Source: a virus
Length of the DNA: 28,161 bases
Reading direction: 5' to 3' (one strand)
IMG/VR virus record: IMGVR_UViG_3300010883_000308
Coordinates: 1-28,161 of that record
A program made the position numbers and the translations under genes. Position 1 is the first letter of the stretch. Every line of letters starts with the position of its first letter. Below the pieces are notes generated by a model, which was not told where the DNA came from, did no database searches, and saw only the letters and a program-made list of their open reading frames with translations. Positions 1-28,161 of this stretch are shown here, one piece after another.

Positions 1-119
1 ATGGTAGAGATACTACTCCAGAGATTACTCCAGTTCCTTTATCTGATGCTGACAAACAATACCAATTTTTAAGTGAAGAAATTACTAAAAAAGTAATGAT
101 TTCACATAGAGTAGTTTCC
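1..119. repeat. Terminal direct repeat, left copy (contig overlap)
   Basis: Bases 1-119 are identical to 28043-28161; base 120 lies just beyond the repeat. The repeat sits inside the portal coding sequence and removing one copy keeps the reading frame exactly. I infer an assembly overlap of a circular or circularly permuted genome. A functional terminal repeat is less likely. Confidence 0.95.
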
Positions 120-1256
120 CCTCGATTATTTGGAGTTATTGATTCTGGAAATGGGCTTGGCTCCAATGCAGAAGAACTCCAAACGGCAAGTGCTTTGTTT
201 GAGCAAACTGTCGTTGAACCATTTAGGGATGTAATTACAGATGCCTTGAGTATTATTCAATTGGAAGACCAAATGAATCTACAATTGTTCTTTGAGCCTT
301 TTGATATATTTAAGACTGAACTTGCAGATACAGAAGCTGAAACAATTAATGATGAGGTAGCTATTGATGTAATACCAGAAGCCAAAGCAACCATCTCAGA
401 TGAGGTAGGGGAAATGGTGGAAGATGTAGAAACAGAAAAGGTCGATGCTAGTTATAATGGTGCTCAAATTAGCTCAGCGATAGATATTGTAGCAAAAGTA
501 CAAGAAGGTGTCTTGACAGAAGAACAAGCCGTAGTATTTTTAGTTCAATTTTTACAACTTCCAATAAATGTAGCAAAAGGTTTCTTTTCAGAAAGCCAAG
601 CAGATTTGCTGAAAGCAATAACTCCCAAAAAAAAGGATAAAAGTTTAAATTATTTATCTGAAAAAAATGCTGAATTATTACTAGAAGAAATTGAGCAATA
701 CGCATTAACAAATGATGAGGATGTTTGGGATTTAGTAAGCGAAGAATGGGTAGATACCACAAAAGAGGGTTTTCATCAATTTGCAAATAAAATGCCTACA
801 AAATCTATGGCTGATGCAGACGCTAAATCTGGAAAGCGTGATGTAGGTTTATACAAAGTCAGATATGTTTATGAGCATACAGCTTTAAAAGATGCTAAAG
901 GAAGCAGTAGGTTATTTTGCAAAAAAATGATGGAATTTACACGCTCTGGTGTAGAGTGGAGATTTGAGGATATAAACGCTATGTCAAAAGCTGGGGTAAA
1001 TGGAGGCTTGTCTGAAAAAGGTAAATCCACCTATAATTTGTTCCTTTACAAAGGGGGAGCAAATTGTTATCATGGCTGGTTGAGAAGAATCTATATGCGT
1101 AAGCGAGATGCAAAAGGTAGGTTTATGCCAAGCAAAGGGTTAGACAACGAAAAAAGAGTTGGAAACAATCCATTTATAGAGCAAAAGGGAAGTGAATCTA
1201 TCGCACCAATAGACACTCCAAATCATGGGTATGTAAACCCTCCTAAAAATAGATAG
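1..1256 (+). CDS. Portal protein, 3' part (gene split by the contig ends)
   Basis: This is the C-terminal part of the portal gene that begins at 27226. The frame is open from base 3, and base 120 continues directly after base 28161 once the 119-base overlap is removed, giving one protein of about 690 residues. The portal forms the dodecameric ring at the capsid vertex through which DNA is packaged and to which the tail attaches. The early part (residues HRVVSPRLFG, GLGSNAEEL, then LFFEPFDIF) is typical of HK97-type portals of Bacteroidota phages. After about residue 380 come an acidic linker, a helical stretch (SAIDIVAKVQEGVLTEEQA) and a C-terminal domain rich in aromatic and basic residues (SRLFCKKMMEF, FLYKGGANCYHGWLRRIY). 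That last domain resembles a separate minor head protein domain of these phages. An internal ATG at 96 is not the real start. The connector gene follows after 2 bases. Confidence 0.9.
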   Translation, partial: GRDTTPEITPVPLSDADKQYQFLSEEITKKVMISHRVVSPRLFGVIDSGNGLGSNAEELQTASALFEQTVVEPFRDVITDALSIIQLEDQMNLQLFFEPFDIFKTELADTEAETINDEVAIDVIPEAKATISDEVGEMVEDVETEKVDASYNGAQISSAIDIVAKVQEGVLTEEQAVVFLVQFLQLPINVAKGFFSESQADLLKAITPKKKDKSLNYLSEKNAELLLEEIEQYALTNDEDVWDLVSEEWVDTTKEGFHQFANKMPTKSMADADAKSGKRDVGLYKVRYVYEHTALKDAKGSSRLFCKKMMEFTRSGVEWRFEDINAMSKAGVNGGLSEKGKSTYNLFLYKGGANCYHGWLRRIYMRKRDAKGRFMPSKGLDNEKRVGNNPFIEQKGSESIAPIDTPNHGYVNPPKNR

Positions 1257-1258
1257 AC

Positions 1259-1831
1259 ATGGCACTACCAGAACAAATATTATTCATTGATGCTACATAC
1301 ATAAAAGCATATTCTCACATAGATGGAAACCTAGATGATAAAGCTTTACTACCATCAATAATTCAAGCTCAAGATGCACATATACAAGCAATTTTAGGTA
1401 CAGATTTATTTGATAAGCTTAAATCATTAATTACCACAAATACAGTATCTGGTAATTATCAAGTGTTATTGAATGATTATGTGATGATGTGTACTATGAA
1501 ATGGACTCTAGTGTATTTCTACCCTTATTTGCATGGTAATTTAGCAAACGGATTAATTGGTACTAGGAATGTAGATAATATGACATCCCTATCTCAAGAT
1601 GAGGTAAATAGTCTGATAGCTACAGAGCGTTCAAATGCTCAATTTTATACTGAAAGACTTATAAATTACCTTTTGTATAATACTTCCTTATTTCCAGAAT
1701 ACAACACTAATACTAAAAACGATATGTACCCAGAAACACAAGCCTATACAGAAGGTGGTTTGACAATATCTGGTCAAAATTATGGCACTAATAGGTTAGC
1801 AAATTGGAACTGTTGTGGCTGGAAAAAATAA
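1259..1831 (+). CDS. Head-tail connector / adaptor-like protein
   Basis: A 190-residue protein directly downstream of the portal gene (2-base gap). Its position, size and mostly helical N-terminal half (FIDATYIKAYSHIDGN, LLPSIIQAQDAHIQAILGT) match the head-tail connector/adaptor proteins of Bacteroidota phages, which bind below the portal ring and seal the DNA channel. The conserved middle carries a long helix with MKWTLVYFYPYLHG. The C-terminus (GGLTISGQNYGTNRLANWNCCGWKK) is unusual in ending with a Cys pair followed by a basic tail. I recognise the family only by general pattern and genome position, so the exact adaptor class is uncertain. Confidence 0.6.
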   Translation: MALPEQILFIDATYIKAYSHIDGNLDDKALLPSIIQAQDAHIQAILGTDLFDKLKSLITTNTVSGNYQVLLNDYVMMCTMKWTLVYFYPYLHGNLANGLIGTRNVDNMTSLSQDEVNSLIATERSNAQFYTERLINYLLYNTSLFPEYNTNTKNDMYPETQAYTEGGLTISGQNYGTNRLANWNCCGWKK

Positions 1832-1916
1832 AGGTAGTTTATCAAATAAAGAACAAAAACTTAAGAATGAAAAACTTCTTGAATTATATCTAAAAAAGAG
1901 ATGCAAGAAAAGGTAG
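1815..1916 (+). CDS. Possible 33-residue basic protein with GTG start
   Basis: A short frame starting with GTG inside the end of the connector gene and running to a TAG inside the start of the next gene. It encodes VAGKNKGSLSNKEQKLKNEKL followed by LELYLKKRCKKR: very basic, with one predicted amphipathic helix. It fills an otherwise empty gap and overlaps both neighbours by 16-17 bases, the packing style seen elsewhere here. It could be a real minor gene or chance. Homologues in related phages would decide. Confidence 0.3.
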   Translation: MAGKNKGSLSNKEQKLKNEKLLELYLKKRCKKR

Positions 1917-2053
1917 ACTTCGTATTATTTAATAGCATTAATGTAGGTGCTATCTCATTCACATTTATACAAATAGAATCGGTGTTAACAATTGCAGTAT
2001 TACTCACGGCTTTAATTTATAACATCAAGAAATTAAGAAACAAAAATGATTAA
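1901..2053 (+). CDS. Small one-TM protein, possible holin or lysis-associated protein
   Basis: A 50-residue protein, MQEKVDFVLFNSINVGAISF then TFIQIESVLTIAVLLTALIYNIKKLRNKND. It has a polar N-terminus, one hydrophobic segment (about residues 26-41) and a basic C-terminal tail (KKLRNKND), so the membrane is the likely site. It overlaps the endolysin gene by 8 bases (start of the endolysin at 2046), so the two are probably translated together. Small membrane proteins just before an endolysin are often holins, which open the inner membrane to release or activate the lysin. With a single TM segment it could equally be a structural membrane anchor. Function is inferred from position and topology only. 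Confidence 0.6.
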   Translation: MQEKVDFVLFNSINVGAISFTFIQIESVLTIAVLLTALIYNIKKLRNKND

Positions 2054-2399
2054 ATATTTTAAGCCTTCTGAATTTCAATGTTGTTGTGGAAATTGTTACG
2101 ATGTGATAAATCAAGGTTCATTGAGTAGATTAGATTTAGCTCGTGAAATGGCAGATGTTCCGTTTAAAATAAATTCTAGCTGGAGATGTAAAGAAAAAAA
2201 TACAGAAGAGGGAGGCAAAACTAATTCAGCACATTTAAGGGGAACGGCTTTTGATATTTCTTGTGTACATTCAAGCCAAAGGTTTACAATTTTACACGCT
2301 TTATTAGATGCTGGATTTACTAGAATAGGAATAGCTAAGACATTTATTCATGCAGACGATGATTCTGAATTACCAAACGAAGTGATGTGGCTTTACTAA
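2046..2399 (+). CDS. Peptidase M15-family endolysin
   Basis: A 117-residue zinc peptidase of the M15 (Peptidase_M15_3) type, which cleaves peptide cross-links in the host cell wall. The signature SAHLRGTAFD (residues 61-70) supplies the zinc ligands H63 and D70, and FIHADD near the end supplies H102. The segment KINSSWRCKE (41-50) is also characteristic, and GFTRIGIAKTFIH is a common version in Bacteroidota phages. There is no signal peptide, so export needs a holin; membrane proteins lie immediately upstream and downstream. The length is normal for a single-domain lysin without a cell-wall binding domain. The CCC cluster near the N-terminus (QCCCGNC) is typical of this family. Confidence 0.88.
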   Translation: MIKYFKPSEFQCCCGNCYDVINQGSLSRLDLAREMADVPFKINSSWRCKEKNTEEGGKTNSAHLRGTAFDISCVHSSQRFTILHALLDAGFTRIGIAKTFIHADDDSELPNEVMWLY

Positions 2400-2452
2400 T
2401 GAAGAAGATTTTACGAGAATGGACAAAGGCTATGATTAGTCAATTAAATTAA
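2399..2452 (+). CDS. Possible 17-residue peptide after the endolysin
   Basis: Starts at an ATG that shares one base with the endolysin stop (TAATG) and encodes MKKILREWTKAMISQLN. Basic and amphipathic. The tight overlap is the only support beyond an open frame; it may well be chance. Confidence 0.2.
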   Translation: MKKILREWTKAMISQLN

Positions 2453-2474
2453 CAAACACTAAAAGAGCGTACCT

Positions 2475-2687
2475 ATGAAACAATTATTACAATCCCTATC
2501 TCAGCTACCAGAAGTATTCAAAGAAGGTGTCAGACAGAAGAAATGGAGTGCTAAGCGAAGTGTATCTGGTTTGCTTATAGCTGGTGCATTGGCAGACATA
2601 TCTACTAATGGACTTTCAGAGCTAAATGTGGTACTTTGCTTCATTGCAGTATTACCTTTATGCTTTAGTGTATTTAAGAGGGAATAA
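2475..2687 (+). CDS. Small membrane protein, second holin/lysis candidate
   Basis: A 70-residue protein with a soluble amphipathic N-terminus (about 1-28, KQLLQSLSQLPEVFKEGVRQ) and two hydrophobic segments, about residues 31-43 (SGLLIAGALADIS) and 50-66 (LNVVLCFIAVLPLCFSVF), ending in a short charged tail. A helical hairpin of this size next to an endolysin suits a class II holin or a lysis regulator. It is the last gene before a strong terminator, so it ends the late transcript. No family signature is recognised; the call rests on topology and location. Confidence 0.6.
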   Translation: MKQLLQSLSQLPEVFKEGVRQKKWSAKRSVSGLLIAGALADISTNGLSELNVVLCFIAVLPLCFSVFKRE

Positions 2688-2702
2688 TATTTCCCTTTTT
2701 TT
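2676..2702 (+). terminator. Rho-independent terminator ending the late (lysis) transcript
   Basis: An inverted repeat GGGAA / TTCCC with loop TAATAT is followed by a run of seven T. Flanking A-rich and T-rich bases extend the stem. It overlaps the stop codon of the preceding gene and lies directly before the first early promoter element, so it separates late from early transcription. Confidence 0.75.
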
Positions 2703-2706
2703 ATAG

Positions 2707-2735
2707 TAGTATATAAAATAAATTTACTATATTTG
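2707..2735 (+). promoter_or_regulatory. Early promoter/operator element, copy 1
   Basis: Contains TAGTATAT, AAATTTACTA and then TATATTTG (2728-2735), which fits the Bacteroidota -7 consensus TAnnTTTG. The element recurs near 3848, 5114 and 7149, each before a group of small early genes. This copy lacks two bases (GT) in the middle compared with copies 2 and 4. The start codon of the next gene is about 40 bases downstream. Confidence 0.75.
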
Positions 2736-2775
2736 TAATATCAAAAGCAATAAAGCTAAGATGAAAAACAAGATT

Positions 2776-2943
2776 ATGACAACAAGACAAAAATTTACTC
2801 ACTTAGAAAATTTACTTAAAAAAGCAGAATGTCCAATATCAGAAATTACACCTATTGCAAGTCAAATAATAATTGATTGTAGAAAACTAAATAAAAGCGT
2901 ACTTAATGTTAAAGTAGTGGGTAACGAGATAATATTATTTTAA
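2776..2943 (+). CDS. Small early protein, unknown function
   Basis: A 55-residue protein, MTTRQKFTHLENLLKKAECP and on to an acidic/hydrophobic C-terminus. I chose the ATG at 2776 over the in-frame ATG at 2761. The bases before 2776 (AAAAACAAGATTATG) match the initiation context repeated before at least eight other early genes, whereas 2761 lacks it. Content: one N-terminal helix, a middle with TPIASQIIIDCRK, and a short beta-like end (VLNVKVVGNEIILF). It is the first gene after early promoter copy 1. First-expressed small phage proteins often act against host functions, but nothing in the sequence shows a specific role. Confidence 0.7.
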   Translation: MTTRQKFTHLENLLKKAECPISEITPIASQIIIDCRKLNKSVLNVKVVGNEIILF

Positions 2944-2949
2944 ACGAAT

Positions 2950-2972
2950 AGGAGCATAATGCTCCTTTAACC
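2950..2972 (+). promoter_or_regulatory. Intergenic hairpin with TTTAACC tail, copy 1
   Basis: AGGAGC / GCTCCT with loop ATAAT is followed at once by TTTAACC and then the A-rich start context of the next gene. The same arrangement occurs at 4110 and, more loosely, at 25802. The short T tract makes it a weak terminator at best; attenuation or mRNA stabilisation is equally possible. Confidence 0.55.
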
Positions 2973-2996
2973 TATAACAACTAAAAAACTAAGATT

Positions 2997-3227
2997 ATGA
3001 GCAAAGAAGAAAATTACAACGGATGGACTAACAGAGAAACTTGGTTATTCAATTTATGGTATGGCGATTATATAGATTGCGAAGCAGACTATTGGGTACA
3101 AAAATCTTGTTTTTCACACGACTATTATGAAGCTTGTGTAAAGCTGGGGAACAATATTTTTAACGATATGCTAGACATTAACCTTATCAATTGGGACGAA
3201 TTATTAATCACTTATAAAAACAACTAG
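2997..3227 (+). CDS. Small early protein with NGWTNRETW motif
   Basis: A 76-residue acidic protein. The N-terminal motif NGWTNRETWLFNLWYGD (residues 8-24) is recognisable from many small proteins of unrelated phages and plasmids, whose function is unknown to me. The rest is aromatic-rich and acidic (DYIDCEADYWVQ, HDYYEACVKLG) and ends near INWDELLITYKNN. The start sits in the conserved context AAAAAACTAAGATTATG. The next gene begins 5 bases after the stop with the same type of context, so the two are co-transcribed and translated in series. Confidence 0.8.
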   Translation: MSKEENYNGWTNRETWLFNLWYGDYIDCEADYWVQKSCFSHDYYEACVKLGNNIFNDMLDINLINWDELLITYKNN

Positions 3228-3232
3228 AAATT

Positions 3233-3412
3233 ATGGATTACTCATACGATTTTGAATACACAGATAGCGATGGAGATGAATATAGTTCTGAGCCATACAC
3301 AAGCCTTGCAGATTGCAGAGGAGAAATAAGAAGTCTTCAACTTACTGGATATATTATTACAAGAACATTCAGATATTTAGATGACAATTATAAAGGAACT
3401 TTTAACTATTAA
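3233..3412 (+). CDS. Small acidic early protein, unknown
   Basis: A 59-residue protein, MDYSYDFEYTDSDGDEYSSE and on to FRYLDDNYKGTFNY. It starts in the conserved context ACTAGAAATTATG, which also contains the stop of the preceding gene. Very acidic and tyrosine-rich. Its N-terminus (YSYDFEYTDSDG) resembles that of the next gene (YRYEFEYITYNS), suggesting an old duplication. No known domain is recognised. Small, strongly acidic phage proteins are sometimes DNA mimics that block host DNA-binding proteins; that is only a possibility here. Confidence 0.7.
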   Translation: MDYSYDFEYTDSDGDEYSSEPYTSLADCRGEIRSLQLTGYIITRTFRYLDDNYKGTFNY

Positions 3413-3422
3413 AACAGAAATT

Positions 3423-3620
3423 ATGAATATTTACAGATACGAGTTTGAATACATAACATACAATAGCGAAGGCTTTGAAGTTCATAGAGGCGTAGAAACT
3501 TCAAATGGATATGATTCTATTAAGGCTGAAAATAGCTTGAGAATTAGACTAGAAGAAGGCGCAGAAAGTGATGAAGATTTTTTCTCAGTAAAACTAATTT
3601 CATATAACCAAAAAAACTAG
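3423..3620 (+). CDS. Small acidic early protein, possible paralogue of the previous gene
   Basis: A 65-residue protein. The ATG at 3423 is chosen because AAAACAGAAATTATG precedes it; an in-frame ATG at 3381 lies inside the previous gene and lacks this context. The N-terminus MNIYRYEFEYITYNSEGFE parallels the start of the gene at 3233. The middle is acidic (RLEEGAESDEDFF). The C-terminus YNQKN and stop are written by the same A-rich motif that forms the start context of the next gene. No family is recognised. Confidence 0.72.
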   Translation: MNIYRYEFEYITYNSEGFEVHRGVETSNGYDSIKAENSLRIRLEEGAESDEDFFSVKLISYNQKN

Positions 3621-3625
3621 AAATT

Positions 3626-3835
3626 ATGAGCAGATTATTTAACGAATTTATCGAGCAAGTATTTAGTGGAAACCCTTACGCACATGATAGCGAATTAGGA
3701 CAACAAATAGATGCAGAACATGAGGAGTGGCATAACGAACGAAGTAAATGGTTGTCTGGAGAAATAACTTTATTCAATGGTGGAAGCGTTGAGCAATGGG
3801 TATCACTAGGCAGACCTAAGAATCCAAATTTATAA
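3626..3835 (+). CDS. Small early protein, unknown
   Basis: A 69-residue protein, MSRLFNEFIEQVFSGNPYAH and on, containing an acidic, His/Trp-rich centre (DAEHEEWHNERSKWLSGE) and a basic C-terminus (SLGRPKNPNL). It starts in the conserved context AAAAAACTAGAAATTATG, 5 bases after the previous stop. It ends this first early gene group: its stop is followed by a T-rich stretch and then early promoter copy 2. No domain recognised. Confidence 0.72.
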   Translation: MSRLFNEFIEQVFSGNPYAHDSELGQQIDAEHEEWHNERSKWLSGEITLFNGGSVEQWVSLGRPKNPNL

Positions 3836-3847
3836 GCTTTTTTTTAT

Positions 3848-3878
3848 TAGTATATGTAAAATATATTTACTATATTTA
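3848..3878 (+). promoter_or_regulatory. Early promoter/operator element, copy 2
   Basis: Bases 3848-3872 form a 25-base imperfect palindrome running from TAGTA to TACTA, with the inner arms GTAAA and TTTAC. It overlaps the -7-like box TATATTTA (3871-3878). The 25 bases are identical to those of copy 4. The final base of the -7 box is A instead of G, so this copy may be weaker. The next start codon is 24 bases beyond the box. Confidence 0.72.
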
Positions 3879-3901
3879 CATATAACAAATACCAAAAAGA
3901 T

Positions 3902-4120
3902 ATGAAAACTACAACAAACCAAAAGATTCAAGCTCAAGAAAGATTAATGCAAGTTCAAAAAACTTACAGAAATATGGAAAATTCAAGTGTAACGAAATAT
4001 TTATTTTACAGAACTCAAGGTTCGTATAAATTATCTCAACATTATGTAGAGTTGTCCAGCCGCTACTCTAACAGAGCATACAAAATGGATCAATTAATCA
4101 GCCAAATCTGGGGAGCCTAA
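3902..4120 (+). CDS. Small helical basic early protein, unknown
   Basis: A 72-residue protein that appears almost wholly alpha-helical: Gln/Lys-rich N-terminal helix (TTNQKIQAQERLMQVQKTYR) followed by Ser/Tyr-rich helices (YKLSQHYVELSSRYSNRAY). Net charge is basic. It is the first gene after promoter copy 2. Its stop codon lies in the loop of the hairpin at 4110. No domain recognised; a nucleic-acid or protein-binding role is possible given the charge, but not shown. Confidence 0.7.
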   Translation: MKTTTNQKIQAQERLMQVQKTYRNMENSSVTKYLFYRTQGSYKLSQHYVELSSRYSNRAYKMDQLISQIWGA

Positions 4121-4133
4121 TAGCCCCCTTTAA
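4110..4133 (+). promoter_or_regulatory. Intergenic hairpin with TTTAACC tail, copy 2
   Basis: GGGG(A)GC pairs with GCCCC around the loop CTAATA, which holds the upstream stop codon. TTTAACC and the conserved start context follow. The layout matches the hairpin at 2950 although the stem bases differ, which points to a conserved structure. Confidence 0.55.
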
Positions 4134-4150
4134 CCCTAAAGACTAAGATT

Positions 4151-4351
4151 ATGAAAGTAGAATTATCAAATGAAGAAATTAAAGTACTAAGAATAGCAAT
4201 TGCAAAGTCTAGTTTAATGAATGACTTTAGTGAAAGGAACGAGTGTAACACTCCATTAGCTAAAGCATATGTAACTGTAAGTTATAGAATCAGAGAATTG
4301 TGTGATGAAGTTTGGAAAAATGAAACAGAACAGTATAACCCTAAAAACTAA
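4151..4351 (+). CDS. Small early protein, unknown
   Basis: A 66-residue protein, MKVELSNEEIKVLRIAIAKS and on to RIRELCDEVWKNETEQYNPKN. It is mainly helical with an N-terminal LSNEEIKVLRIAI helix and a later YVTVSYRIRELCDEVW helix. Its start context CCCTAAAGACTAAGATTATG differs by one base from that of the following gene. Its last residues (NPKN) and stop fall inside that next context motif. No domain recognised. Confidence 0.72.
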   Translation: MKVELSNEEIKVLRIAIAKSSLMNDFSERNECNTPLAKAYVTVSYRIRELCDEVWKNETEQYNPKN

Positions 4352-4355
4352 GATT

Positions 4356-4553
4356 ATGATTGAGAAATTAGACAAGTACAAGCAGAATTTATCTATAAAG
4401 AATGGTAACGAGGTGTGGTCTTATACAACCCATGTAGCAACCCTACACGATGACCATATACAAGTAAAAGGACATTGGTCTATGACAACTACCAAGCACA
4501 TTAATTATGTATCAAATGAGTATAATCTTGAACAACGACACTATGAAAATTAG
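4356..4553 (+). CDS. Small early protein, unknown
   Basis: A 65-residue protein. The ATG at 4356 is chosen for its context CCCTAAAAACTAAGATTATG; the in-frame ATG at 4302 would lie deep in the preceding gene. Content: charged N-terminal helix (IEKLDKYKQNLSIKNG), then beta-like segments (EVWSYTTHVATLHDDHIQVKG) with several His residues. It ends with HYEN, where the stop codon overlaps the start of the next gene within ATGAAAATTAG. No family recognised. Confidence 0.7.
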   Translation: MIEKLDKYKQNLSIKNGNEVWSYTTHVATLHDDHIQVKGHWSMTTTKHINYVSNEYNLEQRHYEN

Positions 4554-4812
4554 ACTACAAAAAAATCAATACATAAAGAATTGCAGTACAGATAAATCAT
4601 TTGCAATTGACTTTAGTAAATATGGGGAACCAAGTATGATTTTCCTACCTAAAAAAATAACCAAACTTGAGGAAATAGAGGTTACTAGAAAGGGTAAATA
4701 CTGGGGTACAGAATACACAATAGAGTTTCCAGATTGGTTATATGGTAAAATGACTGATAGCCAGAAATCTTCAATAAGTTTAATGACTAAACAATGGACA
4801 GATGAAAATTAA
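4543..4812 (+). CDS. Early protein, unknown
   Basis: An 89-residue protein, MKIRLQKNQYIKNCSTDKSF and on. The start at 4543 overlaps the upstream stop by 11 bases (ATGAAAATTAG). The next junction downstream has almost the same overlap, which supports this start over the in-frame ATG at 4507. Content: beta-rich middle (FAIDFSKYGEPSMIFLPKK, EIEVTRKGKYWGTEYTIEF) then a C-terminal helix (WLYGKMTDSQKSSISLMTKQW). No domain recognised. Confidence 0.7.
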   Translation: MKIRLQKNQYIKNCSTDKSFAIDFSKYGEPSMIFLPKKITKLEEIEVTRKGKYWGTEYTIEFPDWLYGKMTDSQKSSISLMTKQWTDEN

Positions 4813-5119
4813 GAAACACGAAAAAATGATTCAATCATATTTAACTAATGTTCCACATTTAAGAGATGATGACATGAAGTTATTAGCTACAATATGGAAT
4901 CAAGAACTAAAAGGAATGGAGTTTAATCCTTTAAAAAATACAATGGCTTTTTTACAACTATTAGCTGATGGTAAATTATCAAACCCATCAAGCATAAGAA
5001 GGTGTCGAGCAAAGCTACAAGAGTTACATCCAGAACTTAGAGGACAAAGGTATTTAGATAGACAAAAGAAACAGACAGAAGAGGTTGTGTCTGAGATAAA
5101 AGGCTGGAATAACAAATAA
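4802..5119 (+). CDS. Phage protein with SIRRCRAKLQELHPELRG motif
   Basis: A 105-residue, mainly helical protein. The segment SNPSSIRRCRAKLQELHPELRG (about residues 60-81), followed by charged residues (YLDRQKKQTEEVV), is a pattern I recognise from small proteins near replication genes in many phages; no activity is assigned. The N-terminal part (LTNVPHLRDDDMKLLATIWNQEL) suggests a helical bundle, and the arrangement would suit a DNA- or protein-binding winged fold. It starts inside the end of the previous gene (ATGAAAATTAAG) and is the last gene before promoter copy 3 and the SSB-like gene. Confidence 0.72.
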   Translation: MKIKKHEKMIQSYLTNVPHLRDDDMKLLATIWNQELKGMEFNPLKNTMAFLQLLADGKLSNPSSIRRCRAKLQELHPELRGQRYLDRQKKQTEEVVSEIKGWNNK

Positions 5120-5135
5120 ATTTACTATATTTACA
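5114..5135 (+). promoter_or_regulatory. Early promoter element, copy 3 (short)
   Basis: AAATAAATTTACTA followed by TATATTTA (5126-5133). It shares the right half of the other three elements, while the left TAGTATATG part is missing because that region is coding sequence. Likely promoter of the SSB/replication genes; the missing operator half may mean different regulation. Confidence 0.6.
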
Positions 5136-5155
5136 CAAACAAAAAAACAGAAATT

Positions 5156-5680
5156 ATGGAAATTAAGAAATCAAAAGTGATGAGCGTTCAAGCCAATGGA
5201 ACTTGGGAAGGAAGCTATGGAGTGATGTACAAAAATGAAATTGTATTTCAGAATGGGGATGTTGGAGAATACTCTTCAAAATCTAAAGAACAAAATAAGT
5301 TTGAGATTGGCTCGGAAGCAGAGTACGAATATACTTCTGGTAAATTTCCAAAGGTAAAGCCACATTACTCGCAACCAACTCAAGGAGGTTTTTCTGGTGG
5401 AACTTCTCCAGCTAAAGCATTTGGTAAAAGTGATGATGTTCAACAAATGATAGTAAGACAATCAATGTTAAAAGCATCAGTTGATTTTCATGCTATTAAT
5501 CCACAATTAAAACCATCAGAAGTAGATGTTTTAAAAACTGCTGAGAGGTTTGTATCTTTTATAAACGGCAATTCAGAAGTACAATTACCTAAAGACTGGA
5601 CAGAAGTAAAGGTTATTTCACCATTACAGAAAGTTGAAAATTTAGAATCTAATACTAATAATTCAGATTTACCCTTTTAA
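5156..5680 (+). CDS. Single-stranded DNA-binding-like protein
   Basis: A 174-residue protein with a beta-rich N-terminal half (about 1-70: VMSVQANGTWEGSYGVMYK, NEIVFQNGDVGEYSSKS, EIGSEAEYEYTSG) compatible with an OB fold. A Gly/Ser/Phe-rich linker (TQGGFSGGTSPAKAFG) and a helical region follow, and the last residues are NNSDLPF. The acidic tip ending in DLPF resembles the C-terminal tail with which SSB proteins recruit replication partners. It lies immediately upstream of an HTH protein and an initiator-like protein, so a replication role is likely. I do not see canonical SSB motifs in the core, so it may be a divergent phage SSB or recombination mediator. Start context: AAAAACAGAAATTATG. Confidence 0.62.
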   Translation: MEIKKSKVMSVQANGTWEGSYGVMYKNEIVFQNGDVGEYSSKSKEQNKFEIGSEAEYEYTSGKFPKVKPHYSQPTQGGFSGGTSPAKAFGKSDDVQQMIVRQSMLKASVDFHAINPQLKPSEVDVLKTAERFVSFINGNSEVQLPKDWTEVKVISPLQKVENLESNTNNSDLPF

Positions 5681-5681
5681 T

Positions 5682-5894
5682 ATGATACCATTTGAACCAC
5701 ACCACAAAAACGGAAAAGTAGTGAAGTTGTACTTTAATACTAAAACCGAAGCAATGAACCAGCTAAATGTTTCCAGACCAACGATGGATAAAATCTGTCG
5801 TGCTGGGGAACTTTTTTACAAATATGTACCTCACATAGCTAAAGTATGTAAAGTACCAGTAGAAGAGATATTATTGTGCCATAGAAAACTGTAA
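5682..5894 (+). CDS. Small helix-turn-helix protein
   Basis: A 70-residue protein. Residues about 20-45 (NTKTEAMNQLNVSRPTMDKI) read as a helix-turn-helix: TEAMNQLNVS is the first helix and turn, and RPTMDKICRAG is the recognition helix. The C-terminal IAKVCKVPVEEILL resembles the end of small XRE/Cro-type domains. It begins one base after the SSB-like stop and ends one base before the initiator-like gene. It may regulate the replication genes or help load them at the origin. No repressor-like size or protease domain is present, so it is not evidence for lysogeny. Confidence 0.65.
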   Translation: MIPFEPHHKNGKVVKLYFNTKTEAMNQLNVSRPTMDKICRAGELFYKYVPHIAKVCKVPVEEILLCHRKL

Positions 5895-5895
5895 T

Positions 5896-6663
5896 ATGGA
5901 ATATTCATTTGACATAAAACATGCAGAAGCTTATGGCGTAGGAGAGTCCATTATAATAAAAAACCTTCAATTTTGGATTAAGAAGAACAAAGCAAATAAA
6001 TATTCTAATCATGATGGAAGAACTTGGACATACAATTCAACTATTGCATTTCAAGAGTTATTTCCTTTTTGGACTGTAAGTCAAATAAAAAGACTTTTAA
6101 ATTCTTTGGTTAGCCAAAATGTAGTTATTGTAGGGAATTATAATAAAGCAAAATACGACAGAACAAAATGGTATGCTTTTAAAGATGAAAAGCTATTTAT
6201 CGGTAATGTCAAAACCATTAGCTCAAATGAACAAATGGAACAGACGAAAACGGCTAATCCAATTGTCAAAATAAGCCAACCTATACCAGATAGTAAACCT
6301 ACAGATAGTAATACAGATAGTAAAAACAAATACTATAAAGATATGGTTGCTATCTACGATAGCTTTTGTTTAAAGCAATTTGATGCTCCTTGTAAAATTA
6401 ATGGAATGGAAGGTAAAGCCTTAAAGCAGATTATTAGTTACCTAATAAAAGTTTCAATAAATAAGGGTATGACAGAAGATAAATGTAAAACCAGTTTTGA
6501 ATATATTCTTAACAATTGGGATTCTTTAGATGACTTTACCAGAAAACAAGTGAAATTATCTCAGATTAACATGAATTTAATTAACATAATAAATCAGCTA
6601 AAAAATGGAAAAGCCACGCAAACCAAATCACTTGCCGAAGACATCCTCGCCAAGTACAGATAG
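5896..6663 (+). CDS. Winged-helix replication initiator / replisome organiser-like protein
   Basis: A 255-residue protein. The N-terminal part, about 1-95 (AEAYGVGESIIIKNLQFWI, RTWTYNSTIAFQELFPFWT, SQIKRLLNSLVSQNVV, then RTKWYAF), is the winged-helix arrangement found at the N-terminus of many phage replication initiators and organisers. A low-complexity polar linker with repeated DS/TDS units (PDSKPTDSNTDSKNKYYKDM, about 133-152) follows. The C-terminal domain (LKQIISYLIKVS, KTSFEYILNNWDSL) is likely to be for protein interaction. By analogy it binds the phage origin and recruits host helicase and loader; the phage encodes no helicase or polymerase. The linker repeats might hint at the origin being inside the gene, as in some phages, but I cannot show iterons. 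Confidence 0.65.
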   Translation: MEYSFDIKHAEAYGVGESIIIKNLQFWIKKNKANKYSNHDGRTWTYNSTIAFQELFPFWTVSQIKRLLNSLVSQNVVIVGNYNKAKYDRTKWYAFKDEKLFIGNVKTISSNEQMEQTKTANPIVKISQPIPDSKPTDSNTDSKNKYYKDMVAIYDSFCLKQFDAPCKINGMEGKALKQIISYLIKVSINKGMTEDKCKTSFEYILNNWDSLDDFTRKQVKLSQINMNLINIINQLKNGKATQTKSLAEDILAKYR

Positions 6664-6670
6664 ACAAATT

Positions 6671-7147
6671 ATGAGCCCAGTTGATTCTGGTTTCAATATT
6701 CAAGTCTTAAAAATGAAAATGTCTGACATAATAGATATTGCTTTAGTTCATAAACCAAAATCATTGTACAGACAATTTTTAGATAATGAAGAAATGACTA
6801 TTGATATTGTAAAATTAATGCTCATACAATTACAAGACTTTTATAATTGCAAATCTAAGATGTCAGATGCTCAGTTAACAGAATCAGCATACTTGATTTG
6901 TGGAGAGTTTAGGCATTTTAACTACTATGACATAGGGATGTGTTTAAAAGTCGCTAAAACAAGAGAAAAAGTATATGATAGAGTGGATGGAGGTATGGTA
7001 TTAGGCTGGTTAAAACAATTCGACAAAGACAGAAACGATTTGATTATGATAGAGCGACAAAATCAGAAAGCTAAACAAGATGGAGAATGGTCTGGACTGG
7101 GAGAAAGAAGCTCAGAAATTAGTTTGAAAAGTTTTCTGTCTGAATAG
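6671..7147 (+). CDS. Replication-associated protein, possible helicase loader
   Basis: A 158-residue helical protein downstream of the initiator-like gene. The ATG at 6671 is preceded by GACAAATTATG, matching the phage's usual start context. The in-frame ATG at 6605 would overlap the initiator by 59 bases and is less likely. The C-terminal half (YLICGEFRHFNYYDIGMCLK, DRVDGGMVLGWLKQF, then RNDLIMIERQNQKA) has the look of a conserved protein found after initiators in Bacteroidota phages. Its position suggests a helicase-loader or replisome partner, but there is no ATPase motif. Role inferred from context only. Confidence 0.6.
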   Translation: MSPVDSGFNIQVLKMKMSDIIDIALVHKPKSLYRQFLDNEEMTIDIVKLMLIQLQDFYNCKSKMSDAQLTESAYLICGEFRHFNYYDIGMCLKVAKTREKVYDRVDGGMVLGWLKQFDKDRNDLIMIERQNQKAKQDGEWSGLGERSSEISLKSFLSE

Positions 7148-7148
7148 T

Positions 7149-7179
7149 TAGTATATGTAAAATATATTTACTATATTTG
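7149..7179 (+). promoter_or_regulatory. Early promoter/operator element, copy 4
   Basis: Bases 7149-7173 are the same 25-base imperfect palindrome as copy 2, here followed by the fully consensus -7 box TATATTTG (7172-7179). It begins two bases after the previous stop. It drives the second block of small genes and, possibly by read-through, the nuclease-terminase block. Confidence 0.78.
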
Positions 7180-7207
7180 TAAGGAACAAAAACAAAAGAC
7201 ACTTATT

Positions 7208-7390
7208 ATGACAAACGAAAAAACTTACTTAATTAATGAAATCAAAGAAGATTTAAAAATCAAAATTGATTTGCTAGAAGCAATTAAAAATGGGTACAAC
7301 AATAAAGAGGTAATCCAAAACCTAGAGGATGTAATTGATGATTTAATTTTGTACTCAAGATTACAAATTACTAATATTTTAAAAGCCTAA
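7208..7390 (+). CDS. Small helical protein, unknown
   Basis: A 60-residue protein with two predicted helices (TYLINEIKEDLKIKIDLLEAI and NKEVIQNLEDVIDDLILYSR), acidic, probably a helical hairpin or dimer. First gene after promoter copy 4; start context CACTTATTATG. No family recognised. The stop is followed after two bases by the next ATG. Confidence 0.7.
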   Translation: MTNEKTYLINEIKEDLKIKIDLLEAIKNGYNNKEVIQNLEDVIDDLILYSRLQITNILKA

Positions 7391-7392
7391 TT

Positions 7393-7533
7393 ATGACAAT
7401 CAAAATCGGAAAATTTGCAAATACTTACATTCAAGATAAAACAAGTAGGTTAGTTTATCAAGGCGAGAACTCAAAAGTTTACTCTATAAAACTTCCTTTC
7501 AGATATTATATCTGCTTAACTCTAAACAAATAA
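7393..7533 (+). CDS. Small basic protein, unknown
   Basis: A 46-residue protein, MTIKIGKFANTYIQDKTSRL then VYQGENSKVYSIKLPFRYYI and CLTLNK. Basic and beta-rich. It begins with ATTATGACAATCAAAATC, the same 18 bases that open the gene at 7539; the two then diverge, which suggests duplication or recombination of the 5' end. The tight 2-base gap to the previous stop supports expression. Function unknown. Confidence 0.6.
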   Translation: MTIKIGKFANTYIQDKTSRLVYQGENSKVYSIKLPFRYYICLTLNK

Positions 7534-7538
7534 AAATT

Positions 7539-7724
7539 ATGACAATCAAAATCTTACAGAACAGAATATTCAAACTTCAAATGGAAGTAATTGAATTAAA
7601 TCAACAAACTTTAGAAACTTGTAAGTTTGATGATGTAGAGGAAACTTTAAAAGTATGGAGGGCTTTAAATAATTCCGTTGAATGCTTAGAAGATGCTCGA
7701 GTAATAATCCACCAACAAAAATAA
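7539..7724 (+). CDS. Small coiled-coil-like protein, unknown
   Basis: A 61-residue helical protein, MTIKILQNRIFKLQMEVIEL and on, with heptad-like hydrophobic spacing in ILQNRIFKLQMEVIELNQQ, so a short coiled coil is likely. A second helix (ETLKVWRALNNSVECLEDA) follows. Its first 15 coding bases are shared with the gene at 7393. Start context: AAATAAAAATTATG. No function can be assigned. Confidence 0.7.
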   Translation: MTIKILQNRIFKLQMEVIELNQQTLETCKFDDVEETLKVWRALNNSVECLEDARVIIHQQK

Positions 7725-7725
7725 T

Positions 7726-7938
7726 ATGAGCAATTTAGACCACCTATTCGGAGATGTAATGGGACAACTTCAAGACCTATTGCCAGACAGATTTAAAATT
7801 GTCGCAAAATACAAAGATGGAAAGTATGAAGAAATCGACAGAGCCAAAACTCAAAAGGAAGCTCTATTTTTAATGGAGGGATATAGACTGTCTTATCAAG
7901 ATGGATGGACCATAACTTATTATAACATTGAGAAATAA
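7726..7938 (+). CDS. Small protein, unknown
   Basis: A 70-residue protein, MSNLDHLFGDVMGQLQDLLP and on. It has an N-terminal amphipathic helix, then FKIVAKYKDGKYEEIDRAKT and KEALFLMEGYRLSYQDGWTI. The layout of a strand, a charged turn and an 'EALxxxxGYR' helix looks like a compact alpha/beta fold. It begins one base after the previous stop and its stop overlaps the next start (TAATG). No family recognised. Confidence 0.7.
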   Translation: MSNLDHLFGDVMGQLQDLLPDRFKIVAKYKDGKYEEIDRAKTQKEALFLMEGYRLSYQDGWTITYYNIEK

Positions 7939-8063
7939 TGACTTGGAAATACATTTTAAACGAAGGAGAATCACATTGTTGTGGGGCAATTGTATATGAA
8001 AATACTGATATTTGTTCAGCGTGTAAAGAGCATTGCGAAATCATTGAATATATGGATGACTAA
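7938..8063 (+). CDS. Small zinc-binding protein (CC...CxxC...C)
   Basis: A 41-residue protein, MTWKYILNEGESHCCGAIVY then ENTDICSACKEHCEIIEYMDD. It has five Cys and two His. The pattern CCGA...DICSxCKEHC is a known type of tiny phage protein likely to bind one zinc ion, with the ICSACKEHC block as the knuckle. It overlaps the preceding gene by one base (TAATG). Such knuckles commonly mediate nucleic acid or protein contacts; the specific role is unknown. Confidence 0.75.
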   Translation: MTWKYILNEGESHCCGAIVYENTDICSACKEHCEIIEYMDD

Positions 8064-8081
8064 ACTACTAAAACAATATAG

Positions 8082-8291
8082 ATGAAGATAAGAAGAAAGA
8101 TATGGAAGAAGTGGGGAGATGTTTCAGAGCAACAAATAGCTTTTGCTAAAGATGTTTTAATTGAGGAATTAGAGATGATTTCAACCAAATTTGTAATAGA
8201 AATAGGCGAAGATGGAGATTGCGACTATCAAAATGAGATAAGTCTTAACGATGTACTTGAAAGGATTATAGAACTAAAACAAGAGAGATGA
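8082..8291 (+). CDS. Small acidic protein, unknown
   Basis: A 69-residue protein with a strongly basic start (MKIRRKIWKKWGDVSEQQIA) and an acidic remainder (IEIGEDGDCDYQNEISLNDV, then ERIIELKQER). It may be a helix, strand, helix fold. Its stop overlaps the next start by four bases (ATGA), so the two are translationally coupled. No domain recognised. Confidence 0.7.
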   Translation: MKIRRKIWKKWGDVSEQQIAFAKDVLIEELEMISTKFVIEIGEDGDCDYQNEISLNDVLERIIELKQER

Positions 8292-8482
8292 AAAAAGGGA
8301 ATATATACAGAGTATGGTTTACTGATGAACTGGGAGAAGATTGTTACCTTGTAGCTGAGTTCCGTTCAGAAATTATACTTACACATTGTAAGCCAATACT
8401 ATCACAAGAAGCAAAATTAAGAGGTTTAAAGCTGGATATTAGAGTTATGGTGGTAGAAGATTTTAAATCAATTATCCAATAG
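8288..8482 (+). CDS. Small protein, unknown
   Basis: A 64-residue beta-rich protein: MKKGNIYRVWFTDELGEDCY, LVAEFRSEIILTHCKPILSQ, then LDIRVMVVEDFKSIIQ. Begins within the stop of the preceding gene (ATGA overlap). Alternating strand-like segments suggest a small beta barrel or SH3-like fold. No function can be assigned. Confidence 0.7.
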   Translation: MKKGNIYRVWFTDELGEDCYLVAEFRSEIILTHCKPILSQEAKLRGLKLDIRVMVVEDFKSIIQ

Positions 8483-8485
8483 CAC

Positions 8486-8671
8486 ATGGACGAATACGAT
8501 GAAAGAGAAAAGAAAAGAATACAAGCTTTAAAAGATGCTGGAATGGTTTACAAAACAAATTGGGAATTAGTTACTGGATGGAAAAAGACTGGAAACTGGT
8601 ACACTTACAAAGGACTTAATGACTTGTCAAGGACTTCTGGTAGTAAATTAAATGGAAAGACTTTATTGTGA
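8486..8671 (+). CDS. Small charged protein, unknown
   Basis: A 61-residue protein, MDEYDEREKKRIQALKDAGM and on, with a charged helical N-terminus and an aromatic/Gly C-terminal part (TNWELVTGWKKTGNWYTYKG). It starts three bases after the previous stop, and its stop overlaps the GTG start of the HNH nuclease gene by four bases (GTGA). It precedes the nuclease pair and could be a partner, but nothing shows it. Confidence 0.65.
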   Translation: MDEYDEREKKRIQALKDAGMVYKTNWELVTGWKKTGNWYTYKGLNDLSRTSGSKLNGKTLL

Positions 8672-8922
8672 AAAATCACACTAAAATATACCTAAAATAT
8701 TTTGACTATATTGCAGATGATTTCATTCCATGTGAAGTCTGTAACTCCAGAGCAGTAGACATTCACCATATTGAATGTAGAGGTATGGGAGGTTCAGATA
8801 AAGATAGGATTGAAAATTTAATGGCAGTATGCCGTAAATGTCACATCGAATATGGGGACAAGAAACAACATCTGGAGTGGTTACAAAAAACTCACTCCGA
8901 TAAAATCAAAAACAAAGAATAA
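8668..8922 (+). CDS. HNH endonuclease
   Basis: An 84-residue single-domain HNH nuclease starting with GTG, which overlaps the upstream stop (GTGA). Visible motif: the zinc ligand pairs CEVC (C22, C25) and CRKCH (C55, C58), the first His region VDIHHIE (H33, H34), and the Asn/His part ENLMAVCRKCHIEYGD. This is the beta-beta-alpha metal fold with a structural zinc. HNH proteins of this size encoded near terminase genes have been linked to DNA packaging (HK97 and related phages, established), usually directly next to terS/terL. Here about 2.1 kb of other genes intervene, so a role in packaging, in host DNA breakdown or as a free-standing homing nuclease are all possible. Confidence 0.85.
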   Translation: MKNHTKIYLKYFDYIADDFIPCEVCNSRAVDIHHIECRGMGGSDKDRIENLMAVCRKCHIEYGDKKQHLEWLQKTHSDKIKNKE

Positions 8923-9268
8923 GCAACCAGAGTATGAATTGCAAAAGGCAATTTGTCAATACTTAGGCTACAAATATCCCACAATTTTTTACAACGGAAG
9001 TGCTGGTGGAATGAGAACATTCCTATCGGTGGCTAAACGCATGAAAGCAACTGGTTATCAATCTGGATTTCCAGACTTATTTATCTATGAATCCAGAAAT
9101 GGTTTTCATGGATTAGCTATTGAATTAAAAGTAAAAGGAAACTATGCTAGTCCAAAACAAAAAGAAGTCCTCAGTACACTACAAAAGAAAGGTTATCGTG
9201 CCGAAGTATGTACTGGATTCGACCATGCATCAAGAGTTATTGATGAATACTTATCTAAATCAGAATAA
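8852..9268 (+). CDS. VRR-NUC domain nuclease
   Basis: A 138-residue PD-(D/E)xK superfamily nuclease of the VRR-NUC type, found alone in phages and fused in FAN1-like repair nucleases. Evidence: YELQKAICQYL (the conserved Glu helix), GFPDLFI (PD at about 74-75), LAIELKVKGN (E91-x-K93), then SPKQKEVLSTLQKKGYRAEV and GFDHASRVI. These occur in the order expected for the family. The ATG at 8852 lies 71 bases inside the HNH gene; no later in-frame ATG leaves the domain intact, so the overlap is real or a rare start codon is used. Such enzymes may resolve branched DNA such as recombination or packaging intermediates. Confidence 0.85.
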   Translation: MGTRNNIWSGYKKLTPIKSKTKNKQPEYELQKAICQYLGYKYPTIFYNGSAGGMRTFLSVAKRMKATGYQSGFPDLFIYESRNGFHGLAIELKVKGNYASPKQKEVLSTLQKKGYRAEVCTGFDHASRVIDEYLSKSE

Positions 9269-9270
9269 AT

Positions 9271-9459
9271 ATGTCTATACCGAAAGCAAAAAAGAATGAA
9301 TCCACGCAATCATTTATGTACAGATGTTTGTCTGACACTTTTATGATTCAAGAATATAAAAACAAAACTCAAAGAGTAGCAATCTGCTCATTAGAACTAA
9401 GAAAAAGAGATGAAAAAGTTAAAAATCAAAAGCTTAAAATCCAACAAAAAAAATCCTAG
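9271..9459 (+). CDS. Small RC/AIC-motif phage protein
   Basis: A 62-residue protein, MSIPKAKKNESTQSFMYRCL and on. The block ESTQSFMYRCLSDTFM ... QRVAIC (residues about 10-40) matches a short conserved unit (FMxRCMSDxxM...QRxAxC) seen as a small separate protein or at the ends of structural proteins in several phages. Cys19 and Cys39 could bind metal. The C-terminus is very basic (KRDEKVKNQKLKIQQKKS) and overlaps the ParB-like gene by 50 bases. Function unknown. Location suggests the packaging/modification block. Confidence 0.6.
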   Translation: MSIPKAKKNESTQSFMYRCLSDTFMIQEYKNKTQRVAICSLELRKRDEKVKNQKLKIQQKKS

Positions 9460-10201
9460 AGTAATAAGGGATGATAAATTTATAAAATTAAAAAAATCAA
9501 TTACTGAATTTCCTATAATGATGGAAATGCGACCTATTGTAATAGACAAAGACAACATTGTGCTAGGTGGTAATATGAGATTAAAGGCTTGTACAGATTT
9601 AGGGTGGAAAGAAGTTCCTACAATTTTTTATGGTCTTAAAGAATGGGAAGAAGCTGAATCTAAATTACCAGTTGAAATTCGTAAAACCTATGAAGAAAGA
9701 TGTGATGAGTTTATAGTAAAAGATAATGTAGGTTTTGGAGAATGGGATTGGGATGTTTTAGCCAATGAATGGAATAACAAACAAATCACAGATTGGGGTT
9801 TAGATGTCTGGCAAGATGATGCAGTTGATGAATTTGATGAAGCTGAAACAGAAAACGAATATTCAACTAAGATAAATGCCCCAGTTTATGAAACGCAAGG
9901 AGATAAACCAGAGGTACAAGAGCTTTTCAATACAGATAAATACAAGAAGTTTGTAAGTAAAATTGAATCAAGTAAAGTACCAGATGATGTAAAAGATTTC
10001 CTTATGGTTGCAGCAAGTAGGCATATCGTATTTGATTATTCAAACATTGCAGAATATTATGCTCACGCAAACAAAGATTTACAAGAATTAATGGAAGATT
10101 CAGCACTTGTAATAATTGATTTTGATAAGGCTATTGAGAATGGATATGTTAAGCTTAGTGAGGAGCTAAAAAATGAATACAAAAACACTTATGAAAAATA
10201 A
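9410..10201 (+). CDS. ParB-like nuclease-domain protein
   Basis: A 263-residue protein. The N-terminal 1-80 is a ParB/sulfiredoxin-like domain: NPRVIRDDKFIKLKKSI, RPIVIDKDNIVLGGNMRLKA (the GGNxR loop of the family), and GWKEVPTIFY. A middle section (GFGEWDWDVLANEWNN, WGLDVW) is common in ParB-type proteins of phages. The acidic linker and the C-terminal block (EYSTKINAPVYE, AASRHIVFDYSNIAEYYAHA, SALVIIDFDKAIENGYVKLS) form a conserved extension also seen in other phage ParB-like proteins. ParB-like domains in phages bind or cut DNA or assist DNA modification; genuine chromosome-partition roles need ParA, which is absent. It overlaps the glycosyltransferase-like gene, which suggests joint action. 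Confidence 0.78.
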   Translation: MKKLKIKSLKSNKKNPRVIRDDKFIKLKKSITEFPIMMEMRPIVIDKDNIVLGGNMRLKACTDLGWKEVPTIFYGLKEWEEAESKLPVEIRKTYEERCDEFIVKDNVGFGEWDWDVLANEWNNKQITDWGLDVWQDDAVDEFDEAETENEYSTKINAPVYETQGDKPEVQELFNTDKYKKFVSKIESSKVPDDVKDFLMVAASRHIVFDYSNIAEYYAHANKDLQELMEDSALVIIDFDKAIENGYVKLSEELKNEYKNTYEK

Positions 10202-11051
10202 AGACTTTGTAGCTTTTATACTTACACATGGAAGACCTAACAATGTAATAACTATTGAAAGTCTTAAAAAGTGTGGTTATACTGGTAGAGTAATTATTGT
10301 TATTGATAATGAAGATGAAACATCAGAAGAATACTACAAAAAATTTGGTAAGGATAATGTAGTAATGTTTGACAAATTAGAAATGTCAAAAACTTTTGAT
10401 GAAGCTGACAATTTTAAAGACAGAAAATCTATCGTATACGCTAGAAATGCTTGTTTCAATATTGCAAAAGATTTAGGTATTAAATACTTTATTCAACTTG
10501 ATGATGATTACACCACATTTAGATTTGCCAGTAATGAGAAAGAAGAATACATTACTTCAAATACTGCAATCAATAACCTAGATAATATTTTTGATTCATT
10601 ATTAAAATTCTACAAGAGTACAAGCATAAAAAGTATTGCAATGGCTCAAGGTGGAGATTTTATTGGGGGGATAAAAAGCAGAGTTTGGAAAGAGAAACTT
10701 CCTAGAAAATGTATGAATAGTTTTATATGTTCAACAGACAGACCTTTTCAATTTATGGGTAGACTAAATGAAGATGTAAATAATTACACTAAAAATGCTA
10801 GTTTAGGTCAGTTGTTTTTTACAACAGCACTTGTAAGGTTAGAACAAAAACAAACTCAAAGTAGTGAGGGTGGAATGACTGATATTTATTTAAACAATGG
10901 AACATACATAAAGTCTTTTTATTCTGTCATTTTCAGTCCCTCAAGCGTTACAATAGCTTTAATGGGAGAAATTAATAACAGACTACATCATAGAGTAAAT
11001 TGGAATGCCACAACACCTAAAATACTTGATGAAAAATACAAGAAAGTATGA
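10173..11051 (+). CDS. DNA-base glycosyltransferase-like protein (TAGT type, GT-A fold)
   Basis: A 292-residue protein with GT-A-like features: FVAFILTHGRP (12-22), VIDNEDETSEEYYKKFG, YARNACFNIAKDLGIKYF (89-106), then LDDDYTTF with D110-D112 as the metal/nucleotide-sugar binding triad, GRLNEDVN (196-203) as a probable catalytic region, and the end NRLHHRVNW. The pattern matches the TAGT (TET/JBP-associated glycosyltransferase) class predicted to add sugar to hydroxymethylated pyrimidines in phage DNA. I know this family by motif, not by alignment. No TET/JBP dioxygenase, thymidylate-synthase-like hydroxymethylase or kinase is visible in the window, so the acceptor base is unknown. The ATG at 10173 overlaps the ParB-like gene by 29 bases; an ATG at 10191 overlaps by 11 and is also possible. 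The stop overlaps the small terminase start. Confidence 0.75.
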   Translation: MNTKTLMKNKDFVAFILTHGRPNNVITIESLKKCGYTGRVIIVIDNEDETSEEYYKKFGKDNVVMFDKLEMSKTFDEADNFKDRKSIVYARNACFNIAKDLGIKYFIQLDDDYTTFRFASNEKEEYITSNTAINNLDNIFDSLLKFYKSTSIKSIAMAQGGDFIGGIKSRVWKEKLPRKCMNSFICSTDRPFQFMGRLNEDVNNYTKNASLGQLFFTTALVRLEQKQTQSSEGGMTDIYLNNGTYIKSFYSVIFSPSSVTIALMGEINNRLHHRVNWNATTPKILDEKYKKV

Positions 11052-11419
11052 ACAAAACCGAACAACATAAAAAAGCAATCATTGAAGCACTAGAGAAATC
11101 ATTAGGTATTGTTACTACGGCTTGTAAGAAAGTAGGTATCGGTAGGACACAATATTACCAATGGCTTATAGATGATAAAAAATTTTCAGAGGAGGTAGAC
11201 GATATTCAAAATATTGCTTTAGACTTTGCAGAAAGCCAATTACATCAACAAATAGGAGATGGTAACACATCAGCTACCATTTTCTACCTAAAGACTAAAG
11301 GAAAAAAGAGAGGATATATTGAGCGAAGCGAATTGGATGTGTCAACAGATGATAGAATACAAATACAGATAACACCTTTTGAAGAAACACAAGATAACAT
11401 TATTTCAGAAGCAGATTGA
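11048..11419 (+). CDS. terS: Terminase small subunit
   Basis: A 123-residue protein directly upstream of the large terminase. The N-terminal helices with a helix-turn-helix (GIVTTACKKVGIGRTQYYQW, residues about 20-39) would bind the packaging site on phage DNA. The central helical segment (DIQNIALDFAESQLHQQIGD) suits oligomerisation, and YLKTKGKKRGYIER is characteristic of the small terminases of this type. The acidic tail (ITPFEETQDNIISEAD) may contact TerL. It shares ATGA with the stop of the glycosyltransferase gene, and its end overlaps TerL by 41 bases. Confidence 0.82.
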   Translation: MNKTEQHKKAIIEALEKSLGIVTTACKKVGIGRTQYYQWLIDDKKFSEEVDDIQNIALDFAESQLHQQIGDGNTSATIFYLKTKGKKRGYIERSELDVSTDDRIQIQITPFEETQDNIISEAD

Positions 11420-12695
11420 ATGCTTTAAATATTTAGAAGATGACCATACAACGGAAGTCTTATTTGGTGGAGGAGCTGGGGGTTCAAAAACCTTTACTGG
11501 TTGCCTTTGGCAGATTACTCGTAGACTACAATATCCAAACACTAGAAGTGTCATAGGTAGGTCTAAACTAAAGAATTTAAAAAGCACAACCCTCAATACA
11601 TTTTGGGAGGTAGCTATCAATTATTGTGGATTAGTTCCGAATAGAGATTTTACATTTAACGCATCAGATAGTACAATAAAATTCTACAATGGTTCTGAAA
11701 TATACCTAAAGGATTTATTTTTATATCCATCAGATGCTGAGTTTACAAGTTTGGGAGGGCTAGAAATTACAGATTGTTTTGTAGATGAAAGTTCAGAAGT
11801 AACTGAGAAAGCAATAAATATTTTAAATTCTCGTATCAGATATAAACTAGATGAATATAATCTAATACCAAAAACTCTTTTGACTTGTAATCCATCAAAA
11901 GGATGGTTGTATACTCAATTCTATAAACCAGCCTTAACGAATAATTTACCCAGTCACAGAAAATTTATTAAATCCCTTGTTACAGATAATAAAGCAATAT
12001 CAAAACACTACATATCACAATTAGGGAAACTAGATAAGATAAGTAAGGAAAGGCTTTTATTTGGTAACTGGGAATACAACGATGATGATGCCCTACTATT
12101 TGATTATGATAGCTTACAAGATATGTTTACTAATGAATATGTAGAAGAAGGAACAAAAATTATTACTTGCGATGTCGCTAGATTTGGGGATGATAAGACT
12201 GTAATATGTTTATGGAATGGATTAAGGCTGGAAAAGATTTTAAGCTTTGATAAAACCAGCGTATTAGAAGTTGTTACAGAAATAAATACAATGTGCTTAA
12301 AATATGGAATACCAAACTCAAAAGTAGTAATTGATTCTGATGGTGTTGGTGGTGGTGTAAAAGATTACATATCTGGTAGTGTTGGATTTACAAATGGTGG
12401 GAAAGCTTTAAAAGGAGAAAATTACCAAAACCTTAAAACCCAATGTTATTACAAATTAGCAGAAGTCGTTAATGCTGGGGGATTATACATATCTGATACT
12501 AGATATAGGGATTCAATAATTAGTGAACTAGAGATAGTTAAAAGGGCAAAGGTCGATAAGGATAGTCAGAAGCTATCTATCGAAGGAAAGGATATACAAA
12601 AAACAAAGCTAGGTCATTCCCCAGATTATGCAGATGCTATTATGATGAGAATGTGGTTTCATATTAAAAAGAACTATGGAGAGTATGCGTTCTAG
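11379..12695 (+). CDS. terL: Terminase large subunit (packaging ATPase and nuclease)
   Basis: A 438-residue motor protein with both domains complete. ATPase: variant Walker A GGGAGGSKT (30-38), Walker B ITDCFVDESSE (130-140), and coupling motif TLLTCNPS (167-174). RNase H-like nuclease: CDVARFGDDKT (264-274), VVIDSDGVGGG (316-326), and GHSPDYADAIMMR (412-424), which together supply the metal-binding aspartates. The start is TTG at 11379, inside terS. No in-frame ATG lies upstream of the Walker A motif, and residues KITLFQKQIECFKYLEDDHT before it are needed for the family's N-terminus. The sigma-like gene starts 20 bases inside its 3' end. Confidence 0.95.
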   Translation: MKKHKITLFQKQIECFKYLEDDHTTEVLFGGGAGGSKTFTGCLWQITRRLQYPNTRSVIGRSKLKNLKSTTLNTFWEVAINYCGLVPNRDFTFNASDSTIKFYNGSEIYLKDLFLYPSDAEFTSLGGLEITDCFVDESSEVTEKAINILNSRIRYKLDEYNLIPKTLLTCNPSKGWLYTQFYKPALTNNLPSHRKFIKSLVTDNKAISKHYISQLGKLDKISKERLLFGNWEYNDDDALLFDYDSLQDMFTNEYVEEGTKIITCDVARFGDDKTVICLWNGLRLEKILSFDKTSVLEVVTEINTMCLKYGIPNSKVVIDSDGVGGGVKDYISGSVGFTNGGKALKGENYQNLKTQCYYKLAEVVNAGGLYISDTRYRDSIISELEIVKRAKVDKDSQKLSIEGKDIQKTKLGHSPDYADAIMMRMWFHIKKNYGEYAF

Positions 12696-13230
12696 GAAAT
12701 ACCATCCAATTGAGTATGTCTACAAGGACTACAATTATTATCTAGGTTTTGCAATAAAAAAAACTAAAGATAAATTTCTGTCTGAGGATTTGGTTCAAGA
12801 GGTGTTTCTCCAGCTACTTACAATGAACCATCACAAGCTACTTATCATTTTAGATGGTGGTAAAATTAAGACCTACATTTGTAAAATAATGATGGTCAAG
12901 TATTATTCTAATAAATCACAATTCCATAAGAAGTATGTCAGATATAATAATTTAAAAATACGACCAGTAAACAACGATTCTTTTATTGAAAAAATGATTA
13001 ATGAGCAAAGTGAATATCAAGATGGTATATTGGAAATGGAACATAAGATAAATCAATGTCTTAAAACGATGGATGTTTACGATGCAAAAGTCTTTAATCT
13101 ATATTATGAAACTGGTTTGTCGTTTAAAAAGTTAGAGAAGGAAACTGGAATAAGCCAAAGGTCGTTACGGAACACAATAACAAAAGTAAAAGAACAGATT
13201 AAAAACATATTAAATGAAGCTAAAAAGTAA
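12676..13230 (+). CDS. RNA polymerase sigma-70 family-like factor
   Basis: A 184-residue protein with two sigma regions. Residues 35-50 (LSEDLVQEVFLQLLTM) match sigma region 2.2 (DLVQEVF), the contact to core polymerase. Residues about 125-178 (INQCLKTMDVYDAKVFNLYY, then FKKLEKETGISQRSLRNTIT and KVKEQIKNIL) form region 4 with its HTH (150-170). Region 2.3/2.4 is compressed and the basic stretch is unusual (KKYVRYNNLKIRPVNN). Most likely it redirects host RNA polymerase to late phage promoters. It overlaps terL by 20 bases and the zinc-ribbon gene by 17. An alternative start is ATG at 12685. Confidence 0.75.
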   Translation: MESMRSRKYHPIEYVYKDYNYYLGFAIKKTKDKFLSEDLVQEVFLQLLTMNHHKLLIILDGGKIKTYICKIMMVKYYSNKSQFHKKYVRYNNLKIRPVNNDSFIEKMINEQSEYQDGILEMEHKINQCLKTMDVYDAKVFNLYYETGLSFKKLEKETGISQRSLRNTITKVKEQIKNILNEAKK

Positions 13231-13618
13231 CCTAAAGGTAGTTCAGCAAAGAATAGCTATCTGTGAATCATGTAATCATTTCAGAAAAAGAAGCAGAACT
13301 TGTGGAACTCCTATTGTGGGAAATAAGGTGGGTAACAAGAGAACATGTGGTTGTTTTATGGATGTTAAAACAAAGCTATCATTTAGCACTTGTCCTCTTG
13401 ACAAATGGGGAGATTTACAAGTTTCTAAAAATGATTATCTGGAAATGAAAAGATTATTACTTGAGGTAAAAAATACGATAAACCCAGAACAGAAAACCAC
13501 GATGTATGAATTATTGAATAAATATACTGGAGGTTCTGAAAAGTCTAATAATTGTGTTCCTTGTTTAAAAGGCTCTTTAAAAGAAATTGAGCATATAGTT
13601 TCAGAATATGAAAAGTAG
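13214..13618 (+). CDS. Zinc-ribbon-like protein with helical C-terminus
   Basis: A 134-residue protein. The N-terminal half has a regular Cys set: CESCNHFRKRSRTCG ... KRTCGCFMDVKTKLSFSTCPLDKWGD. That is two or more CxxC-like knuckles followed by CPLDKW, a pattern common in small Bacteroidota-phage proteins next to structural genes. The C-terminal half is helical and acidic (DYLEMKRLLLEVKN, then KEIEHIVSEYEK), with another Cys pair in NNCVPCLKGSL. It may bind nucleic acid. It is the last gene of the early/middle block; about 40 bases separate it from the tail genes. Function unknown; zinc binding is likely. Confidence 0.72.
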   Translation: MKLKSNLKVVQQRIAICESCNHFRKRSRTCGTPIVGNKVGNKRTCGCFMDVKTKLSFSTCPLDKWGDLQVSKNDYLEMKRLLLEVKNTINPEQKTTMYELLNKYTGGSEKSNNCVPCLKGSLKEIEHIVSEYEK

Positions 13619-13658
13619 CGAAAGCGAAGTTTTAAAAAATAACCTTTAAATTTATAGA

Positions 13659-14231
13659 ATGAAGACAAGCATAACACTTTCGATACCAACAGAATGGAGC
13701 GAGGTATCAACTAAAAAATATTGCGACTATATTAAATCGACATCAGATGATGATACGAGTGAGGAAAATATAGAGAAGATTCTGCAACACTTTTGCAATT
13801 TAAAACCTAATGTAGTCAAATATTTAAAAGTCAAAGACCTAGAGCGTATTCATAATTCATTAGCAATATTAATGAACAAGCCACTCAATAATGATATTAT
13901 CCATAAGATAGATATTGGTGGAGTAAAATACGGATTTCATCCAAATTTAGATGAGTTGACAATGGGGGAGTTTGTAGATTTAGACACTCATTCTAAGAAT
14001 AAGAATTTAAGCAAAATGATGGGAGTGTTATACCGACCAATCGTAAAAGAAGAGGGAAACAATTATTCCATAGAGCCGTACTCATTTGATGTACATGGTC
14101 AAAACTATAAATTACTTGAAAAACTTAGTGTGAATATCGTTAATCCGATAGCAGTTTTTTTTTGGAATTTAGGAAACAACTTATTAGTCGGTTCCCTAGC
14201 ATCTTTGGAAGCAAAGGAACAAAAGGAGTAG
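13659..14231 (+). CDS. Tail assembly chaperone (gpG-like, frame 0 product)
   Basis: A 190-residue protein that begins the tail module. Position, size and the presence of a second frame downstream with a slippery T run fit the tail assembly chaperones (lambda gpG/gpGT, established), which coat the tape measure before tube assembly. Residues about 6-130 (PTEWSEVSTKKYCDYIKS, ENIEKILQHFCNLK, LDELTMGEFVDLDTHSKN) match chaperones of Bacteroidota siphophages. The frame-0 end after the T run is LGNNLLVGSLASLEAKEQKE. The tape measure itself lies 7.6 kb downstream, unlike in lambda. Confidence 0.72.
   Translation: MKTSITLSIPTEWSEVSTKKYCDYIKSTSDDDTSEENIEKILQHFCNLKPNVVKYLKVKDLERIHNSLAILMNKPLNNDIIHKIDIGGVKYGFHPNLDELTMGEFVDLDTHSKNKNLSKMMGVLYRPIVKEEGNNYSIEPYSFDVHGQNYKLLEKLSVNIVNPIAVFFWNLGNNLLVGSLASLEAKEQKE
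14155..14163 (+). promoter_or_regulatory. Probable -1 programmed frameshift site (T9 run)
   Basis: Nine T in a row, read in frame as GTT TTT TTT TGG. A -1 slip on T-TTT-TTT (14156-14162) makes the next codon TTG at 14162 and joins the chaperone frame to the 14162-14416 frame. No strong stimulatory stem is evident within about 30 bases downstream. A homopolymer sequencing error is the alternative, but the gene order fits the conserved gpG/gpGT frameshift. Confidence 0.7.
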
Positions 14232-14416
14232 CATCTGAATACGGCTGGTTTGCGATACTTAATACTTTAGCTGGTGGTAACATATTAAATGTAGAAAAGG
14301 TCGCAGCATTAGAGCTAAATTTATGCTTAATGAAGCTATCTCTTGACACAGATGTCGCAGTAGAAAAAAACTTAGAATCAAAAAAGCAACAAGTACAAAA
14401 TAAAGCGAGAAGATGA
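14162..14416 (+). CDS. Tail assembly chaperone T-domain (made by -1 frameshift as gpGT-like fusion)
   Basis: An 84-residue frame in -1 relative to the previous gene, overlapping its last 70 bases. Translated after a slip at the T run it would extend the chaperone to about 252 residues (join 13659-14162 and 14162-14416). The content (VASEYGWFAILNTLAGGNIL, NVEKVAALELNLCLMKLSLD, VEKNLESKKQQVQNKARR) has the YGWxxxxxxLAGG and 'L..CL..L' helices typical of the T part that recruits the tape measure protein, followed by a basic tail. Independent translation from TTG at 14162 is possible but less likely because the frame lacks its own start signal. Confidence 0.68.
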   Translation: MEFRKQLISRFPSIFGSKGTKGVASEYGWFAILNTLAGGNILNVEKVAALELNLCLMKLSLDTDVAVEKNLESKKQQVQNKARR

Positions 14417-15615
14417 TAACATACAATACAGTAATCCAATATTTTGAAACTATTTGTAATAGCCATCAACAGATACAATCTTTTACATACGGAGAGATTA
14501 GTTTGATGGATGATGATAAGTTTAATTTATACCCAGCTTTGCACTTAACACCAACGGCAACATCTATCTCAGACCAGACTATTGTATATGGGTTTGAAGT
14601 AGTTATATTTGATAGATATAATAGTGAAAATAACAAGATGGTAAATGAGGCAATTTGTTTATCAGATTCATTGCTTATACTCCAAGACTTATGTAAGGAA
14701 TTGACAGATGGTAGGTATTTTATAAATGAAGACACTTTAATAAGTTTGGATTTGCCTATTTCAGCTACTCCATTTATAGATACTAAGCCAGATGTATGTT
14801 CTGGTTGGAGTACATCATTTAGCATATCAACACCAAATGAAGCATCAGCTTGTTTGATTCCGTACTTCAATCCAGAAAAACAAAATGCATTAACTTATAC
14901 ACTTCCAGATTCTGTTCCAACAGAACTCGCATGGTATTCAAGGGAAAGAATACACACATTCACAACTTTTACTGGACAAGAAATAAACCAACTTTCAGCC
15001 GTTGTTGATACAATATCTGGAAGCGATGTATTGACAATGAATGGTTCTAGTGCTACATGGTCGCCAAACAAAAACGCATTTAAGATGTATGACGCATCAA
15101 TCACAAATCAAATGAATTTGCAGCATCCTTTGACAACTCAAACAGATGCAACTTTCTTTGTAAGGATAAAAGACTTTTCAAGATATTCACCTATTACTTT
15201 AGAAAATTCAATTTGTTATGTTGGAGATTTAGTTGGTTTTGATGGTTTTGAAGTGTATATTTCATCAAGTGGAACACTAAGATTGTTAAATTATAATGGA
15301 TTTACCACAATCACTTCAGACTTTCCGATTTGTCCAAGCAATGGAAATAGTCATGATACGGCACACAGAAGGCTTGAATCATTTACATTCTGCATTCAAT
15401 TAACCACAACAGAAATCACATTGTGGTGGGGAAGTACAATATTACAAAAAGCAACTATTTCAACATCTTTTGATTTCACAAATAAACACTTTGGAATTGG
15501 AAATCCAGCCATTGCAAAAACATCTGATTTCTATCTTCAAGAATATATTTATTCACCAACTTCAATGAATGTTTCAGATATTGAATCAACAATGGAGTGG
15601 CTAAATTACAGATAG
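14413..15615 (+). CDS. Tail-terminator-like protein with LamG-like C-terminal domain
   Basis: A 400-residue protein that seems a fusion. Residues 1 to about 135 (MITYNTVIQYFETICNSHQQ, LYPALHLTP, YGFEVVIFDRYNSENNKMVN, CLSDSLLILQDLCKEL) resemble the small tail terminator/completion proteins that cap the tube. Their usual length is near 130, and a gp10-like gene follows as in many siphophages. Residues about 145-400 are beta-rich (ATFFVRIKDFSRYSPITLEN, GFEVYISSSGTLRLLNYNGF, TTTEITLWWGSTILQKATIS, then the end DIESTMEWLNYR), typical of LamG/concanavalin-like jelly rolls. The C-terminal part probably decorates the tail and may bind glycans. The domain call is by pattern only. The start overlaps the upstream stop (ATGA). 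Confidence 0.6.
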   Translation: MITYNTVIQYFETICNSHQQIQSFTYGEISLMDDDKFNLYPALHLTPTATSISDQTIVYGFEVVIFDRYNSENNKMVNEAICLSDSLLILQDLCKELTDGRYFINEDTLISLDLPISATPFIDTKPDVCSGWSTSFSISTPNEASACLIPYFNPEKQNALTYTLPDSVPTELAWYSRERIHTFTTFTGQEINQLSAVVDTISGSDVLTMNGSSATWSPNKNAFKMYDASITNQMNLQHPLTTQTDATFFVRIKDFSRYSPITLENSICYVGDLVGFDGFEVYISSSGTLRLLNYNGFTTITSDFPICPSNGNSHDTAHRRLESFTFCIQLTTTEITLWWGSTILQKATISTSFDFTNKHFGIGNPAIAKTSDFYLQEYIYSPTSMNVSDIESTMEWLNYR

Positions 15616-16182
15616 ATGAGTATAAAAAATACGATAGATAGTCTAGGAGAAAACATCGTTAGATTAGCTAGAATAAATTTAGGTGCATCTAAATCTGTTG
15701 ATGGAAAAAAGAGGGTAACAAATTCTACTGGAGATTTATCAGCTTCATTAGATTATAAAGTATTACAAAAGCGAAATGATAAAGGGCAATGGATTAGTGG
15801 ATTTTATTTAGAAATAACAAGTACAGAAGATTATGCTTCTTTTATTGAGCAAGGGGTAAAAGGTTCTGAAAGCACTAAGCCATCAGCAAAAGATTCTCCT
15901 TTTAAATTTAAAGGACAAAATGTAGCTAGAGGTGTGATGGCTAAATGGATAAAGGACAAGCCTATTAGACCACAAAAAAAGGGAGGTGGATTTGTAAAGA
16001 AAACACCATCAACAATGAATAACCTTGCATTCCTTTTAGGTAGAGCAGTAGCGACAAAAGGGATAGGAGCTAGAAACTATGTAAAGGATGCAACGGAGAT
16101 GGCTCTGACTAATGGATTTGCTGGGGAGATAGCAAAGGAAATATATATCGACTACATCAAGAAAACTTTAAAGACTAAATAA
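15616..16182 (+). CDS. HK97 gp10-like head-tail/tail completion protein
   Basis: A 188-residue protein with a layout like the HK97 gp10 family: an N-terminal helix (IDSLGENIVRLARINLG), a strand-rich part (GDLSASLDYKVLQKRND, then ISGFYLEI), the recognisable YASFIEQGVKGSE (the 'Y..F.E.G' core) and the basic stretch IRPQKKGGGFVKKTPSTMNN. It ends with ARNYVKDATEMA, the usual 'aR.fl..A' motif. It starts right after the previous stop. It is likely to be a neck or tail-joining protein. Confidence 0.6.
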   Translation: MSIKNTIDSLGENIVRLARINLGASKSVDGKKRVTNSTGDLSASLDYKVLQKRNDKGQWISGFYLEITSTEDYASFIEQGVKGSESTKPSAKDSPFKFKGQNVARGVMAKWIKDKPIRPQKKGGGFVKKTPSTMNNLAFLLGRAVATKGIGARNYVKDATEMALTNGFAGEIAKEIYIDYIKKTLKTK

Positions 16183-17663
16183 TGGCACTTACAATTGTAA
16201 TAAACGACACAAACTTCAATATATCAACTGGACAGAATATTGCCTATGTTACCACGAATACATCTGGTGTAGGTGTGTACAATTTTAGGTACTTGATGGA
16301 ACTAACTTACAAGATAGATGGTAGTGCAACACCTAAGACAATATCGTTCACTCAGCAACAGAATCAAACTGGTCAAGCAGTATTTAATCTGTCTGAAATA
16401 TACAAGTCAATCGTTACTCCACAAATTACTCCAGCTTTAGATTCAGATGCACCAACAACAACAACGGCATCACAAAAAGGTAATATTCACACATTACCAA
16501 ATATGAGTGGAGGAGTACAAAAAGCGTATTCAATTGGATTACTAACTGATGCAAATGGATATGAAGCGTTCAGAGGAGTTGCTAATGTAATGACCATAAA
16601 ATTTTATGAGTTTTATTCTACGACTGCAACTGGCATTCCAGAAAAGCAAACTTCTGGGACTGGAACAGATGCTAGAACAATTTTCATGTTCTGGGGGAGA
16701 GGTCAAGAAGATGAAGGTGTTATAGTGGATTTTGAAAAATACAAACTTGATGGTGATACAAAACAATTGCTTTCTTCAAATTACCAATACAGAACAGATG
16801 GTACCAAGGGAACAAGATTCACAACTGAAATTAGTGTAGATGAATATCATACCATTGCTTTCTTGAATAGAAATGCAATCAATGTAAATGCAGAACCATA
16901 CAGAATCCATGTTTATTTTTATAATTCAAGTGGTTCACAAATTGGTGATTTGAGAATGAACAATACAACTACATCTGGTGGACAATATAGTGCAACGGCA
17001 GCATCAAATACAAATGAATCATTCTATCTTTATGCTGGTGTTGGATTGGCAAATCTTTCAAAAATAGATGTAACTCAAGCTGCGTACGGTGGTGATGTTC
17101 CAGTTGCTGGGTTTATTGGTACAGATGAAATTTCTTATTATGCAGTTTATATTGAAACATCTGCATCAGTCAAGAAATCTGAAAGATATGATTTTAAAAT
17201 TATTACATATTGTCCTAAGTATGACCAATCAAGACTTACATATATGAATAGATTTGGTGCTTGGGAGTACATCACTTTAAATAAAGAAAGGACAGATGAG
17301 CTAAAGATAAAACGAGAAACAATTACTAAGCCTATAATAAATCAAGCGACTGGATTAACCAGCTATTCAACTGCTCAAATAAATGCAGCCTATCCATTAG
17401 ATGTAGCAAAACAAGGAATAATGAATACAAGCATTTCTCCAAAAATAACTACAAAAATGTTTACTGATAACCTAACAGAAGATAAGATTGAACAGATTAA
17501 AGACTTGATGATGTCGCCTCAAATTCATTTATTAGATGGGGATAATGCTAAAGCTTTAATACTAGAAAACTCATCAATGAAATTAAAAAGGGAAAAGAAT
17601 TTAGGACTGTACAAATATGAGTTAAATTTCAGCTTTGCAAATCCTAAATATAGAACTACATAG
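16182..17663 (+). CDS. Tail protein, probably distal tail or baseplate component
   Basis: A 493-residue beta-rich protein. Recognisable from Bacteroidota siphophages is the segment RYDFKIITYCPKYDQSRLTY, then MNRFGAWEYITLNKER and LKIKRETITKP, followed by the late region MFTDNLTEDKIEQIKDLMMS, PQIHLLDGD and YKYELNFSFANPKYRTT. The N-terminal half has repeated Thr/Ser/Gly-rich strands typical of fibrous or jelly-roll tail parts. Its start overlaps the gp10-like stop (TAATG), and its stop abuts the next start. I infer a structural role at the tail tip, with the 1318-residue protein that follows. Confidence 0.65.
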   Translation: MALTIVINDTNFNISTGQNIAYVTTNTSGVGVYNFRYLMELTYKIDGSATPKTISFTQQQNQTGQAVFNLSEIYKSIVTPQITPALDSDAPTTTTASQKGNIHTLPNMSGGVQKAYSIGLLTDANGYEAFRGVANVMTIKFYEFYSTTATGIPEKQTSGTGTDARTIFMFWGRGQEDEGVIVDFEKYKLDGDTKQLLSSNYQYRTDGTKGTRFTTEISVDEYHTIAFLNRNAINVNAEPYRIHVYFYNSSGSQIGDLRMNNTTTSGGQYSATAASNTNESFYLYAGVGLANLSKIDVTQAAYGGDVPVAGFIGTDEISYYAVYIETSASVKKSERYDFKIITYCPKYDQSRLTYMNRFGAWEYITLNKERTDELKIKRETITKPIINQATGLTSYSTAQINAAYPLDVAKQGIMNTSISPKITTKMFTDNLTEDKIEQIKDLMMSPQIHLLDGDNAKALILENSSMKLKREKNLGLYKYELNFSFANPKYRTT

Positions 17664-20600
17664 ATGGCTACACAGATAAGAGTTGAAACACAAGATGCTT
17701 CCAGAATAGTTTATTTAGACTTATCTGAGAGCCAACCAATGACTGCGAACTATCAGTTTAAAGACATTCAAGATTTTAAAAATAACAAGGGGAATCACAC
17801 ATTTAATTTCCGTATTCCTTCAACACCAAATAATGATTTATTTTTTGGAGATTATTTTGAAGTAACTCAATTTGGGAATTACAATCCTAAAATTAAAGTA
17901 GGAGCAACTATCTCAAAAGATACACTTGATGTATTTGAGGGCTATCTACAACTGACTAATGTATTTGTTTCAAACGATGTAACACATCATTACGAGTGTG
18001 TAGTGTTTAGTTCTGTCGCTACACTTGGACAAGTTCTACAAGGAAAGTATCTTGCAGAATTTGACTGGACTGCATACGAACATCCAATGACATTAGCAAA
18101 TGTTGTAAATTCAATGGATAGAGCAGTAACTCCATTATTAGGTGGGGATATTGTGTATTCAATGTATGACTATACTGGGGGAATGTTTGGTGGTAATTCA
18201 ACTGGTTCAATGAATGATGGTGATACTCCATTTGCAGCTTTAAATTTAAGACCACAAATTAGACTAAATAAGGTATTCAATCAAATATTGATAGAATCTG
18301 GTTTCACTTATGAGTCTGCATTTATAGATACAGAACTTAATGATTTGTATATGGATATGAACTCTGGAAATGATAGTTGTTTCACAGATACAAATATTCA
18401 GAATTATAATGTAAATATTGGAGCTGATACAACTCAGTCATTTTTGGCAACAAATGGATTCCATACAATAATATATAATAATTCATCTGGTAATAATTAC
18501 ACAAACTCATCTGGTAATTATAATGAAACGACTGGATTATATTCCCCTTCAAATTTATGGACAAATTCTTTATTAAATTTTAATGTAGATTTGACATCTC
18601 CAGCAACACTTGATACAACTTTAGCAGTAATTATTTTGTATAATGTTACTGATGATGAAATAGCAATAAATGGATGGCCTTTAGATATTGTACAATCTTC
18701 TGGATTTAATTTTACTTATAGTGCATCGCTTGTAGATTATCCTATTGATGCCACAAAAGAATATGAAGTTAGAATCTTAATTAGTAATTCAACAGATGAA
18801 ACTGAAACTTTAAATATTCAAGCTGGAAACATAGATTTTCAACCTAATCCACAAGGATATTCTATTGATGTCTTTGGAATGACTACTCCAGAAACAGTCG
18901 CATTAGTATTTGAGCCATCAAAGAACTTTGCAAAAGTGAAAGCCTTAGATTTCATTACCTCAATTGCATCTAAATTTAACTTAGTAATTATACCAGATGA
19001 AATAACACCTACTCACTTAATAATACTACCATACAAGGATTGGATAGATGGTGGAAATGAATTAGACTGGACTGAAAAACTAGATGTTTCAAAAGATGTC
19101 CAGCTTAAACCGACAGTTGATTTACAAGCTAAATCATTAATATTTTCAGATGATAAATCTGTTGATTTTATGAACGCTTTATTTGAGCAACAATCTGGAA
19201 AAGTATATGGTTCACAATATGTAGACAATACAGATAATGATTTTGGAAAAGACAAAGAAGAAATTAAAACTATTTTCAAACCTACAATAACAAGCTATAT
19301 TGACCAAACTGGAATTAGGTCATGTATATGTACTGATGCAGATGGTAAAAATGAGAATGCAATTAGGTTGTCTTATTATTGTGGATATGAAGGTTCAGAT
19401 GTATCTGGTGAATCAATTTTTTTATCTCAAACTTTTACTGGAACAACCTTAACACAAGAATTAAATAAATTCTCAATATTCCAAAACTATGAAGATACTG
19501 TTGTAACACCATCTACAAAATGCCTTACTTTTATGGGTGAATCAACTGGGGCATTAGGTTATCCAGTTCCATTGAATGGTGCATACTTTGTTTATTGGAG
19601 AAGATTCATGGAGGAAACTTATTCTAGGGAATCAAGGATATTATCTGGTACATTTTTCCTTACTGCATTAGATATTCAGACAATGAATTTTAATGATATT
19701 GTATTTGTAAAAAATGAGTATTTCAGAATCAATAAAATAAGCAGTTATCCACTTGTAGGTTCTGGAAGTTGTAAAGTGGAACTAATAAAAGTACAGAGAG
19801 TAAATGTAATTGATGCAGTAGGATTAGAGTGCTTTGTTGAGCCTACAACAATAGGTGCTGATGGAATTGTAAACTTTGTAAATACTTCAAGTGGTTTAGG
19901 TGTTACACCTTCACAAGCTTGTTGTGAAGCTTTTGGATATACATTTATTTCTCCACATTGTATGAGTATAACAACAAATCCAAATAATCCAGATGAAGAT
20001 ATGCCAAATCCAAATCATGGATTTAGTTTTAATAAAGGCTCAAACAATTCAAATTCTGGTTTTGGGAATATAACTATTGGAAATAATAATTTATCAACTG
20101 GCTTTAACTTTATAAAAGGAAACCAAAACTTAGTAGAAACTTCATCTGATTATTCAACTATAAATGGGAATTATAATTCTATTAGAGCTAGGGTAACGAG
20201 TAGTGAAATATTAGGTGATAAAAATATATACAAACCATATTCGTTGAATTGGACTGGTGGAGTTTATTCAGTATATGCAAGTCAATCTTTTGAGAACAAT
20301 TCAATTACTGGGGATTATGCAATTTCATTAGCGAATGGCGATACTTTTATTTATGGAGGGGAAGACACCTTATACAATAAAGTCGGAAGGAGTGGCTCTG
20401 GTCATTTTGTAAAAAACGCATGGAGTGATGATGAAGAATTAATTTACATAGGTCAGAATGGAATGTACACTCCCAGTACAGATTTTTTAGCAACACAAGC
20501 GACAAACTACTTTAGACTTGAATACCCATCAATGATTTCTTTTGAAATAAATGTTGTGGGGCATGATAGAGGAACTACCTCAACAAGAAGCCAAGAATAT

Positions 20601-21620
20601 TCATTCAGAAAATATAGTGGAACAATTAATAACACTAATAATTCTGCTAATGTATCAATCAAGGACATGACACTTGACACACAAAAAGAATCAACAAACT
20701 TTGCAAATTATACATTCAATATTTTAGAAGGATGGGGATTAACAGACAGACCAGTAGGTGGAGGTGATTTGGTTTACCTTGATGATGGAATGTTCTATAT
20801 GACTATCAATACAAATGGTGCAAATAAACTATCTATTGTAGATTGGACAATTGACTTCAAATACACTCTTGTTGGATTGCAAAATTTAGGTAGGTCAAGT
20901 GGTCAATTTATATTTACACCTACTCAATTAACTGGATGTTTATTGTGGGTAGATGCTGATGACCAATCAACAATTACTCATGTAGCTGGTTCTGTTTCAC
21001 AATGGGATGACAAGTCTGGAAACAACTACCATTTGACACAAAGCACATCAGCTTATGAACCAACATATTCATCAGTCATTCCATATCCATATATTGAATT
21101 TGATGGAAACAATCAAGTTCTTGGAAACACAGATGCTGGATTGATAAATGTAAGTGATTCAACAAATACAATGTTTGTTGTTTATGAATCTGCAAACACC
21201 ACAACATCTTCGGGTGGACAAACACTTGCATCTGTAAATTATAGAAGTCGACAATTATATGGAATGAATGTGAATAATTCAACTGCTGGTGCTGGTGGAA
21301 TATCATTTTTAAATAAGTCTTCACAAGCATTTGGATGTCGTTTAGCGACTATTCCATCAACTACAAAACAAGTTTCAATTGGAACAAGGGATGGAGTTAC
21401 AAGAATATTGTATGACCAAAATGGTTTGACAGATACAGAAACAGATTCTTCAAATACTTCACAAGATATGTTTTCCGTTGGTGCTACATGGGAAACTGGA
21501 AGAACACCAGTAGGTGATTTGACTGGAAAGATATATGAAGTTATTGTGTATGATAGAGTATTAACATCAGTAGAAATAAACCAAGTACAAAACTATTTAC
21601 AAACGAAATGGAACACATAA
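17664..21620 (+). CDS. Large tail tip/fibre protein with beta-helix-like and LamG-like regions
   Basis: A 1318-residue protein, the largest in the genome. Residues 1 to about 720 look like a tail hub or tip (NYQFKDIQDFKNNKGNHTFN, FRIPSTPNNDLFFGDYFEVT, FAKVKALDFITSIASKFNLV, TLTQELNKFSIFQNYED). About residues 780-845 are an Asn/Gly-rich repeat (NITIGNNNLSTGFNFIKGNQ, then STINGNYNSI) like the beta-roll or beta-helix repeats of adhesins and tail fibres. Residues about 1085-1318 (LLWVDADDQSTITHVAGSVS, QWDDKSGNN, YIEFDGNNQVL, KIYEVIVYDRVLTSVEINQV) match LamG/ConA-like domains. It is the best candidate for the host-binding protein. Confidence 0.72.
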   Translation: MATQIRVETQDASRIVYLDLSESQPMTANYQFKDIQDFKNNKGNHTFNFRIPSTPNNDLFFGDYFEVTQFGNYNPKIKVGATISKDTLDVFEGYLQLTNVFVSNDVTHHYECVVFSSVATLGQVLQGKYLAEFDWTAYEHPMTLANVVNSMDRAVTPLLGGDIVYSMYDYTGGMFGGNSTGSMNDGDTPFAALNLRPQIRLNKVFNQILIESGFTYESAFIDTELNDLYMDMNSGNDSCFTDTNIQNYNVNIGADTTQSFLATNGFHTIIYNNSSGNNYTNSSGNYNETTGLYSPSNLWTNSLLNFNVDLTSPATLDTTLAVIILYNVTDDEIAINGWPLDIVQSSGFNFTYSASLVDYPIDATKEYEVRILISNSTDETETLNIQAGNIDFQPNPQGYSIDVFGMTTPETVALVFEPSKNFAKVKALDFITSIASKFNLVIIPDEITPTHLIILPYKDWIDGGNELDWTEKLDVSKDVQLKPTVDLQAKSLIFSDDKSVDFMNALFEQQSGKVYGSQYVDNTDNDFGKDKEEIKTIFKPTITSYIDQTGIRSCICTDADGKNENAIRLSYYCGYEGSDVSGESIFLSQTFTGTTLTQELNKFSIFQNYEDTVVTPSTKCLTFMGESTGALGYPVPLNGAYFVYWRRFMEETYSRESRILSGTFFLTALDIQTMNFNDIVFVKNEYFRINKISSYPLVGSGSCKVELIKVQRVNVIDAVGLECFVEPTTIGADGIVNFVNTSSGLGVTPSQACCEAFGYTFISPHCMSITTNPNNPDEDMPNPNHGFSFNKGSNNSNSGFGNITIGNNNLSTGFNFIKGNQNLVETSSDYSTINGNYNSIRARVTSSEILGDKNIYKPYSLNWTGGVYSVYASQSFENNSITGDYAISLANGDTFIYGGEDTLYNKVGRSGSGHFVKNAWSDDEELIYIGQNGMYTPSTDFLATQATNYFRLEYPSMISFEINVVGHDRGTTSTRSQEYSFRKYSGTINNTNNSANVSIKDMTLDTQKESTNFANYTFNILEGWGLTDRPVGGGDLVYLDDGMFYMTINTNGANKLSIVDWTIDFKYTLVGLQNLGRSSGQFIFTPTQLTGCLLWVDADDQSTITHVAGSVSQWDDKSGNNYHLTQSTSAYEPTYSSVIPYPYIEFDGNNQVLGNTDAGLINVSDSTNTMFVVYESANTTTSSGGQTLASVNYRSRQLYGMNVNNSTAGAGGISFLNKSSQAFGCRLATIPSTTKQVSIGTRDGVTRILYDQNGLTDTETDSSNTSQDMFSVGATWETGRTPVGDLTGKIYEVIVYDRVLTSVEINQVQNYLQTKWNT

Positions 21621-21856
21621 AACTTACAACCTTAAAAACGCCTAGAAAAAAAGACATCAAATTGTCTGGGCTTATATTTAAAGAAATCTACAAAATTTGG
21701 GAGGGAACTTGTAGTGTAATTATTCCTTCAATTGAGCTTTTGCCTAATAGCCTATACACGAATAATAGGATATTGGATTGGTATGAAAAAATACTACGAT
21801 ACCATAACAAAAATATGTACGAATTTAACAAACTATTCGGATGGCAGAAAAAATAA
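21608..21856 (+). CDS. Small protein between tail fibre and tape measure genes
   Basis: An 82-residue basic protein, MEHIKLTTLKTPRKKDIKLS and on, with aromatic-rich segments (KEIYKIWEGTCSVIIP, LDWYEKILRYHNKNMYEF) and KK at the end. It overlaps the upstream gene by 13 bases and the tape measure start by 16, which supports real expression. No family is recognised. Its position suggests a tail-assembly factor. Confidence 0.6.
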   Translation: MEHIKLTTLKTPRKKDIKLSGLIFKEIYKIWEGTCSVIIPSIELLPNSLYTNNRILDWYEKILRYHNKNMYEFNKLFGWQKK

Positions 21857-23613
21857 TCATAGATGTAGATTTCCAGACTAATGCTAAAAAAACAACTACT
21901 GAGCTAGATGATTTAAAAGCAGAATTAGAGGGGATAAAAGGAGAGCTAGAGGATATAAAAAAGCAAGAGAAAACGACTGGAGGTGCCTTAAAAAAATTGT
22001 CTAAGGGATTCAAAGGAATGGGCTTGGCTATGAAAGCAATGGGTGTCGGATTAATAATCGGTGCATTTAATTTGCTGAAAGATATATTGATGAAAAATGA
22101 AACGGTAATGAGTGCCGTTAATGTAGTAACTGAAACCCTAGGAGTAGTTTTTAATCAAATTGTATCAGTAGTAACGGATATAATAGATGCAGTTTCAGAA
22201 TCATCAGAAGGGTTTGAGGGAATACAAGCAGTAATTGAAGGGCTAATGACAATCGCTCTCACTCCTTTAAAACTTTCTTTTTATGCTTTACAATTAGGTA
22301 TTCAGCAAGTACAACTCGCTTACGAAAAGTGGCTCGGTGGAAATGATGAAGAAGATATTCAGCGTATCACAGATTCTATAAATGAAACTGAAAAGTCAAT
22401 TCAAGGGGTAACTGATGCAGCGATTGAAGCTGGAAAAAAAGTTGGAGATAATATTGCAGAAGCAATTACAGAGGTCGGTAATATGACTAAAATTGCAGTA
22501 GATACAGCTACGGAGGGCATCAAAGAAATATCCATATCTGCTGCATTTGAAACTGGAAAAACTTTAGCACAAGCAAAATCTCAAATTGAATTATTAGAAG
22601 TATTAAGGGCAAAACAACAATTCCAAAGTCAATTAGATGCTGAAATTCAAAGGCAAATTCGTGATGATGTAAATAAAACTTTTGATGAGCGTATTGCAGC
22701 GAATGAGGAGTTAGGTAGGATATTAGATGACCAGCTTGAAAAAGAACAATTTGGAGCAAATGAAAAGGTTAGAATTGCATTATTAGAACTAGATGCTAAT
22801 CAAAATAATATGGCTAATAAAGTAGCATATCAACAAGCTCTATTAGAACAATTAGATTTAGAAGAAAGAGTTGCTGGTCAAAGGTCAGAACAACTTACAA
22901 ATGAAACGGCTTTAGCAAACGAATTAAAGGAAGCTCAAAATCAATTGGCTTTAGCTAGGGTATCTGAAAGAGAATTAGAAATATTATCTCTTAAACAAGA
23001 CTATGACACTAAAGTAGAACTCGCTAGAAAAGCTGGGGAAGATACATTAGCAATAACAGAGCAATACAACGAAGCCGTAATAGGAGCAAATGAAAAGTTT
23101 GCAGCCGAAGATGTTGAAATTCAGAAAAAACTAGATGATGAAAAGGCAGCGATGCAATCAGCTCAACTTGATGTTGTACAAAACTCGCTCAAGATGGCTG
23201 GAGATTTATTTGAAGAGGGTTCTGCTGCTGCAAAAACTGTCGGAGTAGCAAATGCTACAATTGATACATGGAAAGCCGTAAACATGGCTTTAGCATCAGC
23301 TCCACCTCCAATGTCCTACATATCTGCTGGACTATCTTTAGCTACTGGATTAAAATCTATTAAAAACATACTAGCAGTTAAAACAAAGAAACCATCAAAT
23401 GCACAAGCACCTAGTGATACATCCCTTCCGACAAGTGGTGGTTCTGTTGGTTCAGAAGCTTTAGCTGATTTAAGTGGTATGAGTTCAATTACAGAACAAT
23501 TTAACAATCAATTCGGACAAGAAACGCCTCCAGTTCAAGCGTATGTAGTGGAACAAGAGGTAACAAATTCGCAACAAATTAACACAATGATTCAACAGAA
23601 GGCTACACTTTAA
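21841..23613 (+). CDS. Tape measure protein
   Basis: A 590-residue protein with the features of tape measures. It has an N-terminal coiled coil (about 15-45, ELDDLKAELEGIKGELEDI), a Gly/Met-rich hydrophobic stretch (LAMKAMGVGLIIGAFNLL, 62-79), a long Ala/Glu/Gln-rich helical middle (about 210-440) and a C-terminal hydrophobic region (PPPMSYISAGLSLATGLKSI). Such proteins fix tail length and fill the tube. At about 0.15 nm per residue this predicts a tail near 90 nm, a siphovirus tail. It follows the tail tip genes and precedes the head genes, so the gene order differs from lambda. Confidence 0.85.
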   Translation: MAEKIIIDVDFQTNAKKTTTELDDLKAELEGIKGELEDIKKQEKTTGGALKKLSKGFKGMGLAMKAMGVGLIIGAFNLLKDILMKNETVMSAVNVVTETLGVVFNQIVSVVTDIIDAVSESSEGFEGIQAVIEGLMTIALTPLKLSFYALQLGIQQVQLAYEKWLGGNDEEDIQRITDSINETEKSIQGVTDAAIEAGKKVGDNIAEAITEVGNMTKIAVDTATEGIKEISISAAFETGKTLAQAKSQIELLEVLRAKQQFQSQLDAEIQRQIRDDVNKTFDERIAANEELGRILDDQLEKEQFGANEKVRIALLELDANQNNMANKVAYQQALLEQLDLEERVAGQRSEQLTNETALANELKEAQNQLALARVSERELEILSLKQDYDTKVELARKAGEDTLAITEQYNEAVIGANEKFAAEDVEIQKKLDDEKAAMQSAQLDVVQNSLKMAGDLFEEGSAAAKTVGVANATIDTWKAVNMALASAPPPMSYISAGLSLATGLKSIKNILAVKTKKPSNAQAPSDTSLPTSGGSVGSEALADLSGMSSITEQFNNQFGQETPPVQAYVVEQEVTNSQQINTMIQQKATL

Positions 23614-23624
23614 AAACCAAAATT

Positions 23625-24230
23625 ATGACTAAAATAGTAGAACTAATTATTTCTGAGGAAGAAATGGAAAATCAAGATGGGGTATTTGCAATATCTCTAG
23701 TAGAAGAACCAGCGATTGAAGAAAATTGGATTGCTCTAAAAAAGCAAAAACAAAAAGTTATTCAATGTGCTAAAATTGATGAAGACAAAAGGCTTCTTAT
23801 TGCTCCAGCTTTAATACCTAATAAACAAATCTTTAGGTTAGATGAGGAAGGAAAAGATTACTATGTGTACTTTTCAAAAGACACTATTCAAAAAGCATCA
23901 CAATTATTTTTAGAAAGAAAGCACCAATCAAATGCTACTTTAGAACATAGTTTAGAGCTTGAGGATATTCATGTAGTTGAAAGCTGGATAAAAGAATCAG
24001 CTATTGACAAATCTGTGAATTATGGATTTGAGCATTTACCGAAGGGAACATGGTTCGTTACTATGAAAGTAAACAACGATGACATTTGGGCTAAAGTAAA
24101 AGAAGGCGAAATTAAAGGCTTTTCAATAGAGGGATATTTCACAGATAAGCTAAAAAGATTCAGTAAAAAATCTGATGCTGACGAGAAATTAGTAAATAAA
24201 ATCAAGGAAATTTTAAGAAGTGAATGCTAA
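23625..24230 (+). CDS. XkdF-like prohead serine protease
   Basis: A 201-residue protein of the XkdF/S78-related type (Peptidase_S78_2). The N-terminal FAISLVEEPAIEENWIALKK (21-40) is characteristic. RLLIAPALIPNKQIFR and YYVYFSKDTIQKAS follow. The candidate catalytic His is H108 in ATLEHS, and the candidate Ser is S167 in GFSIEGYF, preceded by GTWFVTMKVNNDDIWAKVKE. It would cleave the scaffold and capsid during head maturation. It lies directly upstream of the scaffold-like and capsid genes, as expected. Start context: AAAACCAAAATTATG. Confidence 0.8.
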   Translation: MTKIVELIISEEEMENQDGVFAISLVEEPAIEENWIALKKQKQKVIQCAKIDEDKRLLIAPALIPNKQIFRLDEEGKDYYVYFSKDTIQKASQLFLERKHQSNATLEHSLELEDIHVVESWIKESAIDKSVNYGFEHLPKGTWFVTMKVNNDDIWAKVKEGEIKGFSIEGYFTDKLKRFSKKSDADEKLVNKIKEILRSEC

Positions 24231-24255
24231 AAACCAATAAACAATCTTTTAACTT

Positions 24256-24861
24256 ATGAAAACTAACACGAAGAATATGTCAAACAAACTAGACCAAATC
24301 AGAACTTTGCTAGGTGTCGCTAAGAAGCCTACAAAATTCGCAGAAGCAACATTAGTTGATGGAACGGTTATAGGAACAGATGCCGATGCTTTTGAAGATG
24401 GGGTTATTGTTTTTATAACTGGAGATGATGGCGAAAAAATGCCGTTACCATCTGGAGATTATGAACTTTCTGATGGGATAATGATTTCTATTGTAGATGG
24501 AGAGATTCGTTCTAAAAAAGAGCCAGAAGGGGCAGATGAAACTATGGAAAGAGAAGAAACTGAGGACAAGGTGGTAAAAGAAGATATGTCTTCTGAACTA
24601 GACCTTTCAGCTTACGCTTTGAAATCTGACCTAGTTGAATCATTAGAACTAATGATGGCTAAAATTGAAGAGCTTGAAACTAAACTTTCATCAGTTGATG
24701 AGGTTAAAGAGGAATTATCTTCATTGAAAAAATTATCAGCTGACAAACCATTCAAGCACAATATGAGTGCTAAATTTAAAATGGATGAAAAGAAAGCTAT
24801 TTCAGAAATGACCTCAAAAGAGAGAGTTTATCAAATCTTTAACGCTAAAAAAAATAAATAA
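24256..24861 (+). CDS. Scaffold-like head assembly protein
   Basis: A 201-residue acidic protein between protease and capsid genes. Residues about 10-90 (LDQIRTLLGV, KFAEATLVDGTVIGTDADAF, DGVIVFITGDDGEKMPLPSG, DYELSDGIMISIVDGEI) form a beta-rich domain common in Bacteroidota-phage head assembly proteins. Residues about 95-170 are a Glu-rich coiled coil (LMMAKIEELETKLSSVDEVK). A short basic C-terminus ends it (RVYQIFNAKKNK), typical of the capsid-binding end of scaffolds. The start could instead be the ATG at 24277 (MSNKLDQIRT). It ends one base before the capsid ATG. Confidence 0.7.
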   Translation: MKTNTKNMSNKLDQIRTLLGVAKKPTKFAEATLVDGTVIGTDADAFEDGVIVFITGDDGEKMPLPSGDYELSDGIMISIVDGEIRSKKEPEGADETMEREETEDKVVKEDMSSELDLSAYALKSDLVESLELMMAKIEELETKLSSVDEVKEELSSLKKLSADKPFKHNMSAKFKMDEKKAISEMTSKERVYQIFNAKKNK

Positions 24862-24862
24862 G

Positions 24863-25789
24863 ATGGCACAAAATAAACATCAATTCACTACTCCAGCTAT
24901 TACGGCAACCTATTCTGGAGAACTAGCTTTACCTTATGTTCATGCAGCTACTTTATCTGCTCCAACATTAGCAAACGGATTAGTTACAATATTACAGAAT
25001 GTACGCTTTAAAGCAAACATTCCAATCATGGCAAATACTGGATTGGTACGAGCTGGTGCATGTGATTTCAATACAGTAGCTACAACTGCCTTAACTGAAT
25101 CAGTTTTAGAAGTTACTGACTTGATGGTAAATCTACAATTATGTAAAGGTGATTTCCGTACATGGTGGCAAGGAGATGATTACACAATCAATTCTGGGGT
25201 GCCAGATGATTACGCTGATGCTTTATTGCTTTACATAGCAAATGAGGTACAAGGAACAATTGAAGCAAATATCTGGAATGGAAATTCTACAATTGCACCA
25301 CTTGTAACGGCATTTTCTGGATTGATTAAATCTTATACAAATGCTGGGGGTACGATTGGAACTTTAATAGCTCCAATTAATGCTGTCGGAACTGTTGTTG
25401 ATGGACTTGCAGAAGTTGTTTCTGGTATTCCAGCTAATTTAGTAGGAAATTATGAAGATGTAAAAATCTATGTAAATCCAGCCGTAATTGATAGATACAA
25501 TATCGCAGTAGGTCAATTAGGTGGTGGTTACAATATGGCTACATCTGTTGGTGGACAAATGAAATTCGGTGGGTATGCATTAGTAGCTGCATTTGGTTTA
25601 CCAGATGGTTATGCCGTTGTAGCAAGACCTCAAGATTTAGCAGTGGGTGTTGGACAAGCTGATTCAGTTGAACTAGCACAAGCTATTGATATGACACCTT
25701 TAGATGGTTCTGATAATTACAGAATCACAATGAGATTTGCAGTTGGAACGGCAGTTCCAGTACCAGCAAATGTATTAATAACTGTATAA
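24863..25789 (+). CDS. Major capsid protein
   Basis: A 308-residue HK97-fold-type capsid protein, placed right after protease and scaffold. Its N-terminus (MAQNKHQFTTPAITATYSGE, LALPYVHAATLSAPTLANGL) and core (VTILQNVRFKANIPIM, VLEVTDLMVNLQLCKGDFRT, EVQGTIEANIWNG) resemble the main capsid protein of Bacteroidota siphophages. The C-terminal part (NYEDVKIYVNPAVIDRYNI, GYALVAAFGLPDGYAVVARP, YRITMRFAVGTAVPVPANVL) forms the P domain-like end. There is no long propeptide, so scaffolding is presumably by the separate upstream gene. It is codon-rich and ends in a spacer with a hairpin that may boost or trim its message. Confidence 0.88.
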   Translation: MAQNKHQFTTPAITATYSGELALPYVHAATLSAPTLANGLVTILQNVRFKANIPIMANTGLVRAGACDFNTVATTALTESVLEVTDLMVNLQLCKGDFRTWWQGDDYTINSGVPDDYADALLLYIANEVQGTIEANIWNGNSTIAPLVTAFSGLIKSYTNAGGTIGTLIAPINAVGTVVDGLAEVVSGIPANLVGNYEDVKIYVNPAVIDRYNIAVGQLGGGYNMATSVGGQMKFGGYALVAAFGLPDGYAVVARPQDLAVGVGQADSVELAQAIDMTPLDGSDNYRITMRFAVGTAVPVPANVLITV

Positions 25790-25801
25790 TATTTGAATAA
25801 G

Positions 25802-25825
25802 GAGGAGGTATTGAATTACATCCTC
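25802..25825 (+). promoter_or_regulatory. Hairpin after the capsid gene
   Basis: GAGGAGGT pairs with ACATCCTC with one mismatch; loop ATTGAATT. CTTTAAC and the start context AAAATTAGATTATG follow, the same order as at 2950 and 4110. No long T tract, so a weak terminator or mRNA 3'-end stabiliser is likely. Confidence 0.5.
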
Positions 25826-25855
25826 TCAATTCTTTAACTTAAAAAAAATTAGATT

Positions 25856-26488
25856 ATGGCAATATGTGAGATTGGCTCTGGTAGAGGTTATTTTTGTGCT
25901 GGTCAAGTAGGAGGTATAAAGAAAGTATATCTAGCTAATTGGTATGATGACCATAGAATAGATTATGTTACTGTCGGTGCATTAGCTACTGCACCCTCGG
26001 CAACTGCTGGTACAATTACTGATATAACTTTAGTAGGTGGTGGTTCTTCTGGTGCTGGAGAATCATTAAACTTTTTTGAATTTGATTTAGATAGACAACT
26101 ATCTTCATTTAATCAAACTGTCGTAACTGGTAGTGGTGGAACACTAACTTACCAAACTGATTTAGACCTACACATGAGCCACGATTCTCAAGAATCATGG
26201 GCTAGAATGCAACTCGTTTGTGAAGGTGTATTTCAAGTAATTGTAGAAGATAACAATGGAGTGTACTATTTAGCTGGTGTAACAAATGGGATTCAAGTAT
26301 CTGGTGGTACTTACGCTCATGGTGGCGATGTAGCTTATACAGATTATGTAGGATATGTTATTCAAATGACTGGTGCTGAAAAGTTACCAGCTTATAACAT
26401 GAGTACGGCTACTCCATTTAAAGCATATTCTCCAAGTACTGATAGTTTAGTGTTGAGTGCATTAACATACAATGTTCCACAAGTTTAA
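25856..26488 (+). CDS. Major tail tube-like structural protein
   Basis: A 210-residue beta-rich protein following the capsid gene. Features: GGIKKVYLANWYDDHRI (residues about 19-35), a Gly/Ser loop (VGGGSSGAGES), then FFEFDLDRQLSSFNQTVVTG, LTYQTDLDLHMSHDSQESWA, VIVEDNNGVYYLAGVTNGIQ and GYVIQMTGAEKLPAYNM. This alternation of strands with GxxL and GxEKxPA near the C-terminus is seen in tail tube and decoration proteins of Bacteroidota siphophages. A tube protein is my preferred reading because the rest of the tail genes lack one. Its start context matches AGATTATG. Confidence 0.6.
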   Translation: MAICEIGSGRGYFCAGQVGGIKKVYLANWYDDHRIDYVTVGALATAPSATAGTITDITLVGGGSSGAGESLNFFEFDLDRQLSSFNQTVVTGSGGTLTYQTDLDLHMSHDSQESWARMQLVCEGVFQVIVEDNNGVYYLAGVTNGIQVSGGTYAHGGDVAYTDYVGYVIQMTGAEKLPAYNMSTATPFKAYSPSTDSLVLSALTYNVPQV

Positions 26489-26513
26489 AATTTTGTCTGT
26501 TTTTTGTTAATAG

Positions 26514-26546
26514 AAAAGGTGGTGGGTAATTCCATCGCCTTTTTTT
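26514..26546 (+). terminator. Strong Rho-independent terminator
   Basis: AAAAGGTGGTGG pairs with CCATCGCCTTTT over 12 positions, two of them G-T wobbles, around loop GTAATT. A run of seven T (26540-26546) ends it. It lies between the tail tube-like gene and the 57-residue gene before portal. It likely limits transcription from the capsid/tube genes into portal and lysis. Confidence 0.82.
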
Positions 26547-26559
26547 ATATCTTTATCTT

Positions 26560-26733
26560 ATGAAAATTAAAAAAGAATTTATCGGTTCAACGATTAATGC
26601 TGGAGGTAGAAAAATCTATTTAGGGGAAATTGTAACAGAAGCTACAATGGAAAACCTAAAAGCAAATTACTCTCAGTATTTGGAGGAAGATAAGCCAAAA
26701 AAAAAGAAAGTAACTAGACCATCTATCGGATGA
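26560..26733 (+). CDS. Small basic-tailed protein, unknown
   Basis: A 57-residue protein, MKIKKEFIGSTINAGGRKIY then LGEIVTEATMENLKANYSQY and a Lys-rich tail (DKPKKKKVTRPSIG). Conserved small proteins like this occur between tail tube and portal or connector genes in Bacteroidota phages. Its stop overlaps the next start (ATGA). It lies right after the terminator, so it needs a promoter of its own or read-through. Confidence 0.65.
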   Translation: MKIKKEFIGSTINAGGRKIYLGEIVTEATMENLKANYSQYLEEDKPKKKKVTRPSIG

Positions 26734-27233
26734 TGTTGCGTTTGAGAAGTAGTAATGGCTATCAAAATATATTTTCTTTGGATGTTTATTCAAGGGTATT
26801 TGCGAACACCATTTCAAATTTTGGATTACCCAATGCAAATACAAGACAATACACACCAAACTTCAATACTGATTATAGTGGATTTGTTTATTACATAAAA
26901 TTTATAAACCAACTAACTCAAAAGGAATATTGGGGAAATTTACAATATAATGTTATAAACAAAAATTATCCAAGAAGTTTGCAGTTTAAAATATACCTTG
27001 ATGATTATGTTGGTGATTATCACATAAATTTAGAAAGCACTGGAATGTTTGATTATGAAGTTTATTTTGGTCAATATGGTGCAACTAATTCAGATGATTC
27101 TTTAATTAACGGAATGGTTACAAATGGAGTAGCTTTGGTTCATAACGATAATTATGTAAATGATAAATACCAGAACTCTGAAAATGGTATTACCAAATCA
27201 ATAATTCCACCTTCAATATCTTACAATGGCTAG
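26730..27233 (+). CDS. Structural protein of unknown function upstream of portal
   Basis: A 167-residue protein, MMLRLRSSNGYQNIFSLDVY and on. The part FVYYIKFINQLTQKEYWGNL, then LQFKIYLDDYVGDYHINLES and MFDYEVYFGQYG, followed by the end NSENGITKSIIPPS, resembles short beta-sandwich proteins (strand-rich, tyrosine-rich) of Bacteroidota phages that lie near connector genes; none has a role known to me. It overlaps the previous gene by 4 bases and the portal gene by 8, so translational coupling is likely. Confidence 0.65.
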   Translation: MMLRLRSSNGYQNIFSLDVYSRVFANTISNFGLPNANTRQYTPNFNTDYSGFVYYIKFINQLTQKEYWGNLQYNVINKNYPRSLQFKIYLDDYVGDYHINLESTGMFDYEVYFGQYGATNSDDSLINGMVTNGVALVHNDNYVNDKYQNSENGITKSIIPPSISYNG

Positions 27234-28161
27234 AAAAAAAATACAAGGAAACGCTGACTATCATTTTTCATCTGTTGGTTCAACATACGATTTGACTGAT
27301 GCCGTAGAATTAGACAAAAAAGGTTTTGAATACATTTGGTATGGTGTGGATAATTTATACCCTCAACATACCATTAATTTATACCAAAATTCGGCTACAC
27401 ACAACGCTCTAGTGAACTCAATCTCTGGTTGGATATATGGTGGAGGTATTGATGCAGATAATAAGTTACTTCATCCAGAACAATGGGCTAGATTTAATAG
27501 TCTAATAAATAAGAAAATCGGTAAAAACGATATTCAGTTAATGTGCATGGACTTGAAACTTCATGGTGGATTTTATGTTTCTTTAACTTACTCATTAGAT
27601 AGAGAAAGTATTGCATCTATGGATGTTATACCATTCGAAATGATGCGTTCTGGACACGCAAATGAAGATGGAGATGTTGAACACTATTATTACTCAAATA
27701 ATTGGGTAGAAGGTAGGAGAGCGAACATTAAAAAGATGAAGTCCTTTAATCCAGACTGCAAAAAAGAATATCCAACTCAAGTGCTATGTGTTAAAATGAA
27801 TACTGTTGGTTCGTATTACTATCCAAAACCAGATTATATAGGTGCATGGAATTATATTGAACTAGACAAAAATGTTTCACAATATCATTTATCACAAATT
27901 GAAAAAGGATTAGCTCCAAGCTATATAATTAATTTCGCTAATGGGATTCCAGCTAGGGAGAAGCGAGAACAGATTAAAAATCAAATTGAAATGGAACTTG
28001 CTGGTTCTCAAAATGCTGGTAAATTCCTATGTACATTTTCAGATGGTAGAGATACTACTCCAGAGATTACTCCAGTTCCTTTATCTGATGCTGACAAACA
28101 ATACCAATTTTTAAGTGAAGAAATTACTAAAAAAGTAATGATTTCACATAGAGTAGTTTCC
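27226..28161 (+). CDS. Portal protein, 5' part (gene continues at base 1)
   Basis: The first 312 codons of the portal protein, starting with ATG at 27226 inside the end of the previous gene. The last 119 bases equal the window start, so the gene continues at base 120 into the part ending at 1256. Recognisable features: FEYIWYGVDNLYPQHTINLY and NSATHNALVNSISGWIYGGG (portal N-terminal region), then FYVSLTYS, MDVIPFEMMRSGHANEDGDV, and a C-terminal half with NYIELDKNVSQYHLSQIEKG, LAPSYIINFANGIP and FLCTFSDGR. This is the typical order for HK97-type portals of Bacteroidota phages. Complete length about 690, well above the usual 400-500 residues, due to the C-terminal extension. Confidence 0.9.
   Translation, partial: MARKKIQGNADYHFSSVGSTYDLTDAVELDKKGFEYIWYGVDNLYPQHTINLYQNSATHNALVNSISGWIYGGGIDADNKLLHPEQWARFNSLINKKIGKNDIQLMCMDLKLHGGFYVSLTYSLDRESIASMDVIPFEMMRSGHANEDGDVEHYYYSNNWVEGRRANIKKMKSFNPDCKKEYPTQVLCVKMNTVGSYYYPKPDYIGAWNYIELDKNVSQYHLSQIEKGLAPSYIINFANGIPAREKREQIKNQIEMELAGSQNAGKFLCTFSDGRDTTPEITPVPLSDADKQYQFLSEEITKKVMISHRVVS
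28043..28161. repeat. Terminal direct repeat, right copy (contig overlap)
   Basis: Identical to bases 1-119, with the preceding portal codons in frame. Marks the join of a circular assembly; the unique genome is about 28,042 bp. Confidence 0.95.

Follow-up and report, generated by a model that had tools for sequence, protein, structure and literature searches.

How a virus might glycosylate its DNA when no enzyme that first hydroxylates a base can be recognised is the question raised by two overlapping genes in the window, the stretch of 28,161 nucleotides analysed here. The TAGT glycosyltransferases were reportedly defined by Iyer et al. in 2013, who are also said to have grouped the base J enzymes (JBP/JGT) and GREB1 as TAGT-related. 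Of these relatives, the base J system requires hmU made by TET/JBP, and for GREB1 a protein acceptor has been reported. The phage DNA glycosyltransferases characterised so far all use, to our knowledge, pyrimidines that are hydroxymethylated or hydroxylated. The original prediction had described a ParB-like gene (GGNMRLKA) overlapping a glycosyltransferase gene (HGRP, LDDDY, GRLNEDVN), directly followed by terS and terL; both genes lie where they had been placed, and the overlaps of 4 bases between TAGT and TerS and of 41 bases between TerS and TerL were correctly given. The features considered are the following:

1 to 119, no strand: left terminal repeat copy, exact 119-bp match to the right copy
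9410 to 10201, plus strand: ParB-like partner protein, 263 aa, with ParB/Srx-fold N-terminal domain, disordered linker and C-terminal YnaK-C domain
9410 to 9736, plus strand: ParB N-terminal domain, residues 1-109, CTP-binding ParB fold, optional in the family (PF02195 27.6 bits; Z 12.8)
9860 to 10162, plus strand: YnaK-C domain, residues 151-251, with YTxKIxxPxYEP arm and helical AAxRHxVFxYxxIAxYYAHA...SALVIIDFDKAIENGY block
10173 to 11051, plus strand: TAGT glycosyltransferase, 292 aa, predicted GT-A fold, HGRP/LDDDY/NEDVN (PF20691 4.2e-34; AlphaFold2 pLDDT 91.5)
11048 to 11419, plus strand: terminase small subunit, terS (phrog_309 5.3e-7; HTH_8)
11379 to 12695, plus strand: terminase large subunit, terL, TTG start (Terminase_3 1.5e-11; phrog_2 5.3e-31)
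28043 to 28161, no strand: right terminal repeat copy, exact 119-bp match to the left copy

We read the two genes as an accessory DNA glycosylation module that would work without a separate phage hydroxylase, and give this reading a probability of about 0.52. The module is defined here as a gene with the YnaK-C domain and a TAGT gene within 2.4 kb of it, usually adjacent and overlapping; in the window it comprises YnaK-C (9860-10162) and TAGT (10173-11051).

The glycosyltransferase and its relatives

The window glycosyltransferase matched the Pfam TAGT profile PF20691 with 118.7 bits, far above the cut-off of 27.5 (4.2e-34; residues 15-233 on positions 4-204 of the 205-position profile), and the PHROGs family phrog_842, 'beta-glucosyl-HMC-alpha-glucosyltransferase', at 4e-72, so that the assignment to the TAGT type made in the original prediction held when checked against profiles. 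As annotated, its reading frame overlaps the partner gene by 29 bases; homologues begin at the ATG at 10191, which is probably the start, and the overlap would then be 11 bases. The structure prediction that had been proposed as a check gave a confident GT-A fold (pLDDT 91.5, GT-A matches at Z 12-14) with DxD and ED motifs; D110-D112 and D201 are invariant in 52 homologues, and E200 is found in at least 90% of them. Among enterobacterial copies, dN/dS amounted to 0.06-0.14 for TAGT and 0.14-0.32 for YnaK, values that indicate clear purifying selection on the TAGT gene.

The nearest solved folds were GalNAc-T2, cellulose synthase, GnT-I and chondroitin polymerase, i.e. mostly protein or polysaccharide glycosyltransferases; many of them are tied near Z 12-14, and therefore the TAGT fold names no acceptor. 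The main rival to DNA as the acceptor nevertheless starts from this ranking: the module might glycosylate a protein (terminase, capsid, host nucleoid or defence protein), with YnaK-C as the presenting adaptor. In line with this, protein glycosyltransferases are among the nearest PDB folds, a reference that PMC9044904 cites reports a receptor protein as the target of human GREB1, the E. coli enzyme is called 'GREB1-related' by RefSeq, most ParB-fused loci have terS and terL directly downstream, and a hydroxylase would be unnecessary. However, fold ranking cannot separate acceptors, the best-known phage TAGT works on DNA, the ParB-type domain is common to DNA methyltransferases and a TET/JBP locus, and the terminase is not a general candidate for the target, as the standalone forms lie mostly away from terminase genes. 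A protein acceptor is accordingly regarded as unlikely, if still the most serious competitor.

The best-known phage TAGT referred to is the beta-glucosyl-HMC-alpha-glucosyltransferase of T6/T2, which in T6 attaches a second glucose to glucosyl-hmC (PMC13216743, PMC13390438). It resembles the window enzyme in its PF20691 match, GT-A fold, DD and ED motifs and an overlapping gene directly upstream; unlike in the window, this upstream gene encodes gp42, the dCMP hydroxymethylase, an alpha-glucosyltransferase is encoded elsewhere, YnaK-C is absent, and the T6 TAGT lacks the C-terminal GTYxKSFYSV...PSS...RLHH block of the window-type TAGT. With just 37.2 bits of the T6 enzyme against PF20691, the window protein is, judged by its sequence, the more typical TAGT; the T6 enzyme, the sole TAGT considered here whose product is known, shares 19% identity with it in the multiple alignment, and a direct profile comparison of T6 TAGT and window TAGT found no link.

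A constant partner domain and an optional ParB domain

The partner is indeed ParB-like, as had been predicted: it matched Pfam ParB_N (PF02195) with 27.6 bits (cut-off 26.3; GxxR motif as GGNMR) and phrog_620, 'ParB-like partition protein', at 1.7e-27, and its modeled ParB domain superposed on M. xanthus ParB (7bnr/7o0n) with Z 12.8 over 89 residues (rmsd 1.7). The full-length NCBIfam model for canonical ParB partition proteins, parB_part, scored 16.2 bits (cut-off 58.45); a possible HTH-like stretch covers residues 94-128, and residues 151-251 are YnaK-C. The simple view of ParB as the partner of TAGT was rejected, as many partners consist of YnaK-C alone (about 130 codons) without a ParB domain. 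This domain is missing in 94 of 207 partners, 112 being ParB-fused, so that about half are standalone, and no known DNA-binding domain was found in the latter. In consequence, the earlier proposal that the ParB-like protein chooses the site is not supported as it was put.

What is constant in the partners is a C-terminal domain of about 110 residues, here named YnaK-C, and nearly all TAGT relatives in IMG/VR carry an overlapping upstream homologue of the window ParB-like protein. The helical block of the domain has the consensus AAxRHxVFxYxxIAxYYAHA...LMExSALVIIDFDKAIExGY; Y151, R204, Y217, E229 and D237 are invariant polar residues and H205 is near-invariant. Standalone YnaK-C matched nothing in Pfam and NCBIfam, and its profile found no credible hit among PDB sequences (best E 0.014, designed repeat proteins, judged chance). 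According to the AlphaFold2 model of the window partner, the YnaK-C core (residues 170-230) is helical (pLDDT >90) and the linker disordered; in the structure search with this model the matches were dominated by the ParB domain and YnaK-C reached a Z of about 2 only, which is no proof of a new fold.

These properties bear on the idea that YnaK-C itself activates the base, e.g. as a small oxygenase or transferase, and that TAGT caps the product, the pair then being a complete two-step pathway. A constant domain with invariant polar residues and a sequence that matches no known fold would suit such an enzyme, and the overlapping gene upstream of TAGT in T6 does encode a hydroxymethylase of dCMP; on the other hand, the helical core of about 75 residues in the model is small for an oxygenase, no cofactor motif was recognised, and the invariant residues suit a protein interface equally well, so that an activating YnaK-C appears decidedly improbable.

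The pairing is strict. In the pooled loci, fetched via TAGT or via YnaK-C and limited to the best 80 per scan, TAGT lies at most 300 bp from YnaK-C in 202 of 211 genes and at most 2.4 kb away in 8 more, while one runs off its contig; conversely, 3 of 232 TAGT reading frames have no YnaK-C in the locus, namely two at contig ends and a truncated TAGT fragment (L208). No natural YnaK-C/TAGT fusion occurred among these 211 YnaK-C and 232 TAGT genes (best 80 per scan). Among 50,697 phage records YnaK-C was present in 28, all within the 36 that have TAGT, and the 8 TAGT-only records are Porphyromonas phages with a diverged partner and Cequinquevirus phages with broken modules. YnaK-C was found in one of 395 Bacteroidota genomes, and this one was already known. 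Judged by these gene contents, the real unit is TAGT plus YnaK-C, not TAGT plus ParB.

A second TAGT subfamily (L239-type; L239, L247-L257) likewise has an overlapping ParB-like gene upstream in 10 of 11 viral loci, L257 not being resolved by the gene caller; it differs from the window in its C-terminal partner domain and in a diverged TAGT of 248 aa, and its loci contained no PF00303 gene.

Search for a base-hydroxylating enzyme

The exact 119-bp repeat at both ends leaves 28,042 unique bp and marks the window as a complete genome (circular or terminally redundant), with the portal gene spanning the junction of the ends; therefore, the absence of a gene from the window is meaningful. None of the 48 reading frames scanned matched Tet_JBP, another dioxygenase, the thymidylate synthase fold, radical SAM or a DNA methyltransferase in Pfam. 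A match to phrog_1530, 'DNA methyltransferase', was rejected, since it belongs to the reading frame of the head maturation protease (23625-24227). Searches of the window genome with PF12851 (Tet_JBP) and PF00303 gave no match and the positive controls did: T6 including gp42 for PF00303, and gp2 of Mycobacterium phage Nigel for PF12851 (4.2e-8, though below the Pfam curated cut-off). The first observer's statement that no base-hydroxylating enzyme is visible was thereby borne out. The name-giving context of the TAGT family, a TET/JBP enzyme or pyrimidine hydroxymethylase nearby, is thus absent from the complete window genome; membership of the family by sequence does not require it.

The same picture emerged from the relatives. 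Like the window, 42 of 44 records with the YnaK-C/TAGT module lack the PF00303 hydroxymethylase of the T-even-type pathway, the two that contain such an enzyme being the large-genome relatives Vibrio phage pv27 and G018, and Tet_JBP (PF12851) had no match in any TAGT or module record scanned, with the Nigel control matching below the Pfam cut-off.

Seven unrelated complete phages, six bacterial and one archaeal, were compared all-against-all: the window, Lactobacillus c5 and phi jlb1, Haloarcula virus HHTV-2 (the archaeal one), Nocardia NTR1, Salmonella SPF_0923 and Porphyromonas 005a. Only two families, the YnaK-C protein and TAGT, were present in 7/7, every other family in at most 3 genomes. 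It is therefore unlikely that another gene of these genomes encodes a conserved first-step enzyme, barring its replacement by unrelated enzymes in different lineages, and the suggestion that some small gene is a hydroxymethylase is unlikely for the same reason; a first-step enzyme, if one exists, would be the partner domain or a host enzyme. With a true TAGT and no recognisable hydroxylase, it was a fair inference that the phage uses an unusual acceptor or an unrecognised protein for the first step.

A conventional pathway in which a hidden host or phage enzyme makes a 5-hydroxymethyl (or hydroxyl) pyrimidine that TAGT then glycosylates as in T-even phages has to be weighed against these results. 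Characterised DNA glycosyltransferases of this type all act on such bases, Vibrio phage pv27 and G018 do have a PF00303 enzyme, and two rumen loci have a radical SAM gene inserted between the genes of the pair. However, no gene beyond the pair is common to the seven complete genomes, PF00303 and Tet_JBP are missing in nearly all records in spite of positive controls, and the hosts, which span haloarchaea, Lactobacillus and E. coli, are not known to share a source of such bases; a concealed first step is thus quite unlikely. A glycosylation module without a separate phage hydroxylase remains the preferred reading.

DNA as the likelier acceptor, packaging linkage and natural losses

Under the preferred reading, TAGT would be the catalyst, a GT-A enzyme moving a sugar from an NDP-sugar, and YnaK-C its obligate partner subunit, made from the overlapping gene; the ParB domain, where present, would serve as a DNA-loading extension, as on other phage DNA-modifying enzymes. 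We infer such a TAGT:YnaK-C complex, as well as the sugar and its linkage; it may glycosylate a canonical DNA position directly, or a handle that YnaK-C or the host supplies. DNA appears to be the likelier target, because both the ParB-type domain and the place beside terL recur with other base-modifying enzymes. The narrower proposal that TAGT and YnaK-C glycosylate DNA in which no base has been hydroxylated beforehand, with a canonical base as the direct acceptor or via an activation step by YnaK-C, is put forward tentatively.

The recurrence is best seen in the comparison with other loci. In Mycobacterium phage Nigel (Coopervirus), genes 1 and 4 are parB and terL, gene 2 encodes an oxygenase of TET/JBP type (Pfam Tet_JBP 4.3e-6) under the annotation 'queuine tRNA-ribosyltransferase', and gene 3 a P-loop nucleotide kinase (PF18751 2.9e-72) under the annotation 'terminase small subunit': as in the window, a ParB-type domain (4.6e-17) heads base-modification genes beside the terminase; unlike the window, the locus has a base oxidase and a kinase, and neither TAGT nor YnaK-C. 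In phage fusions of ParB with a DNA methyltransferase (phrog_498; PADLOC MTase_II), a homologous ParB domain forms the N-terminus of a DNA-modifying enzyme, but here the effector part methylates, and does so on unmodified bases. Indeed, the ParB domain of E. coli YnaK matched the N-terminus of the ParB-headed type II methyltransferase in PADLOC (MTase_II) at 1e-38, the ParB-methyltransferase model being the sole match in the defence-system library; the ParB domain of YnaK relatives matched phrog_498, 'DNA methyltransferase', and DNA methylase is the annotation of many of the 407 phage records with the ParB-type domain.

DNA polymerase-like and sliding-clamp-like genes (assigned by eye) adjoin the pair in several rumen phages; some rumen loci contain CofD-like and MobA-like NTP-transferase genes between YnaK-C and TAGT, and in some a cytidylyltransferase adjoins the cluster. 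These nucleotidyltransferases are of the sugar-nucleotide type and count in favor of the preferred reading.

Coupling to the packaging genes, another element of the original prediction, stood for one form of the partner and failed for the other: after removal of near-copies, 69 of 76 ParB-fused loci have terL no more than 3 kb downstream, as against 5 of 21 standalone loci (Fisher 4e-9, uncorrected for relatedness). A phylogenetically corrected test of this linkage yielded one supported independent pair and is underpowered; in a quick TAGT tree the ParB-fused and standalone states switch 14 times, two of the switches being forced by well-supported branches. Packaging linkage hence goes with the ParB-fused form and does not characterise the system as a whole. 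A role in which ParB would label the cos/pac region for modification by TAGT, so as to steer terminase cutting, would agree with this neighbourhood of terL and with the position of the cos site of phage c5, about 80 bp upstream of the parB gene; the standalone form, however, lies away from the terminase in 16 of 21 loci, and the natural deletions in LL-Ku, Ld25A and Ld17 occur in phage isolates that are still able to propagate, which leaves packaging control a most improbable function.

These deletions concern Cequinquevirus, in which c5, phiLdb and PMBT4 have kept the pair, while YnaK-C has been removed and TAGT crippled by three different deletions in LL-Ku, Ld25A and Ld17. The pair is also located in the Rac prophage of E. 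coli, with full-length YnaK of 262-263 aa (ParB plus YnaK-C) and the order ynaK, TAGT ('GREB1-related protein' or hypothetical), a small gene, terS and terL; a stretch spanning at least 80% of the two genes was present in 885 of 5,426 complete E. coli genomes, ATCC 8739 among them. In K-12 MG1655, ynaK ends at 87 aa, and YnaK-C and TAGT are deleted, K-12 being therefore a natural null. RefSeq tags ynaK of ATCC 8739 as 'incomplete, missing C-terminus', its reading frame being intact; in four strains examined, the full-length ynaK frame is labelled a truncated pseudogene. The three deletions in Cequinquevirus and the one in K-12 all take YnaK-C together with all or part of TAGT. The module is dispensable and easily lost, which is to be expected for an anti-restriction or other conditional function and not for core packaging. 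Its benefit may be the escape from host restriction, which would account for the patchy distribution and the repeated loss.

A literature search found no description of direct DNA glycosylation. Solitary TAGTs, like that of the window without alpha- or beta-glucosyltransferase, have been described in 288 of 753 phage genomes (Nucleic Acids Res 2026, PMC13216743), and novel transferases have already been proposed for them there; the terms ParB and Rac prophage are absent from that text, and a partner gene, the missing hydroxylase and a two-gene module were not found in it. In the literature searched, which did not include Iyer et al. 2013, where a ParB-TAGT link is possible, we found no mention of the obligate partner domain or of its not depending on ParB, of a minimal set of two genes common to bacterial and archaeal viruses, or of the Rac copy.

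If the narrower proposal of glycosylation without prior hydroxylation is true, the module would represent a DNA-modification chemistry not described before, widespread in bacterial phages and present in an archaeal virus, and would have gone unnoticed in the Rac prophage of about one sixth of complete E. coli genomes. It would explain the role of part of the published 'solitary' TAGTs, and the Rac deletion explains the odd 87-aa ynaK gene of K-12. The question can be tested in E. coli, as the pair resides in the Rac prophage, e.g. of ATCC 8739, and K-12 is a natural deletion. A hydroxylase-free pair would constitute new chemistry, a possible one-pot DNA labelling tool, and a new route around restriction and CRISPR.

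Gene labels in the window and in Rac prophages

Outside the glycosyltransferase region, the window encodes:
23625-24227, head maturation protease (XkdF-like), matching phrog_1530, which is labelled 'DNA methyltransferase'
12676-13230, sigma-factor-like protein immediately 3' of terL (phrog_1740, 4.6e-13; Sigma70 regions)

The protease matches the far end of the phrog_1530 profile, and the 'DNA methyltransferase' label therefore probably derives from another domain. In the E. coli Rac prophage, ynaK is labelled a truncated pseudogene by RefSeq (PGAP) (L231:5712-6500; also L232, L236, L237); an intact reading frame of 262-263 aa is present in these strains, the label apparently goes back to the K-12 reference, which itself arose by deletion. 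In E. coli strain c1-17, the YnaK-C portion is annotated 'transcriptional regulator'.

Additional genes and a second TAGT subfamily

In rumen phages, YnaK-C and TAGT can be separated by a radical SAM gene (L102:5381-6361, L104:5338-6327), a candidate for an extra step of an extended pathway. At other loci the pair is adjoined by CofD/YvcK-like and MobA-like NTP-transferase genes, or by a cytidylyltransferase (L098:3107-5477, L106:2845-5285, L092:7143-7589); these nucleotidyltransferase-type neighbours possibly indicate that sugar nucleotides are made by the phage. Two or three tandem TAGT paralogues accompany a single YnaK-C gene at L066:9992-12526, L109:3206-6303, L181:5156-6837 and L186:641-2331, which suggests several acceptors or sugar chains.

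A second TAGT subfamily occurs in prophage-like loci (L239, from a Bacteroidota genome, on the minus strand at 1354-2732; L247-L257). Its partner is a ParB-like protein whose different C-terminal domain bears the motif FSEKYxAFIIVCTNEIDENxxAExLG...CYKSxxVGxTHVI.

The locus of Mycobacterium phage Nigel (L262)

776-1744, gene 2, TET/JBP-like oxygenase, annotated 'queuine tRNA-ribosyltransferase'
1786-2382, gene 3, P-loop nucleotide kinase (PF18751, 2.9e-72), annotated 'terminase small subunit'

The Nigel genes beside terL are a hypermodification locus headed by ParB.
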